Below are positions 1 through 64,000 of a stretch of DNA of 64,000 nt, piece by piece. The stretch covers positions 1,362,198 through 1,426,197 of the forward strand of contig NZ_AP023355.1 of the NCBI RefSeq assembly GCF_016865425.1, written 5' to 3'. This DNA comes from Actinocatenispora thailandica. Lineage in GTDB: Bacteria > Actinomycetota > Actinomycetes > Mycobacteriales > Micromonosporaceae. Every line of letters starts with the position of its first letter. The stretch's first letter is position 1. The notes beneath the pieces were generated by a model. The model did not search any database, was not told the origin of the DNA, and saw only the letters and a program-made list of their open reading frames with translations. The translations under genes and the position numbers were made by a program.

Positions 1-2
1 TG

Positions 3-419
3 TTCCTGGCCCGGCTCGGCGGTGGCATCGTCGGCACGTTCGAGGCGACGCGGTACGCGACGGGGCGCAAGAACGCGCTGCGGATCGAACTCAACGGCAG
101 CCTCGGCACCCTCGCGTTCGACCTGGAACGACTGAACGAGCTGGAGTTCTACGACGGCACCCAGCCGTCCGGCGAGGCGGGTTTCCGCCGCATCCTGGTC
201 ACCGAGCCGGACCACCCGTACCTGTCGGCCTGGTGGCCGCCCGGTCACCTGCTCGGCTACGAGCATGCGTTCACCCACCAGGCCCGCGACCTGCTCGCCG
301 CGATCGGCGGCGGCGAACCGGTGCGGCCGTCGTTCGACGACGGCCTCGCCGCCCAGCGGGTACTGGACGCGGTCGGGCGCAGCGCCCGCGACCGCGCCTG
401 GTGCCCGATCGTCCACTGA
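3..419 (+). CDS. Gfo/Idh/MocA family oxidoreductase, C-terminal part
   Basis: The gene enters from the left edge, so only the last 138 codons are present. The visible part is the C-terminal substrate-binding half of an NAD(P)-dependent sugar or inositol dehydrogenase of the Gfo/Idh/MocA family. It shows the beta-sheet segment with [10 protein letters not shown] and [11 protein letters not shown], then the closing helix with [14 protein letters not shown]. The NAD-binding Rossmann half lies outside the window. It ends 56 bases before a sugar-phosphate isomerase on the same strand, the usual partner in sugar or inositol catabolic operons. Substrate unknown. Confidence 0.85.
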
Positions 420-475
420 CCTGCCCGGGGCGCCGGCGTGGCCGGTGCACCGACCGTACGAAGGGAGCACGCGCC

Positions 476-1483
476 ATGGCGCGACCGATCACGCTGTTCA
501 CCGGCCAGTGGGCGGACCTGCCGTTCGTCGAGGTGTGCCGGCTGGCGTCGCAGTGGGGTTACGACGGGCTGGAGATCGCCTGCTGGGGCGATCACTTCGA
601 GGTCGACAGGGCACTCGCCGATCCGTCCTATGTGGAGGATCGGAAGCGGATCCTGGCCGAGCACGGCCTGTCGGTGTACGCGATCTCCAATCATCTGGTG
701 GGCCAGGCGGTCTGCGACTTCCCGATCGACGAGCGGCACCAGGCGATCGTGCCGGCGGCGGTGTGGGGCGACGGGGACGCCGAGGGGGTCCGGCAGCGGG
801 CCGCGGAACGGATGAAGGACACCGCCCGCGCCGCCGCCGCGCTGGGAGTGTCCACAGTGGTCGGCTTCACCGGCTCGTCGATCTGGTACACGCTGGCGAT
901 GTTCCCGCCCACCCCGGATTCGATGATCGACCGCGGCTACCAGGACTTCGCCGATCGGTGGAACCCGATCCTGGACGTGTTCGACGCCGAGGGGGTGCGC
1001 TTCGCGCACGAGGTGCATCCCACCGAGATCGCCTACGACTACTGGACCACGGCCCGCACGCTGGAGGCGATCGGGCACCGGCCGGCGTTCGGTCTCAACT
1101 TCGATCCATCCCACTTCATCTGGCAGGACCTCGATCCGGTCGGGTTCCTGTGGGACTACCAGGACCGGATCTACCACGTCGACTGCAAGGAGTCGAAGAA
1201 GCAGTTCAACGGGCGCAACACCCGGCTCGGCTCGCATCTGCCGTGGGGTGACCCGCGGCGTGGCTGGGACTTCGTGTCCACCGGGCACGGCGACGTGCCG
1301 TGGGAGGCGTGCTTCCGTACCCTCAACGCGATCTCGTACGACGGGCCGATCTCCATCGAGTGGGAGGACGCCGGGATGGACCGGTTGACCGGCGCTCCCG
1401 AGGCGCTGGCGTTCGTCCGCAGGCTCGCCGCGATCGAACCGCCGGCCGCCTCCTTCGACGCCGCCTTCGGCTCGAACGACTGA
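476..1483 (+). CDS. Sugar phosphate isomerase/epimerase (xylose isomerase-like TIM barrel)
   Basis: A 335-residue cytoplasmic TIM-barrel protein of the AP-endonuclease-2/IolE-like sugar isomerase family. Candidate metal ligands fall in the expected order: Glu179 in HEVHPTE, Asp210 and His213 in NFDPSHF, His234 in YHVDCKES and Glu295 in SIEWED. The open frame extends upstream, but ATG 476 was chosen because it follows an AGGGAG ribosome site and matches the family N-terminus (PITLFTGQW). It lies just downstream of a Gfo/Idh/MocA oxidoreductase and is probably cotranscribed. A second, shorter protein of the same superfamily is paired with another such oxidoreductase at 2842-4667. The specific sugar is not determinable. 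Confidence 0.88.
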
Positions 1484-1530
1484 CCGGCGGCGGTCACCGC
1501 CGACATGCCGGCCGTCGCGCGTGATCCGGC

Positions 1531-1585
1531 CGGCCGGCACCCGGCCCGGCCGGCACCCGGCCCGGCCGGCACCCGGCCCGGCCGG
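1531..1585. repeat. 16-bp GC-rich tandem repeat
   Basis: A 16-base unit (GGCACCCGGCCCGGCC) is repeated about 3.4 times in the convergent gap between the isomerase and the DUF2087 regulator. Each unit can fold back on itself, so the array may act as a weak bidirectional terminator. No coding role is seen. Confidence 0.7.
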
Positions 1586-1622
1586 TGGCGGCGGTCGGTT
1601 CCGGCGTCGTGCCGGTACCTGG

Positions 1623-2177
1623 TCAGACCGGCAGCGGTGGCCGGTCGGCCGGCGGGACGACCCGGTAGCGGGCCGAGCCGTCCCGGGTGACGCGGCCGAA
1701 GTCGGCGAGCAACCGGCGCAGCGCGGCGTGGTCGTCGTACAGCTCGTGCAGCGCGACGTTGACCTCGGCCTCGGTCAGCGTGGTGTCGGCCGGCAGCAGC
1801 GTGGCGGCGAGGTCGGCGAGCCGGTGCCGCAGCGCGAGATCCTCCGGTACGGCGATGAGCCGGCCGTGCCGGAAGTGCCGCGCCAGTACCGGATCGTCGG
1901 CGAGTGGCCGGCTCGTCGGCAGCGTCGCGTCCAGCGCGTCGGCGGCAGTGGCGAGCGCGCCGAGGTCGGCGGACAGCCGCTGCCCGTCGAGCCGCAGCAG
2001 CCCACAGTCGGCGAGCCGGGCCGCCTCCTTGAGCACCCGGCGGACCGGCAGGCCGGTCTCGGCGGCCGCTTCGGTCACGGTCCCGGCGCGGCCGGACCCG
2101 ACCGCGGCGAGGATGCCGAGCCGTTCGGTGCGGCCGAGGGCGGCGAGCATCGCCGCCGCGGTACTGATCTCGCGCAT
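1623..2177 (-). CDS. DUF2087 domain regulator with N-terminal helix-turn-helix
   Basis: A 184-residue protein. Residues 1-70 form an ArsR-like winged helix (RTERLGILAAVGSG, then VTEAAAETGLPVRRV as the recognition region). Residues 100-180 carry the DUF2087 signature: HGRLIAVPEDLALRH, TLTEAEVNVALHELYDD, then ALRRLLADFG and RDGSARYRV. Such proteins are presumed transcription factors with a ligand-binding C-domain, and the ligand is unknown. The ATG start is supported by a promoter whose predicted start site lies about 2 bases upstream, implying a leaderless mRNA. It is divergent from the HEAT-repeat gene, so it may control both. Confidence 0.82.
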   Translation of the reverse strand: MREISTAAAMLAALGRTERLGILAAVGSGRAGTVTEAAAETGLPVRRVLKEAARLADCGLLRLDGQRLSADLGALATAADALDATLPTSRPLADDPVLARHFRHGRLIAVPEDLALRHRLADLAATLLPADTTLTEAEVNVALHELYDDHAALRRLLADFGRVTRDGSARYRVVPPADRPPLPV

Positions 2178-2185
2178 GGCCTGGG

Positions 2186-2214
2186 ACGCTAACCGGCTCC
2201 GGCGTCGCGTTCAA
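2186..2214 (-). promoter_or_regulatory. Promoter of the DUF2087 regulator (leaderless)
   Basis: On the minus strand TTGAAC (2214-2209) is separated by 17 bases from TAGCGT (2191-2186). The predicted transcription start is close to the ATG at 2177, so translation would be leaderless. It overlaps the upstream region of the divergent gene starting at 2249. Confidence 0.55.
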
Positions 2215-2248
2215 GGTGGTTTCCGGGCCGGTGTGGCAACCTGGGTGG

Positions 2249-2797
2249 ATGGGCGAGACACCGGCGGAGCTGGCGCGGGCGACGGCGCGGCGGCTGGGCG
2301 TGGACGAGACGGTGGCGCGCTGCGTGGCGCTGCTGCGGCACGGCGATCCGTTCGCCGAGGTCGAGTTCCTGGTCTGGCTGGCCGACGAGTCGGCGGCGAG
2401 CGAGATGCGGCTGCGCACCCCCGAGGACGACCCGTCCCTGCTCTACTGGCCGCGGGTCTGGGCGGCCCGCGCGCTGGTCTACGTGTGGGACGACGCGGCG
2501 ATCCCGGCCGTGCTCGACGCGCTCGGCGACGATGCCTGGCGGGTGCGGGAGATGGCGGCGAAGGTGGTCATCGCGCACCAGCTCGGCGCGGCCGGCGACC
2601 TGCTGGTGCCGCTGCTGTCCGATCCGGTACCGCGGGTGCGGGCCGCGGCGGCCCGCGCCCTCGGCGTGGTCGGCGAGGCGGAGCACGCGCCGCCGCTGCG
2701 GAAGGCCACCGCGGACGAGGAGGCGCAGGTCTCGACCCGTGCCGAGGCGGCCCTGCGGACGCTGTCGAAGCGCCTCGACCGCGACCTGTTCGACTGA
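2249..2797 (+). CDS. HEAT-repeat domain-containing protein
   Basis: A 182-residue soluble protein with alpha-helical HEAT-like repeats. The clearest are around ALVYVWDDAAIPAVLDAL, VREMAAKVVIAHQLGAAG and VRAAAARALGVVGEAEH. These repeats act as protein-binding scaffolds, and no catalytic motif is visible. The longer frame starting upstream is rejected because ATG 2249 follows a GGGTGG site and starts the conserved helix. Its divergent neighbour is the DUF2087 regulator. The specific partner or pathway is unknown. Confidence 0.75.
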   Translation: MGETPAELARATARRLGVDETVARCVALLRHGDPFAEVEFLVWLADESAASEMRLRTPEDDPSLLYWPRVWAARALVYVWDDAAIPAVLDALGDDAWRVREMAAKVVIAHQLGAAGDLLVPLLSDPVPRVRAAAARALGVVGEAEHAPPLRKATADEEAQVSTRAEAALRTLSKRLDRDLFD

Positions 2798-2841
2798 CCG
2801 CCCGGCGGCCCGGTCCGCGATCGGCGGGCCGGGCCGGGCCG

Positions 2842-3945
2842 TCACAGCGTGGCGGTGTAGGGGTCGAAGTCGTCCGGTAGCAGCGCCGGCGCCGCGCAGC
2901 TGGAGCCGATCGGTACGAACGCGCCGGTCTCCGCGGACGCCGCGATCGCCGTCATCAGCTCCAGTACGTGCAGTGCCAGCTCGCCGGACGCCCGGTGCGG
3001 CGTGCCGGCCCGCACCGCGCGGGCGAGGTCGAGCACGCCCAGGCCGCGGCCGGTGTCCGGGCCCTTCGCCGGTACCGCGGACCAGTCGTCGTCGCCGGCC
3101 CGGCGCAGCCTGATGGTGCCGGTGAAGGTGTTCGGGTCGGGCAGCGCCATCGTCGCCTCGGATCCGGTGATCTCGACGAAGCCGGCCCGGGCCAGCGGCG
3201 AGTCGAAGCTGAGCACGCTCGTCGCGGCCTGCCCTCCGGTGAAGTCGAGCAGCGCCGCGACGTGCGTCGGTACCTCCACGTCGAACGCGGTGCCGGCGAG
3301 CGGGCCGGAGCCGACCACCCGGCTGTCCCGGGCGCGCCGGCCGACCGCCGCCACCGACCGGGCCGGGCCGAACGCGCCGACCAGCGTGGTCAGGTAGTAC
3401 GGGCCGATGTCGAACAGCGGGCCAGCGCCGTACTGGAACAGGAACGCCGGGTTCGGGTGCCACGACTCGGGTCCCGGGCTCTGCATCAGCGTCAGTGCGG
3501 TCAGCGGGGTGCCGATCGCGCCTTCGGCGATCATCCGGTACGCGGTTTGCAGGCCGGCGCCGAGGAACGTGTCCGGCGCGTTCGCCACCCGTACCCCGGC
3601 GGTGGAGGCGGCGGCCAGCAGCGCGGCGCCGGCGTCGCGTTCCAGCGCCAGCGGCTTCTCCGAGTACACGTGCTTGCCGGCCGCGATGGCCGCGTGCGCC
3701 ACTTCGGTGTGCACCGCGGGGATGGTCAGGTTGACCACGATCTCGACGTCCGGGTGGCCGAGCACCTGGTCGGTGTCGCCCACCACCGGGATGTGGTAAC
3801 GCTCCGCGGCCTGGCGGGCCCGGGACGGGTCCAGGTCGGTGCAGGCGACCACCCTGATGTCGGGGAACGCGGTCAGGTTGTCCAGGTACTGGGTGGAGAT
3901 CGTGCCGCAGCCGACGACCGCGACGCCGACCGGCCGGGCGGTCAC
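2842..3945 (-). CDS. Gfo/Idh/MocA family NAD(P)-dependent oxidoreductase
   Basis: A complete 367-residue dehydrogenase. The Rossmann motif VGVAVVGCGTIS is at residues 6-17, and the family EKP motif sits in GKHVYSEKPLALE near residue 105. The C-terminal half has the usual substrate-domain sheet (AGFVEITGSEATMALPDP). A GTG start at 3945 was chosen because it overlaps the stop of the upstream isomerase as GTGA, giving translational coupling. The pair probably forms a two-gene operon for oxidising and isomerising a cyclitol or sugar. The substrate cannot be read from the sequence. Confidence 0.88.
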   Translation of the reverse strand: MTARPVGVAVVGCGTISTQYLDNLTAFPDIRVVACTDLDPSRARQAAERYHIPVVGDTDQVLGHPDVEIVVNLTIPAVHTEVAHAAIAAGKHVYSEKPLALERDAGAALLAAASTAGVRVANAPDTFLGAGLQTAYRMIAEGAIGTPLTALTLMQSPGPESWHPNPAFLFQYGAGPLFDIGPYYLTTLVGAFGPARSVAAVGRRARDSRVVGSGPLAGTAFDVEVPTHVAALLDFTGGQAATSVLSFDSPLARAGFVEITGSEATMALPDPNTFTGTIRLRRAGDDDWSAVPAKGPDTGRGLGVLDLARAVRAGTPHRASGELALHVLELMTAIAASAETGAFVPIGSSCAAPALLPDDFDPYTATL

Positions 3946-4667
3946 GGGGTCACCCCGCGCAGGTAGTCGATGCTGTCGGACAGTGCGGCGAACATGTCGG
4001 TGTCGCACCGGTCCAGCTCGACGATGCGGCGCGCGTGCGGTGCCGCGGCGAGGATCGCCGGGATGTCGAGGGTGCCGGCGCCGACCGCGGTCATCGCCGC
4101 CTCGGGCGTGCTGGCCGGGCCGTCCTTGACGTGCAGGTAGCGGACCCGTTCGCCGAGCCGGGTCAGCAGCGCCGGTACGTCCAGCCCACCGACGGCGGCC
4201 CAGTAGACGTCGACCTCCAGGAACACCTCGTCGTCCAGCGCGTCGGCCAGTACCTCCAGCGCCGGCCGCCCGTCGACCTGCTGTCCCGGTTCGAACCAGT
4301 GGTTGTGGTAGCCGACCGCGATGCCACGCTCCGCGGCGCGCTTCGCGGCGGTGTTGAGTCGCTGTGCGGTGCGCTCGACGGCGGCCCGGTCGACGAACTG
4401 GTCGGGGTCGAGCCACGGGACGACGACGGTGTCGGTGCCGACCGCGGTCGCGGCGTCGAGGACCGCGTCGGTGTCGTCGAGGAGCGGGGCGTGAGTGCTC
4501 CAGACCGTCAGGCCGTACCGGTCGGCGAGGGTGCGGAGGCCGGCGGGGTCGGCGTGCGGGTTGAACCACTCGACCGCCTGGTAGCCGAGCTCGGCGATGC
4601 GGCGCAGGGTGGCGTCGCGGTCGGCGGCGAGGTGGTCGCGGACTGAGTACAGCTGGACACCGAGCAT
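3942..4667 (-). CDS. Sugar phosphate isomerase/epimerase
   Basis: A 241-residue xylose-isomerase-like TIM-barrel enzyme, shorter than its relative at 476-1483. Putative metal ligands lie in VGYHNHWFE, FLEVDVYWAA, RYLHVKDG and RIVELDRCD. Translation starts at an ATG with a GGAGG site about 6 bases upstream. The stop overlaps the start of the downstream oxidoreductase (GTGA), so the two are one operon with a recognisable promoter. Likely role: cytoplasmic isomerisation or epimerisation of the product of its partner dehydrogenase. Confidence 0.87.
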   Translation of the reverse strand: MLGVQLYSVRDHLAADRDATLRRIAELGYQAVEWFNPHADPAGLRTLADRYGLTVWSTHAPLLDDTDAVLDAATAVGTDTVVVPWLDPDQFVDRAAVERTAQRLNTAAKRAAERGIAVGYHNHWFEPGQQVDGRPALEVLADALDDEVFLEVDVYWAAVGGLDVPALLTRLGERVRYLHVKDGPASTPEAAMTAVGAGTLDIPAILAAAPHARRIVELDRCDTDMFAALSDSIDYLRGVTP

Positions 4668-4701
4668 GGTGCCTCCGTAGGGCGGTGTCGGCGGCGGACG
4701 G

Positions 4702-4737
4702 TGGGGGCCTCGCGTTCGGCCGCGCCGCAGGCCCCCA
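4702..4737 (-). promoter_or_regulatory. Hairpin in the 5-prime leader of the isomerase operon
   Basis: A perfect 9-base inverted repeat (TGGGGGCCT at 4702-4710 and AGGCCCCCA at 4729-4737) lies between the predicted promoter and the start codon of the gene ending at 3942. It has no U-tract, so it may affect mRNA stability or translation rather than termination. Confidence 0.4.
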
Positions 4738-4747
4738 GCAGCCTCCT

Positions 4748-4777
4748 ACGCTAGGAGCCTTTTGCCGCTGAGGTCAA
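4748..4777 (-). promoter_or_regulatory. Promoter of the isomerase-oxidoreductase operon with overlapping inverted repeat
   Basis: Reading the minus strand, TTGACC (4777-4772), an 18-base spacer and TAGCGT (4753-4748) form a sigma-70-like promoter. The inverted repeat TCAACAACTTTTGA (4774-4787) covers the -35 element and is a plausible repressor site. The regulator is unknown. Confidence 0.5.
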
Positions 4778-4802
4778 CAACTTTTGATGATCTCGACAGA
4801 AG

Positions 4803-5738
4803 TCACCGAGCGTGCGGTGCCCAGGAGGGGCGCCAGGCCGGCTCGGGCGGCGGTGCCAGCCCCGCCAGGTGGTCGAGGACCGGCCGCAAACCGGGGTGCG
4901 CATGCGTGCCCGGCACGAGCAGCGACAGCGGGTACACCAGCGCCGGGCCGGCGATCGGGATGCGCCGCAGGTCGTGGCTCGCCGGCCAGACGTACCGGTC
5001 CCGCGCGCCCACCAGCGTCGCCACGTCCGCGGAGTCGGCCAGCGCGTCCAGCAGTACCTCGGTGCCGAAGTTCGGCCCGGCCGGGTCGATGTGCAGGTCG
5101 AACGCGGCGCCCAGCTCGGCGTAGAACCGCGCCCACTCGCTGCGCGGCGTGATGCCCGGGATCCAGATCCGGTACCCGTGCAGCCGGGCCGGGGTCAGTG
5201 TCCGCGCGCCGGCGAGCGGGTGCCGCGGGCCGACCAGCAGTTCCAGCGGCGAGTCGAACGCGGGCACCTGCCGCACCTCGGGCGGCAGCGCGGACAGGTC
5301 GGTGACGCTACGAAACGAGGCGTCGACGTCGCCGGCCCGGACCGCATCGACGGCCAGCCGCGGGTCCTCGACCCGCAGCGTCACCACATCCAGCTCGATC
5401 CCCGGATGGCTGCGCCAGTAGTCGTGCAGCACGACCGCCTGCGCCGACCGCAGCCCGAGCACGTCGATGCGCAGTGCCCGGGAGCCGGGCCGGATCGCCG
5501 CGACGGCGCGGTCGGCGCCGGCGACGACGGAGCGCGCGTGCGGCAGGAACGCCTGGCCGTCCAGCGTCGGCTCGACCCCGCGGGCGGTACGGGTGAACAG
5601 CCGGGTGCCGAGTTCGCGTTCCAGCGCGGCGATCCGCTTCGACACCGCCTGCTGGGTGACGCCGAGTTCGTCGGCGGCCCGCTGCAACTGGCCGAGCTCG
5701 GCCGCCCGGACGAACGATCGCATCGCCTCGGTGTCCAT
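4803..5738 (-). CDS. LysR family transcriptional regulator
   Basis: A 311-residue LysR-type regulator. The N-terminal winged helix occupies residues 1-60 (FVRAAELGQLQRAADELGV, then TQQAVSKRIAALERELG), followed by a linker and a periplasmic-binding-like effector domain from about residue 88. It is divergent from an MFS exporter at 5898. This is the classic arrangement in which a LysR protein controls its neighbour and itself, so the MFS gene is the likely target. The effector is unknown. Confidence 0.9.
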   Translation of the reverse strand: MDTEAMRSFVRAAELGQLQRAADELGVTQQAVSKRIAALERELGTRLFTRTARGVEPTLDGQAFLPHARSVVAGADRAVAAIRPGSRALRIDVLGLRSAQAVVLHDYWRSHPGIELDVVTLRVEDPRLAVDAVRAGDVDASFRSVTDLSALPPEVRQVPAFDSPLELLVGPRHPLAGARTLTPARLHGYRIWIPGITPRSEWARFYAELGAAFDLHIDPAGPNFGTEVLLDALADSADVATLVGARDRYVWPASHDLRRIPIAGPALVYPLSLLVPGTHAHPGLRPVLDHLAGLAPPPEPAWRPSWAPHAR

Positions 5739-5795
5739 CGCAGCAGACTAGAGCGCGGCCGGCCGGCCGGCGCTGTGGCCCGACCGGAGTTGCTC

Positions 5796-5808
5796 CAACC
5801 AGAGGTTG
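5796..5808. promoter_or_regulatory. Possible LysR operator
   Basis: CAACC-AGA-GGTTG is a perfect 5-base inverted repeat midway between the divergent lysR-type gene and the MFS gene. Its position suits autoregulation, but the assignment rests on symmetry alone. Confidence 0.35.
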
Positions 5809-5897
5809 TGGCTCGCCACCGGGCTGGTTGTTTGATCCTGCGTCGTCGCGGCTGATCTGATGCGGTGTCACATCGATCGGTTGGGCGGGGGAGTGGC

Positions 5898-7142
5898 ATG
5901 CGAGTGGCGGTGCGGCGCGACCTGGATCGGCTGTGGCGGGCCTACGCGGTCAGCGCGTCCGGGACCTGGCTCGCCTTCGGTGCCTTCCCGCTGGTCGCGG
6001 TCCGGGTGCTGCACGCGCCCGCGTTCGCGGTGTCGCTGCTGGAGGCGGCGGGGCTCGCCGTCGCGGCGATCGTCGCGTTCCCGCTCGGACCGTGGGTGGC
6101 GCACCGCACGAAGCGGCCGGTACTGATCGCGATGGACCTGGTCCGGTTCGCCGTGCTGGCGAGCGTGCCGGTCGCCGCGCTGCTCGGCGTGCTGTCCTAC
6201 GCGCAGCTGCTGGCCGTGGCGGTGATCTCCGGCGCCGCCGGGATCGCCTTCACCGCCGCCTCCGGTGCGTACCTCAAGCACCTCGTCACCGGCCCGGACC
6301 TGCTGGCGGCGAACGGTCGGTTCGAGGCGACGAGCTGGGTCGTGACCGCGGTGGGGCCGCCGCTCGGCGGGGCGCTGGTCGGGGTGCTCGGCCCGGTCGC
6401 GACGCTGGCGGCCGACGCGCTCAGCTACCTGCTGTCCGCGCTGGGGGTGTCCCGGCTCCGCGGCGGCGACGTACCGGCAGCGCGCGATCAGGCGGGCCGG
6501 GTGAGGGTGGCCGACCTGCTCACCGGCGCGCGCACGATCGCCGGCGATCCGGTGCTGCGGCGGCTGTTCGCCAACTCGGTCCTGGTCGGCGGGTTGATCA
6601 TGGCCACCGTGCCGCTGCTGTCGGTGCTGCTCCTCGGCCGGTACCGGTTCCCGGTCTGGCAGTACGGTCTCGCCTTCGGTGTGCCGGCGCTCGGCGGGTT
6701 CCTGGGTGCCCGGCTCTCCGCCCGGCTGGTCGCCCGGTTCGGCCGGTACCGGGTGCTGCGCGTCGCGGGCTGGCTGCGCTCGCTGTTCCCGCTCGGGCTG
6801 GCCTTCGTCGGCCCCGGCGTACCCGGGCTGCTGACCGTGCTGGTGGTGGAGGCGCTGCTGGTCACCTGCATGGGCGTGTTCAACCCGATCCACGCCACCG
6901 AACGGCTGCGGCGGGTGTCGGCCGGCCGGGCCGCTCAACTGCTCGGCACCTGGAGCGTCGCCGGCAAGCTGGTGCAGGCCGGCCTGACCGCGGGCTGGGG
7001 CCTGCTGGCCACGCTCACCAGCCCGCGCACCGCGATCACCGTGTCCGGCGTGCTGCTGCTCGCCACCCCGCTGCTGCTGCCCACCCGCGCCCGACTGTCC
7101 GCCACCGAACCCGCGGCGGCCGAACCCGCCGTGGTGGCCTGA
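5898..7142 (+). CDS. MFS transporter
   Basis: A 414-residue polytopic membrane protein of the major facilitator superfamily, with about 10-12 hydrophobic helices and an MFS-3 or enterobactin-exporter-like pattern. Examples are AYAVSASGTWLAFGAFPLVA near the start and PLLSVLLLGRYRFPVWQYG in the second half. ATG 5898 was chosen over an earlier in-frame start because it follows a strong GGGGGAG site. The substrate is unknown; export is more usual for this family than import. Its divergent LysR neighbour probably regulates it. The gene ends 18 bases from the convergent ArsR-type gene. Confidence 0.87.
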   Translation: MRVAVRRDLDRLWRAYAVSASGTWLAFGAFPLVAVRVLHAPAFAVSLLEAAGLAVAAIVAFPLGPWVAHRTKRPVLIAMDLVRFAVLASVPVAALLGVLSYAQLLAVAVISGAAGIAFTAASGAYLKHLVTGPDLLAANGRFEATSWVVTAVGPPLGGALVGVLGPVATLAADALSYLLSALGVSRLRGGDVPAARDQAGRVRVADLLTGARTIAGDPVLRRLFANSVLVGGLIMATVPLLSVLLLGRYRFPVWQYGLAFGVPALGGFLGARLSARLVARFGRYRVLRVAGWLRSLFPLGLAFVGPGVPGLLTVLVVEALLVTCMGVFNPIHATERLRRVSAGRAAQLLGTWSVAGKLVQAGLTAGWGLLATLTSPRTAITVSGVLLLATPLLLPTRARLSATEPAAAEPAVVA

Positions 7143-7160
7143 CCGCGTCCGCTGGCGTGC

Positions 7161-7679
7161 TCAGGCCGGGCCGGCGCCGGTGGTGCCCTGCCGGTACATG
7201 GTGACGAGCAGTCCGTGCCGAGGCGCTTCGTCGCCGTCGTCGGTGGCGCTCTCCGCGATCTCGGTCAGTGCCGCGCGCAGTCGCTCGGCCTGCGCGTCGC
7301 TCAGCCGCAGGTGCCGGAGCACCAGCAGCGGATCGTCGTCGGCGGTGGACAGCTCCTCGGCGAGCCCGCCGAGCATGGCCGAGGTGGTGGCGTGGCTCGG
7401 GTCGTCGAGATCCATCCGACGGGCGGTGCGCTGGTAGTACTGCTCGGTGCCGCCGCGTACCTGGCGGGTCTCGACCACCCGGACCAGGCCCGCCTCGCGC
7501 AGCGTCTTGAGGTGGTGGCCGACGCTGCCCTTGGCGACGCCGAGCGCGGCGGCGAGCTGGCTGGTGGTCGCCGGCTGCTGGCCGAGCGAGAACAGCAGCC
7601 GCTGGCGGAGCGGATGGCCCAACGCCCGGTGCTGGGCGGCGGTCTCGATCCGCAGGGAGTCCTCGGGCTCGATCACCAT
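7161..7679 (-). CDS. ArsR-type winged-helix transcriptional regulator
   Basis: A 172-residue regulator. The winged helix spans residues 10-85: LGHPLRQRLLFSLGQQPATT, then LAAALGVAKGSVGHHLKTLR, then the wing VVETRQVRGGTEQYYQR. The C-terminal 80 residues are helical and probably dimerise or bind a ligand. No metal-binding cysteines are present, so this is not a metal sensor of the classical type. The start codon almost coincides with the predicted transcription start (leaderless). It is divergent from the S41 peptidase gene, with a palindromic site between them. Confidence 0.87.
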   Translation of the reverse strand: MVIEPEDSLRIETAAQHRALGHPLRQRLLFSLGQQPATTSQLAAALGVAKGSVGHHLKTLREAGLVRVVETRQVRGGTEQYYQRTARRMDLDDPSHATTSAMLGGLAEELSTADDDPLLVLRHLRLSDAQAERLRAALTEIAESATDDGDEAPRHGLLVTMYRQGTTGAGPA

Positions 7680-7696
7680 TAAAGTGTCTGGAACTC

Positions 7697-7711
7697 TTGA
7701 CGCTTTGTCAA
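7697..7711. promoter_or_regulatory. Palindromic operator in a divergent promoter
   Basis: TTGAC-GCTTT-GTCAA is a perfect inverted repeat. Each arm doubles as a -35 element: TTGACA facing the ArsR-type gene and TTGACG facing the S41 peptidase gene. A dimeric repressor here would block both promoters at once. The ArsR-type protein encoded alongside is the obvious candidate. Confidence 0.6.
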
Positions 7712-7788
7712 CGGGTCTGCTCTACTTGCCGCGGCCAGGCAGCACGCCGGCCCGGAGCGGCCCCATGCCGGCCCGGAGCAGGCCCGCG

Positions 7789-7837
7789 CCGGCCACGGGG
7801 CCAACCCCTGCCGAGCCGGGGCTGGCCCCGTGGCCGG
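7789..7837 (+). promoter_or_regulatory. Long hairpin in the leader of the S41 peptidase gene
   Basis: Two 20-base arms (7789-7808 and 7818-7837) match at 19 of 20 positions around a 9-base loop. The structure ends about 50 bases before the start codon at 7887, so it lies inside the predicted 5-prime leader. No U-tract follows. Attenuation, mRNA protection or a repeat-derived element are all possible. Confidence 0.55.
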
Positions 7838-7886
7838 TGGCACGCGGAGCGCAGCGGGACACCCGGCGCGAACAACGGAGGAAGCC

Positions 7887-8801
7887 ATGGAACGCGCGGA
7901 CATCGACCGGATCGTGGCCGAGGTCGGCAAGCTCGTCGCCACCCGGTACGTCTTCGCCGAGCTGGGCGAGCAGATCGCGGCGGACCTCGCCGCCACCGCC
8001 GCCACCGGCCGGTACGCGACCGCCACGGACGAGGCCGCCCTCGCCGAGCTGGTCACTGCCGACCTGCAGCGCGCGAACGGTGACGGCCATCTGCGGCTGA
8101 TCCACCACACCGAGTCGATCGACGGGGCCGAGGACGGCGCGGTGGCCGAGGCGACGTACGAGCGACGTGCCCGGCGCAGCATGAGCGGCATCGGCCGGAT
8201 CGAACGGCTCGACGGCAACATCGGGCTGCTGGAGATCTCCCCGGCGCTGTTCGCCGCGCACCTGGTCGGCGACGAGATCACCGCCGCGATGCGGATCCTG
8301 CGGCACACCGACGCGCTCATCCTCGACCTGCGGGGCTGCCTCGGCAGCGACCCCGGCTCCGTCGCGTACTTCCTCAGCTACCTGCTGCCGCCCGAAACCC
8401 ACCTCAACGACGTGTACGACCGGGGCAGCGACAGCACGACACAGTTCTGGACGCTGCCCCACGTGCCCGGCCCGCGGTACGGCACCGAGCGGCCCGTCTA
8501 CGTCCTCACCAGCCGCCGGACGTTCTCCGGCGGCGAGGAGCTGGCGTACGACCTGCGGCACAACGACCGCGCCACCCTGGTCGGCGAGACCACCGGGGGT
8601 GGGGCGCACCCGCGCATCGGGGTCCGGCTCGGACCGCACCTGGAGGCGAGCATCCCCACCTGCCGCAGCATCAACCCGATCACCGGTACCGACTGGGAGG
8701 GCACCGGCGTGCCCCCGCACCTCGCCACCTCCGCCGCCGAGGCGCTGGCCACCGCGCACGAACACGCCCGTACCCGGCTGGCCGAGAACCCGGATAGTTG
8801 A
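7887..8801 (+). CDS. S41 family peptidase-like protein (IRBP/tail-specific protease type)
   Basis: A 304-residue protein with the N-terminal helical domain of IRBP-type S41 proteins (residues 1-85) and a C-terminal protease core. LEISP, ALILDLRGCLGSDPGSVAYF and YVLTSRRTFSGGEELAYDLR are typical. The serine of TFSGGEE is the expected nucleophile, and LVGETTGGG follows as usual. There is no signal peptide or PDZ domain, so it is probably cytoplasmic. The start is fixed by GGAGGA 5 bases upstream of ATG 7887. Likely control is by the divergent ArsR-type repressor. Its physiological substrate is unknown. Confidence 0.82.
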   Translation: MERADIDRIVAEVGKLVATRYVFAELGEQIAADLAATAATGRYATATDEAALAELVTADLQRANGDGHLRLIHHTESIDGAEDGAVAEATYERRARRSMSGIGRIERLDGNIGLLEISPALFAAHLVGDEITAAMRILRHTDALILDLRGCLGSDPGSVAYFLSYLLPPETHLNDVYDRGSDSTTQFWTLPHVPGPRYGTERPVYVLTSRRTFSGGEELAYDLRHNDRATLVGETTGGGAHPRIGVRLGPHLEASIPTCRSINPITGTDWEGTGVPPHLATSAAEALATAHEHARTRLAENPDS

Positions 8802-8895
8802 TCAAGGCGTCGGGACGGGAGGGCCGCCCGCCCCGAGGCCGGCTCCGTCGCCCAACCGGGTGCCGCGGCGGTCGGCTGCCGGCCCCGGCCGACGG

Positions 8896-9330
8896 TCAGA
8901 TCTCGGCGGTGTGGTCGATGTTGGCGCGGTCGGTCTCGTCGGTGCTCGCGGTGCCGGCGAACCAGGCGTCCAGGATCTCGGCCAGGGTCGGCTCCGACAC
9001 CGTACGCAGGCTCAACGCCAGCACGTTCGCGTCGTTCCAGCGGCGGGCGCCGGTCGCGGTGTACGCGTCGGCGCACAGCGCGGCGCGCACCCCGGCCACC
9101 TTGTTCGCCGCGATCGAGGCACCGGTACCGGTCCAGCAGCAGACCACCGCCTGCTCGGCCCGCCCGGCGGCCACCTCGCGGGCGGCCGCCTCCGCCGACC
9201 ACGCCCAGTCGGCCCGGTCACCGGCGGCAAGGGCGCCGTGCACGAGCACCTCGTGGCCCCGCCGGCCCAGCTCGTCGACGAGCACCGCCGCCACCCCGTC
9301 GGTCGAGTCGGCCGCCACCGCAATCCGCAT
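8896..9330 (-). CDS. RpiB/LacA/LacB family sugar-phosphate isomerase
   Basis: A 144-residue member of the ribose-5-phosphate isomerase B family. It has the N-terminal MRIAVAADS beta strand, the GTGASIAANKVAGVRAALC phosphate-binding loop and RRWNDANVLALS. The catalytic cysteine region reads VVCCWTGTG. In such enzymes an aldose phosphate is converted to a ketose phosphate. It is a single minus-strand gene divergent from the polyol cluster that starts at 9550. Whether it is the housekeeping RpiB or a dedicated tetrose or hexose isomerase is unclear. Confidence 0.85.
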   Translation of the reverse strand: MRIAVAADSTDGVAAVLVDELGRRGHEVLVHGALAAGDRADWAWSAEAAAREVAAGRAEQAVVCCWTGTGASIAANKVAGVRAALCADAYTATGARRWNDANVLALSLRTVSEPTLAEILDAWFAGTASTDETDRANIDHTAEI

Positions 9331-9509
9331 GTACCGATCCTAGGGACCCTGGGTGGCTCGTGGCGGTTCGGCCGATCAGCCGCCGCACCCGACTTCCACG
9401 CTGGTCTGGCGGCCGAGCCGGACTCGATGGATCGTTACGGGGCGCTGACCGAGCGTTTTCCGGGCCGGCGGAGTATTGCGCACCGCGGCGCACTCGCGCA
9501 GAATCAGTT

Positions 9510-9540
9510 CTCACGTGGCTTGTTAAGTTTCGCATGTGAG
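9510..9540. promoter_or_regulatory. Inverted repeat upstream of the HAD-Dak operon
   Basis: CTCACGTG (9510-9517) and CATGTGAG (9533-9540) are inverted arms with one mismatch, 15 bases apart. The right arm ends 9 bases before the GTG start at 9550. A dimeric repressor bound here would block transcription or translation of the operon. The DeoR-type gene at 29861 is a possible binder, by inference only. Confidence 0.45.
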
Positions 9541-9549
9541 GTGAGGTAA

Positions 9550-10203
9550 GTGGGCGGTGTCGGTGGTGCTGTCCTCGATCTCGACGGCGTCCTGGCCGAC
9601 ACCGAACACCTGTGGGAGGAGAGCTGGCGGGCCTGCGCCGGCGACCGCTGGGACCACGGGTACACCGGGGCGATGCAGGGGATGAGCGCCCCGGAGTGGG
9701 CGCGCTACCTGGCCGACCGGATCGGCGGCGACGCCGGTGCGGTCCGCGCCCGGTGCGTCGGCTACGTGGTGGACGCGATCGACGCCGGGCGCGGGCCGCT
9801 GCTGCCCGGCGCCCGCGAACTGGTCACCGCGCTCGCCGGCCGGGTACCGCTCGGGCTCGCGTCCTCGGCCGCCCGGCCGGTCATCGACCGTATCCTCGCC
9901 GACAACGGGCTGACCGACCTGTTCGCCGCGACGGTGTCCAGCGAGGAGGTCGCCCGCGGCAAGCCGGCCCCGGACGTGTACGCGGCGGCGGTGCGGCGGG
10001 TCGGTTTCACCGGCGACGGGCTGGCGTTCGAGGACTCCGGCAACGGGATCCGGGCCGCCGCCGCGGCCGGGTTGCGGGTCATCGCCATCCCGAACCCGCG
10101 GTACCCGCCGGCCGCCGACGCGCTGGCGCTGGCCGAGCACGTCGCGACCGATCATGTCGACGCCCGTATCCACGCATTGTCCCTGCTGGCCGAGAAGGAG
10201 TGA
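9550..10203 (+). CDS. HAD family phosphatase (beta-phosphoglucomutase-like subfamily)
   Basis: A 217-residue haloacid dehalogenase-fold hydrolase. Motif I is DLDGVLADTE with nucleophile Asp10 and acid/base Asp12. Motif II is the serine in LGLASSAARP. Motif III is the lysine of RGKPAPDVY, and motif IV is FEDSGNG. The four-helix cap lies between motifs I and II. Such enzymes dephosphorylate or interconvert sugar phosphates in the cytoplasm. It starts with GTG after GTGAGGT and heads an operon with a Dak-type kinase 4 bases downstream, suggesting a role in removing a phosphorylated sugar intermediate. Confidence 0.87.
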   Translation: MGGVGGAVLDLDGVLADTEHLWEESWRACAGDRWDHGYTGAMQGMSAPEWARYLADRIGGDAGAVRARCVGYVVDAIDAGRGPLLPGARELVTALAGRVPLGLASSAARPVIDRILADNGLTDLFAATVSSEEVARGKPAPDVYAAAVRRVGFTGDGLAFEDSGNGIRAAAAAGLRVIAIPNPRYPPAADALALAEHVATDHVDARIHALSLLAEKE

Positions 10204-10207
10204 GCCG

Positions 10208-12073
10208 GTGGCGCACATCTACGGCGACCCCGCCGCGTTCCCGGACGAGATGGTCGACGGCTTCTGCGCCGCCTACTCGCGGTACGTCGAGCGGGTGCCG
10301 GACACCTCGGTCGTGATGCGGCGCGGCGGGCCGCGGGCCGGCAAGGTCAGCGTCATCATCGGCGGCGGATCCGGGCACTACCCGGCGTTCTGCGGCACGG
10401 TCGGCGCCGGGCTGGCCGACGCGGCGGTGGTCGGTGACATCTTCACCTCGCCGTCGGCCGAGCAGGCGTACCGGGCCGGCCGGGCGCTGTCCGGCGGCGC
10501 CGGCGTGCTGTTCAGCTTCGGCAACTACGCCGGCGACGTGATGAACTTCGGTGCGGCGCAGCGCCGGCTGGTGGCCGACGGCATCGACTGCCGGACCGTA
10601 CTGGTCACCGACGACGTGGCGTCCGCCCCGGCCGCGGAGGCGGCGAAGCGGCGCGGCATCGCCGGCGACCTCTGCGTGTTCAAGATCGCCGGCGCCGCGG
10701 CCGAGCGAGGTGACGACCTGGACACGGTGGAACGCCTGGCGCGCAAGGCGAATGCGTCCACCCGGAGCTTCGGCGTCGCGTTCGCCGGCTGCACCGTGCC
10801 GGGCGCCGACGCGCCGCTGTTCGTCGTCGATCCGGCCGAGATGGAGCTGGGGCTCGGCATCCACGGCGAGCCCGGCATCCAGACCGTGCCGCGACAACGC
10901 GTCGGCGAGTTGGCGGCCACGCTCGCCGCGCCGCTGCTCGCGGAGCGCCCCGCCGGCGCCGGCGACCGGGTCGCGGTGCTGCTCAACGGGCTGGGCGGCA
11001 CCAAGTACGAGGAACTGTTCGTGCTGTGGCGACACCTCGACGCCATCCTGGCCGACGCGGGGCTCACGGTGCTGCTGCCCGAGGTCGGTGAGCTGGTCAC
11101 CAGCCTGGACATGGGCGGCGTCTCGCTCACCCTGCTCTGGCTCGACGACGAACTCGCCGAGCTGTGGTCCGCGCCGGCCGACACCCCGGCGTTTCGCCGC
11201 GGCTCGCTCACCGCCGCGCCGCCCGGTGCCGGGACGGCACCGGAGACCGCCGGCAGCGGCGCCGAAGCCGCGAGGATCCCGGGCGCGCGCCGCGGCGGTG
11301 CCGCGGCCACGGATCCGGCGGTGCCGGGTGATGCCACCGGCGCGATACCGGCCACCGCCGCGGAACTGTCCACTGTGGATCCCGGTGCCGGATCGGCCCC
11401 GACCTGCGCGGAGCCGGATCCGGACTCGGTGCGGGCGGCCGGCCTCGCCCGGTCGGCGCTCGCCGCGATGCTCGCGGTGGCCGAACGTAGCGCCGCGGAC
11501 TGGGGCCGGATCGACGCGGTCGCCGGCGACGGCGATCACGGTACCGGCATGGTGCGCGGGCTGCGGGCCGCCTCGGCCGCGGCCGACGGGTACGAAGGCG
11601 GAGTCGGTTCGACGCTCGGCGCGGCCGGCGCCGCGTTCGGGGACAAGGCGGGCGGCACCAGCGGGATGCTGTGGGGCGTCATGCTCGGCGCGGTCGGCGC
11701 CGCCTTCGGCGACGACGTGGCACCGGATCGCGGTCGGTTGCGAGCCGGCGTGCGGGCCGGGATCACCGAGGTCGCGACGGTCGGCGGCGCACGGCTCGGG
11801 GACAAGACGATGCTGGACGTGCTGCTGCCGTTCGCGGATGCGTTCGAGGCGGCGCTGGACGCCGGCGCGGACAGCGCGGCGGCGTGGCGTACCGCGGTGG
11901 CCGCGGCCGAACGTGCCGCGACCGCGACCGCCGACCTGGTGCCGAAGGTGGGGCGGGCCCGGCCACTCGCCGCGCGCAGCGTGGGCACCCCGGACGCCGG
12001 GGCCACCTCGATGGCCGCCTGCCTGCGCGCCGCCGGCGAGGCGATCTTCGGTACCGGCGAGAAGGGCGCGTGA
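10208..12073 (+). CDS. Fused DhaK-DhaL dihydroxyacetone/tetrulose kinase
   Basis: A 621-residue ATP-dependent ketose kinase joining DhaK (residues 1-335) and DhaL (about 410-621). DhaK keeps GGGSGHYP with His57, Asp110 in NYAGDVMNF, and His219 in GLGIHGEPG, the residue that covalently binds the substrate carbonyl. DhaL has the Mg-binding AGDGDHGTG, GGTSG and GDKTMLD. The linker is about 75 residues of Ala/Pro/Gly-rich sequence. The GTG start follows AAGGAG. The family phosphorylates dihydroxyacetone, and relatives phosphorylate D- or L-erythrulose. The neighbouring RpiB isomerase favours a tetrulose, but this is inference. Confidence 0.9.
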   Translation: MAHIYGDPAAFPDEMVDGFCAAYSRYVERVPDTSVVMRRGGPRAGKVSVIIGGGSGHYPAFCGTVGAGLADAAVVGDIFTSPSAEQAYRAGRALSGGAGVLFSFGNYAGDVMNFGAAQRRLVADGIDCRTVLVTDDVASAPAAEAAKRRGIAGDLCVFKIAGAAAERGDDLDTVERLARKANASTRSFGVAFAGCTVPGADAPLFVVDPAEMELGLGIHGEPGIQTVPRQRVGELAATLAAPLLAERPAGAGDRVAVLLNGLGGTKYEELFVLWRHLDAILADAGLTVLLPEVGELVTSLDMGGVSLTLLWLDDELAELWSAPADTPAFRRGSLTAAPPGAGTAPETAGSGAEAARIPGARRGGAAATDPAVPGDATGAIPATAAELSTVDPGAGSAPTCAEPDPDSVRAAGLARSALAAMLAVAERSAADWGRIDAVAGDGDHGTGMVRGLRAASAAADGYEGGVGSTLGAAGAAFGDKAGGTSGMLWGVMLGAVGAAFGDDVAPDRGRLRAGVRAGITEVATVGGARLGDKTMLDVLLPFADAFEAALDAGADSAAAWRTAVAAAERAATATADLVPKVGRARPLAARSVGTPDAGATSMAACLRAAGEAIFGTGEKGA

Positions 12074-12123
12074 GCCGGCCGCGCGAGCGGACGACGGCAC
12101 GTCGAGACGAAGGAGGAAGGCAC

Positions 12124-12207
12124 ATGAGCGAGCGTCAGCGAGCGAATCACGGGTACTGCGCGGTGGTGCCTCGTGGCCGGTCGGAGCGGAGCGGAGAGCG
12201 GCCATGA
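12124..12207 (+). CDS. 27-codon mini-ORF coupled to the downstream RpiB gene
   Basis: ATG 12124 sits 7 bases after a near-perfect ribosome site (AAGGAGGAAGG). It opens a 27-codon frame beginning MSERQRANHG and rich in Arg/Ser/Glu. The frame ends exactly at the ATGA that starts the RpiB gene. The DNA itself (GAGCGAGCGTCAGCGAGCGA and GGTCGGAGCGGAGCGGAGAG) is repetitive. It resembles short insertions I recall between ribosome sites and starts in Micromonosporaceae. It may be a translated spacer that passes ribosomes to rpiB, and a peptide function is not implied. Confidence 0.5.
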   Translation: MSERQRANHGYCAVVPRGRSERSGERP

Positions 12208-12698
12208 GCGGGCCGGGTTCGGGTGTCCCGTCCGGCGGGTGGCGGATCGTGGTCGGCTGCGACGACGCGGGGCTTGCGTACAAGGAGCGGATCAAGGCCG
12301 ATCTGCTCGCCGACCCCCGGGTCGGCGCGGTCGACGATCTCGGCGTGCACGACGGTGACCACACCGCGTACCCGCACATCGGGCTCGCGGCGGCGCGCAA
12401 GGTGGCGGCCGGCGAGGCGGACCGGGCGCTGCTGGTGTGCGGTACCGGCATCGGGATGGCGATCAGCGCCAACAAGGTGCCCGGCGTGCGCGCCACCACC
12501 GCGCACGACAGCTTCTCGGTGGAACGGTCCGTCAAGTCCAACAACTGCCAGGTGCTCACGCTCGGCCAGCGCGTCGTCGGCGTCGAACTGGCCCGGCTGC
12601 TGGCCCGGGAGTGGCTGGGGCACGTGTTCGATCCCGCCTCGGCGTCGGCGGACAAGGTCGCCGTCATCGACGCGTACGAGGAAAACCGGTGCGGCTGA
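12204..12698 (+). CDS. RpiB family isomerase, EryI/DerI-like candidate
   Basis: A 164-residue RpiB-family sugar-phosphate isomerase. RIVVGCDDAGLAYKERI gives the substrate Asp pair, YPHIGLAAARKVAAGE follows, and LLVCGTGIGMAISANKVPGV holds the catalytic Cys and phosphate loop. Family members act on ribose-5-phosphate or, in erythritol pathways (EryI, DerI), on D-erythrulose-4-phosphate to give D-erythrose-4-phosphate. The context between a Dak-type kinase and an FGGY kinase supports the tetrulose role. Translation appears coupled to the mini-ORF before it (ATGA) and overlaps the next gene by 10 bases. Confidence 0.87.
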   Translation: MSGPGSGVPSGGWRIVVGCDDAGLAYKERIKADLLADPRVGAVDDLGVHDGDHTAYPHIGLAAARKVAAGEADRALLVCGTGIGMAISANKVPGVRATTAHDSFSVERSVKSNNCQVLTLGQRVVGVELARLLAREWLGHVFDPASASADKVAVIDAYEENRCG

Positions 12699-14155
12699 CC
12701 GGCCGTTACCTCGGCATCGACCTGGGTACCTCGGTCGCGAAGCTGGCGCTGTTCACCGAGTGCGGTGACCTGGTCGCGACCGCCGCCAGGTCGGTACCGT
12801 TGGAGCATCCGGCGCCCGGCCGGGTCGAGCAGGACGCGAGCCTGATCGTCGACGCGGTCCGCGATCTGGGTCGCGAGCTGTGCCCCGATCCCGACGCCCT
12901 CGCGCTGGTCGCGATCACCGGGCAGGGCGACGGGTGCTGGCTGACCGATCGGTCCGGGCATCCGGTCCGGCCGGCGATCTCCTGGCTGGACGGTCGTGCC
13001 GCCGGCATCCTCGCCGACTGGAACCGGGCCGGGATCGCCGAGGCGGTGTACCGGATCAACGGCAACACGATGTTCCCGGGCGCGCTCGGACCGCTGCTGT
13101 ACTGGCTCGACGAACACGAACCGGCCAGCCTGGCCCGCGCCGAGACCGCCGGGTACTGCAAGGACATGCTGTTCACCCGGCTGACCGGGGACCGCGCCAC
13201 CGACCCGTCCGACTCCTCGCTGCCGTTCGGTGACCACGCCGGCGGGTACTCCGCCGAGGCGTTGGATCTGTGCGGGCTCGCGCACCGGGCCGACCTGCTG
13301 GCACCCGTGGTGACCCCGCTGCCGGTCGGCACGGTGCATCCCGCCGGTGCCGCGGCGGTCGGCCTACCGGCCGGCACACCGGTCACGAACGGTCCGTTCG
13401 ACCTGCCGGCCTGCGCGATCGGCGGCGGCGTACGCGAGCCGGGCGACGGGCTGCTGACCCTCGGCACCACGCTGGCCTGCCAGGTACTCGTCGAGTCGGT
13501 GGACGCCGCCGGCGAGCCGGCCGGGATGCATCTGGCGACCGGCACGCCGGGGCGATGGCTGCGGGCGATGCCGGCGATGGTCGGCACCGCCTCGCTGGAC
13601 TGGGCGCTCAACCTCGTCGGGCTCTCGCACGCCGACCTGGACGGCGTGCTGCGCTCGACCGAACCCGGCGCACACGGCGTCGAGATGCTCCCGTACCTGG
13701 CTCCGTCCGGTGAGCGCGCCCCGTTCGTCGACCCGGCCGCCCGCGGCCAGCTCACCGGCATCAGCCTGACCACGACCCGCGAGGACCTGGTGCGCGCGCT
13801 GTGCGAGGGGCTGGCGTTCGCCGCCCGGCAGTGCCTGACGGCCGCCGGGCTGGACGGTCGCCTGGTCGTCTGCGGCGGCGGTACCCGCTCGCTGCCGTGG
13901 CTGGAGATCTTCGCCTCGGTGCTGGGCCGGCCGATCGAGGTGGCCGGCGCCGAGGTCGGCGCCCGCGGCGCCATTCTCGCCGGCCTGGCCGCTGTCGGTG
14001 GCGCCGAGGCGACGCCGGACACCAAGACCTGGACCGCGCCGGTCCGCGTGGTCGACCCGGACCCGACCGCCGCCCGCCACTACGAGTACGCCTACCAGCG
14101 CTACCTGGCCCACCAGTCCGCCGCCCGTTCCCTCTGGCCCCGCCCGCCCCGGTGA
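12689..14155 (+). CDS. FGGY family carbohydrate kinase
   Basis: A 488-residue sugar or polyol kinase. The N-terminal phosphate motif is YLGIDLGTSVAKLALF, the substrate helix region is ITGQGDGCW, and the FGGY adenosine loop is LVVCGGGTRSLPWLEI. The likely catalytic Asp is in TNGPFDLPAC. It starts with GTG 12689 inside the end of the RpiB gene and ends the first half of the polyol locus. Members phosphorylate xylulose, erythritol, glycerol or related substrates, and its identity here is open. The Pro/Arg-rich last ten residues look non-conserved. Confidence 0.9.
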   Translation: MRLTGRYLGIDLGTSVAKLALFTECGDLVATAARSVPLEHPAPGRVEQDASLIVDAVRDLGRELCPDPDALALVAITGQGDGCWLTDRSGHPVRPAISWLDGRAAGILADWNRAGIAEAVYRINGNTMFPGALGPLLYWLDEHEPASLARAETAGYCKDMLFTRLTGDRATDPSDSSLPFGDHAGGYSAEALDLCGLAHRADLLAPVVTPLPVGTVHPAGAAAVGLPAGTPVTNGPFDLPACAIGGGVREPGDGLLTLGTTLACQVLVESVDAAGEPAGMHLATGTPGRWLRAMPAMVGTASLDWALNLVGLSHADLDGVLRSTEPGAHGVEMLPYLAPSGERAPFVDPAARGQLTGISLTTTREDLVRALCEGLAFAARQCLTAAGLDGRLVVCGGGTRSLPWLEIFASVLGRPIEVAGAEVGARGAILAGLAAVGGAEATPDTKTWTAPVRVVDPDPTAARHYEYAYQRYLAHQSAARSLWPRPPR

Positions 14156-14269
14156 TCGTCTCGGCGGCGGTGGGCGACACTGCACGGCTGTCCTGACGGT
14201 CGTCGGTGCCGGGTGTGAGGTCGGTGCTTGCCGCAGTTCCGCTGCACTCCGACGCGGTATGGGCGTCCA

Positions 14270-15172
14270 CTACGGACCGATGGTGCCGGTGGGGCCCGCG
14301 GGCCGCAGGTGGGTGAGCCGGTACCGGGCCCACTGCTGGGCGGCCACGGCAAGCTCGTGCTGCCGGCCGGTGGCGCCGGCGCGTAGTGTCCACAGCCCCG
14401 CGATCGCGATGGCCGCGACGGTGACCGCCGCGGCGCGGGCGTCGGCGTAGACGGGGACGGTGCGGGCCCACCGTTCGGCCTGCTCTGCCGTGTGGCCGAC
14501 ATCAAGCAGCCGAATCGTCAGCAGCGCGGTGTCGACCCAGGCCGCACCCCGTGCCGGCCACGCCCAGTCCACCAGCCGGGCCCGCTCGCCGTCGATCAGC
14601 CAGTTCTGCGGGGCCGGGTCGGTGTGAACCAGGGTGTCGCCGTCGACCAGCGCAGGCGCGGCACGCTCCAAGTGCGCGAACTGTTCCACATGGTCGCGGG
14701 TCCAGTCGTCCAGCCACGCCGGCGGCTGCCCGGCAAGCTTGGCCCAGCCCAGCGGGGGCGCCCAGCGGGCGGCCAACGGTTGCACCGGGTCCATCGGGCT
14801 GGGCGTCAGCAGCGTCGCCGTGCGTTCGAGTGCGTCGGCCAGCAGTGGCAGATCGGCCGAGCCGGGCGGTAGCGCGGCGTGCCGGCCGGCGATGTGTTCC
14901 AGGCCCAGCAGCAGCCAGCCATCGGCTTCGAGCTGCCACCGCAGCCGCGGACCGACGCCCGCGCCCGCTGCCCGCGCTTCGGTCCGGTGCATCCGCACCA
15001 GCGGATGATCGGCTTGGATGCCCTTGCAGAACACGAGACCGTGGCCGGTGTGCAGGGTGACGGTCAGGTCGGAACCGGCCCCATCGGGTGCGGCCTGCAC
15101 GTCGCTGATCGGGCCGGTGTGTGCCTGGACCGCGGCCCGCACGGTGCCGGGCAGCTGCTCCCAGGTGACCAT
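14270..15172 (-). CDS. Aminoglycoside phosphotransferase (APH) family protein
   Basis: A 300-residue APH/choline-kinase-fold phosphotransferase. The Brenner motif is LVHTDPAPQNWLI (HxDxxxxN, catalytic Asp) and the metal-binding motif is ARLVDWAWPARG. The N-lobe lysine is probably in GLVFCKGIQADHPL. ATG 15172 follows a GCAGGAG site; the upstream part of the open frame is low-complexity and is rejected. The family phosphorylates antibiotics, sugars or small amines in the cytoplasm. It lies downstream of the Cys-tailed protein with a hairpin between them, so it may be expressed partly by read-through. No antibiotic can be named. Confidence 0.82.
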   Translation of the reverse strand: MVTWEQLPGTVRAAVQAHTGPISDVQAAPDGAGSDLTVTLHTGHGLVFCKGIQADHPLVRMHRTEARAAGAGVGPRLRWQLEADGWLLLGLEHIAGRHAALPPGSADLPLLADALERTATLLTPSPMDPVQPLAARWAPPLGWAKLAGQPPAWLDDWTRDHVEQFAHLERAAPALVDGDTLVHTDPAPQNWLIDGERARLVDWAWPARGAAWVDTALLTIRLLDVGHTAEQAERWARTVPVYADARAAAVTVAAIAIAGLWTLRAGATGRQHELAVAAQQWARYRLTHLRPAGPTGTIGP

Positions 15173-15193
15173 CGTGTGCTCCTGCCGTGGGCG

Positions 15194-15226
15194 ACGCCCC
15201 GACCGCGGCGCTGCGGGTCGGGGCGT
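15194..15226 (-). terminator. Hairpin between Cys-tailed gene and APH gene
   Basis: A perfect 11-base stem (ACGCCCCGACC at 15194-15204, GGTCGGGGCGT at 15216-15226) lies after the stop of the gene at 15240 and just before the APH ribosome site. The short T tract is poor, so partial termination or 3-prime end protection is likely. A similar stem could mask the start of the APH mRNA. Confidence 0.5.
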
Positions 15227-15239
15227 GGTCGGTTGTGTT

Positions 15240-15719
15240 CTACCTGGGCGAGTTGTGGCAGCCGGCGTGGCACTGGTGGCACTTGCCGCCGCCTCCGTTA
15301 CAGCGGGCTGCGACCGGTGTCCACAGCTCCACGTCGACCCGGTGCCCGGTCGCGGTGAGTGCGGCGATCGTGTCGCGCAGCACCTGGTGGCCGCCACGGT
15401 CGTCGGCCGGCAGGTCGGCGTCGGTCTCGTCGTCGGGTACGTGGTGCAGGAACCGTCCCGCGATCTGCTGGCAGACCGCGGCGTACTCGCGGGTGTAGAG
15501 GATGAAGGTGTGCCAGCCGATGTCGACCATCAGCGACGGGGACAGCGGCCGGTCGGTGACCGCGCAGGCCCGCAGGAACGCGAGTGCTTCGGTCATGACC
15601 CGCTCGGCCAGCGGCCGGTCCAGCCCGTGGTCGGTGACGATGCGGCGGGCAAGCCGGTCGAACAGCGGGGCGGGGACCAGGTCACGTGCGGGGGTTGTCT
15701 CGTGTACTGCGATGGTCAT
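15240..15719 (-). CDS. Glycine-rich-domain-like protein with Cys/His-rich C-terminal tail
   Basis: A 159-residue protein with no confident family. The core has RPLSPSLMVDIGWHTFILYT, then REYAAVCQQIAGRFLHHVP. This resembles the VD-x-x-WH helix pattern I recall in GRDP-like (DUF1399) proteins. The last 25 residues are separate in character: RCNGGGGKCHQCHAGCHNSP contains four Cys and two His, a likely metal or Fe-S site or a modified tail. It has no signal peptide. Its promoter region is shared with the XRE-deformylase fusion, which may regulate it. Function unknown. Confidence 0.65.
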   Translation of the reverse strand: MTIAVHETTPARDLVPAPLFDRLARRIVTDHGLDRPLAERVMTEALAFLRACAVTDRPLSPSLMVDIGWHTFILYTREYAAVCQQIAGRFLHHVPDDETDADLPADDRGGHQVLRDTIAALTATGHRVDVELWTPVAARCNGGGGKCHQCHAGCHNSPR

Positions 15720-15751
15720 CAGGCACCTCCGGTACGGGTGGGTTCGTGGAC

Positions 15752-15793
15752 GTACCGATAGGACACCGCTTGTACCGAGGGTGACGGTACCGT
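15752..15793. promoter_or_regulatory. Three GTACCGA/T repeats in a divergent promoter
   Basis: GTACCGA occurs at 15752 and 15772 (20 bases apart) and GTACCGT at 15787, with the reverse form CGTACC nearby at 15730-15735. Repeats at two-turn spacing between the Cys-tailed gene and the XRE-deformylase gene are plausible XRE binding sites. Confidence 0.4.
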
Positions 15794-15832
15794 GGCCACC
15801 TACTCACTCCCTCATCACTCCCGAAGGAGCGC

Positions 15833-17329
15833 ATGCGGATGCCAGCACAGGACGGGTTCGTCGCCGAGCTTCGCCGTCGCCGGGACGTGGCCGGCCTGTC
15901 GCAGATCGCGCTGGCGGGACTGATGGGCTACGGCCGATCGTACGTGTCCAAAGTGGAGACCGGCGGGGAGCTGCCGTCGAAGGAGTTCGCCGACAAGGCC
16001 GGCCAGGCCCTCGGCGCGGCCGGGGCGTTGACCGCCGCGTGGCAGGAGGAGTTCGCGGACCGCCGGGCACCAGCGGCCGGTGCGACACCGGACGTCGGCG
16101 CGGCTGGGCTGCTGGTGCTCGATGACGACGCCGAGCTGGTGTACGAGCTGGAGCCCGGCCGGTACCGGGCCACGATGCGTCGCCGGATCCGCAACGTCGG
16201 CGCTGAGCCGATCACCCGGTACCTGATCCGGATCTCGGTCGACCGCTACCCGGGCGACGCGCAACGCTCCAACCTGCTGTACCGGGAGGACCCGCTGCGC
16301 TGGGACGACATCGACCTGCACGCCTGGCACGGCGAGGGCCGTACACAGAGAATGCGCTGGCAGGTCAAGGTCGACCGCGACGCGGTCAAGGAGATCTGGT
16401 TGGAGCTGGCCGCCGACGACGGCAGCCGGTTCCCCCTCTACCCCGGTCATGACACCGTCATCGAGTACACCTACACCGTGCCGGAGCGACAGTGGGGCCA
16501 CTGGTTTCAACGCGCGGTCCGACTCCCGACCCGCCGGCTGTCGGTGCAGCTGGTCTTTCCCGCCGCGCTTGGCCCCACCGTTTGGGGGTTGCACACCTCG
16601 ATGTCCGCCGAGTCTTCCCCGCTATCGACCCCGATCGAGGAGACCGTCCAGGGCGACGACCACCTGTACCGGTGGTCGACCACCGACCCGCCGCTGCACG
16701 CCCGGTACCGGCTGGAGTGGACGATCACCGACCACACCATCGACCCGGCCCGACGGCCCAGCGAACGAATGGCCGCACTCGGCGTGCTGCAGCAGGGCCA
16801 CCGGCTGCTGTCCCAACCGGCCCGACCGTTCGACCTGCCCGCCGAGGCCGACGACGCTCGCCGGCTGATCGCCGAGCTGCGATCGGTCATGACCCGAGTC
16901 GGTGCCGTCCACCAGTTCGCCAAAGGCATGGGCATCGCCGCACCTCAGATCGGCGTCGGCCGGGCCGCCGCGGTCGTGCGCACCGCCGCCGGTGACGAGA
17001 TCACCCTGCTCAACCCGACCATCATCGACAGCAGCGACCAGGCCGACGCCCAGTACGAGGGCTGCCTGTCGTTCTTCGACGTACGCGGGCAGGTACCCCG
17101 GCCGCTGACCATCCAGGTCGAACACACCGACATCGACGGCCGCCACCGCATCACCCAGTACGAACACGGGGTCGCCCGGCTGGTCGCGCACGAAATCGAC
17201 CACCTCCACGGACACCTGTACCTCGACCGGATGCCGCCCGGGGTCGAGCCCATCCCCGTCGAGCAGTACCGCGGTACCGGGCAAGCATGGAGCTACCAGC
17301 AGCCGACTACGCGGCCGGCCGATCGGTGA
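15833..17329 (+). CDS. XRE regulator fused to a complete peptide deformylase
   Basis: A 498-residue fusion. Residues 8-65 are an XRE helix-turn-helix (LRRRRDVAGLSQIALAGLMG, then RSYVSKVE). Residues 95-300 match the beta-rich domain common in actinobacterial XRE proteins, with WGHWFQRAVRLPTRRLSVQL and PPLHARYRLEW. Residues 313-480 are peptide deformylase with all three motifs intact: GMGIAAPQIG (365-374), EGCLS (409-413, Cys ligand) and HEIDH (453-457). The enzyme removes formyl groups from nascent proteins. Here catalysis or inhibitor binding may be tied to DNA binding. ATG 15833 follows GAAGGAG. Confidence 0.88.
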   Translation: MRMPAQDGFVAELRRRRDVAGLSQIALAGLMGYGRSYVSKVETGGELPSKEFADKAGQALGAAGALTAAWQEEFADRRAPAAGATPDVGAAGLLVLDDDAELVYELEPGRYRATMRRRIRNVGAEPITRYLIRISVDRYPGDAQRSNLLYREDPLRWDDIDLHAWHGEGRTQRMRWQVKVDRDAVKEIWLELAADDGSRFPLYPGHDTVIEYTYTVPERQWGHWFQRAVRLPTRRLSVQLVFPAALGPTVWGLHTSMSAESSPLSTPIEETVQGDDHLYRWSTTDPPLHARYRLEWTITDHTIDPARRPSERMAALGVLQQGHRLLSQPARPFDLPAEADDARRLIAELRSVMTRVGAVHQFAKGMGIAAPQIGVGRAAAVVRTAAGDEITLLNPTIIDSSDQADAQYEGCLSFFDVRGQVPRPLTIQVEHTDIDGRHRITQYEHGVARLVAHEIDHLHGHLYLDRMPPGVEPIPVEQYRGTGQAWSYQQPTTRPADR

Positions 17330-17711
17330 CTTCTCCTGCGACGAGCGGGTTCCATGCTTCGCGGATGGCGACCGGGAGGACGAGTTCGTCCCACAGGTCC
17401 ACGAGTAGCGCTCCGTCGATGTAGGTGAGTACGTCTTCCGGGGTGCCCTCGCGGAGAACGATCTCGTACACCCAGGCCCGGTCCCGGCGGTTGCGCATGG
17501 TGAAGCTGCGACCGGTGTCGGACCAGTTCAGCCGCAGTGGCAGTACGACCGTGGCGAGCGCCCTTTCGGCCGGGAGGCGCGGCAGTACGTTCGGAACATC
17601 GACGGGCAGGCCACGGTGGGTGGCCACTTTCCGGAACTCGATCTTGGGTGTGATCGACAGTTCGTAGCCGGCGGCGTTGAGGATTCGGCTGGTTACAGCC
17701 AGCGTAGGAAT
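17307..17711 (-). pseudogene. Decapitated XRE-family regulator
   Basis: The readable frame of 135 codons resembles the C-terminal part of a known actinobacterial XRE regulator type. TLAVTSRILNAAGYELSITP is the end of the helix-turn-helix; LPLRLNWSDTGRSF follows, then ARVYEIVLREGTP-like sequence and YIDGALLVDLWDELVLP. No good start codon exists. Similarity stops at the edge of the hairpin at 17712-17733, and an in-frame stop lies a few codons further. The DNA-binding half appears to have been lost when the DUF397/Scr1 pair arrived. A GTG at 17627 could start a 106-residue remnant. Its tail overlaps the end of the XRE-deformylase gene on the other strand. Confidence 0.6.
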
Positions 17712-17733
17712 AGCCCCCGGAATCCCGGGGGCT
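17712..17733 (-). terminator. Intrinsic terminator of the DUF397 operon
   Basis: AGCCCCCGG and CCGGGGGCT form a perfect 9-base stem with a 4-base loop, followed on the minus strand by ATTCCT. It lies 27 bases after the DUF397 stop codon. Confidence 0.65.
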
Positions 17734-17759
17734 ATGACTGCTGCTACCTCTGAACTACT

Positions 17760-17942
17760 TCACCGCTTCACGGAGTTGACGAACGCCCTGAAAGCGTCGG
17801 GCGATACGCTCAGCGTCCCGCCGTCGCGGTCCTTGGTGTCCCGGACCAGGTACATCGATCCTGGCTTGACCTCAACGCAGTTGCCGTTCCCGGCAGACCG
17901 GCTGGACTTCCTCCACCCGTGCTCGGGAGTCATGTTTCTCAA
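17760..17942 (-). CDS. DUF397 domain-containing protein
   Basis: A 60-residue protein with the DUF397 signature: GWRKSSRSAGNGNCVEV near the start, then YLVRDTKDRDGGTLSVSP and AFRAFVNSVK. These small acidic proteins are encoded next to Scr1-type XRE regulators in actinomycetes and are believed to act with them as antitoxin- or co-regulator-like partners. It follows the XRE gene by 6 bases and ends at a terminator. The ATG at 17933 is an alternative start. Confidence 0.88.
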   Translation of the reverse strand: MRNMTPEHGWRKSSRSAGNGNCVEVKPGSMYLVRDTKDRDGGTLSVSPDAFRAFVNSVKR

Positions 17943-17948
17943 CCTCGC

Positions 17949-18809
17949 TCACATGGACGCGCGAACCTCTCGGAGCAAGTTTAGCGACCGGTCGGTGTCC
18001 AGTGCACGCGCGATGAGGTGCTGAAACATGAGCTTGTACCGGGCGACGTCGGGTGGTTCCTGTAGGTAGGCGGAGCTGGTCAGGTGGTCCGTATACGCCA
18101 CCGGCGGGAACGGCTCCGGGAATGTCATCAGGACGAACGGGCCGGTCATGGCCGCGTGCGCGCCGGCCGCGTAGGGCAAGATCTGGAGGGTGACGTCTGG
18201 TCCGGTGGCCAGCCGCTCAAGGTGGTCAAGCTGCTCCTTCATGACCTTCCGCCCGCCGACCTCTTGCCGGATGACCCCCTCGGCGAGGATGGCCCAGACG
18301 TGCGGTTTGCCGTCATCGCGCTCGAGGATTGCTTGGCGATCCATCCGGAAGGACACTTTCCGCGAGACTTCGTCGGCGGTCGCGTCAACCAGAGATGCCC
18401 TGGTCACGGCTTCTGCGTACGCCTTGGTCTGCAACAGCCCTGGGATGACCAGACCTTCGAACGTTTGCAGCTCAACGGCAGAGCCTTCCAATCCCACGTA
18501 CTGGCCGAACCAGTCGAGTACGACGTCTGCGTAGTCCCTCTGGTACCACGTCCGCTGCCGTGCCTCTCGGGCTACCCGATCGATCGCCGCCGCACGGTCA
18601 GCCGGCACGTTGTAGTGCCGGCACAGCGCCGCTGCATCGGTGGCGGAGACGCCAGCCCTGGCCCCTTCGATCCGGGACAGCTTCGAGTGTGACCAGCCGA
18701 GTTCGGCCGCCACACGCTCGGCCGTGTCGCCGGTCGGTATCCGCCATGCCTTGAGTTCGCTCGCGAGCCACATCCGCCGAACAGTGGCCCCGGACCCGTC
18801 GTCAGCCAT
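17949..18809 (-). CDS. Scr1-type helix-turn-helix regulator (DUF5753)
   Basis: A 286-residue regulator. Residues 10-70 are the XRE domain (TAERVAAELGWSHSKLSRIE). The remainder is the DUF5753 domain: TWYQRDYADVVLDWFGQYVG, then LQTFEGLVIPGLLQTKAYAE and VRQEVGG-like and LQILPYAAGAHAAM segments. This is the standard partner of DUF397. Such pairs are abundant in sporulating actinomycetes and have been linked to development and antibiotic control. Start ATG 18809 is the family-typical length. Two small ORFs of unknown function are transcribed divergently. Confidence 0.88.
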   Translation of the reverse strand: MADDGSGATVRRMWLASELKAWRIPTGDTAERVAAELGWSHSKLSRIEGARAGVSATDAAALCRHYNVPADRAAAIDRVAREARQRTWYQRDYADVVLDWFGQYVGLEGSAVELQTFEGLVIPGLLQTKAYAEAVTRASLVDATADEVSRKVSFRMDRQAILERDDGKPHVWAILAEGVIRQEVGGRKVMKEQLDHLERLATGPDVTLQILPYAAGAHAAMTGPFVLMTFPEPFPPVAYTDHLTSSAYLQEPPDVARYKLMFQHLIARALDTDRSLNLLREVRASM

Positions 18810-18956
18810 GCCCCGACTCTAGTCGATGCGCCCATTGGCTGCTCGACCCATGCCAAGATGCACATTGCATTTCGACTTGGGTCACAGTACTGTCCGGAGT
18901 GGGATGAACACCAAGGAGGGCGGGATGTTGGACACGGTGGACCCGGTACGGCCAGG

Positions 18957-19190
18957 ATGTGGGTTGATCCTCGGCGCGATGCCGTTGCCCGGGGACGGGT
19001 GTGGCTCACGAATCGGTGCGTAGGGCTGGCTACGTACCGGTCACGCTGGTTCGAGGTCATCCGGGTGGAACGGGCCTGGTTGCCGGACCACTCGTATCTG
19101 ATCGGGTACTACCCGGCATCGCCGCGCGAGATCCGACGTGAGTACGTCCTCAACGACGCGGTACGAGTCGAACGGCGGTGCCGGTCGTGA
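18957..19190 (+). CDS. Small conserved-looking protein of unknown function
   Basis: The frame encodes RVWLTNRCVGLATYRSRWFE, then VIRVERAWLPDHSYLIGYYP and REYVLNDAVRVE, a compact beta-rich pattern. I do not recognise the family. ATG 18957 has a poor ribosome site. A perfect site (AAGGAGGG) precedes ATG 18925 in another frame, which encodes MLDTVDPVRP and stops at 19023. One extra C near 18953 would join the two as MLDTVDPVRPRMWVDP. So this may be one gene with a missing base, or two overlapping ORFs. It is coupled to the next gene by TGATG. Confidence 0.45.
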   Translation: MWVDPRRDAVARGRVWLTNRCVGLATYRSRWFEVIRVERAWLPDHSYLIGYYPASPREIRREYVLNDAVRVERRCRS

Positions 19191-19411
19191 TGGCCATGGA
19201 CCAAGAGCCGAAGCAAGGTGACGCGGTGTTCATCAGCCCGGCCGCCGGCATCCACGGTCACGGCTGCTGGTGGGCGCTGGTGGTGTCCACGATGCCGGCG
19301 CTGGTCAAGGGCGCGGTGTACCTCCGGGTCGTACCGGTCGAGGACACGGCGGCAACCCCGCAGGTGTTCTACGCGCGGACGTCCGGCCTGCTGGTTAACA
19401 AGAGGAGCTAG
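19190..19411 (+). CDS. Small hypothetical protein
   Basis: A 73-residue protein starting at the ATG that overlaps the previous stop (TGATG). It contains QGDAVFISPAAGIHGHGCWW and GAVYLRVVPVEDT, suggesting a small beta-barrel fold, with no catalytic motif. The family is unknown. It ends 3 bases from the stop of the convergent glpD-like gene, marking the right edge of the accessory block. Confidence 0.5.
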   Translation: MAMDQEPKQGDAVFISPAAGIHGHGCWWALVVSTMPALVKGAVYLRVVPVEDTAATPQVFYARTSGLLVNKRS

Positions 19412-19414
19412 TGG

Positions 19415-21043
19415 TCAGAGGGCGGCGCGTTCGGCGGAGAGCCAGGTGCGGTAGGTCTTGACCTGGGCGTCGCTCTCTGCGGGGTCCCAGCCGAGCAGCG
19501 GGGCGACGATGGCGGCGACGTGCGGGGCGGCGGCGGCACCGCCGTCGGGCGTCTCGAACGACACGTGGGTACGGTGCCAGAGCAGGTCTTCCAGCGTCGT
19601 CGCGCCCTCGTGCGTGACCGCGTACGCGAACTCGGCGGCGAGATGCCCGCCGGTGTCCGGCACCGGCCGTACCAGGTCCGGGTCGGCGTCGAGCACCTGC
19701 TCGGTCAGCGACCCGTACCGGCCGGCGAGGCGGACCACGTCGGCGGCGGCGAGCCCGTGTGCGGCGGCGATCCGGTCGGCCCGGTGCGAGACGGTGCGCC
19801 AGCCGGTCGTACCGACCAGCGGCAGGTCGGCGGTCTCCGACGCCGGCAGCCGCTCGCCGAGCGCCATGCCGACCGCGTCGACGGCGTCGGCCGCCATCGC
19901 CCGGTAGGTGGTGTACTTGCCACCGACGATGGTGATCATGCCGGCCGGTCCGGGCAGCACCGAGTGGTCCCGGGACAGCGCCGAGGTCGTGCCGGCGTCG
20001 CCGGCCGGCGCGAGCAGCGGGCGCAGCCCGGCGAACGTGCCGACGATGTGCTCGCGGCCGATCGGCCGCCGCAGGTACCGGTTGATGTTGCGCAGCAGGT
20101 AGTCGATCTCGGCCGGCTCGGCGCGCGGGGTGCTCAGGTCGCCGTGGTAGGGCGTGTCGGTGGTGCCGAGCATCCACCGGTCGAACCACTTGCGGATGAT
20201 GATGACCGAGTCCTCGGCGCGGGCGAAGATCCCGGTCGTCGAGTCGAGCGCGGCCGGGTCGAGCACGACGTGTACGCCCTTGGCCGGCGCCACCCGGAAC
20301 GTCTCCGCGCCGGCCAGCCGCTGGATCTCGGCCGACCACACCCCGGCCGCGTTGACGACCGCGCGGGCGGTGATGCGGTGCCGGTCCCCGGTGACGGTGT
20401 CCTCGACCACGACGCCGGCGACCCGGTCGCCCGCTCGGGGAATCTCGACCACGCGGGCGCGGGTGATCACCCGCGCGCCGAGTGACGCCGCGGTGCGCGC
20501 CAGCACCATGGTGTGCCGGGCGTCGTCGACCCGGACGTCGTAGTACTGGATGCCGCCGCGCACCCGATGCGGATCGAGGGCCGGGGCGACCCGCAGCGCG
20601 CCGCGCCGGGAGTAGTGCCGGTGGTGCGGGATCCCGCTGCGGGACAGCGTCATGGCGTCGTAGAGCGCCACGCCGGCGCCGATGTAGGGCCGCTCGTACG
20701 CCCGGGTCAGCGGGTACAGGAACGGCTCCGGCTGGGCCAGGTAGCCGCACAGCCGGTTGACCATCAGGTCCCGCTCGTGCAGCGCCTGGTTGACCAGCTT
20801 GACGTTGAGCTGCTCCAGGTAGCGCAGCCCGCCGTGGAACGTCTTGCCCGACCTCGACGAGGTACCCGCCGCCAGATCACCGGCGTCGACCAGCACCACC
20901 GACAGCCCGCGCGCGGCGGCGTCCAGCGCGGTACCGGCGCCGGTCGCGCCGGCCCCGATCACCACCACGTCGTAACTGCCGCCGGTCGCGTCGGCGAGCG
21001 CCCGGTCCCGTTGTTGCCCGGACAGCGCCGAGGTGTCGTTCAT
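19415..21043 (-). CDS. FAD-dependent glycerol-3-phosphate dehydrogenase/oxidase family (GlpD/EryB-like)
   Basis: A 542-residue GlpD-family flavoprotein. The FAD-binding VVVIGAGATGAGTALDAAAR is at residues 26-45. It continues with TSSRSGKTFHGGLRYLE, PAKGVHVVLDP and VGGKYTTYRAMAADAVD, plus a C-terminal DAO-C domain. GlpD oxidises glycerol-3-phosphate to DHAP at the membrane, and EryB relatives oxidise erythritol-4-phosphate. ATG 21043 has AAAGGA upstream. It is the last gene after an FGGY kinase and a class II aldolase, which makes a polyol-phosphate oxidation role likely. Confidence 0.88.
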   Translation of the reverse strand: MNDTSALSGQQRDRALADATGGSYDVVVIGAGATGAGTALDAAARGLSVVLVDAGDLAAGTSSRSGKTFHGGLRYLEQLNVKLVNQALHERDLMVNRLCGYLAQPEPFLYPLTRAYERPYIGAGVALYDAMTLSRSGIPHHRHYSRRGALRVAPALDPHRVRGGIQYYDVRVDDARHTMVLARTAASLGARVITRARVVEIPRAGDRVAGVVVEDTVTGDRHRITARAVVNAAGVWSAEIQRLAGAETFRVAPAKGVHVVLDPAALDSTTGIFARAEDSVIIIRKWFDRWMLGTTDTPYHGDLSTPRAEPAEIDYLLRNINRYLRRPIGREHIVGTFAGLRPLLAPAGDAGTTSALSRDHSVLPGPAGMITIVGGKYTTYRAMAADAVDAVGMALGERLPASETADLPLVGTTGWRTVSHRADRIAAAHGLAAADVVRLAGRYGSLTEQVLDADPDLVRPVPDTGGHLAAEFAYAVTHEGATTLEDLLWHRTHVSFETPDGGAAAAPHVAAIVAPLLGWDPAESDAQVKTYRTWLSAERAAL

Positions 21044-21150
21044 CGGAGTCCTTTCGTGGATACCCCGGCGTCCGCCGGTGGAGGAAACGAAATCCCCGGG
21101 GGCAAGGTGAATGCCGGGGTTCGTGGCCGGGGCCCGGGCTCGGCCGCGTC

Positions 21151-21226
21151 GGTACCGTGCCGGCCACGGCGTGCCGTTCGCGAGGACTCGGTACGGTGCC
21201 GGTCACGGGGCACCGTTCGCGAGGAC
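21151..21226. repeat. Imperfect 37-base direct duplication of the aldolase 3-prime end
   Basis: Bases 21151-21187 and 21190-21226 match at 32 of 37 positions. The second copy includes the last codons and stop of the aldolase gene, and the first lies in the gap before glpD. It looks like a decaying local duplication. Confidence 0.6.
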
Positions 21227-22003
21227 GCGGCGGCGGTGGTGCTCGTCCGGCCGGGCGTCCAGGTCGTCGGCGGAGGCGGCCGGCAGGTACGCGGGGCGGC
21301 CGACGGCGAGCACGCCGGAGAGGATCCGGGCCGCCTTGACCGACATCGCGGTCACCCGGTGTACCTCGTCGGCGGTGTCGCCGAGCGCCACGATGCCGTG
21401 GTTGCCGAGATAGATCAGCTTCGGTGCGGTGCCGTGCGCGTCCAGGTGGGCGCGCAGCCCGTCGCGCACCGCCCGGCCGAGCGCCAGCCCCGGCTCGGCG
21501 TACGGCACCAGCAGCGCGTGCCGGCCGCACACCACAACCTGGTCCGGGAACAGGTGCCCGGCGACCAACTCGCCGGCGGCGTCGGAGCACAGCAGCGCGT
21601 TGACCGCCGTCGGGTGGGTGTGCCCGACGTAGCTCGCGCCGCACAGCGCGATGCCGAGCGCGTGCAGCATCGTCTCGATCGACGGCGTCCTGGCCGGTTC
21701 GCCGTGCTCCGGTGGCCGCGCGCCGGCCGCCCGCAGCCGCGCCCCGACGGCGGTACCGTCGCGCGGATCGAGCGACTCGTCGTCGATGACCGCCAGCACC
21801 TCGTCGGTGCCCATCCGGACGAAGCTGTCGGCGGTGGTGGCGGCCAGTGGCACGCCGCTCGCCTTCACCGCGAAGCTGCCGTCGCCCAGATCGGCCGATG
21901 TGTTGCCCTCGCCCAGAATGACCAGATCGGCCGCCGGATCGGCCAGCCGGTGGGACAGGTCGAGCAACGCCGTCGGGATGCGATGCGTCGGGTCGGCGCT
22001 CAC
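21203..22003 (-). CDS. Class II aldolase/adducin family protein
   Basis: A 266-residue zinc-dependent aldolase-family protein. Residues include LGEGNTSADLGDGSFAVKAS (substrate loop), the Zn-binding YVGHTHPTAVNAL, and a third His in IYLGNHGIVALGDTADEV. The catalytic acidic residue is probably in TPSIETMLHAL. Family members cleave L-fuculose-, rhamnulose- or ribulose-1-phosphate, and some are epimerases. The GTG start overlaps the kinase stop (GTGA), so kinase and aldolase are translated as a pair: phosphorylation followed by aldol cleavage. The product identity is unknown. Confidence 0.85.
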   Translation of the reverse strand: MSADPTHRIPTALLDLSHRLADPAADLVILGEGNTSADLGDGSFAVKASGVPLAATTADSFVRMGTDEVLAVIDDESLDPRDGTAVGARLRAAGARPPEHGEPARTPSIETMLHALGIALCGASYVGHTHPTAVNALLCSDAAGELVAGHLFPDQVVVCGRHALLVPYAEPGLALGRAVRDGLRAHLDAHGTAPKLIYLGNHGIVALGDTADEVHRVTAMSVKAARILSGVLAVGRPAYLPAASADDLDARPDEHHRRRVLANGAP

Positions 22004-23463
22004 GTGCTCCTCCTCGGTGGTACGGCCGCGGTCCGGCGCAGGGTCGCGGTCAGGCCGGCCGGTCCGGCGAGATGGTCACGCAGCGCCAGCACCGCCGGTA
22101 GCCGTTCGGTGTAGGCGGCGTGCCGGTCCGGATCGGGGTGGAAGGTGGCGGCGATCCGGCGCCCGGTCGGCGCGACGGCGGCGAAGTCCGGCCAGACGCC
22201 GACCGCGACGCCGGCCAGCAGCGCCGCGCCGTGTGCCGCGCCGTGCCCGGCGACCGGTACGACCACGTCCCGGCCCAGCACGTCGGCCTTGACCTGCGGC
22301 CAGTGCCGGGAGCGGGCACCGCCGCCGAGCGCGCGCAGCGGCCCGTCGTCGGGCAGTACCCGGGCGACCGCCGCCAGGTCGGCCCGCAGCGCCAGCGCGG
22401 CCCCCTCGTACGCGGCGAGCAGCAGGTCGCCGGCGGTCACGTCGAGGTCGAGCCCGGCGATCGCGCCGCGCGCGGCCGGGTCCCACACCGGGGTACGTTC
22501 GCCGAGCAGCGACGGCAGCAGCGCGAGCCGGCCCGGCCGTGCCGCCGGGATCTCGGCGTCGAGCACCGCGGCCGAGTCGTACCCGGTCAGCCGGGCCACC
22601 CAGTCGACCAGTGCGCCGGTGCTGACCTGCGCGGTCAGCAGCAGGTCGGTGTCGGGTACGCAGTGCCGGACGTGGATCATGTCGGCCACCCGGGTGCCGC
22701 GCGGCATCGGCCGCAGCGACACGGTGGAGAAGCCGGTCATCTCGGCGACCCCGTCGCCGGGCAGCAGCAGACCGGCCTCCAGCGCCGCGCCGACCGCGTC
22801 GATCGCGCCGGCGGCCACCGGGGTACCGGCCGGCAGCCCGGTGGCCGCCGCCGCGCCCGCGCCGACGGTACCGACGATGTCGGTGCAGCGCAGCGGGTCG
22901 CCGAGCAGCCCCACCGGGACGCCGAGCGCGGCCACCGCCGGGTCGAAGTCGTCGTCCCAACCGGTGAAGAACGACGCGGTGCTCTCCTCGAAGCTGAACA
23001 CGCCGGTCAGCTTCGCGACCACGAACGAGTTGGCGCACAGCACCGCGTGGGCGCCGTCGAGGCCGCCGTGCCGGGCCCACCAGAGCAGCTTGGCGGTGCC
23101 GAAGTACGGGTCGGTGCCGTTGCGGCCGGCCGGTACCGCGGCGGCGAGCGCGGCGGACTCCGCGGTGGCCCGCCGGTCGGCCCAGGTCAGCGCCGGGCCG
23201 AGCGGGTCGCCGGCCGCGTCGACCGGTACCAGCGTCGGGCCCTGGCTGGTGACCGCGACGCCGGCGATCGGCTCGCCGGGCGTCACGATCCGGCGCAGCG
23301 CGGTGCGCGCGGCGTCCCACCAGGCGCCGGCGTCCTGGGCGGCGCCGAGCCCGGCCAGCGCGGTCGGGTACCGGACGGTCGCGTCGCGCAGCAGTCCGCC
23401 GGCGTCGTCGACAGCCACCGCCTTGAGCCCGGTGGTACCGACGTCGATGCCGATCGTGGTCAG
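22000..23463 (-). CDS. FGGY family carbohydrate kinase with apparent CTG start
   Basis: A 487-residue kinase. The essential N-terminal phosphate motif TIGIDVGTTGLKAVAVDD is encoded only if translation begins at CTG 23463. This codon sits 6 bases after a TTGGAGG ribosome site, and an in-frame stop lies just upstream. The first GTG in frame (23418) would remove the motif. Other landmarks are the catalytic Asp region AAGAIDAVGAALEAG and the FGGY loop RALGGGARSRHWPQVKADVL. It heads the minus-strand kinase-aldolase-dehydrogenase operon and faces the ABC transporter operon across a 238-base control region. Confidence 0.85.
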   Translation of the reverse strand: MTTIGIDVGTTGLKAVAVDDAGGLLRDATVRYPTALAGLGAAQDAGAWWDAARTALRRIVTPGEPIAGVAVTSQGPTLVPVDAAGDPLGPALTWADRRATAESAALAAAVPAGRNGTDPYFGTAKLLWWARHGGLDGAHAVLCANSFVVAKLTGVFSFEESTASFFTGWDDDFDPAVAALGVPVGLLGDPLRCTDIVGTVGAGAAAATGLPAGTPVAAGAIDAVGAALEAGLLLPGDGVAEMTGFSTVSLRPMPRGTRVADMIHVRHCVPDTDLLLTAQVSTGALVDWVARLTGYDSAAVLDAEIPAARPGRLALLPSLLGERTPVWDPAARGAIAGLDLDVTAGDLLLAAYEGAALALRADLAAVARVLPDDGPLRALGGGARSRHWPQVKADVLGRDVVVPVAGHGAAHGAALLAGVAVGVWPDFAAVAPTGRRIAATFHPDPDRHAAYTERLPAVLALRDHLAGPAGLTATLRRTAAVPPRRST

Positions 23464-23480
23464 CGGGCACCTCCAAATTT

Positions 23481-23499
23481 ATCGCAGCTCGTGTGCGAT
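23481..23499. promoter_or_regulatory. Operator candidate 1 in the kinase/transporter control region
   Basis: ATCGCA, 7 bases, TGCGAT is a perfect inverted repeat. It lies just upstream of the kinase ribosome site on the minus strand. It shares its geometry with the site at 23624-23642. Confidence 0.5.
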
Positions 23500-23623
23500 T
23501 TCTCAGGCACCGTAACCCGTGCGGCTTCGGAGCTCAAGTGGTGCTGTGCGGCGTGATTGCCGGTCACCGCGGGTCGGGTACCGCGGTTGATTGTCAAGAT
23601 CTTCGGCTGCGGGGCTGGACAAC

Positions 23624-23642
23624 ATCACATGCCGTGTGTGAG
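23624..23642. promoter_or_regulatory. Operator candidate 2 in the kinase/transporter control region
   Basis: ATCACA, 7 bases, TGTGAG repeats the 6-7-6 layout of the site at 23481, with one mismatch in the arms. It is about 60 bases upstream of the histidine phosphatase start. The DeoR-type regulator at the end of the locus is a candidate binder. Confidence 0.5.
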
Positions 23643-23701
23643 ATTCGACCATCGCACCGTCCAGTAACCGCCGCGTCATCCGACCGACATGAAGGAGCTC
23701 C

Positions 23702-24364
23702 GTGCGCACCCGCCTGATCCTGTCCCGGCACGGCCAGACCACCTGGCACGGTGAGAACCGGTATGCGGGGGTCAGCGACGTCGATCTCACCGACGCCGGC
23801 CACCGCCAGGCGGTGGCGCTGGGTGACTGGTGCCGGCAACACCGGCCGGACGCCCTGTACGCCTCACCGGTACGCCGGGCCCGGGAGACGATCGCACCGG
23901 TCGCCGTGGCCACCGGCCTGCCCGTACACACCGTGCCGGACCTGCGCGAGGTCGACTTCGGCATCGCGGAGGGGCGGACGCTCGACGAGCTGGCCCCGGC
24001 ACTGGTCGAGGCGTTCCGGGCCGACCCGGCGGCGCACCCGTTCCCGGGCTCGGAGCCGCCGGAGGACGCGGCCCGCCGCGGCGCCGCCGCGCTGCGCGAG
24101 ATCGCGGCCGCCCGGCCCGGTGGCCGCGTGCTCGTCGTCGCGCACAACACGTTGCTGCGGCTGGCCCTGTGCACCCTGCTCGGTCTGCCGGCGGGCCGGT
24201 ACCGCGAGGTCTTCCCTCGGCTCGACAACGGTGCGCTGAGCACGATCGCGCTGGCCGCCGACGGTGCCGGCGTCGCCGCGATCGAAAGCTGGAACGTACC
24301 CCTGTCCGCCGCCGGGCGGCCCGATGCGGCGCCGGTCGCGACTCCCACGACCAGGAGGACCTGA
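23702..24364 (+). CDS. Histidine phosphatase family protein
   Basis: A 220-residue phosphoglycerate-mutase-like phosphatase. LILSRHGQTTWHGENRYAG carries the catalytic His, ASPVRRARETIAPVA the Arg, LREVDFGIAEG the acid residue, and VLVVAHNTLLRL the second His. The GTG start follows GAAGGAG. It is the first gene of the ABC transporter operon and overlaps the binding-protein gene (TGATG). A phosphatase here could hydrolyse a dead-end sugar phosphate. A true mutase role is less likely given the context. Confidence 0.86.
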   Translation: MRTRLILSRHGQTTWHGENRYAGVSDVDLTDAGHRQAVALGDWCRQHRPDALYASPVRRARETIAPVAVATGLPVHTVPDLREVDFGIAEGRTLDELAPALVEAFRADPAAHPFPGSEPPEDAARRGAAALREIAAARPGGRVLVVAHNTLLRLALCTLLGLPAGRYREVFPRLDNGALSTIALAADGAGVAAIESWNVPLSAAGRPDAAPVATPTTRRT

Positions 24365-25794
24365 TGGCACCACAACCCCGTACGGCCGGCGTGAGCCGGC
24401 GGTCGCTGCTGCGCGGCCTAGGCGCGGCCGGCGTCGCGGCTGCCGCCGCACCCGCGCTGACCGGCTGCGTCGTGGAGAGCGCCGGCAGTACCGGCACCGG
24501 CGCCGGGAGCGCGGCCAACGAGGTGACCGGCGCGTTCGACTGGAAGCGCGCCAAGGGCACCACGATCCGCATCCTGCAGACGCCGCATCCGTACCAGAAG
24601 AGCTTCGCGCCGCTGTTGAAGGAGTTCACCGAGCTGACCGGCATCACCGTGGTGCCGGAGCTGGTGGCCGAGGCGGACTACTTCACCAAGCTCAACACCG
24701 AACTGTCCGGCGGTGCCGGTACCCACGACGTGTTCATGACCGGGGCGTACTTCATCTGGCAGTACGGGCCACCCGGCTGGATGGAGGACCTGTACCCGTG
24801 GGTGCAGAACTCGTCCGCGACCAGCGCCGACTACGACTTCGAGGACATCTTCGAAGGGTTGCGGACCTCGACCCGGTGGGACTTCAAGACCGGTTCGCCG
24901 CTCGGGTTCGGCGGCCAGTGGGCGATCCCGTGGGGGTTCGAGACCAACGTCATCGCCTACAACAAGACGTTGTTCGACAAGCGGGGGATCAAGCCGGCGG
25001 ACACCTTCGACGACCTGATCGGCCTGGCGCACGACCTGACCGACCGGAAGAACAACCGGTACGGGATCGCGTTCCGCGGCTCGAAGTCCTGGGCCACCGT
25101 GCATCCCGGGTTCATGACGCAGTTCACCCGGGAGGGCGGCAAGGACTTCGAGGTACACGACGGGCGCCTCAAGGCGACGATGAACTCGCCGGTCGCGGTC
25201 GAGTTCACGAAGAAGTGGGTGGACCTGGCCAAGGCCAGCGGGCCGAGTGCCTGGCCCACCTACGACTATCCACAGTGCACCACCGACCTCGGCAACGGCG
25301 TGGCCGCGATGGTGTACGACGCGGACTCGGCGACGTACCCGAAGAACAAGCCCGGCGCCAGCAAGGAGGCCGGCCACCTCGGTTGGCACCCGGGGCCGGC
25401 CGGTAAGGACGGCAGCTACGCCACGAACCTGTGGACCTGGTCGCTGGCGATGAACTCGGCGTCCAAGCACAAGCTGGCCGCCTGGCTGTTCATCCAGTGG
25501 GCGACCGGCAAGCAGGCGATGTCGAAGGCGGTCAAGCAGGGCGCGTTCGCCGACCCGACCCGGCAGTCGGTGTTCGACCAGACGTTCAAGCAGACGCTCG
25601 GCGGCTTCCCCGGCTACCTGGAGACCTTCGAGAAGGTCATCGGGTCGACGAAGATCCAGTTCACGCCGGAGAAGCAGTTCTTCGACGTGGCCGAGAACTG
25701 GGCGGTCGGCCTGCAGCAGATGTACAGCGGGGCCGACGCGCAGTCCACCCTGGACAAGGTGGCCGCCGCGGCGAACAAGGCCGTCAAGGGCTGA
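24364..25794 (+). CDS. Extracellular solute-binding lipoprotein (family 1), sugar/polyol ABC importer
   Basis: A 476-residue binding protein. The N-terminus is a Tat signal (SRRSLLRG, twin Arg at 12-13) ending in a lipobox LTGC with Cys35, so it is a Tat-exported lipoprotein. The mature part shows the bilobal type: TIRILQTPHPYQKSFAPLLK, WAIPWGFETNVIAYNKTLFD and a C-terminal TPEKQFFDVAENWAVGLQ. It delivers substrate to the two permeases that follow. ATG 24364 was chosen because of the Tat signal and the TGATG overlap. The ligand is not evident, but a polyol or ketose fits the neighbouring enzymes. Confidence 0.9.
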   Translation: MAPQPRTAGVSRRSLLRGLGAAGVAAAAAPALTGCVVESAGSTGTGAGSAANEVTGAFDWKRAKGTTIRILQTPHPYQKSFAPLLKEFTELTGITVVPELVAEADYFTKLNTELSGGAGTHDVFMTGAYFIWQYGPPGWMEDLYPWVQNSSATSADYDFEDIFEGLRTSTRWDFKTGSPLGFGGQWAIPWGFETNVIAYNKTLFDKRGIKPADTFDDLIGLAHDLTDRKNNRYGIAFRGSKSWATVHPGFMTQFTREGGKDFEVHDGRLKATMNSPVAVEFTKKWVDLAKASGPSAWPTYDYPQCTTDLGNGVAAMVYDADSATYPKNKPGASKEAGHLGWHPGPAGKDGSYATNLWTWSLAMNSASKHKLAAWLFIQWATGKQAMSKAVKQGAFADPTRQSVFDQTFKQTLGGFPGYLETFEKVIGSTKIQFTPEKQFFDVAENWAVGLQQMYSGADAQSTLDKVAAAANKAVKG

Positions 25795-25807
25795 CGGGAG
25801 CGCTGCG

Positions 25808-26749
25808 ATGACTCTGGCTGACGAGACGGCGCCGACGCGCGAGGCCACCGAACCCGCGGAGCCACCGCGCGTACCGGCGTGGCGCCGCGGAGCGCGCCCC
25901 TACCTGCTGTCCATCCCGGCGCTCGCCGTCGTGGTGGGCATCCTCTACCCGTTCCTGTCCGGCGCGTACTACTCGTTGCTGGACTACTCGGCCGGCAACA
26001 CACACGTCAAGCTGGTCTGGTTCCGCAACTTCGCCGACGTGTTGAGCGACGGCGGGCTGTGGCGCTCGGTCGGTGTGACGGTCGAGTACGCGCTGATCGC
26101 CACCGCGGTCGAGACGGTGCTCGGCGTCGGCGTGGCCCTGCTGCTCAACCGGTCCACCCTGATCGGCCGGATCTTCGAGAAGGTACTGATCCTGCCGCTG
26201 ATGATCGCCCCGGTCATCGCCGCGACGATGTGGAAGCTGATGTTCGACGCGAACTTCGGCATCCTCAACCACGTGCTCGGTCTCGGCCACACGTTCAACT
26301 GGTTGAGCAAGGACCACGCGCTGTACTCGGCGATCCTCGTCGACGTCTGGGTGTACACGCCGTTCGTCGCGGTGCTGGTGCTGGCGGGGATCCGCTCGCT
26401 GCCGGCCGAACCGTTCGAGGCGTCCGATGTGGACGGCGCGAGCTGGTGGTACATGTTCCGCCGGCTGATGCTGCCGATGATCTATCCGTACATCCTGGTC
26501 GCGGTCATCTTCCGGCTGATGGACTGCCTGAAGATCTTCGACATCATCTACGCGCTGACCGCCGGCGGCCCCGGCACCGTGACGACCACGTTGCAGATCA
26601 ACGCGTTCGAGGACTCGATCACCCACTTCAACTACTCGCGCGGCAGCACGTACATGTTCCTGCTGTGGGTACTGGTGTTCATCGCCGCGCGGTTCCTGGT
26701 CGGTGTGTTGACGAAGGCGCAGAAGCGCGCCGCCGGAACGGAGGGATGA
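25808..26749 (+). CDS. ABC transporter permease (MalF/UgpA type)
   Basis: A 313-residue inner-membrane permease with six predicted helices. The first is LLSIPALAVVVGILYPFLSG. The cytoplasmic EAA loop reads EPFEASDVDGASWWYMFRRL, which contacts the ATPases. It starts 13 bases after the binding-protein gene with GGGAGCG upstream, and its stop overlaps the second permease. It works with the products at 24364, 26746, 27618 and 28705. Confidence 0.9.
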   Translation: MTLADETAPTREATEPAEPPRVPAWRRGARPYLLSIPALAVVVGILYPFLSGAYYSLLDYSAGNTHVKLVWFRNFADVLSDGGLWRSVGVTVEYALIATAVETVLGVGVALLLNRSTLIGRIFEKVLILPLMIAPVIAATMWKLMFDANFGILNHVLGLGHTFNWLSKDHALYSAILVDVWVYTPFVAVLVLAGIRSLPAEPFEASDVDGASWWYMFRRLMLPMIYPYILVAVIFRLMDCLKIFDIIYALTAGGPGTVTTTLQINAFEDSITHFNYSRGSTYMFLLWVLVFIAARFLVGVLTKAQKRAAGTEG

Positions 26750-27618
26750 TGGCCCGACGCGAGCTCATGCCCGGGCAGAAGCGGGTCAGCGCCGGCGGCG
26801 TCGTCGCCGACACCGTCACCGTACTGTGGTTCATCTTCGCGTTGTTCCCGATCGTGTGGATGTTCCTGCTGTCGTTGAAGAACAACGTGCAGCAGACGTC
26901 GACCTACTTCGGCTTCACGCCCACCTGGACCAACTACCTGACCGTACTGGGATCCAAGGGTGAGCAGCTGACCAGCGTCGACTTCAAGTCCGCGGTGCTG
27001 ACCAGCGTGCTGGCCTGCGCCGGGGCGACCGCGGTGTCGCTGGTGGTGGGCATCCCGGCGGCGTACGCGGCCGGGCGGTGGAAGTTCCGCGGCGCCGAGT
27101 CGCTGATGTTCAACATGCTGTCGTTCCGGTTCGCGCCGGAGCTGATGGTCATCGTGCCGCTGTTCGTCATCTACCACTACCTGCACCTGTTCGACACCAC
27201 GGTCGGGCTGATCTGGGTGCTGCAACTGGTCACGATGCCGCTGGTGGTGTGGATTCTCCGGTCGTACTTCCAGGACCTGGCGCCGGAGCTGGAACAGGCC
27301 GCGCTGCTGGACGGCTACACCCGGATCCGGGCGTTCTTCTCGGTGGCGTTGCCGCTGGTGCGGCCCGGCATCGCGGCGGCGGCGCTGCTGGCTTTCATCT
27401 TCGCCTGGAACAACTACATCTTCCCGTTGATCCTGACCGACTCGAACGCCACCACGGTCACCGTCGCGGTGACCAAGTTCCTCGGTGGCGGCGGCCAGGC
27501 GTACTACAACCTGACCGCCGCGGCGGCCCTGCTCGGTGTGCTGCCGCCGCTCGTGCTGGCGCTGTGCATCCAGCGGTACCTGGTCCGCGGGCTCTCCTTC
27601 GGGGCGGTGAAATCCTGA
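26746..27618 (+). CDS. ABC transporter permease (MalG/UgpE type)
   Basis: A 290-residue permease, the partner of the upstream MalF-like subunit. VLWFIFALFPIVWMFLLSLK is the first helix, and the EAA loop is ELEQAALLDGYTRIRAFF followed by ALPLVRPGIA. Two adjacent ATGs (26746, 26749) compete; the second is better spaced from GGAGGG, so the protein may be one residue shorter. It overlaps the upstream stop, and its own stop overlaps the first ATPase start (TGATG). Confidence 0.9.
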   Translation: MMARRELMPGQKRVSAGGVVADTVTVLWFIFALFPIVWMFLLSLKNNVQQTSTYFGFTPTWTNYLTVLGSKGEQLTSVDFKSAVLTSVLACAGATAVSLVVGIPAAYAAGRWKFRGAESLMFNMLSFRFAPELMVIVPLFVIYHYLHLFDTTVGLIWVLQLVTMPLVVWILRSYFQDLAPELEQAALLDGYTRIRAFFSVALPLVRPGIAAAALLAFIFAWNNYIFPLILTDSNATTVTVAVTKFLGGGGQAYYNLTAAAALLGVLPPLVLALCIQRYLVRGLSFGAVKS

Positions 27619-28712
27619 TGGCAAGTCTCACCCTGGACGGCGTCACCAAGTCGTACGGCAAGACCCGGGCGCTGACCGAGCTGTCCCTGTCGGTGGGCGA
27701 CGGCGAGTTCTTCGTCATCCTCGGCCCGTCCGGCGCCGGCAAGACGACCACGCTGAAGTCGGTCGCCGGGCTGGAGCCGATCGACGACGGCAGCGTGCAC
27801 ATCGGCGGGACCGACATGGCCGGCGTCGAGCCGTACCGGCGCAACGTCGCGATGGCGTTCGAGAGCTACGCGCTCTACCCGCAGAAGACCGTGCACGACA
27901 ACCTCGCCTCGCCGCTGCGGTCCGGCCGTACCGGCACGTACTCGCGGGCCGAGCAGGACGAGCGGATCCGCGAGGTGACCGAGACGCTCGGCATCGCGCA
28001 CCTGCGCTCGCGCTTCCCCCGGGAGCTGTCCAACGGGCAGCGGCAGCGGGTCGCGCTGGGCCGGGTGCTGGTGCGGCCGGCCGGCGCGTACCTGCTGGAC
28101 GAGCCGCTGTCGCACCTGGACGCCAAACTGCGCGCGGCGATGCGCGCCGAGCTCAAGCAGCTGGGTGCGATGTCCTCGACCACCACCCTGTACGTCACGC
28201 ACGACTACCAGGAGGCGCTGGCGCTCGGCGACCGGATCGCGGTGCTGCGGGCCGGCCAGGTGGTGCAGGTCGGTACCGCGGCACAGATCTGGTCCCGGCC
28301 GAGCGACACGTTCGTGGCCCGCGCGCTCGGCCAGCCCGAGATGATGCTGCTGCCGGCGACCGTGGACGGCGGGCGGATCCGCACCGCCGACGGTGCCCTG
28401 GACATGGCCGCACCGGCCGGGCTGGAGCGCGGCCCGGTGCTGCTCGGCATCCGGCCGCGGGCGCTGACCGTCGGCGACCGGGACGGCGCGGTGACCGTGC
28501 GCGGCAGCGTACGGCTGGCCGAGCGGCTCGGCCGGGTCATCGAGCTGACCGTGCGCAGTCACGACACCGACCTGGTGGCGGTGGTGGCCAGTGCCGTGGC
28601 ACCGGCCGAGGGCGCCGACGTGACGCTGTGCGTACCACCGGCCGAGGTGCACGTGTTCGTCGACGACACCCGCTGGGGATCCGTGGCCGGCAAGGAGGAC
28701 CGTGATGCCTGA
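27618..28712 (+). CDS. ABC transporter ATP-binding protein 1 (MalK/UgpC type)
   Basis: A 364-residue ATPase. Walker A is GPSGAGKTTTLK, the signature is ELSNGQRQRVALGR, Walker B is YLLDEPLSHLDA and the switch His is in LYVTHDYQEAL. A C-terminal TOBE/MOP regulatory domain follows from about residue 235. The Q-loop position reads AFESYALYP, with Glu where MalK has Gln. It is followed by a second, different ATPase, so the importer probably uses a heterodimer, as in the rhizobial glycerol GlpST pair. Confidence 0.9.
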   Translation: MASLTLDGVTKSYGKTRALTELSLSVGDGEFFVILGPSGAGKTTTLKSVAGLEPIDDGSVHIGGTDMAGVEPYRRNVAMAFESYALYPQKTVHDNLASPLRSGRTGTYSRAEQDERIREVTETLGIAHLRSRFPRELSNGQRQRVALGRVLVRPAGAYLLDEPLSHLDAKLRAAMRAELKQLGAMSSTTTLYVTHDYQEALALGDRIAVLRAGQVVQVGTAAQIWSRPSDTFVARALGQPEMMLLPATVDGGRIRTADGALDMAAPAGLERGPVLLGIRPRALTVGDRDGAVTVRGSVRLAERLGRVIELTVRSHDTDLVAVVASAVAPAEGADVTLCVPPAEVHVFVDDTRWGSVAGKEDRDA

Positions 28713-29793
28713 CAGCCTGGTGCTCGACCAGTTGCGCAAGACCTACCGCACCCGCGGCCGGGAGCCGTTCGAGGCGGTGCGCGGCATCGACCTGGACGTC
28801 TCGGCCGGCGAGCTGGTCGCCCTGCTCGGGCCGTCCGGCTGTGGCAAGACGACCACGCTGCGGATGATCGCCGGACTGGAGACGGTGACCTCCGGCGACA
28901 TCCGCATCGGCGGCCGGTCCGTACCGGACCTGCCACCGGGCAAGCGGAACCTGGGCGTCGGGTTCGAAAGCTACGCGCTGTACCCGCCGTTGACGGTGCG
29001 GGAAAACCTCGCGTACGGGCTGAAGGCACGCAAGGTGCGGGATGCCGACGCGCAGGTCGACACGCTCGCCGCCCGGCTGGAGATGACCGAACTGCTGCCG
29101 ATGCGGCCGTCCGGGCTCTCCAGCGGGCAGAAGCAGCGGGTGGCGCTGGCTCGCGCGCTGATCCGCCAGCCACCGGTACTGCTGCTGGACGAGCCGCTGT
29201 CGCACCTGGACGCGTCCGCACGGCAGCGGGTGCGGCGCGAGCTGCGCACCCTGCAACGCGAGTTCGGGTACACCACGATCGTGGTCACCCACGACCAGTT
29301 GGAGGCGCTGAGCCTGGCCGACCGGATGGCCGTGATGGACGCGGGCGTGATCCAGCAGTTCGGCACCCCGGACGAGATCTACGACGACCCGGCGAACCGG
29401 TTCGTCGCCGACTTCGTCGGTGAGCCGCCGATGAACCTGGTGGACGGGGTGGTCGAACAGCGGTCCGCCGGCACCGTGGTGCACCTGGGCCAGGCCGGTT
29501 TCCTCGCCACCTCGGCCCGGCACGCCACCGACGGCGCGAAGGTGACCGTCGGCCTGCGCCCGCAGGACTGCGTCACGGCCGCCGACGGCTCCGGCCTGAC
29601 CTGCACCGTGCGGGTGTTCGAAAACCTGCTGGAGTACGGCCTGGGCACGCTGGACGTGGCGGGCATCGCCGCGCCGCTGCTGGCGCAGACCGGTTCGGAC
29701 ACCGTGTGGGCCACCGGTGAGACGGTGCGGATCGCCGCGCCGCCCGAGCGGGTCTACCTGTTCGACCAGGGGTCCGGCGACCGGGTCCGCTGA
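28705..29793 (+). CDS. ABC transporter ATP-binding protein 2 (MalK/UgpC type)
   Basis: A 362-residue ATPase, the second of the pair. Walker A is GPSGCGKTTTLR, the signature is GLSSGQKQRVALAR, Walker B is LLLDEPLSHLDA and the switch His is in VVTHDQLEALS. A TOBE domain closes the protein. The Q-loop again has Glu (GFESYALYP). ATG 28705 was chosen because it is 6 bases from AGGAGG and overlaps the upstream stop. It is the last gene before a strong terminator. Confidence 0.9.
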   Translation: MPDSLVLDQLRKTYRTRGREPFEAVRGIDLDVSAGELVALLGPSGCGKTTTLRMIAGLETVTSGDIRIGGRSVPDLPPGKRNLGVGFESYALYPPLTVRENLAYGLKARKVRDADAQVDTLAARLEMTELLPMRPSGLSSGQKQRVALARALIRQPPVLLLDEPLSHLDASARQRVRRELRTLQREFGYTTIVVTHDQLEALSLADRMAVMDAGVIQQFGTPDEIYDDPANRFVADFVGEPPMNLVDGVVEQRSAGTVVHLGQAGFLATSARHATDGAKVTVGLRPQDCVTAADGSGLTCTVRVFENLLEYGLGTLDVAGIAAPLLAQTGSDTVWATGETVRIAAPPERVYLFDQGSGDRVR

Positions 29794-29809
29794 CCGCCGC
29801 CTCCGGTGA

Positions 29810-29838
29810 GCTGCCTCCCGGGACGCCCGGGAGGCAGC
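29810..29838 (+). terminator. Terminator of the ABC transporter operon
   Basis: GCTGCCTCCCGGG and CCCGGGAGGCAGC form a perfect 13-base stem with a 3-base loop, 16 bases after the stop codon. It lacks a U-run, as is common in high-GC actinomycetes. It may serve both strands because the DeoR gene converges on it. Confidence 0.75.
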
Positions 29839-29860
29839 ACCGTCTGCGCTGACCGGCGGA

Positions 29861-30652
29861 TCAGACGGGGTCGGCGACCACCAGCTCGATGTCGTGCTGC
29901 CGCACGTCGGCCTGGTCGTCGTCGTCCAGCCCGGCGTCGGTGACCAGCAGGTCGAAGTCGTCCAACCGGCCCAGCAGGTGCGGCGCCGGACGGCCGAACT
30001 TGGCGTGGTCGATCATCAGCACGGTGCGCGCCGCGTGTTCGATCATCGACCGGCGCACCATCAGCGTCGCCTCCGACCGGTGGTAGCAGGCACCGTCGAG
30101 CACCGCGGTGGTCGACATGAACAGCACGTCGGCGTGCAGCTCCCGGATCGCGTCGATGGTCTGCACGCCGTAGCAGCCGTCCTGGATCCGTTGGTACTTG
30201 CCGCCCAGCACGATCAGGTCCACACTGGACACTTCGCCGAGCCGCGCCACGACCGGCAGGAAGTTCGTCGCGACGGTCAACGGCGCACGCTCGATCAGGT
30301 GCGGCGCCAACGCCATCGCCGTCGTGCTGTCGTCCAGGAAGATCGTCTGGCCCTGATGGATCTCCGCCGCCGCGGCCGCCGCGATCGCCGCCTTCTCCCG
30401 GCGCATCGCCTTGGTCCGGTCCGGCACGCTGGCCGTCAACAGCGCCGACGGGTTCGCGGTGGCGCCGCCGCGCAGCTTGATCAGCCACCCCTCGGTGACC
30501 AGCGCGTCCAGATCGCGATGCACGGTCATCACGCTGACGCCGTAGGTCCGGGCCATGTCGTCGACCCGCGCGAACCCGTCCGCCAGGATCTGCCGCCGGA
30601 TCTGCTCACGCCGCTCCAGCGGTGCCACCCGACCGTTGTCCCCGTCCGTCAC
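29861..30652 (-). CDS. DeoR/GlpR family transcriptional regulator
   Basis: A 263-residue regulator. The N-terminal DeoR helix-turn-helix (RREQIRRQILADGFARVDDM, then YGVSVMTVHRDLDALVTEGW) covers residues 14-65. The sugar-phosphate-binding ISOCOT-like domain contains TIFLDDSTTAMALAPHL and GGKYQRIQDGCYG. DeoR proteins usually repress sugar or polyol operons and are released by a phosphorylated intermediate. Its place at the end of the transporter operon makes it the probable regulator of the polyol locus, with the inverted repeats near 23481, 23624 and perhaps 9510 as candidate sites. Confidence 0.9.
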   Translation of the reverse strand: MTDGDNGRVAPLERREQIRRQILADGFARVDDMARTYGVSVMTVHRDLDALVTEGWLIKLRGGATANPSALLTASVPDRTKAMRREKAAIAAAAAAEIHQGQTIFLDDSTTAMALAPHLIERAPLTVATNFLPVVARLGEVSSVDLIVLGGKYQRIQDGCYGVQTIDAIRELHADVLFMSTTAVLDGACYHRSEATLMVRRSMIEHAARTVLMIDHAKFGRPAPHLLGRLDDFDLLVTDAGLDDDDQADVRQHDIELVVADPV

Positions 30653-30745
30653 GCCGGAATTCTACGTCGATCGGATCGGACCGGGCCGGACGGGGAGTTG
30701 CGTATCGCGGTGGCGACACCGGGCCGGACCGGGCAGGCTGGTGGC

Positions 30746-31618
30746 ATGACGCGGGTGTACGAGGACGGGGACGTGCTGGCCTACCAGCGCCGGGTGGCGA
30801 GCTGGCTCGGCGCCGACCCGGTGCTGCACGCGATGCCGGCGTCACTGCTCGCACAGCGCGTCGACGGCACCGTACCGGTCGAGCCGGACGCCTGGTGGCT
30901 GCGGGTCTGCGCGGACGACGGCACGCTGCTCGGAGTGGCGCTGCGGACCCCGCCGTACCCGCTGCTGCTCGCCGCGATGCCGGCGGCGGCGGCCGAGGCG
31001 GTCGCCGACTGGTGCGTGGCCCGGCCCGGCCGGTTGACCGGTGTCGGTGGCCCGCGGGCGGCCGGTGACCCGTTCGTCGCCCGCTACGTGGCGGCCACCG
31101 GGGCACGGTCGCAGCTGTGGATGGCGCAACGGATGTACCGGCTCGACGCGGTGACCCCGCCGACCGGGGTGCCCGGCGCGGCGCGGCCGGCGGTACCGGC
31201 GGAGATTCCGCTGCTGTCCGGGTGGGTGTCCGCGTTCGCGGCCGAGACAGGTGCCCCGGTGCCGGATCCCCGGCTGGCGGAACGGATCGCGGCCGGACTG
31301 CTATGGGTCTGGACCGACGACGAGCGTCCGGCCGGCGACCCGGTGCCCGGTGCCGGTTCGCCGCCCGTCGCGATGAACTGGATCTCCCCGCCCGCGGCGG
31401 GCGTGGTACGGGTCAGCGCCGTGTACACGGCACCGGAGCGGCGCGGCCGCGGGTACGCCAGCGCGCTGGTCGCGGCGACCAGCCAGGCGGCGCTGGACGC
31501 CGGTGCGTCGGCCTGCACGCTGTTCACCGACCTGGCCAACCCGACCTCGAACGCGATCTACCAGCGGATCGGCTACCACCCGGTGGCCGACGCCGGCCAG
31601 TGGCGCTTCACCGCCTGA
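30746..31618 (+). CDS. GNAT family N-acetyltransferase
   Basis: A 290-residue acetyltransferase. The GNAT core lies in the C-terminal third: VVRVSAVYTAPERRGRGYAS is the acetyl-CoA pyrophosphate loop (RGRGYAS), followed by ACTLFTDLANPTSNAIYQRI and GYHPV. The N-terminal part resembles the substrate domain of two-domain GNATs. The long upstream open frame is a shadow; ATG 30746 starts the conserved protein. Substrate unknown, and the context gives no hint. Confidence 0.83.
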   Translation: MTRVYEDGDVLAYQRRVASWLGADPVLHAMPASLLAQRVDGTVPVEPDAWWLRVCADDGTLLGVALRTPPYPLLLAAMPAAAAEAVADWCVARPGRLTGVGGPRAAGDPFVARYVAATGARSQLWMAQRMYRLDAVTPPTGVPGAARPAVPAEIPLLSGWVSAFAAETGAPVPDPRLAERIAAGLLWVWTDDERPAGDPVPGAGSPPVAMNWISPPAAGVVRVSAVYTAPERRGRGYASALVAATSQAALDAGASACTLFTDLANPTSNAIYQRIGYHPVADAGQWRFTA

Positions 31619-31742
31619 CGGTTCCGCCGTCGATGGCGGGGTCGGGCGGTCCGGGCGGATCCGGGTACGAACCGGGCGGCCGTGCGGCGGAACCGCAAGC
31701 AGGATCAGGCGGCGGGCACCGGGCGGCGCCGATGATGAACCC

Positions 31743-32693
31743 ATGGATGCGGAACGGGACCGGCTGCGCGAGCTGCTCGACGTGATCGTCGACAGCGTCG
31801 CGGACCGGGCACCGGACGAGACGGACGGCGCGGCGCTCGCGGCCCGCGCGTACCTGTCCCGGTACCACTTCGACCGGTTGGTGTCGGCCGCGATCGGGGA
31901 ACCACCGGGCGGGTTCCGGCGGCGGCTGCTGCTGGAGCGGGCCGCCTGCGAGCTGCGCGACGGCGCGGCGGTCACCGACGTGGCCTACCGCGCCGGGTAC
32001 GGCTCGCCGGAGGCGTTCACCCGGGCGTTCGGCCGGGCGTACGGGCGGCCACCGTCGGCGCTGCACGGCGACCCCGGCAGCCGGGTGCAGCTGCCCGCCC
32101 CCAACGGCATCCACTTCCATCCTCCGGGCAACCTGCGGGTGCCCGGCGACCCGAGGAGGTCCGGCATGGACGTCACCAGTACGATCCTGGCCCACGACAA
32201 CTGGCTGGTCGGCGAGATTCTGCGGCACGCCGAGAGGCTGCCGGACGAGGTGCTGGACCGGCCGATCACGATGAGCATCGACGCGCTGGACGCCGGCGAC
32301 GGGCTGCGCGGTCTGCTGCACACCCTGGTGTCGACGAAGGAGCGGTGGACCGCGGCGGTGCAGGGCAGCCGGCCGCCGGGCGGTGACCCGCTCGGCTCCC
32401 GGTTGCCGGACTCCGAGCGCACGCTGCCGGCGCTGCGCCGCCGGTACGCGGTGGCCGGGCCGGCGTTCCTGGAGCTGGCGAACGGGATCCGGGCCCGCGG
32501 TGAGGAGGACACCACCTTCATCGACGTCACCTGCGACCCGCCCCGTACCTTCAGCTACGGGGAGATGATCGCGCACGTGCTGAACTTCTCCGCGTACCGG
32601 CGGACGCTCGCGGTCGGCGCGCTGCACGAGTACGGCATCGACGCGCTCGGGTTCGGTGACCCGGTGTCCTACTCCGCCGACCGTCCACAGTAG
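31743..32693 (+). CDS. AraC-type DNA-binding domain fused to a DinB-like domain
   Basis: A 316-residue protein. Residues 1-105 hold an AraC helix-turn-helix (YLSRYHFDRLVSAAIGEPPG, then VTDVAYRAGYGSPEAFTRAF). Residues 140-310 resemble a DinB/DUF664 four-helix bundle: ILAHDNWLVGEILRHAERLP, LLHTLVSTKERW and GEMIAHVLNFSAYRR, whose histidines could form a metal site. DinB-like enzymes often transfer or detoxify using thiol cofactors such as mycothiol. ATG 31743 is chosen as the family N-terminus. The fusion suggests ligand-responsive regulation. Confidence 0.75.
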   Translation: MDAERDRLRELLDVIVDSVADRAPDETDGAALAARAYLSRYHFDRLVSAAIGEPPGGFRRRLLLERAACELRDGAAVTDVAYRAGYGSPEAFTRAFGRAYGRPPSALHGDPGSRVQLPAPNGIHFHPPGNLRVPGDPRRSGMDVTSTILAHDNWLVGEILRHAERLPDEVLDRPITMSIDALDAGDGLRGLLHTLVSTKERWTAAVQGSRPPGGDPLGSRLPDSERTLPALRRRYAVAGPAFLELANGIRARGEEDTTFIDVTCDPPRTFSYGEMIAHVLNFSAYRRTLAVGALHEYGIDALGFGDPVSYSADRPQ

Positions 32694-32704
32694 ACGGTGC
32701 AGCG

Positions 32705-32740
32705 GCCGGGCAGGGGGCCCGTACCGATCCCCTGCCCGGC
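32705..32740. terminator. Bidirectional terminator
   Basis: GCCGGGCAGGGG (32705-32716) and CCCCTGCCCGGC (32729-32740) form a perfect 12-base stem with a 12-base loop in the 61-base gap between convergent genes. Confidence 0.75.
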
Positions 32741-32754
32741 GAGTGCTCGACCGG

Positions 32755-34926
32755 TCAGCCGGCGGCGACCGCGAACACGTGGATCGAGGACTGCGCCGGC
32801 AGCGTCACGCTGGCGACCGTCTTGTCCGGTGGCAGCGCCACCCCGAGGTAGAAGATCCGGTACTGCACGCCGAAGTTGGCCGGCCCGGACTGGGTGTTGC
32901 GGTGATCGGCGGTGGCCACGATGTCGTAGCCGGTCGTGTCGCTGCAACACCAGTTCGGGAACGACAGGTCGGCCTGCCGGGTGGTTCCGTCGGTGAACGT
33001 GATCGTCACGGTGCCGGTGTCGAAGCCGGCCTCGGCGCCGAGGAAGCCGAGCGTGCCGGTCCCGCTCACGGCCACCTTGCGGGAGCCGCCGGCCACGTTG
33101 TCCGGCGTCCCGGCCGCGGCGGACGGCCACCGGAACGTCAGCCCGTCGTGCGTCAGGCTGGCACCCGGGGTCAGGCCGGCCGCGGCGAGCGCCTGCGCCG
33201 AGTAGCTGTTGCCGCCGCCGTCGAAGTTGCCGGGCGCCGGGTTCGACTCGTCGGTGACGCCGACGTTGTTCGCCGCCGCGTCGATGCTCGGGTACGGCGT
33301 CGGCGAAGCGTAGTCGAGCCCGCCGGAGACGCCGTGTCGCGTACCGTGCCAGCGGTAGCCGGCGCTGCCGGTCAGGTGCAGCATCGCGCCCGGCGGCGGG
33401 GTGTTCGGCGTGACGTCGTAGTGCGCGGTCAGCGTCCCGCCCGGCGGTACGGCCCGGGCCGGTCGCCGGTCGGTGCGGGTGGCGGTCCAGCCGGCCGGTA
33501 CCTTCAGCCGCACCGTGGCGTCGCTGATCGCGCTGGTGCCGTGGTTGGTCAGGGTCACGGTGGTCGGCGTGCTGGTGCCCGCGGCGTACCCGTGCCCGTC
33601 GACGCCGACCACGGTGGCCGGCGGGATGCCCGGGGAAGCGTTGCGATGCACCCGGTACAGGGTCGCCGAGTGGCCCGGTACCGAGGCGGCGATCGTGCCG
33701 GCGGTCGAGGTGATCTGCTTGGACCACAGGTCGGTGAGCCGGTAGCTGCGGGCGTGCCCGGTGAAGCCGGCCTGCGCCGCGGTCACCGACGCGGTCTGCT
33801 CGCTCGCCCCCTTGTTGAACAGCACCACGGCCCGGTCGCCGTTGGCCAGCGGTCGGGACAGGATGTCCACGTCGCCGGTGGACTTGACGATGGTGCCCTG
33901 CACGCCGAGCCGGTCCTGGTCGACGGCCACGACGTCGGCGTTCGACAGGATCCGGATCGTGTCGGCCGAGGCGCCCTTCAACGCGGTGGAGAACAGCAGC
34001 GGCGAGGCCATCACCGACCACACCGACATCTGCGCCTGGTACTCGTTGGTGGTCATGCCGCCGTTGCCGACCTCCAGCATGTCGGCGTCGTTCCAGTGGT
34101 TGGGCCCGGCGTAGGCGGCGAGGCCGGGGCTGTTGCCCTCGGCGTAGTTCTCCAGCACCGAGTCCCAGTTGTCGGCGATGTCGGAGCCGTACCGCCACAG
34201 CTGACCCTCGTCGGCGAGCCAGCCCAGCTCGTCGGTGAAGTTCGGCCCGGAGCAGCAGACGTACGCCGGGGCCGACTCGCTGAACACGATCTTGCGCCCG
34301 GTGTTCGCGAGCGCCTGGCTGGCCTCGTGGTAGACGAGGTGCGCCACCTCGGCGGCCGACTTGCCGGGGAACTGGTCGGTCGGCTGGTAGCAGTAGTCGA
34401 GCTTCAGGTAGTCCACGCCCCAGGAGGCGTAGTCGTCGGCGTCGGTCTGGAAGTGGCCGTAGCTGCCGGCCGCGCCCTGGCACGTCTTGTACCCGGCGTC
34501 CTCGTAGATGCCGAACTTGAGGCCCTTGGAGTGGATGTAGTCACCGAGCCACTTGAGCCCGTGCGGGAACCGGGTCCGGTCGATCTGCAGGTGGCCGTCG
34601 GCGTCCCGGTCGTGCTGCATCCAGCAGTCGTCGATGTTGACGTAGTGGTAGCCGAGCTTGTCCAGGCCGAGCCGGACGATCTCGTCGGCGGTGTCGACGA
34701 ACAGCTGCTCGTTCATCGCGTCGTTGCACTCGAACCCGGCCCAGTCGTTGAAGCCCATCGGCGGGGTCGGTGCGAGGTCGTCGCCGTTGGTGGCGTGCGG
34801 GGTGGTCTGCGGCGCGGGTGCGGCGGACGCCGGTGCGGCGGCGCCGACCAGTGAGCCGGCGGCGAGCACCACCGCGCTCAGGATGGCCAACAGCCGAGGT
34901 CTCCGGACGCGTGCGAGAGAACGCAT
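32755..34926 (-). CDS. Secreted alpha-galactosidase, GH27, with NEW3 and NPCBM-like domains
   Basis: A 723-residue secreted enzyme. Residues 1-37 are a Sec signal ending in APASAA. The GH27 barrel follows: PPMGFNDWAGFECN, HYVNIDDCWM, then nucleophile Asp177 in YLKLDYCY, acid/base Asp249 in LWRYGSDI, and the conserved HWNDADML. After the barrel come a beta domain, an alpha-galactosidase-associated NEW3 segment and a C-terminal NPCBM-like carbohydrate-binding module. It releases alpha-linked galactose from plant polymers outside the cell. ATG 34926 follows AAGGAG; an upstream ATG in the same frame would add a non-signal stretch. Confidence 0.9.
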   Translation of the reverse strand: MRSLARVRRPRLLAILSAVVLAAGSLVGAAAPASAAPAPQTTPHATNGDDLAPTPPMGFNDWAGFECNDAMNEQLFVDTADEIVRLGLDKLGYHYVNIDDCWMQHDRDADGHLQIDRTRFPHGLKWLGDYIHSKGLKFGIYEDAGYKTCQGAAGSYGHFQTDADDYASWGVDYLKLDYCYQPTDQFPGKSAAEVAHLVYHEASQALANTGRKIVFSESAPAYVCCSGPNFTDELGWLADEGQLWRYGSDIADNWDSVLENYAEGNSPGLAAYAGPNHWNDADMLEVGNGGMTTNEYQAQMSVWSVMASPLLFSTALKGASADTIRILSNADVVAVDQDRLGVQGTIVKSTGDVDILSRPLANGDRAVVLFNKGASEQTASVTAAQAGFTGHARSYRLTDLWSKQITSTAGTIAASVPGHSATLYRVHRNASPGIPPATVVGVDGHGYAAGTSTPTTVTLTNHGTSAISDATVRLKVPAGWTATRTDRRPARAVPPGGTLTAHYDVTPNTPPPGAMLHLTGSAGYRWHGTRHGVSGGLDYASPTPYPSIDAAANNVGVTDESNPAPGNFDGGGNSYSAQALAAAGLTPGASLTHDGLTFRWPSAAAGTPDNVAGGSRKVAVSGTGTLGFLGAEAGFDTGTVTITFTDGTTRQADLSFPNWCCSDTTGYDIVATADHRNTQSGPANFGVQYRIFYLGVALPPDKTVASVTLPAQSSIHVFAVAAG

Positions 34927-34962
34927 GGGTTGCTCCTTGCCACGCAGACTGCCCAAAGCTGG

Positions 34963-35014
34963 TTGCTTCAGGCAATGATTGAGCACAATTGCGCAAACAA
35001 AGCTCCGATGTCAA
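34963..35014 (-). promoter_or_regulatory. Promoter and operator-like repeats of the GH27 gene
   Basis: The minus strand has a consensus TTGACA -35 element (35014-35009) with an AT-rich stretch 17 bases on. Two inverted repeats follow: TTGAGCA...GCGCAA (34979-34996), and TTGC-5-GCAA (34963-34975). Paired TTG/CAA palindromes suit LacI- or ROK-type sugar control. No such regulator is encoded nearby. Confidence 0.45.
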
Positions 35015-35087
35015 GGCCGCGACCACTCTCGGGCCAATGCCGGGAAGCCCCCCGCCCGGGGGCGCGCCCGGCAGGCAGAATGCGGCC

Positions 35088-35953
35088 ATGAACGCTCACC
35101 AGCACGGCGGTACCGGCACCCCGCACGCACCCGGCGGTCACCCCCACCATCACGGGCACGGCGGCGGGCACCATCGGTTCATCCCGGCCTACATCGACCT
35201 GACCGCACTCGCGGTGCCGGACACCATGGCGCTGCTGCGGCCGGTACTTCCCGAGCCACCGGCGGCGATCTGCGAGGTCGGCGCCGGGCTCGGTGCGCTG
35301 TCCGCGGCCCTGGTCGAGGCCGGCTACCAGGTCACCGCGGTCGAACCGGACCCGGAGTCGGCCGCCATCGCGGCGAAGCGGGGGTGGACGTGGTCACCAC
35401 CCAGCTCGGCGACCACCAGGCGCCCGGGCGCTACGACGCGGTGCTGTTCACCCGCTCGCTGCACCACATCGAGGACCTGACCGGCGCGATCGAGCACGCG
35501 CTGGGCCTGCTCACGCCGTCCGGCGTGCTGGTGCTGGAGGAGTTCGCCCGGGAGCGGGCGAACGAGGCGGCAGCGCGGTTCCTGTACGACGCGATCGACC
35601 TGCTTGCCGCCGCCGGGGTCGCCGAGACCGCCGACGAGGACGACGACGAGCCGCAACCGGCCGACCCGTGGCAACGCTGGCAGCGCAACTTCGTACCGAC
35701 CGGGCAGGAGTCGGCGGAGGAGGCGGAGCACCGGCCGCTGCACACCGGTACCGACATCGTCGCGGCGCTGCGCGCCGCCGGGCTGACCGTCACCGACGAG
35801 CCGACGATCGGGCTGTGGCGGATGGTCGCGCAGCGGCTCGCCGACACCCCGGTCGCGAACGACGTCGCCCGCCGGGTCCGGGACACCGAGGCGCGCCGGC
35901 TCGCCGACGGCAGCCTGCCGGCGCTCGGCCGGTTCCTGGTCGCCCGCCGCTGA
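35088..35953 (+). CDS. Class I SAM-dependent methyltransferase, frameshifted
   Basis: Two frames together make one methyltransferase. The first (35088 to about 35380) begins MNAHQHGG, then has a His/Gly-rich stretch with nine His in about 20 residues. It continues with AAICEVGAGLGALSAALVEA (SAM motif I) and VTAVEPDPESAAIAAKR. The second frame carries on with GVDVVTTQLG, YDAVLFTRSLHHIEDL (motif II region) and GLLTPSGVLVLEEFARERAN. One G missing from the G5 run at 35380-35384 would join them as AAKRGVDVVTT. It is either a pseudogene or a sequence error. The His-rich start suggests metal binding. Substrate unknown. Confidence 0.7.
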
Positions 35954-36115
35954 GCCGCCCGCCGTCGAGCCGCCCGGCGTCGAGCCGCCCGGCGTCGAGC
36001 CGCCGGCCGCTGAGCAGCCGCCCGGCGTCGAGCCGCCCGGCGTCGAGCCGCCGGCCGCTCGAGCTGCCCGCCGCTGAGCTGCGCGGCGTCGGGCCGCCCG
36101 GCGCTGAGTCGCCGA
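35950..36115. repeat. 15-base minisatellite starting at a stop codon
   Basis: About ten imperfect 15-base units of the type TCGAGCCGCCCGGCG begin inside the methyltransferase stop codon (CTGAGCCGCCCGCCG). Some units keep TGA in the equivalent place and two have length changes. No gene lies here. Confidence 0.8.
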
Positions 36116-36141
36116 GCCGCCCGCGCTGGCCGGGCACGAAA

Positions 36142-36174
36142 CGGCGGGGCGCCCGCGATGCGGACGCCCCGCCG
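36142..36174. terminator. Hairpin downstream of the methyltransferase repeat array
   Basis: CGGCGGGGCG and CGCCCCGCCG form a perfect 10-base stem with a 13-base loop. It could terminate the methyltransferase transcript or that of the convergent S53 peptidase gene. Confidence 0.5.
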
Positions 36175-36192
36175 CCGGGGGAGCGGATCCAA

Positions 36193-36352
36193 GGCCTGTC
36201 TCGAAGTCCGCGTGCCGGCTGCGGCGGCCCCGTTCGCCCGCTCGCGGCGTTGTCGGTCAGCCCGTGTGCAAGCCCGGCACACGAACTGCCCTCCGCCTTG
36301 CGACCGAACAAACGGGACTCGCCTCGCTCGGCCGGGGACCTCGAGACAGCCC
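36193..36352. mobile_element. MITE-like 160-base element with terminal inverted repeats
   Basis: CTGTCTCGAAGTCC (36196-36209) and GGACCTCGAGACAG (36336-36349) are inverted ends matching at 13 of 14 positions, extending to 15 of 17. The interior has no ORF of note. The right end abuts the stop codon of the S53 peptidase gene. A non-autonomous transposable element or a structured repeat are both possible; no flanking target duplication is obvious. Confidence 0.45.
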
Positions 36353-38289
36353 TACGACGCGGTGGTGAACGCCACGTCGTCGATCAGGAACGAGGTGGCC
36401 AGGTACGAGTCCTCGGTGCCGGTGAACGAGATCTTCACCGACTGGCCGGACGCGCCGGTCAGGGTGAACGACTTCTTCACGTAGCCGCCGCTGGCGTTGG
36501 CGTTCGAGTACGTCGCGACCGTGGTCGAGTTGGCCTTGACGGTCAACGTGTCGTACGGCGTGGAGCCGGACTCCTGCGTGTCGATGTAGACGTAGAAGGA
36601 GAACGACACCGTGTTGCAGCCGGACGGCACCTGGACCGTCTGGCTCAGCGTGTCGGTGTGCGACGAGCCGTAGCCGTCCAGCCAGGCGTAGTAGCTACCG
36701 GTGTGCGCGACGCCGCCGTCGGCGTTGGACGACACCACGCCGGACGAGGCCGACCACGGCGACGCCGAGCCGGTCTCGAAGCCCGGGTTGCCCAGCAGCT
36801 GGCTGCCGCAGGTGCCGCCGCCACCGCCGGTGGTGATCGCCCAGGAGAACGACGCGCTGCCGGTCTTGCCGGCGGCGTCGGTCGCGGTGGCCTTCACGGT
36901 CGAGGTACCGGCCGTGGTCGGGCTACCGGTGATCTTGCCGGACGACGAGGCGGACAGGCCGGCCGGCAGCCCGGTCACCGACCAGGTGTACGGCGCGGTG
37001 CCGCCCGACGCGGACAGCTGCAGGCTGACCGAGTCGCCGACCTTGTTGCTCTGGTTGCCCGGGTTGGCCACCGACACGTCACCGGGCGGCGTGGTGCCAC
37101 CGGCGGCGAACGCGGCGGTCCCGTTCGGCGTGCCGAGACCCGTCGGGCCGTCCCAGCCGGTACCGGCGGTGCACCACTTCGCGGTCGAGCAGGAACCGTT
37201 GCTGCCGCTCGTCACGTCGTTCAGGTTCGACGCGTGCGAGTAGGGGTAGCTCGCCGGGTAGTCGCTGGCGCCCGGCGTGCCGGCCAGCGCGTACACGCTG
37301 GCGATGATCGGGGCCGACGCGCTGGTGCCGCCGTAGACCGCCCAGCCCGAGCCGCCGTAGGTCTGGTACACCGCGACGCCGGTGGCCGGGTCGGCCACCG
37401 CCGACACGTCCGCCTCGGCCCGGTTCGAGCAGCCGGTGGACACCGTCTGCCAGCTGGGCTTGCCGTCGTAGGCCGAGCAGCCGGAGCCGGTGCCCTCGGT
37501 GGAGTTGGTGTTCCACACCTTCTCCGACCAGCCGCTGGAGGTCTGGGTCAGCGAGGTGCCGCCGACCGCGGTCACGTACTTCGACGTGGCCGGGTACTCG
37601 GCGCCGTAGCCGCTGTCGCCGGCGCTGACCGTGATCGCCACCCCGGGGTGGTTGAAGTGCTGGTCGTCCGAGGTCTGGCCGGACGACTCGCCACCACCCC
37701 ACGAGTTCGAGACGTACTTGGCGCCGAGCGCCACCGCCTCGTCCTCCGCGGTGTACAGCGCGGTGTCGCTCGCCGAGTCGGCCTCCACCAGGATGATGTT
37801 GGCCTTCGGCGCGACCGCGGACACCATGTCCAGGTCGAGCGAGATCTCGCCCGCCCAGCCGGAGTCCGCGGTCGGCAGCGGGCTGGTCTGCCCGTTCTGG
37901 TTGACCTTGCGGAACTGGCCCGAGGTCAGCGCCGGCAGCCCGAACGCCGACCGGTACGCGGCCAGGTCGCTGGCGGCGTTCGGGTCGTCGTACGCGTCGA
38001 CGATGGCGATGGTGGCGCCCGCGCCACCGTTGGCCGGCAGGCTGTAGGCGCTGTCCAGGTCCGACGGGCCGTACCCGGACGGCACGTCCGGGTGCATGCC
38101 GGTGCGACGCAGCGCCATGCAGGACATGGTGTGCGGTGCGGCCGGCGTGGCGCAGACCCGCTCGACGCCGGTGGTCGTGCTGCTTGCCGGTGCGGCCCAG
38201 GCGGACTGGGCGAGGCCGAGTGAGGTCAGTGCGGCGGCCGACAACGCGGCGACCGAGACGACCATGGCTCGGCGCAGGGGAACACCCAT
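36352..38289 (-). CDS. Secreted S53 (sedolisin) family peptidase
   Basis: A 645-residue secreted serine-carboxyl peptidase. Residues 1-33 are a Sec signal (ending AQSAWAAP). The catalytic set is complete: Glu148 and Asp152 in GWAGEISLDLDMV, oxyanion Asp225 in VSAGDSGYGAEYP and Ser323 in GGTSASAPIIAS. The long sedolisin propeptide is absent or very short. After the protease, a putative Ig domain (GTAPYTWSVTGLPAGLS) and a C-terminal beta-sandwich starting NPGFETGSASPW probably bind substrate. The family works best at acidic pH. ATG 38289 follows AGAGGAAG, and a structured leader precedes it. Confidence 0.9.
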   Translation of the reverse strand: MGVPLRRAMVVSVAALSAAALTSLGLAQSAWAAPASSTTTGVERVCATPAAPHTMSCMALRRTGMHPDVPSGYGPSDLDSAYSLPANGGAGATIAIVDAYDDPNAASDLAAYRSAFGLPALTSGQFRKVNQNGQTSPLPTADSGWAGEISLDLDMVSAVAPKANIILVEADSASDTALYTAEDEAVALGAKYVSNSWGGGESSGQTSDDQHFNHPGVAITVSAGDSGYGAEYPATSKYVTAVGGTSLTQTSSGWSEKVWNTNSTEGTGSGCSAYDGKPSWQTVSTGCSNRAEADVSAVADPATGVAVYQTYGGSGWAVYGGTSASAPIIASVYALAGTPGASDYPASYPYSHASNLNDVTSGSNGSCSTAKWCTAGTGWDGPTGLGTPNGTAAFAAGGTTPPGDVSVANPGNQSNKVGDSVSLQLSASGGTAPYTWSVTGLPAGLSASSSGKITGSPTTAGTSTVKATATDAAGKTGSASFSWAITTGGGGGTCGSQLLGNPGFETGSASPWSASSGVVSSNADGGVAHTGSYYAWLDGYGSSHTDTLSQTVQVPSGCNTVSFSFYVYIDTQESGSTPYDTLTVKANSTTVATYSNANASGGYVKKSFTLTGASGQSVKISFTGTEDSYLATSFLIDDVAFTTAS

Positions 38290-38312
38290 GGTGCTTCCTC
38301 TCGCTGGGGCAG

Positions 38313-38396
38313 GCCGATGCCGAGCGGCATCGGCGGTGGGAATCAGGTGCCGGCGCCCAGGCGGGCCCCGGCGACCGGTGCGGAGGGACGCACCGG
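38313..38396 (-). promoter_or_regulatory. Structured 5-prime leader of the S53 peptidase gene
   Basis: Two strong stems lie in the leader: 38313-38334 (GCCGATGCCG with CGGCATCGGC) and 38375-38396 (CCGGTGCG with CGCACCGG). A GAGGAGG sequence follows further upstream with no start codon after it. It matches no riboswitch class that I can recognise. The rest of 38397-38589 is AT-richer promoter DNA without a clear -10/-35 pair. Confidence 0.4.
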
Positions 38397-38589
38397 CTTT
38401 TACGGGGTGAAACCTCCTCAATCCCAGATGGTCGGGAAGGATCGAGCTTGACACCCATAAGGCGCCATTAAGGATCTACACGAAAACACGCCCGCGCGAT
38501 AGGGGTAATTTCGTCGGTTCACCCGCACTCGATGGCGTCATTGCGGCCTGCGGCGGAAAGCCGCCACCGCGCCCGGTTCGCGCGGTTCG

Positions 38590-39374
38590 TCAGCTCGGCC
38601 GGTACCAGGTCGTCGGATCCGTCGGCACCACCAGTGGGTACTCGCCGGCCGGGCCGGCGTACCGGTGCCCGTGCGGGTACGGCCACGGGCTCGGGGTGCA
38701 GCCGTGCAACCCCAGCGTCTGCTGCTCCATCGTCGGCGCCGGCTTGCCCTTGCCCGGGCACAGCTCGTGCCCGTGGCCCAGCCGGTGACCCACCTCGTGG
38801 CTGATCGCGTACTCCCGGTACGCCGTCAGGTCGTGGTAGTAGGGCACGCCGTGCAGCCAGCGGGACACGTTGATCACCACGGCGTCGCCGTTGCGGCACG
38901 ACGTGTACCGGTCGAACGCCGCGCCGCACAGCACGTCCCGGGTGGCCGGGGTCGCCAGGTAGATGACGAAGTCGTGCTGCTGGCCGGGCCCGACCCGGCG
39001 CAGCCGCACGTCCCCGCCGGCGGTCCAGCCCTGTGGGTCGCCGACGATGTCCACCACCTGGCGGGCGAACCCGGACACGGACAGGTGGTCGATGCCGTGC
39101 TCGACCGCCACCTGGAAGCGCAGCAGCGGCCCGTGCCGGCCCAGGATGGCGCTGTGCCCCGGCGCGATCGCGTACGAACCCGTGCCGCGCAGCGGATAAC
39201 TGACCGGACTCGGGAGGGGCTGGGCGACGGGGTCGGCGACTGCGTGGTCGGGCTCGCCGCCGGGGAGTGCGAGTGGGCGCCGGTGGCCGAGTTGGCCGCG
39301 CCGCCGCATCCGGCGGGCAGCGCGATCGCGGCGATCAGCAGCAATCCGGTCAGCAGACCACGCACGGTACGCAC
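38590..39374 (-). CDS. DUF3152 lipoprotein with HExxH motif, frameshifted
   Basis: The N-terminus (MRTVRGLLTG, then lipobox LPAGC with Cys23 and a Ser/Pro-rich linker) lies in one frame. The DUF3152 domain lies in another: SYPLRGTGSYAIAPGHSAIL, CGAAFDRYTSCRNGDAVVIN, and the zinc-protease-like AISHEVGHRLGHGHELCPG. One C missing near 39212-39214 (CCCTCCCGAG, probably CCCTCCCCGAG) joins them inside the SPSPSPSPVSYPL linker. So this is one lipoprotein with a sequence error or a recent mutation. The HEVGH motif suggests a metallopeptidase fold at the cell surface. Function unproven. Confidence 0.75.
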
Positions 39375-39514
39375 CGGCCCAGGCTACGGCACCCAAGATC
39401 GCGCCGCGCCGGGACGCGCTACCGCGCGGACCGCCCGCCGGCGTCGCACCCGCCGGTCCGTCCCCGTCGACCGCGCGGTCCGGCACCCGGCGCGTCCCCG
39501 TGGACCTCGGGCCG

Positions 39515-40501
39515 TCAGTCGGCGGGCAGGGTGACGCGGATCAGGCAGCCGGCGCCGCCGCCGACCACCCGGATGGTGCCGCCGTGCAGGTCGACCGCCC
39601 AGCGCGCGATGGCCAGGCCCAGCCCGGTACCGCCGACCCGGTCCCGGGCCGGTTCGCCGCGGGTGAACCGCTCGAACACGCGCTCCCGGTCCTCCGACCG
39701 GATGCCCGGCCCCTCGTCCCGCACCTCCAGTACCACCTCGTGATCGCAGCGCCGGGCCCGCAGGCTCACCAGCCCGTTCGGCGGGCTGTGCCGGCAGGCG
39801 TTCTCGACCAGGTTGGCAAGCACCTGGTGCAGCCGCTGCGGGTCGGCCCGCATCGTCAGCTCCGGCGGCGTCACGTCGACGGCGAACCGCACCGGTGGGC
39901 CGGCGACGGAGGTCTGCGCCACCACTTCGGCGAGGAAGTCGGCCGCCGGCACCTGCTCGCGGCGCAGCGGCACCACCCCGGCGTCCAGCCGGGACATGTC
40001 GAGCAGTTCGGAGACCAGCCGGCCGAGCCGCTCGGTCTGGGCCAACGCGGTCTTCAGCTCGGACGGCTCGCTCACCCCGTCCACCACGTTCTCCAGCACC
40101 GCCTGCAGGGCCGAGATCGGGGTGCGCAGCTCGTGCGAGACGTTCGCGATCAGCTCGCGTCGCTGCCGGTCGGCCACCGCGAGATCCTCGGCCATCAGGT
40201 TGAACGCGCGGCCCAGCTGACCCACCTCGTCCGACGAGGTCGCCCGTACCCGCCGGGTGTAGTCGCCGCGGGCCATCCCCTCGGCGGCCGCGGTCATGTC
40301 CCGCAGCGGCGAGGTCATCCCGTGCGCCAGGATCTGCGTCACCGTCAGCGCCACCGCGACCGCGAGCACGGCGAGCAGCATGCCGAGCCCGTTGGTGCCG
40401 ATGCCCAGCCAGAACACCCCGGACGCGGCGCAGATCGCGGCGGTGACCAGCACCCCGATCTTCAGCTTGATCGAGCCGATCCGGTCCAGCGGGCGGATCA
40501 C
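39515..40501 (-). CDS. Sensor histidine kinase (HAMP, HisKA, HATPase)
   Basis: A 328-residue membrane kinase. Two hydrophobic helices (about 12-34 and 38-60) are almost contiguous, so there is no periplasmic sensor domain. HAMP follows (TSPLRDMTAAAEGMARGDYT). HisKA has the phospho-acceptor His123 in NVSHELRTPI. The ATPase has NLVENACRHSP (N box), VRDEGPGI (G1) and GGTGLGLAIARW (G2). The GTG start overlaps the response regulator stop (GTGA). Signal sensing probably occurs in or at the membrane. Confidence 0.9.
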   Translation of the reverse strand: MIRPLDRIGSIKLKIGVLVTAAICAASGVFWLGIGTNGLGMLLAVLAVAVALTVTQILAHGMTSPLRDMTAAAEGMARGDYTRRVRATSSDEVGQLGRAFNLMAEDLAVADRQRRELIANVSHELRTPISALQAVLENVVDGVSEPSELKTALAQTERLGRLVSELLDMSRLDAGVVPLRREQVPAADFLAEVVAQTSVAGPPVRFAVDVTPPELTMRADPQRLHQVLANLVENACRHSPPNGLVSLRARRCDHEVVLEVRDEGPGIRSEDRERVFERFTRGEPARDRVGGTGLGLAIARWAVDLHGGTIRVVGGGAGCLIRVTLPAD

Positions 40502-41175
40502 GGCGCCGGCTCCAGCGCGTAGCCGACCCCGTGCACGGTACGGATCAGCCCCGGTCCGAGCTTGCGCCGCAACGCCTTGACGTGGCTGTCCACGGTGCGG
40601 GTGCCGGAGCCGTTCGCCCAGCCCCACACCTCCTCGAGCAGTTGCTCGCGGCGCAGCACCGCACGGGGCCGCTCGGCCAGCCGGGTCAGCAGGTCGAACT
40701 CGGTCGGCGTCAGGTGCACCTCGGCGCCCGACCGGGTCACCCGACGCTGCGCCCGGTTGATCGCCAGCTCCCCGACGGTGAGGATCTCGTCGCTGGTCTG
40801 CGCGGCCCGGTCCACCCGGCGCAGCAGCGCCTGCACCCGCGCGCACAGCACCCGCATGCTGAACGGCTTGGTGAGGTAGTCGTCCGCGCCGACACCGAGG
40901 CCGACCAGGTGGTCGGTCTCCGAGTCGCGCGCGGTGAGCATCAGCACCGGTACCGGCCGGTCGGCCTGGACCCGCCGGCACACCTCCAGCCCGTCGAAAC
41001 CGGGCAGCATCACGTCGAGCACGATCGCGTCGGGCGGCCGCCGCCGGGCCGCGTCCACCGCGCCGGGGCCGTCACCGGCGAGTTCCACCTCGTACCCCTC
41101 GGCGCGCAGCCTGGCGCCGACGGACTCGGCGATCGTCGGCTCGTCCTCGACGACGAGTACCCGTCGCTGCTTCAT
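40498..41175 (-). CDS. OmpR/PhoB family response regulator
   Basis: A 225-residue response regulator. The receiver domain has the acidic pair in VEDEPT, phospho-acceptor Asp54 in IVLDVMLPG, Thr in LMLTARDS and Lys in YLTKPFS. The C-terminal winged helix (LTPTEFDLLTRLAERPRAVL, then VDSHVKALRRKLGPGLIRTV) is OmpR type. It is coupled to the downstream kinase. The targets are unknown; the metallothionein-like gene upstream on the same strand could be one. Confidence 0.9.
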   Translation of the reverse strand: MKQRRVLVVEDEPTIAESVGARLRAEGYEVELAGDGPGAVDAARRRPPDAIVLDVMLPGFDGLEVCRRVQADRPVPVLMLTARDSETDHLVGLGVGADDYLTKPFSMRVLCARVQALLRRVDRAAQTSDEILTVGELAINRAQRRVTRSGAEVHLTPTEFDLLTRLAERPRAVLRREQLLEEVWGWANGSGTRTVDSHVKALRRKLGPGLIRTVHGVGYALEPAP

Positions 41176-41370
41176 GGAGAGGCAATCTATGCCGCCGCCG
41201 TGGCGGTACGCGACGTGCGCGGTGAAGATGTTGTGCCCGCCGCAGCCCTGGGCCGCGGCGGCCCTCCCGGCCCGGGTACCGGTCCGGCGTGGCCACCGCC
41301 CGGTGCCGCGGCGCGCGCGGTCAGCGCCCCGGTGGCCGACCCGACCCGCGGGCCGGCACACCGGCGACGG

Positions 41371-41553
41371 TCATCGACAGTGCCCGCCGCACTTGCACGG
41401 GCCTCCCGACTGGCAACCGCAGCTGCAGCTGGCGCCGCATCCGCAGCGGGTCGCGGCGAGCGGTTCGGCCAGCCCCACGCGCGGCTGGGCCGGTCGGGCC
41501 GGTGTCGCCTCGGGGTGCAGGCTGGTGGGGTGCGCGATCGGATGGTCGGACAT
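41371..41553 (-). CDS. Small metallothionein-like Cys-rich protein
   Basis: A 60-residue protein. The first 35 residues are Pro/Ala/His-rich. The last 25 hold eight Cys in CxC and CxxxC spacing plus one His (RCGCGASCSCGCQSGG, then PCKCGGHCR). This is the layout of bacterial metallothioneins that bind Cu(I), Zn or Cd. ATG 41553 follows a GGAGG site 5 bases away, supporting expression. It is transcribed toward the two-component genes but 195 bases away, so it is probably monocistronic. Confidence 0.75.
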   Translation of the reverse strand: MSDHPIAHPTSLHPEATPARPAQPRVGLAEPLAATRCGCGASCSCGCQSGGPCKCGGHCR

Positions 41554-41695
41554 CGGAGCCTCCGGTGACGAGGGTCGCGGACCCCCACATCATCGGCCGG
41601 GGAACCGGACGAATCGCCGACGATTGGTGTCGACTAGTGACAGATCGCGGACACTGCGTTACCGCTGGGTGCGGTACGTCCCGGGCGGTGCGCTG

Positions 41696-42448
41696 ATGTG
41701 CACCGTGCTGGTCAGCCTGCGCCCGGCCGCGGCGTGGCCGGTGCTGCTGCTCGCGGTGCGGGACGAGCTGCTCGGCCGGCCGTGGCGCCCGCCGGCGCGG
41801 CACTGGCCGGACCGGCCCCGGCTGCTCGGCGGCCTGGACGAACAGGCCGGCGGCAGCTGGCTCGCCGTCGACCTCGACACGAACCGGATCGCCTGCGTAC
41901 TGAACGCCGGCGGCCGGCCGGCCGAGCCGGTCGGGCGCCGGTCCCGGGGCGAGTTGCCGCTGTCGGCTGCCGCCGGTGCGGCCGGGCCGGCCGAGTTCAC
42001 CGGGTACGACCCGTGCCACCTGCTGGTGCTCGACCGCGCCGCGCTGTGCGTGACGACCTGGGACGGCTACCAGCCGCACCGGTACCAGCTCGGCGCCGGC
42101 GACCACCTGTTCGTCAACCAGGGGCGGTGGCTCGGGCCGGCGGACCGGCGCTCGCCGCGGGCGGCGCACTTCGGGCCCCGCTTCGCGGTGGCGGCCCGGC
42201 CCGATCCGGCGCTGTCCGAGCCGGCCGGTGACGCGTGGGCGTCCTGGCTGGCGGTGCTCGACGACCCGGACGCGCCGGCTCCGGCCGACCCGCGGGCGCT
42301 GCTCCCGCGGTCCGTCCAGGACGACGGCACCGTGTGGGGCACCAGTTCGGTCACCCTGCTCGGGTTGGCCGCCACCGGCGAACTCCGGTACGACTTTCGC
42401 CCCGGCGCGGCGACCACGGCGGGCTGGCAGCCGATCGAGACCGGCTGA
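41696..42448 (+). CDS. NRDE/TANGO2-family protein
   Basis: A 250-residue protein of the NRDE (Ntn-hydrolase-like) family. The N-terminal MCTVLVSL leaves Cys2 as the presumed nucleophile after Met removal. Other marks are LLAVRDELLGRPWRPPARHW, the Asn/Gly segment ACVLNAGGRP and GDHLFVNQG near residue 140. TANGO2 relatives are linked to haem handling and lipid homeostasis, and the enzymatic activity is not established. ATG 41696 gives the required Met-Cys start; the longer frame is a shadow. No operon partner. Confidence 0.75.
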   Translation: MCTVLVSLRPAAAWPVLLLAVRDELLGRPWRPPARHWPDRPRLLGGLDEQAGGSWLAVDLDTNRIACVLNAGGRPAEPVGRRSRGELPLSAAAGAAGPAEFTGYDPCHLLVLDRAALCVTTWDGYQPHRYQLGAGDHLFVNQGRWLGPADRRSPRAAHFGPRFAVAARPDPALSEPAGDAWASWLAVLDDPDAPAPADPRALLPRSVQDDGTVWGTSSVTLLGLAATGELRYDFRPGAATTAGWQPIETG

Positions 42449-42789
42449 CGGATGGTGGCGAGCCGCCGTGCCGAGCATGCCGGCCGCGGTAGGCGGCGCC
42501 TCCGCCGGTGTCGGCGACGGTCGTGGCAAGCGGGCATCGAAGGAATGGTGTCGTGCCGGAGCGCAAGAAGTGCTCGGCACTGTGGCGCCGCGCGGCACAC
42601 CCCCCAGTTGTCGCGCGACGCCACCGCCGCCCGCGCCGTTCCGGCGCGGAGTTGCCCGTTTCCGTGCGGCGGTAACGGACTCGCTCAGTGAACGTCGATT
42701 CGGTGGCCCGCGTCACGACCCATGATCAACAATCACTCTCTGGTGTTACCCATCGATACGCAAAGTAGTCACGAACGCTCCGTTCCCCC
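42449..42789. other. Gap between NRDE gene and trpS
   Basis: No convincing gene in 341 bases. A short stem CGCGCC-GTTCC-GGCGCG lies near 42632-42648 and may end the NRDE transcript. The CATGATCAAC word at 42721 matches one arm of the palindromic repeat at 49199-49258. The last 60 bases before trpS are AT-richer. Confidence 0.4.
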
Positions 42790-43770
42790 CTATTCGGGGA
42801 GCAGCCCGATCGCCTGCTTGGCCGCCCGAACCTTGCGCCGCGCGATCTCGCGTGCCCGGGCTGCCCCGGCGCGCAGCACGTCACGGACGTGCCCCGGATC
42901 CTCGGACAGCTCCCGGTACCGCTTGCGCAGCGGCGCGAGCGTCTCCACCACCGCGTCGGCCACCGCGCCCTTGAGCTGGCCGTACGAGTGGAATCCGGCG
43001 GCGAGCGTGGCCGGGTCGTCGCCGGTGCAGGCGGCGAGGATGTCGAGCAGGTTCGCCACCCCGGGATGCCGGGCCGGGTCGTAACCGACCTCGGTGCCGG
43101 CGTCCGTGACGGCGCGCATCACCTTGCGCCGCAACACGTCCGGCTCGTCCGCGAGACGCAGCGAGCCGGCCACCGAGGACGCCGACTTGCTCATCTTCGT
43201 CGTCGGCGCGGTCAGGTCCATGATGCGCGCGCCGACCGGCGGATGCACCGCGCGGGGCACCGTGAACGTCTGGCCGTACCGGGTGTTGAACCGGTAGGCG
43301 ACGTCCCGGGCGAGCTCGACGTGCTGACTCTGGTCGTCGCCGACCGGTACCTCGTCGGCGTCGTAGAGCAGGATGTCGGCGGCCATCAAGATCGGGTAGG
43401 TCAACAGCGACATCCGGATCTGCTGCTGCCGGCCGGACTTCTCCTTGAACTGGATCATGCGCTGCGCCTCGCCGTACCCGGTGGTGCACTCCAGCAGGTA
43501 GTGCAGCTCGGCGTGCTCGGGCACGTGCGACTGCACCAGGAACAGGTGCCGGTCCGGATCGGCGCCCGCGGCGAGCAGCAGGGTGGCGAACTCCAGCGTT
43601 CGCTCCCGTACCTGCGCCGGGTCGTGGTCGAGGGTCAGCGCGTGCAGGTCGGAGATGAACACGACGGTGTCGGTGTGCGGGGTGCCGTCGACGATCGGCC
43701 GGATCGCGCCCAGGTAGTTGCCCAGGTGCAGCACCCCGGACGGGGTGAATCCACTGATGCGGCGGGTCAT
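42790..43770 (-). CDS. trpS: Tryptophan--tRNA ligase
   Basis: A 326-residue class I aminoacyl-tRNA synthetase that charges tRNA-Trp. The HIGH-type motif is FTPSGVLHLGNYLGA at residues 8-22, and the KMSKS loop TTKMSKSASSVAGSLRLAD lies near residue 190. VFISDLHALT and the adenylate loop LLYDADEVPVGDDQSQHVEL are standard. The length matches bacterial TrpRS. ATG 43770 follows AAGGAG. The 167-base leader carries a Trp-containing peptide and a terminator, so expression should respond to Trp-tRNA supply. Confidence 0.95.
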   Translation of the reverse strand: MTRRISGFTPSGVLHLGNYLGAIRPIVDGTPHTDTVVFISDLHALTLDHDPAQVRERTLEFATLLLAAGADPDRHLFLVQSHVPEHAELHYLLECTTGYGEAQRMIQFKEKSGRQQQIRMSLLTYPILMAADILLYDADEVPVGDDQSQHVELARDVAYRFNTRYGQTFTVPRAVHPPVGARIMDLTAPTTKMSKSASSVAGSLRLADEPDVLRRKVMRAVTDAGTEVGYDPARHPGVANLLDILAACTGDDPATLAAGFHSYGQLKGAVADAVVETLAPLRKRYRELSEDPGHVRDVLRAGAARAREIARRKVRAAKQAIGLLPE

Positions 43771-43833
43771 GGTGCGGGCTCCTTGTCGGTGTGGGCCGAC
43801 CGGCCGGCGCCGCCGAGGCGCGTACCCGCGAAA

Positions 43834-43856
43834 CGGCCGCCCGAACCGGGCGGCCG
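43834..43856 (-). terminator. Attenuator terminator in the trpS leader
   Basis: On the minus strand CGGCCGCCC and GGGCGGCCG form a 9-base stem (extendable by one pair), followed by TTTCGC. It lies between the leader peptide stop and the trpS start, where an attenuator terminator is expected. Confidence 0.65.
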
Positions 43857-43895
43857 CGTGCTTTCAGGGAAGTGCGCGGAGTGTGGTGCCGCCCG

Positions 43896-43937
43896 TCAGG
43901 GGCGCCACCAACCGAGACAGTCGAACCTCGTCCGCAT
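43896..43937 (-). CDS. trpS leader peptide with tandem Trp codons
   Basis: A 13-residue ORF, MRTRFDCLGWWRP, contains two adjacent TGG codons (43910-43905). The ATG lies about 7 bases after a TACGAT -10 box, so the peptide is probably translated leaderless. Ribosome stalling at Trp-Trp under Trp shortage would change leader folding and prevent the terminator at 43834-43856. Attenuation of trp genes by such peptides is known and predicted in actinobacteria. The Trp codons, terminator and promoter positions all agree here. Confidence 0.75.
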   Translation of the reverse strand: MRTRFDCLGWWRP

Positions 43938-43943
43938 GGCCCC

Positions 43944-43970
43944 ATCGTAACGCACTCCGAGCCCCGGCAA
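43944..43970 (-). promoter_or_regulatory. Promoter of the trpS leader
   Basis: TACGAT (43949-43944) is a good -10 element. TTGCCG (43970-43965) is a -35-like element with a short 15-base spacer. The predicted start falls on the leader-peptide ATG. Confidence 0.5.
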
Positions 43971-44137
43971 CCCGGCCCGACCGGTCGTGACCCCGGCCGT
44001 CGCAGCCGACCGCCGCCGCGCGCTGGCCGCCGTCGCGAGGTGGCCGCCGGTCGGCGGGTCGTGAGTGTTGGACTGCCCACCGTCACCGGCTGGTGCGGTA
44101 CTGTCTGCGGGCCACGGCGGGGGCCTGGAGGTGGTGC

Positions 44138-45916
44138 ATGGCCAGGGTACGGGCGGTTTTCGGGCAGGCGGTCGGCGCGCACCGGGAGGCGGTGGCGCAG
44201 CTGCGCGCGGCGCGCGCCGCGCTGGATGCCGAGCGGTCCGGGGACACCGCCGCCGATCGTGCCGCGCTCGCCGGGCGGGCCAGGCAGGCCGCGACCCGCC
44301 TCGCGCCGGGCTGGCTCGGCGCGGACTGGTCGGACGCCGGCGACCTCCCGGTCGGCCGCGACGTGTCGGCCGGCGCGCCGGTCCCGGTGCGGATCGGCAC
44401 CGCGGTGCCGGCCGACGACCTGACCTACCCCGCGGTGGTGCCGTTGCTCGGGGTCGGGCACCTCGCGGTCGAGGCGGCGACGCCGGAGCTGTTCGCCGGC
44501 GTACTGCTGCGGTTGGTGGCCGCCGCGCCGGCCGGGCTGCTGCGGGTGTGCTGGCTCGGTGCGGGCCTGCCGGCACCGTTCCGGCCGTTGCGGGCCGCCG
44601 GGATGCTGATCGAGGCCGATCCGGACAACGCGCTGGCCGCCGCCGATCGCCAGCTCGGCCACGTCGCCGACGCAGTACGGGCCGGCCAGGATCCGGCCGG
44701 CCTGCCCTACCTGCTGGTGGTCGTCGCGCAGCCGGTGCCGCCGGCCCGGCTGCGGCCGCTCGCCGAGCAGGGGCCGGCGGGTCGGCTGCATCTGCTGCTG
44801 GCCGGCCAGTCGGCGCCGCTGCCGCACACCGTCTCGGTCCGGTCGGCGAGCACCGCCGCGGCGGGCGCGCCTGCCCGGGTGGCCGCGGGCGAGCCTGCCG
44901 GTACCGGCGAAGGCGGGCCTGCTGGTCCCGCCGCCGCGGGGGAGCCGGTCACGGTGTCCTACGGCGAGGTGACGGCACCGGCGGTACGGCTGGACCCGGC
45001 GCCACCGGCGGAACTGGTCACCGCGGTGTGCCGGCGGTTGGCCGGGTCGCTGCGGCCCGGCTTCGGGCAGCTGGTGCCGGGCACCCGGTGGGCCGAGCGG
45101 TCCGCGCCGGGGCTGCGCACGCCGATCGGTGTCGGGGTGGACGGGGTCGCGGAGCTGGTCTGTGCCGGGGCCACCCCGCACTGGCTGCTGGCCGGCGCCC
45201 CGCGGGCGGCCGGCGCGGTCGCGCTGACCGCGCTGTACGGGCTCGCCGCCCGGTACTCGCCGGACGAGCTTGCGGTGTACCTGCTCGACGCGACCGGGCT
45301 CGCGCTGTTCGCCGAGTTCGCGCCGAGCCGGGCGGATCCGAGCTGGCTGCCGCACGCCCGCTGCGTCGGCGCGGTGGACACCGCCGGCACGCTGCTGCCG
45401 GTACTGGAGACGCTGGTCGGCGAGGTCGCCGGCCGGCGCCGGCTGCTGGCCGGCGCCGGCTGTGCCGATCTCGCCACCGCGATGTCCACTGTAGACAGAG
45501 CAATGCCGCGGATCGTGCTCGCGCTGGCTGGTGCCGACAGTGCGGTGACGGCCGCTGCCCGGTCCGGACCGTCCGGACCGGTACCGAGGACCCGGTCCGC
45601 CGGTGCTTCGGCGGGGCGGGTCGAGGCGTTGCTGGCCGAGCTGGCGGAGACCGGTGGCCCGGTCGGCGTGCACCTGCTGCTGTCCGCGGAGCGACCGGCG
45701 GCGGCGGTGTTCGGCCGGCTACCCGGCCGGCTCGTGGTGTCCGATGTGGACGGTACCGCGGTGCTGGCCGAACGCACCGTGCGGCTGATCGACCCGTACG
45801 CGGAGGCAGCCCGGCGGGCCCGGTTGCGCGAGGCGCTGTGGCAGGCCCGTACCCCCGGGAGCGCGCCGCCGGAGGTGCCGCACGCGTCCGAGCCCACCAG
45901 CCTGGCGGGGGAGTGA
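44138..45916 (+). CDS. FtsK/SpoIIIE-like protein with degenerate Walker A
   Basis: A 592-residue protein. Residues 1-60 are an Ala/Arg-rich helix. VPVRIGTAVPADDLTYPAVV and PLLGVGHLAVEA match the N-terminal region of actinobacterial FtsK-domain proteins. The ATPase-like region (HWLLAGAPRAAGAVALTALY, then LAARYSPDELAVYLLDATGL) aligns with FtsK/SpoIIIE, but the P-loop GxxGxGK[ST] is replaced by GAPRAAGA. It therefore should not bind ATP normally. VGVHLLLSAERP matches the late strand. A 46-residue Ala/Gly/Pro insert lies in the middle. It is followed 4 bases later by a membrane protein gene. A scaffold or pseudo-ATPase role is possible. Confidence 0.75.
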   Translation: MARVRAVFGQAVGAHREAVAQLRAARAALDAERSGDTAADRAALAGRARQAATRLAPGWLGADWSDAGDLPVGRDVSAGAPVPVRIGTAVPADDLTYPAVVPLLGVGHLAVEAATPELFAGVLLRLVAAAPAGLLRVCWLGAGLPAPFRPLRAAGMLIEADPDNALAAADRQLGHVADAVRAGQDPAGLPYLLVVVAQPVPPARLRPLAEQGPAGRLHLLLAGQSAPLPHTVSVRSASTAAAGAPARVAAGEPAGTGEGGPAGPAAAGEPVTVSYGEVTAPAVRLDPAPPAELVTAVCRRLAGSLRPGFGQLVPGTRWAERSAPGLRTPIGVGVDGVAELVCAGATPHWLLAGAPRAAGAVALTALYGLAARYSPDELAVYLLDATGLALFAEFAPSRADPSWLPHARCVGAVDTAGTLLPVLETLVGEVAGRRRLLAGAGCADLATAMSTVDRAMPRIVLALAGADSAVTAAARSGPSGPVPRTRSAGASAGRVEALLAELAETGGPVGVHLLLSAERPAAAVFGRLPGRLVVSDVDGTAVLAERTVRLIDPYAEAARRARLREALWQARTPGSAPPEVPHASEPTSLAGE

Positions 45917-45919
45917 GCG

Positions 45920-46555
45920 GTGGCGGACTGGGACGACTACCTGGACGCGACCCGGCGGCTCGGCGTCGCCGCGCCGATCCCGGCCGAGGCCGCCGCCGCG
46001 CACCAGCGGCGGATCGTCACGCTGTCCGACCAGGCGCTGACCCAGCGGGAGGAGCTGGCCGAGCAGGCCGGCCGGCTCCGGCTGCCGGCGCCCGACTTCA
46101 GTGCCGCGGGTCCGGGCGAGGTGCCGGACCTGCTCGACCCGGTACCGGTGGCGGACCGGCTGGGGCGGGCCGAGCAGCGGCTGCGGGACGCAGCGAGGAG
46201 CGGCGCGGAGGTCGACCGGCTCGCGGCCAGCCCGCCACTGCTGCCGTCGTGGCGACCGCGGCCGCGCGCCGCGGTGGTGTACGCGGCCTGCTCGTTCGCC
46301 GGGTTGGTCGGTCAGCTGGTGCTGATCTCGGTGGCCAGCCGGCGCGGCATCCTCGGCCAGATCTCGGTGTACGGCTGGACCTGTTGCGGTTTCCCGCTGC
46401 TGGCGTTCCTGGTCGGGGTGCTGCTGGTCGGCCTGGTGTGCCGGCCGCGGGCCGGTGGCGCGGTGCAGCGCACCCCGCGGCTCGGCGCCCTGATCTGCCT
46501 CGCCTCGCTGCCGGTGTACGTCCTGGTCGCCGCCGCGGCCGGGATGCTGTTCTGA
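45920..46555 (+). CDS. Membrane protein with N-terminal coiled coil
   Basis: A 211-residue protein of unknown family. The N-terminal 110 residues are helical and Ala/Arg/Glu-rich with coiled-coil character (HQRRIVTLSDQALTQREELA). Three hydrophobic helices follow (VVYAACSFAGLVGQLVLISV, FPLLAFLVGVLLVGLVC and LICLASLPVYVLVAAAAGML). It starts with GTG after the FtsK-like gene and is surely cotranscribed, so the two products may form one membrane-associated complex. Confidence 0.65.
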   Translation: MADWDDYLDATRRLGVAAPIPAEAAAAHQRRIVTLSDQALTQREELAEQAGRLRLPAPDFSAAGPGEVPDLLDPVPVADRLGRAEQRLRDAARSGAEVDRLAASPPLLPSWRPRPRAAVVYAACSFAGLVGQLVLISVASRRGILGQISVYGWTCCGFPLLAFLVGVLLVGLVCRPRAGGAVQRTPRLGALICLASLPVYVLVAAAAGMLF

Positions 46556-46642
46556 ACGCGGCGCCGGCCCGCCCTAGTGGCGGCGGGTGGCTCCCGCGCG
46601 CTCTGCCGAGCGGGCCCGGTCGGGTCACGGCATGATGAGCGG

Positions 46643-49156
46643 ATGCCGTCTTTGACCCAGGCCGAGGCCGTCCGCCGGGCGGCGCTGCTCGCCGTCGACT
46701 CGTACGCCGTCGAGCTGGACCTGACCCGCGGCGACCAGCTGTTCGGCTCGGTGAGCCGGATCCGGTTCCGGTGCCACCAGCCGGGCGAGTCGACCTTCGT
46801 CGAGCTGACCGGCCGGCCGGTGGCGGCCACCCTGAACGGCGCGCCGATCGAGCTGGACCACCGGGACAACCGGGTCACGCTGCCGCCGCTGGCGGCGGAC
46901 AACGAGCTGGTGGTGATCGCGGAGGGGGAGTACACCAGGTCCGGAGAGGGCCTGCACCGCGCGGTCGACCCGGCGGACGGCGAGGTCTACCTGTGCGCCT
47001 CGTCGGCGCCGGACAACGCGCAACGCGTCTTCGCCTGCTTCGACCAGCCGGACCTGAAGGCGACGGTGACGCTGTCGGTCACCGCGCCGGCGCCGTGGAC
47101 GGTGCTCGGCAACGGTGCCGGTACCCGCGGCGCCACCGAAAGCGGCAGCGACGCCGGTGCGGTGGCGAGGTGGGAGTTCGAGCCGGTCGGGCCGATGTCG
47201 GTCTACCTGTTCACCGTCTGCGCCGGCACGTTCCACTCGCGGTACCGCGAGCACGACGGCATCGGCTACGGCTGGCACTGCCGGGCGAGCCTCGCCGAAC
47301 ACCTCGACGAGCAGGCCGACGAGTTGTTCACGCTGACCGAGCGGGCGATGGACTGGTACCAGCGCACGTTCGCGATGCGCTACCCGTTCGGCGCCAAGTA
47401 CGACCAGGTGTTCGTGCCGGAGTTCCTGTACGGGGCGATGGAGAACATCGGCTGTGTCACGGTCCGGGACGAGTGGCTGTACCGTTCGGCGGTGCCGGAC
47501 TCGGAGCGGCAACTGCGGGCGATGGTGATCGCGCACGAGATGGCGCACATGTGGTTCGGTGACCTGGTCACCCTCCGCTGGTGGGACGACCTGTGGTTGA
47601 ACGAGTCGTTCGCCGAGTTCCTCGGGTTCCGGGTGGTCGGCGAGGTCAGCCGTTACGCGGACGCCTGGGGTTTCTTCGGCGTCTTCCGCAAGCTGCCCGG
47701 CTACCAGGCCGACCAGGGGCCGGCGACGCACCCGGTGGCGCCGACCGACGTACCGGACGTGGCGCACGGGCTGCTCAACATCGACGCGATCTCCTACCCG
47801 AAGGGCGCCTCGGCGCTGCGCCAGCTCGCGGCGCTGCTCGGCGAGGACACCTTCTTCGCCGGCCTGCGCGCGTACTTCTCCCGGTACGCGTACCGCAATG
47901 CGACCCTGGCCGACCTGATCGGCACCCTGTCGGAGGTCGGCGGCGTCGACCTGACCGGCTGGGCGGACCGCTGGCTGCGCACCACCGGCGTCGACGTGCT
48001 CACCGCGCACACCCGGGTCGACGCGGCCGGACGGTACTCGGCGGTCGAGGTGGCGCGGTCCGCCCCGGCCGGTGGCCCGGTTCGCCCGCACCGCATCCGG
48101 GTCGGCTGGTACCCGGCGACCGGCACCGGCGAGGGCATCCCGGTGACGCTGCCGCTGACCGACGACCCGGTGCCGGTGCCGGAGCTGGTCGGCCGGCCCG
48201 CCGCGGAGCTGTTGCTGCTCAACGACGCCGATCTGACCTTCGCCCGGGTCGACCTGACGCCGGCCGAGCTGGACCGGCTCGGCGCAGTCCTGCCGGCGAT
48301 GCCGGACGCGGCGTCCCGCGCGGTGGTCTGGACCAACGCCTGGGAACTGGTCCGGGCCGGGCGGTGGCCGGCGGAGCGGTTCGTCGAGCTGGCCGCGACC
48401 GCGCTGCCGGCCGAGCCGTCGCCGGGGCTGCCGCCGTCGGTGTTGCGACTGTGCGAGCGGGCCGCGGACACGTACCTGCCGGCGGAGCGCCGGGATCCCG
48501 CCCTGCGGGTGCTGGCCGGGCTGGCCCGGGTGCTGCTGGCCGGGCCGCACCGGCTGCTCGCCGCGTCGGTGCTGGCGCGGTGCGCGGTCACCGACGAGGA
48601 ACTGGAGCTGCTGGCCGACTGGCGGCGCGGCGAGCGGGTACCCGAAGGGGTACCGGTCGACGCGGAGCTGCGCTGGTCGATCCTGTTTCGGCTGGCCACG
48701 CTGGGGTTGGCCGGGCCGGCCGAGATCGACGCCGAGCTGACCGCGGACCACACCGCCGCCGGCGAGGTGGCGGCCACCCGGTGCCGGGCCGCGCTGCCCG
48801 ACGTGGCGGCGAAGCGGGCCGCCTGGCAGCTGTTGATGGCCGACCGGTCGATCTCCAACCGGCACCTGGCCGCGGTCGGGGAGGGGTTCTGGCGGCCGGA
48901 GCACGCCGTGCTGACCGACGAGTACGTGCCGCGTTACTTCGCCGAGCTGCCCGGTACCGCGGCCTGGCGCAGTCCCGGCCTGCTGCTGGTCGCGGTCGGT
49001 TCCGGCTACCCGTCGACGGCGGTGTCGGAGCGAACCGCCCGGCTCGGCGCCGAACTGCTGGCTCGCGACGACCTGGCGCCGATGCTGCGCCGCAAGGTCG
49101 TCGAGGCCGACCACGAGATTCACGTCGCGCTCGCCGCCCGCGCCGCCGCCCGCTGA
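46643..49156 (+). CDS. pepN: Aminopeptidase N, M1 family (copy 1)
   Basis: An 837-residue zinc aminopeptidase of the actinobacterial PepN type. The exopeptidase motif GAMENIG and zinc motif HEMAHMWFGDLV with distal NESFAE give HExxH-18-E; the catalytic Tyr is in ISYPKGAS. The C-terminal ERAP1-like helical domain runs from about residue 510. It trims N-terminal residues of cytoplasmic peptides. ATG 46643 was chosen because MPSLTQAEA matches the start of the tandem copy. It is separated from that copy by a palindromic element. Confidence 0.93.
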   Translation: MPSLTQAEAVRRAALLAVDSYAVELDLTRGDQLFGSVSRIRFRCHQPGESTFVELTGRPVAATLNGAPIELDHRDNRVTLPPLAADNELVVIAEGEYTRSGEGLHRAVDPADGEVYLCASSAPDNAQRVFACFDQPDLKATVTLSVTAPAPWTVLGNGAGTRGATESGSDAGAVARWEFEPVGPMSVYLFTVCAGTFHSRYREHDGIGYGWHCRASLAEHLDEQADELFTLTERAMDWYQRTFAMRYPFGAKYDQVFVPEFLYGAMENIGCVTVRDEWLYRSAVPDSERQLRAMVIAHEMAHMWFGDLVTLRWWDDLWLNESFAEFLGFRVVGEVSRYADAWGFFGVFRKLPGYQADQGPATHPVAPTDVPDVAHGLLNIDAISYPKGASALRQLAALLGEDTFFAGLRAYFSRYAYRNATLADLIGTLSEVGGVDLTGWADRWLRTTGVDVLTAHTRVDAAGRYSAVEVARSAPAGGPVRPHRIRVGWYPATGTGEGIPVTLPLTDDPVPVPELVGRPAAELLLLNDADLTFARVDLTPAELDRLGAVLPAMPDAASRAVVWTNAWELVRAGRWPAERFVELAATALPAEPSPGLPPSVLRLCERAADTYLPAERRDPALRVLAGLARVLLAGPHRLLAASVLARCAVTDEELELLADWRRGERVPEGVPVDAELRWSILFRLATLGLAGPAEIDAELTADHTAAGEVAATRCRAALPDVAAKRAAWQLLMADRSISNRHLAAVGEGFWRPEHAVLTDEYVPRYFAELPGTAAWRSPGLLLVAVGSGYPSTAVSERTARLGAELLARDDLAPMLRRKVVEADHEIHVALAARAAAR

Positions 49157-49198
49157 CCCCCGCCGCACCCGGCACCCGACACGTCCCGCCCCGGCGCT

Positions 49199-49258
49199 GT
49201 TGATCATGGTGTCGTCCGTCGGGCAAGCGCTCTCCACCCCGACAACACCATGATCAAC
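49199..49258. repeat. Palindromic interspersed repeat between the two pepN genes
   Basis: GTTGATCATGGTGT (49199-49212) and ACACCATGATCAAC (49245-49258) are perfect 14-base inverted arms, with further pairing inside. The TTGATCATG core recurs as CATGATCAAC at 42721. It looks like a REP-type element that could also terminate the first pepN transcript. Confidence 0.65.
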
Positions 49259-49281
49259 TCGGGGTGGGCATGATGGCGGGC

Positions 49282-51750
49282 ATGCCGAGCCTGACCCATG
49301 CCGAGGCGCGTGCGCGCGCCGAACTGCTGACCGTCCGTTCCTACCGGGTCGAGCTGGACCTGACCCGGGGCGCGGACCGGTTCGGGTCGACCTCGACGAT
49401 CCGGTTCGGCTGCACGCGACCCGGTACGGACACCTTCGCCGAGCTGCGCGGCACGCTGCGCCGCGCCACCCTGAACGGCCGCGAACTCGACCCGACCCTG
49501 GTCGGCAACCGGCTGCCGCTGCCGGACCTGGCGGCGGACAACGAGCTGGTGGTCGTCGCCGACGGCGACTACTCGCACACCGGCGAGGGGCTGCACCGGT
49601 TCGTCGATCCCGCCGACGGCAGCGCCTACGTGTACGCGATGAGTTTCCTGGACTGCGCGCAGAACATCTTCTGCTGCTTCGACCAGCCGGACCTGAAGGC
49701 ACCGGTGACGCTCGCGGTGACGGTACCGGAGGAGTGGACGGTGCTGGCGAACGAGCGCGGCGCGCGGATCGACGCGAGGCGCTGGGAGTTCACCGAGACC
49801 CGGCCGATCGCCACCTACATGACCACGGTGTGCGCCGGGCCGTACGTGTCGCGCTACCGGGAGCACGACGGGATCCGGCTCGGCTGGCACGCGCGCGCCT
49901 CGCTGGCCGAGCCGCTGGCCGCCGCGTCGGACGAGCTGCTGGAGCTGACCGCGCGCTGCTTCGACGCGTACCACGCGCTGTTCGGTGTGCGGTACGGCTT
50001 CGGCGACACGTACGACCAGGTGTTCGTGCCGGAGTTCAACGCCGGCGCGATGGAGAACCCGGGCTGCGTCACGCACCGCGACGAGCTGCTGTACCGCTCC
50101 GCGGTGACCGACGCCGAGCTGGAGACGCGGGCGGCCATCGTGGCGCACGAGATGGCGCACATGTGGTTCGGCGACCTGGTCACCATGCGCTGGTGGGACG
50201 ACCTGTGGCTGAACGAGTCGTTCGCCACCTACCTGTCCTACCGGGTGCTGCCGGCGGCGAGCCGCTACACCGACGCGTGGGCCGGCTTCGCCGGGCAGAA
50301 CAAGCTCGCCGGCTACGCCGCCGACCAGTCCAGCTGGACGCATCCGGTGGCGCCGGACGAGGTGGCCGACGCGGACAGCGCGCTGGTCAACTTCGACCAG
50401 ATCTCGTACCCGAAGGGCGCCTCGGTGCTGCGCCAGCTCGCCGCCTGGCTGGGCGACGAGGCGTTCCTGGCCGGCCTGCGGGACCACTTCGCCCGGCACT
50501 CGTACGGCAACGCCACGCTGGCCGACCTGGTCGACTCGCTGGCCGCGGCGAGCGGCCGGGACGTCGCCGGCTGGGCCCGGCAGTGGCTGCGCACCGCCGG
50601 TACCAACCGCCTCTCGCTGTCCACTGTGGATGGTCAGGTCGGGGTGCGGCAGCAGGGCGTGCACGGTGCGCCGCTGCGGTCGCACCGGATCGGCATCGGC
50701 GCCTACCGGCTGTCCGGCGGCGCGCTGGTGCGCGACCAGCGCGTCGAGGTCGAGATCGACGGCGGGTACACCGAGGTACCGGGACTGGCCGGCGACGCCG
50801 ACCTGGTGCTGCCCAACGACGGCGATCTGACCTTCGCCACGGTACGGCTGGCCGAACCGGCGATGCGCGACCTGCCACGGCTGCTGCCGGCGGCGGCGGA
50901 CCCGCTGACCCGCGCGCTGCTGTGGACGGTCGCCTGGGACGCCACCCGGGCCGCGGACCTGCCGCCGGGTGCCTTCGTCGACCTGGTCGCCGCCGCCGTA
51001 CCGGGCGAGGCGTCCGCGACGCTGTCCACCACGATGCTGGCCAACGCGCGGAACCTGGTCGCCGACCGCTACCTCGATCCGGCGCGGCGGCCGGCGGCGC
51101 TCGCCACCCTTGCCGGCACCTGCCGCACCATGCTCGCCGACGCCGCACCCGGCAGCGGCCGGCAGCTTGCCGCGCTGCGCACCCTCGTCTCCTGCCTCAC
51201 CGAGCCGATCGAGCTGGCCGCGCTGCTGGCCGGCGACCTGCCGGCCGGTGCCGTGCTGGACGCCGAGCTGCGCTGGCGGCTGGTGCGGCGGCTGGTCGTG
51301 CTCGGCGCCGCGGGCGCCGCCGAGATCGACGCCGAGCTGGCCCGGGACAACACCGGGCAGGGCGCGGTGCACGCGACCGGCTGCCGGGCGGCGCTGCCGG
51401 GCGCCGCGGCCAAGCAAGCGGCCTGGCGGTCGATGATGCACGACGAGACGCTCACCAACCGGCACCTGGAGGCGCTCGCCCGCGGGTTCTGGCAGCCCGA
51501 GCAGTCGGCGCTGACCGCGCCGTACGTCGAGCGCTACTTCGCCGACATCCTGCCCGCGACCGCCGACCGCAGCGGCGAGCTCGCCGGCCGGCTCGCCGGC
51601 TGGTCGTTCCCCGGGTACGCGGTCTCGGCCGGTACGGTCGCCGCCGCCGAGGCGCTGCTGGCCCGCGACGACCTGGCCGCGGGCGTCCGCCGTGCCCTCG
51701 CCACCGGCCGGGACGAGCTGCGCATCGCGCTGGCCGCCCGCTCGGCCTGA
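49282..51750 (+). CDS. pepN: Aminopeptidase N, M1 family (copy 2)
   Basis: An 822-residue paralogue of the preceding enzyme with the same architecture: GAMENPG, HEMAHMWFGDLV, NESFATYL and ISYPKGAS. Long stretches are identical in both copies, but loops and the C-terminal domain differ, so the duplication is not recent. Upstream in-frame ATGs at 49270 and 49273 exist; 49282 was preferred because MPSLTHAEA aligns with copy 1. Different peptide specificity is the usual reason to keep both. The stop codon lies in an 18-base repeat array. Confidence 0.92.
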   Translation: MPSLTHAEARARAELLTVRSYRVELDLTRGADRFGSTSTIRFGCTRPGTDTFAELRGTLRRATLNGRELDPTLVGNRLPLPDLAADNELVVVADGDYSHTGEGLHRFVDPADGSAYVYAMSFLDCAQNIFCCFDQPDLKAPVTLAVTVPEEWTVLANERGARIDARRWEFTETRPIATYMTTVCAGPYVSRYREHDGIRLGWHARASLAEPLAAASDELLELTARCFDAYHALFGVRYGFGDTYDQVFVPEFNAGAMENPGCVTHRDELLYRSAVTDAELETRAAIVAHEMAHMWFGDLVTMRWWDDLWLNESFATYLSYRVLPAASRYTDAWAGFAGQNKLAGYAADQSSWTHPVAPDEVADADSALVNFDQISYPKGASVLRQLAAWLGDEAFLAGLRDHFARHSYGNATLADLVDSLAAASGRDVAGWARQWLRTAGTNRLSLSTVDGQVGVRQQGVHGAPLRSHRIGIGAYRLSGGALVRDQRVEVEIDGGYTEVPGLAGDADLVLPNDGDLTFATVRLAEPAMRDLPRLLPAAADPLTRALLWTVAWDATRAADLPPGAFVDLVAAAVPGEASATLSTTMLANARNLVADRYLDPARRPAALATLAGTCRTMLADAAPGSGRQLAALRTLVSCLTEPIELAALLAGDLPAGAVLDAELRWRLVRRLVVLGAAGAAEIDAELARDNTGQGAVHATGCRAALPGAAAKQAAWRSMMHDETLTNRHLEALARGFWQPEQSALTAPYVERYFADILPATADRSGELAGRLAGWSFPGYAVSAGTVAAAEALLARDDLAAGVRRALATGRDELRIALAARSA

Positions 51751-51854
51751 GCAGTCCGCTCGGCCTGAGCCACCCGGGCGGTCTGAGCCACCCGGGCGGT
51801 CTGAGCAGTCCGCTCGGCCCGAGCCGCCCGGGCGGTCTGAGCCGTCCGGGCGGC
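51747..51854. repeat. 18-base minisatellite carrying repeated in-frame stop codons
   Basis: Six 18-base units of the type CTGAGCCACCCGGGCGGT begin at the pepN stop codon. Because 18 is divisible by 3, the TGA recurs in the pepN frame in five of the six units. Two unit subtypes alternate. Confidence 0.85.
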
Positions 51855-51900
51855 CGGCGCTGGTGGTATGAAGAGGTCCCGCCGCCAGGGAGGATCGCCG

Positions 51901-53208
51901 ATGATCTTCGATCGCGCCGAACGGATGTCGACCGACGAGCGCGCCGCGCTGCAGCAGCGCCGGCTGCGGTCGCTGGTGGACCGGCTGCTCGCGGCCGACG
52001 GGCTGCAGGCCACCCGGCTGCGCGCGGCCGGCGTCGCCGGCGGCGCCGACCTGACCCTGGACGACCTGCCCGGGCTGCCCACGGTGCGCAAGGTCGACCT
52101 GTGGGAGCACTACCCGTACGGGATGCTCGCGGTGCCGCGGACCGCTCTCGCCGGCCTGCACGGCTCCTCCGGCACCTCCGGGCGGCCCACCATCGTCGGC
52201 TACACCGAGGCCGACCTGCGGCTGTGGGGGCAGGTGATGGCCCGGTCGCTGGCCGGCGCCGGCATCACCCCCGACTCGCTGATCCACAACGCGTACGGGT
52301 ACGGCCTGTTCACCGGCGGCCTCGGCGTGCACCACGGCGCCCGCACGCTCGGCGCGGCCGTGCTGCCGATCTCCGCCGGGACGACCTCCCGGCAACTGCG
52401 GCTCATCACCGACCTCGCCCCGGACGCGCTGACCTGCACCCCGTCGTACGCGGTGTATCTGGGCGAGGCGTTCGCCGCGGCCGGCGTCGGGCCGGACGAG
52501 ATCAGCCTGACCGTAGGGGTGCACGGCGCCGAACCGTGGACCGACGCGATGCGCGACAAGATCGAGGCGCTGCTGGGCATCCGCGCGCTGGACATCTACG
52601 GCCTGTCCGAGATCATCGGCCCCGGCGTCGCCTGCCAGACGCTGGACTCCGGCAGCTGGCTGCACGTGCAGGAGGACCACTTCTACGTCGAGGCGCTGGA
52701 TCCGAACGGCGACACGCCGGTACCCGACGGCGAGCTCGGCGAGCTGACCTTCACCACGTTCACCAAGCAGGCGCTGCCGCTGCTGCGGTACCGCACCGGT
52801 GACCTGGCCCGGCTCGATCGCGCGCCGAGCCCGGACGGGCGTACCTCGGTGAAGATGAGCCGGATCGTCGGCCGCGCCGACGACATGCTGGTGGTGCGCG
52901 GCGTCAACGTGTACCCGAGCGAGATCGAGTCGGTGCTGCTCGCCGACCCGGCGGTGGCCGCGCAATACCTGCTGGTGCTCGACACCCGCACCGCGCAGAC
53001 CCGGCTGGTGGTCTGCGGGGAGCTCGCAGCCGACGCCGACCCGGCGCCGGTCGTCGCCCGGCTATCGGCGGCCCTGCACGAGCGGCTCGGGCTGCGCTGC
53101 GACGTGCGCGTCGGTGCTCCCGGCACGCTGCCCCGCACCGAGGTCGGCAAGGCGGTCCGGCTGCGCCGCTGGGAGTCCGGCGAGCCCCCGCTGCCCGACC
53201 TGGCCTGA
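51901..53208 (+). CDS. Phenylacetate--CoA ligase family protein (PaaK-like)
   Basis: A 435-residue adenylate-forming enzyme. [18 protein letters not shown] is the ATP-binding P-loop motif. [17 protein letters not shown] and [12 protein letters not shown] are the A5 and A7-type motifs, and [20 protein letters not shown] is the hinge, followed by [12 protein letters not shown] with the catalytic Lys. It activates an aryl or related acid as the CoA thioester. ATG 51901 follows GGGAGG. No phenylacetate oxygenase genes are nearby, so the true substrate is uncertain. Confidence 0.88.
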
Positions 53209-53281
53209 CCGCGTCGCCGGCACCCGGCGGCGTCCCGGGACGCTGGCTCGGCGCCGGTCAGGGGCTGGATACGATGCGCGG

Positions 53282-53902
53282 ATGCAGCAGCAGAGGCGGC
53301 GCCGGGTGGGGATCATGGGCGGGACGTTCGACCCGATCCACCACGGGCACCTGGTCGCCGCGAGCGAGGTCCAGGACCGGTTCGGGCTCGACGAGGTCGT
53401 GTTCGTCCCGACCGGCCGGCCCTGGCAGAAGGAGCACGAGCGGGTCAGCCCGGCCGAGGACCGCTACCTGATGACGGTGGTCGCGACCGCGTCCAACCCG
53501 CGGTTCGCGGTCAGCCGGGTCGACATCGACCGGCCGGGGCCCACCTACACCGTCGACACCCTCAACGACCTGCGGGAAAGCTACGGCCCGGGGGTCGAGT
53601 TCTACTTCATCACCGGCGCCGACGCGCTCGCCGCGATCCTGTCCTGGAAAGACGCCGAGCGGATGTTCGAGCTGGCGCACTTCGTCGGCGTCACCCGCCC
53701 CGGGTACGAACTGTCCGCCGCGCACCTGCCGAAGGCCAGCGTGTCGCTGGTCGAGGTGCCGGCGATGGCGATCTCGTCCAGCGCCTGCCGCCGGCGCGTC
53801 CTCGACCGCAAACCCGTGTGGTACCTGGTACCCGACGGTGTGGTCCAGTACATCGCGAAGCGGAAATTGTACCGAAATGGGCCGGTCGATCCGCCCCGCT
53901 GA
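53282..53902 (+). CDS. nadD: Nicotinate-nucleotide adenylyltransferase
   Basis: A 206-residue NMN/NaMN adenylyltransferase in NAD biosynthesis. The nucleotidyltransferase motif is [20 protein letters not shown] at residues 10-29. The middle has [18 protein letters not shown], and the C-terminal motif is [12 protein letters not shown] (ISSTxxR type). ATG 53282 gives the usual length. It starts the conserved actinobacterial group nadD-rsfS-gpgP. Confidence 0.93.
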
Positions 53903-53946
53903 TGTGAGAGGCTGTAAGGCGTCACCCGCAGTACGGAAGGGGATCC

Positions 53947-54339
53947 GTGGCCGCCACCGAACACGCCCGTGAGCTGGCGCTCTCCGCCGCCACCGCCGCC
54001 GCCGACAAGAAGGCGGAGAACATCGTCCTGATCGACGTCAGCGAGCAGCTGGTGATCACCGACGTGTTCCTGCTCGCGTCCGCGCCGAGCGACCGGCAGG
54101 TCAAGGCGATCGTCGACGCGGTCGAGGAACGGCTGCTCGCCGCCGGCGAGAAGCCGATCCGGCGCGAGGGCCAGCGCGACGGCCGCTGGGTGCTGCTGGA
54201 CTACGCGGACGTCGTGGTGCACGTCCAGCGCAACGAGGAGCGCACCTACTACGAGCTCGACCGGCTCTGGCGCGACTGCCCGGTCATCCCGTTCACCGAC
54301 CCCGCCGTCGTCGCCGAGGCCGGGGATTCTGGTCGGTGA
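53947..54339 (+). CDS. rsfS: Ribosomal silencing factor RsfS
   Basis: A 130-residue RsfS/Iojap protein that binds L14 on the 50S subunit and blocks subunit joining in stress. DKKAENIVLIDVSEQLVITD, DRQVKAIVDAVEERL and GRWVLLDYADVVVHV are the family segments. GTG 53947 follows GGAAGGGG. The stop overlaps the next gene (GTGA). Standard position after nadD. Confidence 0.94.
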   Translation: MAATEHARELALSAATAAADKKAENIVLIDVSEQLVITDVFLLASAPSDRQVKAIVDAVEERLLAAGEKPIRREGQRDGRWVLLDYADVVVHVQRNEERTYYELDRLWRDCPVIPFTDPAVVAEAGDSGR

Positions 54340-54932
54340 CCCGGCTGCTGATCTGCCGGCACGGCCAGACCGGCTGGAACGCGGACGGTCGCATCCAGGG
54401 CCAGACCGACATCGCGCTGTCCGAGGTCGGGCACGCCCAGGCGGAGAAGGCCGGCGACCTGCTGGCCGCCCAGCACCCCGACGTGCTCGTCGCGAGCGAC
54501 CTGCAGCGCGCCACCCAGACCGCCGCGGCGATCGCCGCGGCCACCGGCCTGACCGTCACCACCGACCCGCGGCTGCGGGAGCGCGGCTACGGGCCCTGGG
54601 AGGGGCTGACCGACGACGAGCTGGCCCAGCGGTACCCGACCGAGTTCGCCTGCTGGCGGGCCGGCGAACCGGTCCGCGTCGACGGCGTCGAGGAACTCGC
54701 CGAGGTGTCCGGGCGGATGTCCGCGGCGCTGCTGGACGCGGCGGGGCGGGCCCCCGGCGGCACGGTCGTGGTGGTCACCCACGGCGGCGCCGCCCGGCGC
54801 GGGGTCGGTGCGCTGCTCGGCTGGCCGGACGGCGTCGCCTCCACCCTCGGCTCGCTGGCCAACTGCCACTGGAGCGAGCTGCGCCGGGGCCGGGCAGGCT
54901 GGCGGCTCATCGCGCACAACCTCGGCGCCTGA
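54336..54932 (+). CDS. Histidine phosphatase family protein, GpgP-like
   Basis: A 198-residue phosphatase. LLICRHGQTGWNADGRIQGQ carries the catalytic His; ASDLQRATQTAAAI, LRERGYGPWEGLTDDEL and VVVVTHGGAARRG complete the active site. In mycobacteria the gene at the same place after rsfS (gpgP) dephosphorylates glucosyl-3-phosphoglycerate, so that function is likely by synteny. The GTG start overlaps rsfS. It is distinct from the transporter-linked phosphatase at 23702. Confidence 0.85.
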   Translation: MTRLLICRHGQTGWNADGRIQGQTDIALSEVGHAQAEKAGDLLAAQHPDVLVASDLQRATQTAAAIAAATGLTVTTDPRLRERGYGPWEGLTDDELAQRYPTEFACWRAGEPVRVDGVEELAEVSGRMSAALLDAAGRAPGGTVVVVTHGGAARRGVGALLGWPDGVASTLGSLANCHWSELRRGRAGWRLIAHNLGA

Positions 54933-55047
54933 CCCGCGCCGTCCGTCCCTCGTCGGCATCGGGCGGCGCGGCTACCGGATCCATCCGGCCCGGTGAATCC
55001 GGGGGATTCGCGCGGAACCTCCCGGCACCTTCGCACGTCCAACCGAC

Positions 55048-55575
55048 ATGAGTGTTGACGCGAGGAACCGGAACCGGGACACGGCGACGACACACCTGCC
55101 GACCGGCCACCGACCTGTCCGTACCGCGGGGTTGGCGCTGCTGGTCGCGGCACTGGGCGGGATGCTGCTGACCGGCTGCAAGTCGGGCGGCTCGCAGGCC
55201 GCCGGATCACCCTCGCCGAGCAGCTCCGGTTCGGCGAGCGGGACCGCCGCGCCCAGCCCGTCCGGCAGCCGATCCGCGGTGCCGACCCCGTCGACCGGCG
55301 CACCGAGCCCCAGCGCGCCGGCACCGACGAAGAGCTCGACCGCCACCGTCACGGTCCGTACCTACACCGGGACCGTGACCCAGGGCGTCGAACCGGGCTG
55401 CACGATCCTGCGCGGCTCGGGCGGCACGTACGAGCTGGTCGGCGCGGACGCGGCGGCGAAGAAGGTGTTGCGGCCGCAGGCGTCCGTCGAGGTCCGCGGC
55501 TACATCGAGCACGGGCTGATGAGCCACTGCATGCAGGGCCAGATGCTCAAGGTGGTCTCCGCGAAGGCCCGCTGA
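55048..55575 (+). CDS. Hypothetical lipoprotein
   Basis: A 175-residue lipoprotein with signal helix TAGLALLVAALGGMLLTGC (lipid Cys44). A 50-residue Ser/Pro/Ala linker follows, then a small globular domain (TYTGTVTQGVEPGCTILRGS, then VEVRGYIEHGLMSHCMQGQM) with two Cys that may form a disulfide. The fold resembles small secreted OB-like proteins, but I cannot name a family. It lies alone between gpgP and comEA. Confidence 0.7.
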   Translation: MSVDARNRNRDTATTHLPTGHRPVRTAGLALLVAALGGMLLTGCKSGGSQAAGSPSPSSSGSASGTAAPSPSGSRSAVPTPSTGAPSPSAPAPTKSSTATVTVRTYTGTVTQGVEPGCTILRGSGGTYELVGADAAAKKVLRPQASVEVRGYIEHGLMSHCMQGQMLKVVSAKAR

Positions 55576-55972
55576 CCCCCGCCGGGCCGCCGTTGCCGCA
55601 GCACCGGAGCCCCGGCTGACGGTGGCCAGTGGTGGGCCGGCTGCTGGTGGCCGGGTGTGGCCGGGTGTGGCCGGGCCCATGGTGGCCAGTGGCGGCCGGC
55701 CTGGTGCCTGGATGGCGCTGCCCGGGCCTCGCGTGGCCCGTTCCGGGTGGCCGGATCGGTCGGACGGTGGCCGCGGTGTCCGGTCGTCGATGTTCGGCTT
55801 TGCGACGTCGGACTGCACCGGGCTGCCGCGACGGTCGGGCCGGGGCGGTCGGAATGCGGGGTGACTAACACTCGCGGGGCGAATTCGCCAGTCTGTCCAC
55901 AACGCCGGTGGTTGTCCACAGATTCCGTATCGGCGGCGGCAGCCGGCGCCACCGGCTGCCTAGGGTCGCCGC
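55576..55972. other. Gap upstream of comEA with GGTGGCCGGGT repeats
   Basis: No gene seen in 397 bases. Around 55621-55720 short units of GTGGCCGGGT and GTGGCCAGTGG recur irregularly after the lipoprotein stop. The last 100 bases before comEA are less repetitive and hold the likely promoter (TTGTCCACA words at 55895-55925). Confidence 0.5.
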
Positions 55973-57669
55973 GTGTTCGCCTCCCGCCGCGCCGAAATCC
56001 TCGCCGAGACCACCCGCATCCGGTTGCACCGGCTGCTGCCCGCCCAGCCCGCAGCGCGCCTCGGGCCGCCGCCCGGCGCCCCCATCGAACCCTTGCCGAG
56101 ACCGCTCGTACCGGCGCCTCGCGCCCCGCTGTCGTCCGGGTCCGGCTCCCGCGCTTCGCGATCGAGCCCGGCCCCCGTCGTTCCCCCGGACGCGGCCGCG
56201 TCCCCGCACACCGCGGTCGGCACCGCCGCCCAGGACGATCGGGCGGTCGCCGCTGGCCTGGCGCCGGCGTCCGGCTGGGGCGGTGCCGATCAGGTCGCCG
56301 GCCAGGGCATCGTCGCCGAGCAGGTGGCGTCCGCCGAGCAGGTCGCGTCCGCCGAGCCGGACGCAGCCGACCCAGAAGCGGTGGTCCCCGATCGGCGTTC
56401 CGTCGCCGAGGCGGCGGCGACCTCCGACCGGGCCATCGCCGGTTCGGGGCCGGAACGCCGGGTTCGGACGGCCGAGTCCGGGCGCTGGACCATCGTCGGT
56501 TCGGTCCCGTACCGGCGACACCTCCACTTCGACCGCGCCGCCACGACCGACGCGTCGGCTCGGCCGCTTCCTGCTGCATCCGCTCGCATCGGCTCCGTAC
56601 CGGGCTCCGGGGATGCGCTGGCTGGGCCCGGACTGCCCGGAGCCCCGGCCGGGTCTCGCCTGGCCGACGCCGAGCCGGCCGGAGGCGAGCCGTTGGGGAC
56701 CGAGCCGGTGGGGCCCGAGCCGGTAGGGACCGAGCCGGCCGGAACCACGCCGGCATGGGCCGAGCCGCCGGGGGCCGAGCCGCCGGGGCCGAGCCGCCGG
56801 GGGCCGAGCCGTTCGGCCCTCAGCTCGCCGAGACGGCCGAGTTCCAGCTGGCCGAGACGGCCGAGTTCGCCTCGATCGAGCGGCTCGGAAGCCGTGACCG
56901 GGCAGGTTCGAAAGCTGCCGATGCCGGTGCACCGCGCGCCGGCGCCGAGCGAGTGGAGGTGGTCGATCTCGACGGGGCGGGCCCCGGCGAGCGGGCCGGC
57001 GTGATGGTCGGATCCGCCCGGCCGGATGGCTGGTTCGACCGCTCGGCGCGGCTGCTCGGCGTCCGCCACGCGTTGCTGGATCCGGGGCGGCGCGGCCTGC
57101 GCGCGATCGTCGTGCTCGCGGTCGTGGCGGTCGTGGTGGCCGGTGTCGTGGCGTGGCGGCTGCGTCCGGTGGCAGATCCGGTCGAACCGCCGCGGGTGCC
57201 AGCGGCCGAGCCGACCGGCCACCCCACACCCTCGGCGACCGGCGAGCTGGTGATCTCGGTGGTGGGCAAGGTCCGGCATCCCGGCGTTGTCCGGGTGCCG
57301 GCCGGGTCACGGGTCGCCGACGCGGTGCGGGCGGCGGGCGGTGCGCTGCCGGGCACCGACCTCGGCCTGCTCAACCAGGCCCGGCGGCTCGTCGACGGTG
57401 AGCAGATCGCGGTCGGCGTCACCCCGCCGCCGGACGCCGGTGGCGTCGGCGGCCCGGGTGGCTCGGCCAACCCGGGGCGGAAGGTCGACCTCAACACCGC
57501 CACCGCCGATCAGCTCGACACGCTGCCCGGCGTCGGGCCGACACTGGCCGAACGGATCATCGCCTTTCGGACCGAACACGGCGGCTTCCGATCGGTCGAG
57601 CAGCTCAAGCAGGTCAGCGGCATCGGTGACGCCCGTTACGCGGATCTCAAGGACCTGGTGACGGTCTGA
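55973..57669 (+). CDS. comEA: ComEA family DNA-binding protein, frameshifted
   Basis: The protein is split between two frames. The N-terminal part (55973 to about 56787) begins MFASRRAEILAETTRIRLHR and runs into a long Pro/Ala/Glu-rich region. The C-terminal part has a membrane helix (AIVVLAVVAVVVAGVVAW), a SLBB domain (GELVISVVGKVRHPGVVRVP) and two helix-hairpin-helix motifs (DQLDTLPGVGPTLAERIIAF and EQLKQVSGIGDARYADLKDL). Joining needs one G at 56785-56788: this run has 4 G where the flanking repeats (56770-56774 and 56799-56803) have 5. ComEA binds DNA at the cell surface during uptake. It overlaps comEC (TGATG). Confidence 0.8.
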
Positions 57670-60431
57670 TGGGCACGCCGTCCGCCGCTGGCCGGGGTCC
57701 CGCTGAGCCGACACGTGCCAAGGGCTCCTCGGCGGACGGCAGGTCGCACCCGCGTCGCGGCCCGGATCTGCGCCTGGTCGGGGTGGCCACCGGCTGCTGG
57801 TTCGCCGTGCTGGCGGCGATCCGGGTGCCGCCGTCCGCCGCCCTGGCCGGTGCGGTGGTCGGCTTCGTAGCCGCCGCCGGGGTGCTGGCGTTCGCGGTGC
57901 ACCGCAAGCCGCGACGAGAAGCCGTCACCCGAACCGATCCCGGCCGCCTCGCCGTGGTGCTCCGGCTGCTGGTGTCCGTGCTGCTCGGCGCCGGGTGTGG
58001 CGCGCTCAGCACCGCAGCGCACACCTACCCCGCCCAGCTGGAGACGCTGGCGGCTCCGATCCGTGCTCACCGGCTGGTGCATGCCGACCTGACGGTCGCT
58101 GGTGATCCGCACGCCATCGCCGGCAGCGCCTTCGGCACGACCTGGCTGGTGCCGGCGACGCTGACGAGGTTCGCACCGGCGGCGGGCGGGCCCACCGTCC
58201 GAGCGCACGTCAGGGTCATCGGGTTCGGCAGCCAGCCGAGCTGGCGCTCGGTGCTTCCCGGTCAGCGGGTGGCGGTCACCGCCCGGTTGTCGCCGCCGCA
58301 GCGCGCCGACGGCACCGCCGCGGTCCTGTCGATCACCGAGCCGCCGAAGCGGCTCGGCGATCCACCCTGGTACCAGCGGGTCGCCGCCCGGCTCCGGGCC
58401 GGCTTGCAGGTAGCCTGCCGCGGGTTGCCGTCCGCCTCGGGCGGCCTGCTGCCTGGCCTGGTCGACGGGGACACCAGCCGCCTCGACCCGATCGTGCACG
58501 CCGACTTCGCGACCGCCGGGATGACGCACCTGACCGCCGTGAGCGGCTCGAACCTTGCGATCGTGCTCGGGTTCGTGCTGCTGGCGGCTCGCTGGGCCCG
58601 GGCCGGCCCGCGGGTCGCCGCGCTGGTCGGCGCGGCGGCCACGGTCGGGTTCGTGGTCCTCGTCCGGCCGGATCCGAGCGTGCTGCGGGCCGCCCTGATG
58701 GGTGGCCTGGGATTGCTCGCACTGGCGCTGCACCGGCCACGGGCGGCGGTTCCCGGCCTGGCGGCGTCGGTGTTCCTGCTGCTCCTCGTCGACCCCGCGC
58801 TGGCCGTGCAGCTCGGGTTCGTGCTCTCCGCACTCGCCACCCTGGGACTGTTGTTGTTCGCGCCGGCCTGGCGGGACGCGCTCCGTCGACGCCGCGTGCC
58901 AGGCGGCATCGCCGAGGTGGTCGCGGTGTCCACCGCCGCACACGTGGCCTGCGCGCCGGTGATCGCGGGCTTCGCCGGCACCGTCGGCCTTCTCGCCGTG
59001 CCGGCCAACGTGCTCGCCGAACCCGCGGTCGCACCGGCCACCGTGCTGGGGCTGGCCGCGGCGATCGCCTCACCTGTGTCGCCGACGGCGGCACATGCCC
59101 TTGCCTGGCTCGCCGACTGGCCGTGCCGCTGGCTGGTGCTGGTCGCGCACGGCGTCGCGGGCGCACCCGCCGCCACCCTGCCGTGGCCGGTGGGTGTGCT
59201 CGGCGCCGTACTGCTCGCCGTGATCCTGGTCGCCGCGGTCGTGGTTGCCGGCCATCGCACGGCGCGCCGGCTGCTGCTGGTCGTGGTGATCTGCGTGGTG
59301 GCGGGCGCCGCGCCGGTGCGGTGGCTCGCCGGCGGCTGGCCGCCGGATCGGTGGGTGTTCGTCGCCTGCGACGTCGGCCAGGGTGACGGGCTGGTGCTTC
59401 GGGCCGCCCCCGGACAGGCCGTGGTCGTCGATGCCGGACCGGAGCCGACCGCGATCGACGGGTGCCTGCGCCGGCTCGGCATCCGGTCCGTGCCGTTGTT
59501 GGTGTTCACCCACGACGACGCCGACCACGTCGGCGGCGTCGCCGGCGTCTTCGACGGCCGGCAGGTCGGCGCGGTCGGGGTTTCCCGTTTCCGCGGTACG
59601 AACGGGGGCAGGGCCCGGGTCGAGCGCGCCGCCGGCGCGCACGGACTGCGGCCGTTCCCGGTCCCGCCCGGCTGGCGTTACCGAGCGGGTGGCCTGGCGC
59701 TGACCGCGCTCGGCCCGCCGGAGCCGATGACCGGCACCGAGTCCGACACCAACAACAACTGCGTGGTGCTCCGGGCCGTGGCCGGGTCGGTATCGATCTT
59801 GCTGACCGGCGACGCCGGCCCGGAACTCCAGCAGGAGCTGCGGGTCGACGGTGCACCACTGCACGCCGACGTGCTGAAGGTTCCGCATCACGGAAGCGTC
59901 CACCAGGATCCGGACTTCGTCGCCGCGGTGGGGCCGAAGGTCGCGGTCGTCTCGGTCGGTGTCGACAACGACTACGGGCACCCGAACCCTGGCCTGCTGG
60001 CGAGGATCACCGCGGCCGGCATCCGGGTGGTGCGCACCGACCGGGACGGTGACGTGGCGGTCGTCGATACCGGTCGTGGCCTGGCGGTGGCCCGGCGGGG
60101 ACCGCCCCCGGGCCGTGCGCCGCCGAGTGCCCGGGCGCTGCCACCCGCGGTGACTCGGCCTGCACGCCGTTCGCCGCGCCGCCGGGGCCCGGGCTGCCGC
60201 CGGGGAACGGGGTATCGAACGATCGCGGCATTGCGTGGCTTCGGAGCGGCTCGACGGCGCAGGGCGGGGACGCGCGCGGGGGCGACCCGACCCGGTGTCG
60301 TGCCGGTCGGGGTGGCCGTGTGTCGCGCGGTCTCGACGCTCGTGGCGCCACGTCGGGCGACGTGGCCGGGCGCCGCGAAGGGCGGCGGCGTGCGGCGCCA
60401 CGGCTGGCGGGGATCATCGGATGCCGCCTGA
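57669..60431 (+). CDS. comEC: ComEC/Rec2 family DNA uptake channel protein
   Basis: A 920-residue membrane protein. The N-terminal region has membrane helices and an OB-like domain. The competence domain holds PGLVDGDTSRLDP, then MTHLTAVSGSNLAIVLGFVL. A metallo-beta-lactamase-like domain follows (FVACDVGQGDGLVLRAAP, FTHDDADHVGG, LKVPHHGSVHQD, VSVGVDNDYGHPNP). It forms the inner-membrane channel for single-strand DNA. The last about 100 residues after VARRGPPPGRAPP are Arg/Ala-rich and encoded by repetitive DNA, so the natural C-terminus is probably near residue 820. Confidence 0.9.
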   Translation: MGTPSAAGRGPAEPTRAKGSSADGRSHPRRGPDLRLVGVATGCWFAVLAAIRVPPSAALAGAVVGFVAAAGVLAFAVHRKPRREAVTRTDPGRLAVVLRLLVSVLLGAGCGALSTAAHTYPAQLETLAAPIRAHRLVHADLTVAGDPHAIAGSAFGTTWLVPATLTRFAPAAGGPTVRAHVRVIGFGSQPSWRSVLPGQRVAVTARLSPPQRADGTAAVLSITEPPKRLGDPPWYQRVAARLRAGLQVACRGLPSASGGLLPGLVDGDTSRLDPIVHADFATAGMTHLTAVSGSNLAIVLGFVLLAARWARAGPRVAALVGAAATVGFVVLVRPDPSVLRAALMGGLGLLALALHRPRAAVPGLAASVFLLLLVDPALAVQLGFVLSALATLGLLLFAPAWRDALRRRRVPGGIAEVVAVSTAAHVACAPVIAGFAGTVGLLAVPANVLAEPAVAPATVLGLAAAIASPVSPTAAHALAWLADWPCRWLVLVAHGVAGAPAATLPWPVGVLGAVLLAVILVAAVVVAGHRTARRLLLVVVICVVAGAAPVRWLAGGWPPDRWVFVACDVGQGDGLVLRAAPGQAVVVDAGPEPTAIDGCLRRLGIRSVPLLVFTHDDADHVGGVAGVFDGRQVGAVGVSRFRGTNGGRARVERAAGAHGLRPFPVPPGWRYRAGGLALTALGPPEPMTGTESDTNNNCVVLRAVAGSVSILLTGDAGPELQQELRVDGAPLHADVLKVPHHGSVHQDPDFVAAVGPKVAVVSVGVDNDYGHPNPGLLARITAAGIRVVRTDRDGDVAVVDTGRGLAVARRGPPPGRAPPSARALPPAVTRPARRSPRRRGPGCRRGTGYRTIAALRGFGAARRRRAGTRAGATRPGVVPVGVAVCRAVSTLVAPRRATWPGAAKGGGVRRHGWRGSSDAA

Positions 60432-60605
60432 TCCGGCTACTCACGGAGTCACGTCTGGCCGGGCGCCGTGAAGGGCGGCCGCTCGCGGCGGCGGATGGCC
60501 GGGTGCCGCCGTGAAGAGCGGCTACGCGCGGCGTCACGTCGGGCGGGGTGGCCGGGTGCCGTGACGGGCGGCTGCTCGGGGCGGCACGTGGCCGGGTGTC
60601 GCGGA
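60362..60605. repeat. Degenerate 40-base tandem repeats after comEC
   Basis: Units beginning TGGCCGGG[C/T]GCCG and containing GAAGGGCGGC recur about five times with length changes. The array begins within the comEC tail and ends before the holA promoter. No gene is seen between 60432 and 60672. Confidence 0.65.
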
Positions 60606-60672
60606 TGCCGAACAGCGCCCGGCGGGTCGACTGCCGGGACCCGGGCGGTCGGGGACGTGCCAGGATGGGTCC

Positions 60673-61629
60673 GTGAGCCAGACACCACCGCTGATTCGCC
60701 TGGTCCTCGGTGACGAGGAGTTGCTCGCCGCGCGCGCGGTGTCCGACGTGGTCGCCGCGGTCCGGGCGATCGAGCCGGACGCGCAGCCCACCGAGCGGGA
60801 CGCGAACGCCCTCACCGCCGGTGAGCTGGCGGCGTTGACCAGCCCATCGCTGTTCGGGGGGCGACAGGTCGTGGTGATTCGTGGTGCCCAGGACGCCAAG
60901 AAGGACCTGGCCGCGGCGCTGCTCGGCTACGCGGCCGCGCCGGCCGACGACGTCTGCCTGGTGTTGACGCATGCCGGCGGGAACAAAGGCAAGGCGCTCG
61001 CGGACGGGCTGCAGAAGGCGGGCGTCGAGGTGGTGCGCGCCGCGCGGATCACCCGGCCGCGGGAGCGGGTCGGCTTCGTGCGTGACGAGGTGCGAGGTCT
61101 GGGCGGTCGCTGCCCGGAGGACGCCGCGGAGGCGTTGATCTCGGCGGTCGGCAACGACCTGCGGGAGCTTGCGTCCGCCTGCGCGCAGCTGGTCGCCGAC
61201 ACCGGCGGGCGCCTCACCGTCGACATCGTCAACCGCTACTACCAGGGGCGATCGGAGGTGACCGGGTTCACGGTGGCGGACGCCGCCATGGTGGGCGACT
61301 TGGCCGCGGCACTGGAATCGTTGCGCTGGGCGCTCGCGATCGGCGTCGACCCGGTGCCGATCGCGGACGCGCTGGCCGACGGGGTGCGCACGGTGTCTCG
61401 GGTTGCCGGCGTGCGCGGTAATCCGTACCAGTTGGCATCGAAGCTGGGCATGCCGGCCTGGAAGATCGAGCGGGCTCAGCGGCAGGCGCGAGGCTGGTCA
61501 CCGGAGGGGCTGGCCGCGGCGATGCACGCCGCCGCCGCGGCCAATGCCGAGGTCAAGGGCGGTGCGGACAACAGGGGGTACGCGCTGGAACGGGCCATCC
61601 TCGCGGTGGCCGGTGCCCGCGGTCGCTGA
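60673..61629 (+). CDS. holA: DNA polymerase III subunit delta
   Basis: A 318-residue clamp-loader subunit (HolA). IRLVLGDEELLAARAVSDVV, LFGGRQVVVIRGAQDAKKDL and GNDLRELASACAQLVADTGG are family segments. The C-terminal collar domain has YQLASKLGMPAWKIERAQRQ and NAEVKGGADNRGYALERAIL. It opens the beta clamp on DNA. GTG 60673 gives the usual start MSQTPPLIRLV. It is in conserved order between comEC and rpsT. Confidence 0.93.
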   Translation: MSQTPPLIRLVLGDEELLAARAVSDVVAAVRAIEPDAQPTERDANALTAGELAALTSPSLFGGRQVVVIRGAQDAKKDLAAALLGYAAAPADDVCLVLTHAGGNKGKALADGLQKAGVEVVRAARITRPRERVGFVRDEVRGLGGRCPEDAAEALISAVGNDLRELASACAQLVADTGGRLTVDIVNRYYQGRSEVTGFTVADAAMVGDLAAALESLRWALAIGVDPVPIADALADGVRTVSRVAGVRGNPYQLASKLGMPAWKIERAQRQARGWSPEGLAAAMHAAAAANAEVKGGADNRGYALERAILAVAGARGR

Positions 61630-61645
61630 GCCGCCCGCCAGACTC

Positions 61646-61709
61646 GCCTCGCTGCCTCGCTGCCTCGCTGCCTCGCTGCCTCGCTGCCTCGCTGCCTCGC
61701 TGCCTCGCT
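61646..61709. repeat. Perfect 8-base tandem repeat, eight copies
   Basis: GCCTCGCT is repeated exactly eight times, starting 16 bases after the holA stop. Perfect identity implies recent expansion or slippage. Bases 61710-61915 hold nothing recognisable. Confidence 0.9.
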
Positions 61710-61915
61710 GGTGGTTTGGCGGCGCTCGGACGGCGCGCGGCGGGGCGCCGTACCGCCGGCGGGAACCGTGCGGCACGAGCGACGCGAACCGGCAGGAGCA
61801 GGGCGCCCACGTGCCGAGCAGCGACGGCGTCGGGCGGGTACGCCAAAAGCGGGGTCGCCGAACATTGGAGCGATGTCGGCGGGCCCCGCTGGGCGTGCTT
61901 GGCGCCTCGCCGCCG

Positions 61916-62182
61916 TCAGGCGGAGATCTGCTGGAACTGCTTGGCGATGGCCGACTTGCGGTTCGCCGCCTGGTTCTTGTGGATGACGCCCTTGCTCACG
62001 GCCTTGTCCAGCTTGCGCGACGCGTCACGCAGGGCGGTCTCGGCCTTCGCCGAGTCGCCGGCGTTGGCCGCCTCATGGAACGAGCGAATCGCCGTCTTCA
62101 GCGACGACTTGACCGCCTTGTTGCGCTGGCGGCGCTTCTCGTTCTGCCGGTTGCGCTTGATCTGGGACTTGATGTTCGCCAC
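61916..62182 (-). CDS. rpsT: 30S ribosomal protein S20
   Basis: An 88-residue S20. It has the start [20 protein letters not shown], the middle [20 protein letters not shown] and the end [20 protein letters not shown]. It binds 16S rRNA in the body of the 30S subunit. The GTG at 62182 gives the standard N-terminus; the longer open frame is not used. It is divergent from lepA, as usual in actinobacteria. Confidence 0.96.
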
Positions 62183-62569
62183 GCGACAGCCTTCAGTCTT
62201 GGTCGGTACGGGTCGGGGTCTGCCTGCTGGCAGATAGTGCGCGCGCGTCCATGACGCGGCGGCACACACGAAGGATCAGGCTACCAGCCGCTTCGCCCGC
62301 GGTCGCAGCGGCCGTGCGCCCGCCCGGTCGGTACGGTGTGGGGTGGTGCCGACGTGGCCCGGCCGATTGTGCGGTGAATGCGGCATTCGTGCCCTGGATC
62401 CGGGTTGGTCGGGTGCCGCGCGGCGGCACCGCGCCGCTGCCGGGTGCGCGGTCCGCCGGCCGTGGGAGCATGGACGGCGCCGGCACGCCAGCCCCGGTGG
62501 CGCCGGTACCGCCGACCGGCCACGGCGTGCCCGAGACCCACGACGTGCCTCGAACAGAACGGACTCCGC
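62183..62569. promoter_or_regulatory. Divergent rpsT/lepA control region
   Basis: 387 bases without a gene. On the minus strand TAGCCT (62283-62278) is a likely rpsT -10 with GCGACC 17 bases upstream (weak -35), giving a leader of about 90 bases. No clear lepA promoter or strong lepA ribosome site was found. Confidence 0.4.
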
Positions 62570-64000
62570 GTGCCACACCAGCTCGATCCCGGTGTCACGG
62601 ATCCGCAGCGGATCCGCAACTTCTGCATCATCGCGCACATCGACCACGGCAAGTCCACCCTGGCCGACCGGATGCTGCAACTGACCGGCGTGGTCGACCA
62701 GCGACAGATGCGCGCGCAGTACCTCGACCGGATGGACATCGAGCGCGAGCGTGGCATCACGATCAAGTCCCAGGCGGTCCGGATGCCGTGGACCGTGCGC
62801 GAGGGCGACCTGGCCGGCGAGCCGTACGTGCTGAACATGATCGACACCCCCGGGCACGTCGACTTCACCTACGAGGTGTCCCGCAGCCTGGCCGCCTGCG
62901 AGGGTGCGGTGCTGCTGGTCGACGCGGCGCAGGGGATCGAGGCGCAGACGCTCGCCAACCTGTACCTGGCGCTGGAGAACGACCTGCACGTCATCCCGGT
63001 GCTGAACAAGATCGACCTGCCGGCCGCGCAGCCGGAGAAGTACGCCGAGGAGATCGCGCACCTGATCGGCGGCGACCCGGCGGACTGCCTGCGGGTGTCC
63101 GGCAAGACCGGCGAGGGTGTGCCGGAGCTGTTGGACGAGATCGTCCGCCAGTTCACCCCGCCGACCGGCGACCCGGACGGGCCGCCGCGGGCGTTGATCT
63201 TCGACTCGGTGTACGACATCTACCGCGGGGTGGTCACCTACGTGCGGATGGTCGACGGCCGGATCGAGGCCCGGGACCGGTTGACGATGATGTCCACCGG
63301 CGCCACCCACGAGCTGCTGGAACTCGGCGTCATCTCGCCGGAGCCGACCAAGTCGCCGGCGCTGGGGGTCGGTGAGGTGGGCTACCTGATCACCGGGGTC
63401 AAGGACGTCCGGCAGTCGAAGGTCGGTGACACGGTGACCGCGCTGGCCCGGCCGGCGGCCGAGCCGCTCGGCGGCTACTCGGATCCGAAGCCGATGGTCT
63501 ATTCCGGGCTCTATCCGATCGACGGCTCGGACTACCCGGCGCTGCGTGACGCGCTGGACAAGTTGAAGCTCAACGACGCCGCCCTGGCGTACGAGCCGGA
63601 GACCTCCGCGGCGCTCGGGTTCGGTTTCCGCTGCGGCTTCCTCGGTCTGCTGCACCTGGAGATCATCCGGGAGCGGCTGGAGCGCGAGTTCAATCTCGAC
63701 CTGATCTCCACCGCACCCAACGTGGTCTACCGGGTCGAGCTGGAGGACAACACCGAGCACACGGTGACCAACCCGAGCGAGTACCCGACGGGCAAGGTCG
63801 CCGCGGTCCACGAGCCGGTGGTGCGCGCCACCGTGCTGACACCCAACGACTTCGTCGGTGCCGTGATGGAGATCTGCCAGAACCGTCGCGGCAAGCTGCT
63901 CGGGATGGACTACCTGTCCGCCGACCGGGTGGAGCTGCGCTACACGCTGCCGCTGGCGGAGATCATTTTCGACTTCTTCGACCAGCTCAAGTCGCGCACC
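62570..64000 (+). CDS. lepA: Elongation factor 4 (LepA), 5-prime part
   Basis: The first 477 codons of LepA; the gene runs off the right edge. [20 protein letters not shown] is the G1 motif, [13 protein letters not shown]2, [15 protein letters not shown]3 and VLNKIDLP G4. Domain II starts near residue 200, and the LepA-specific [20 protein letters not shown] is in domain III. LepA is a translational GTPase that acts on stalled or assembling ribosomes. The GTG 62570 start gives [19 protein letters not shown]; its ribosome site is weak. Confidence 0.94.

Follow-up and report, generated by a model that had tools for sequence, protein, structure and literature searches.

A family of helix-turn-helix–peptide deformylase fusions in actinobacteria, with a candidate operator upstream of the fusion genes

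Introduction

Peptide deformylase (PDF) is an antibiotic target for which actinobacteria make natural inhibitors. Enzyme-regulator fusions are known: NadR and BirA each join an N-terminal helix-turn-helix (HTH) to an intact enzyme and act in local regulation. The locus described here, within a 64,000-nucleotide stretch of Actinocatenispora thailandica DNA (hereafter the window), raises the question of what a protein does that carries an HTH domain in front of a deformylase. A preliminary description of the locus had suggested that the fusion senses deformylase inhibitors or formyl peptides and switches the divergent genes, or that it serves as an inhibitor-resistant backup.

The PDF family, accessory PDFs on mobile elements and a def-fmt fusion are known already (PMC12690207, accessible part of the text). 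Among the titles and beginnings of abstracts listed in a literature search there was no description of an HTH-deformylase fusion, which is not proof of absence. What appears to be new here is the repeat TCAYTCA-N4-TCAYTCA upstream of the fusion genes as a candidate operator.

Results

Architecture of the fusion

The fusion is encoded by one open reading frame of 498 codons at 15833..17329 (plus strand), as the preliminary description had claimed. By our own reading of the sequence, the likelier start is the ATG at 15839 (496 aa), which is better spaced from GAAGGAG, the likely ribosome-binding site at 15823..15829 (plus strand). Numbered on the 498-aa reading, residues 9–70 (15857..16042) form a helix-turn-helix domain, HTH_31 (PF13560; 49.6 bits, Pfam cut-off 27), and residues 318–469 match Pep_deformylase (PF01327; 115 bits, cut-off 22.8). 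The deformylase domain, at 16775..17278, contains GMGIAAPQIG, EGCLSFF and HEIDH, so that the three metal motifs described earlier are indeed intact. The protein scores below the cut-off of the NCBIfam peptide deformylase equivalog TIGR00079 (92.4 against 103.95 bits), and no Pfam family rises above its cut-off between HTH_31 and Pep_deformylase.

This middle region, at 16100..16732 on the plus strand, is predicted to be a β-domain with the fold of the ribophorin I and M1 aminopeptidase N-domains. In structure model mcfc234bfb864 (mean pLDDT 87.6) all three domains fold, the C-terminal domain as a deformylase and the middle domain as an M1 aminopeptidase N-domain; a first model had pLDDT below 50 in most of its PDF part, and only its HTH and middle domains were considered. 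At the sequence level, the window's middle domain reaches 15.7 bits against the DUF3857 profile, below the cut-off of 24.6, and the middle domains of 10 of 27 members match DUF3857 at E ≤ 10 (best E 0.0018). A PDB sequence search gave a best E of 0.036. In its predicted fold, the middle domain resembles the M1 aminopeptidase N-domain, ribophorin I and DUF3857 (carried by structure 3kd4), whereas in the fusion it is followed by a PDF rather than by an M1 catalytic domain.

Distribution of the family

The architecture recurs in many genera, as the search proposed in the preliminary description was meant to establish, and is thus more than chance. Among 61 genomes (its own and those of relatives), 19 have a single match of more than 460 residues, comprising the genome itself, one at 87% identity and 17 at 48–57%; a further four have the match in two pieces inside one ORF. 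The middle domain was found in 23 of 394 genomes sampled from the class, 13 of them belonging to genus g94, in whose members the same middle-PDF unit follows a different HTH. At phylum level, the fusion model matched 5 of 396 sampled genomes at E ≤ 1e-30, three of them over most of its length.

Mobile DNA contributes many further members. Of 72,556 plasmid records, 37 match at E ≤ 1e-10 (one of them, from Shinella, weakly and in the PDF only), and 13 contain at least 80% of the fusion query. IMG/VR holds at least 11 distinct fusion-bearing contigs (L119–L124, L239, L241, L243, L244, L246), which resemble AICE elements by our own reading of SpdB-like and small ORFs. A phage origin was considered and set aside, given this resemblance and because 50,697 phage records yielded no fusion match at E ≤ 1e-15. 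The fusion therefore belongs to a family present in several actinobacterial groups, carried on chromosomes, on Streptomyces, Nocardia and Nonomuraea plasmids and on AICE-like elements. Split forms also exist, one with a 4-bp gene overlap. Gene calls at unannotated loci are our own, with genes or starts possibly missed, and the PLSDB gene tables are incomplete.

Two side observations concern gene arrangement. In two distant genomes (L048 and L116) the fusion gene overlaps the start of a gene that we read as encoding a PfkB-type kinase. At L053 (7443–10199 and 12476–14827) the middle domain forms the end of an NTPase/TPR-like protein, and a neighbouring protein has it in front of an inositol-monophosphatase domain, so this domain has been joined to more than one enzyme.

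A distinct clade of deformylases

In a 79-row tree, 29 housekeeping PDFs separate from 50 fusion-type PDFs (41 fused, 3 split, 6 solo) with support 100/100, across a branch of about three changes per column. All six solo PDFs and two of the three split ones group with one fused PDF (subclade support 100/96); the third split PDF (L054) is a long, unplaced row. The tree was restricted to ORFs containing HExDH, so that motif III is present by construction; no row could be used for L064, L067, L279 and L281, and the set does not include several Micromonosporaceae fusions.

GxGxAAxQ, EGCxS and HExxH are invariant in the 18 full fusions of set A1, which excludes L052, L070 (a duplicate) and relatives that the gene caller had split or mis-called, and motifs I and II (GxGxAAxQ, EGCLS) are present in 41/41 fused PDFs of the tree. 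In L052, which is in neither set, motif II is changed to EGCLA. EGCLS is followed by FF in 40 and YF in one of the fused PDFs, against a hydrophobic residue and Pro in 29/29 housekeeping PDFs.

In accessory PDFs, actinonin is contacted by Arg97, and Vibrio becomes less susceptible when Tyr takes its place (PMC12690207, accessible part). This position, nine residues past the Glu of EGCLS by our own count from the same source, holds Arg in 41/41 fused PDFs of the tree set versus 5/29 housekeeping PDFs; the Tyr signature of actinonin-tolerant, Def2-like enzymes is absent. The three other PDFs of the window's own genome have His, Tyr and Trp there. Judged from this one residue, the fusion PDF would be of the actinonin-sensitive form.

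Solo members of the clade occur on plasmid records: none of the 17 plasmid records H39–H55 is one of the 18 in which the middle domain was detected at E ≤ 1e-8; the PDF can thus act apart from the regulator.

A repeat shared by the fusion promoters

The candidate operator is a direct repeat, TCACTCC-N4-TCACTCC, with an 11-bp period, at 15804..15821 (plus strand). Its exact core, TCACTCN5TCACTC, has a single match in the whole 7.43-Mb genome, and that match is at the fusion promoter. In the form TCAYTCA-N4-TCAYTCA, with at most two mismatches, the repeat lies 35–53 bp upstream of the fusion start in 20 of 32 scored loci, drawn from six lineages whose neighbouring genes differ, a count that is no independent test, since the motif was first noticed in these same promoters and then counted. 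The positive loci comprise Actinocatenispora (2/2), Lentzea (1), AICE-like elements (11/11 among the matches listed, all close relatives), Streptomyces plasmids (2/6), Nonomuraea (1) and family f31 (3/3). The repeat precedes none of the 418 other genes of the scored loci and appeared in 1 of 6,400 shuffles. Twelve scored loci are without it at the assigned start, some of these starts being doubtful. On the S. rochei plasmid L201 the repeat is at 6257 and the fusion at 7956, with a hypothetical gene and an IS5 transposase gene between them; in its near relative L213 the repeat is directly upstream of the fusion gene.

Scoring covered these 32 loci and 25 further Micromonosporaceae loci, 21 of which are adjacent to a FhuF-like gene; outside it were the 13 g94 loci, L099, L200 (which repeats L100) and six loci in which no start was placed (L048, L058, L116, L118, L206, L208). 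None of the 25 Micromonosporaceae loci, where the recognition helix differs, has the repeat. A different motif, TGTCAA-N4-7-TGTC, is found in 16/22 FhuF-adjacent loci versus 2/2,200 random sequences. This apparent pairing of another recognition helix with another motif we count in favour of the proposed autoregulation. The palindrome TGCC-N5-GGCA lies upstream of 6/13 g94 fusions.

Three GTACCG[A/T] copies had been pointed out in the divergent promoter region. They are present, at 15752, 15772 and 15787, with two more on the opposite strand at 15730 and 15785, and the resulting cluster (15730..15792) is the sole spot in the 64 kb with at least four hexamer matches per 63 bp, palindromes counting twice. 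As evidence they are weaker than first proposed, because GTACCG/CGGTAC is five-fold over-represented across the window (196 matches against 39.5 expected). We therefore regard the cluster as a possible second element and not as the main operator, for which TCACTCC-N4-TCACTCC is better supported.

A probably mobile three-gene block

Divergent from the fusion is a gene for a 159-aa protein with a Cys-rich tail (15240..15719, minus strand), which has relatives and matches no Pfam family at E ≤ 1. Its tail, CNGGGGKCHQCHAGCHNSPR, contains four Cys, as first described, and three His rather than two. The second gene of the divergent pair (14270..15172, minus strand) encodes a kinase-like protein, which may be aminoglycoside-phosphotransferase-like (APH-fold) by its motifs; it too matches no Pfam family at E ≤ 1, and only one NCBIfam model, weakly (E 0.019, far under its cut-off).

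These two genes are not regular companions of the fusion. Among the loci examined, they flank it only in two Actinocatenispora genomes, other loci have other neighbours, and the pair occurs without an adjacent fusion at L233, beside a divergent TPR-like gene, and at L234. The L233 promoter is without the GTACCG cluster, and the whole of L233 without the TCAYTCA repeat. The Cys-tailed protein and the kinase are an independent pair, which together with the fusion forms a block of about 3 kb.

This block stands at two places. Comparison of the window with the 21-kb locus of the second Actinocatenispora (L035) gave a single block, 14306..17300, 83.7% identical, and nothing further at E ≤ 1e-5; in that genome the counterpart of the window's left flank sits on a contig other than the block's. 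In a third Actinocatenispora, only 0.41 kb, with one small cupin-like ORF, separates the matches to the two window flanks, compared with 5.3 kb here. In the window, 12437–21043 comprises the cassette and an adjacent XRE-DUF5753 gene (17949–18809) between two genes, by our own reading those of an FGGY-type sugar kinase and of a glycerol-3-phosphate-dehydrogenase-like protein.

Elsewhere, the Cys-tailed protein has relatives at L229, L231 and L232 with radical SAM, methyltransferase or HTH genes nearby, and its closer relatives have a CxQCHxGC-like tail in common. A role of these relatives as a modified-peptide precursor is conceivable.

Neighbourhoods in other lineages

The divergent layout is common in the family. 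In 12 annotated plasmid loci (HTH-middle or middle-PDF), some with truncated or split genes (L205, L208, L214) or forming close pairs (L201/L213, L203/L212), the nearest upstream gene is divergent in 11, and in one of these it is an IS gene; only the broken-up L206 departs from this. On plasmids, the divergent operons carry genes of several kinds: radical SAM/SPASM, 7-deazaguanine-type, D-Ala-D-Ala ligase, dTDP-glucose, NRPS and glycosyltransferase. A PemK/MazF region occurs in one case. Among the AICE-like matches listed, the nearest upstream called gene is divergent in 8/11. The Lentzea locus does not follow this layout and has a GntR gene on the same strand as the fusion. Six AICE-like loci (L120, L122, L124, L239, L244, L246) have a GIY-YIG-like or NUDIX gene downstream that overlaps the fusion by 4 bp; Pfam assigned two of these genes, to T5orf172/MUG113 (L120) and NUDIX (L124).

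A different setting is found in 22 Micromonosporaceae loci. There a FhuF-like gene is divergent from the fusion or from its PDF-less form, and 20 of the loci have a flavohaemoprotein (globin-FAD-NAD) nearby. The FhuF-like proteins have tails of the form CC-x10-C-x2-C or near it; the one member tested matched PF06276 at E 6.8e-5, below the cut-off. Six of the 22 loci encode the HTH and middle domain with, by length, no PDF, so regulation at these six does not need it; in one of the PDF-less genomes (G008), another contig carries a sequence matching the PDF part at 44%. We do not take this setting as the family's general function, since it was not seen in the examined loci outside the Micromonosporaceae. 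Within the set L037–L069, for example at L043:7875–11818, the fusions are flanked by a flavohaemoprotein and by a FhuF-like gene that may carry a DtxR-type iron box.

Discussion

The explanation that we favour is that the fusion is an autoregulated one-component factor with an intact deformylase, controlling divergent genes and sensing a ligand at the PDF site, and taken as a whole we give it an even chance. The XRE domain would bind two TCAYTCA half-sites, spaced by one helical turn and lying just upstream of its own start codon, and from this repeat would control its own gene together with the neighbouring operon, which in the window encodes the Cys-tailed protein and the kinase; we propose the wider control because the arrangement is divergent. 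The C-terminal module, an M1-N-like β-domain and a metal-dependent PDF, would bind a peptide N-terminus or another PDF-site ligand and so change DNA binding, and regulator and divergent target would travel as a cassette. The sequences themselves show the architecture, the motifs, the single PDF clade, the shared repeat with its uniqueness in the window's own genome, and the block at two places; that the protein binds the repeat, controls the divergent genes and senses a ligand through the PDF is what we infer.

These components do not have the same standing. Local autoregulation is quite probable, given the repeat, its position and its uniqueness, and the divergent layout would extend its reach to the neighbouring operon. 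The shared repeat suggests an autoregulator that may also cover a divergent operon varying between lineages, although the difference in partners between lineages in itself counts against this explanation. The earlier idea that the fusion switches the divergent genes is thus upheld to the extent that the protein looks like a regulator, with a shared repeat, a unique core and a mostly divergent layout, but the Cys-tailed protein and kinase are not its regular partners. For the PDF as sensor, the prospects are slightly short of even: motif conservation, the M1-N-like domain beside the PDF and Arg97 favour sensing, whereas the PDF-less forms and the solo PDFs speak against it. Like NadR and BirA, the fusion has an N-terminal HTH and an intact enzyme, and ligand control of binding may be envisaged by analogy; unlike them, the enzyme is a deformylase and an M1-N-like β-domain lies in between. 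If sensing does occur, the PDF pocket behind the M1-like peptide-docking domain might read N-formyl peptides, hydroxamate-type PDF inhibitors or metal state (Fe, Zn, NO). More tentatively still, an essential housekeeping enzyme may here have been turned into a transcriptional sensor that switches mobile accessory or biosynthetic cassettes in actinobacteria.

The domains could also be fused for co-expression only, with the HTH and middle domain regulating and the PDF working as an accessory deformylase or on a product of the divergent operon. Such an arrangement would accommodate the split forms (including the one with a 4-bp overlap), the solo PDFs nested within the fusion clade, the PDF-less regulators in 6/22 FhuF-adjacent loci and the plasmid copies adjoining biosynthetic-looking operons. 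Most members, however, stay fused through deep divergence, and the divergent operons have no obvious common chemistry; we consider it rather unlikely. An inhibitor-resistant backup deformylase, its level merely tuned by the HTH, would be in line with the three other PDFs of the genome, as expected of a spare, and with the capacity of accessory PDFs to reduce actinonin susceptibility (PMC12690207, accessible part). It would not require a 200-aa middle domain, and the R97Y signature of the tolerant accessory enzymes in that source is replaced by Arg in 41/41 fused PDFs, albeit at one residue only, while 24/29 housekeeping PDFs, the genome's own three included, are without Arg there. The kept motifs and Arg97 would thus favour ligand binding over a resistant backup, which we regard as improbable, yet PDF-less and solo-PDF forms exist.

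The FhuF-adjacent loci bring in the metal itself: the Fe(II)-Cys site of the PDF might report iron, NO or oxidant to an iron- or NO-related neighbourhood. The 22 loci divergent from FhuF-like genes and the 20 nearby flavohaemoproteins point this way, as do 13/22 intergenic regions lying within four mismatches of a DtxR-type iron box (shuffle means 8.1–9.2, lowest single shuffle 5), and NO inactivates the Salmonella PDF, partly via S-nitrosylation of the metal-binding Cys (PMC7683392, accessible part). Since six of these loci have no PDF and the FhuF setting is missing from the window as well as from the examined loci of other families, such a sensor has only a small chance of being the general answer. 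The combination of an XRE protein with a HEXXH enzyme on AICE-like elements, once as two overlapping genes, also recalls ImmR/ImmA and XRE-IrrE-type modules, which pair an XRE protein with a HEXXH metalloenzyme on mobile elements. By that model the HEXXH domain would cleave or inactivate the repressor and release the element. The enzyme is a deformylase with its motifs kept rather than an IrrE-type protease, no ImmA/IrrE-type family appeared among the Pfam matches of the window fusion at E ≤ 1, most members are fused and many copies lie outside AICE-like elements, so that we hold such a switch to be very improbable.

A family of DNA-binding deformylases with a candidate operator, situated beside varied biosynthetic-looking operons, would offer a handle on the signal that induces such operons and would help to locate them. 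Of the 13 plasmid records with at least 80% of the fusion, 11 annotate it simply as 'peptide deformylase', and counts of such genes in actinobacteria may therefore include regulators.

Other PDFs on mobile DNA provide a comparison. Those described in PMC12690207 are of the same enzyme family with intact motifs, some plasmid-borne, and include a def-fmt fusion; its accessible part contains no HTH fusion, and the PDFs studied here differ in forming their own clade, in EGCLS-[FY]F and in keeping R97. LydA, the PDF of the lydiamycin cluster, is likewise encoded in an actinobacterial biosynthetic cluster on a megaplasmid; in the accessible part of its report no DNA-binding domain is mentioned, and the cluster's product inhibits PDF (PMC12130866). 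On Streptomyces plasmids, solo PDFs of the fusion clade (L207, L210, L211, L215) lie in some cases beside kinase, NUDIX or sugar-nucleotide genes.
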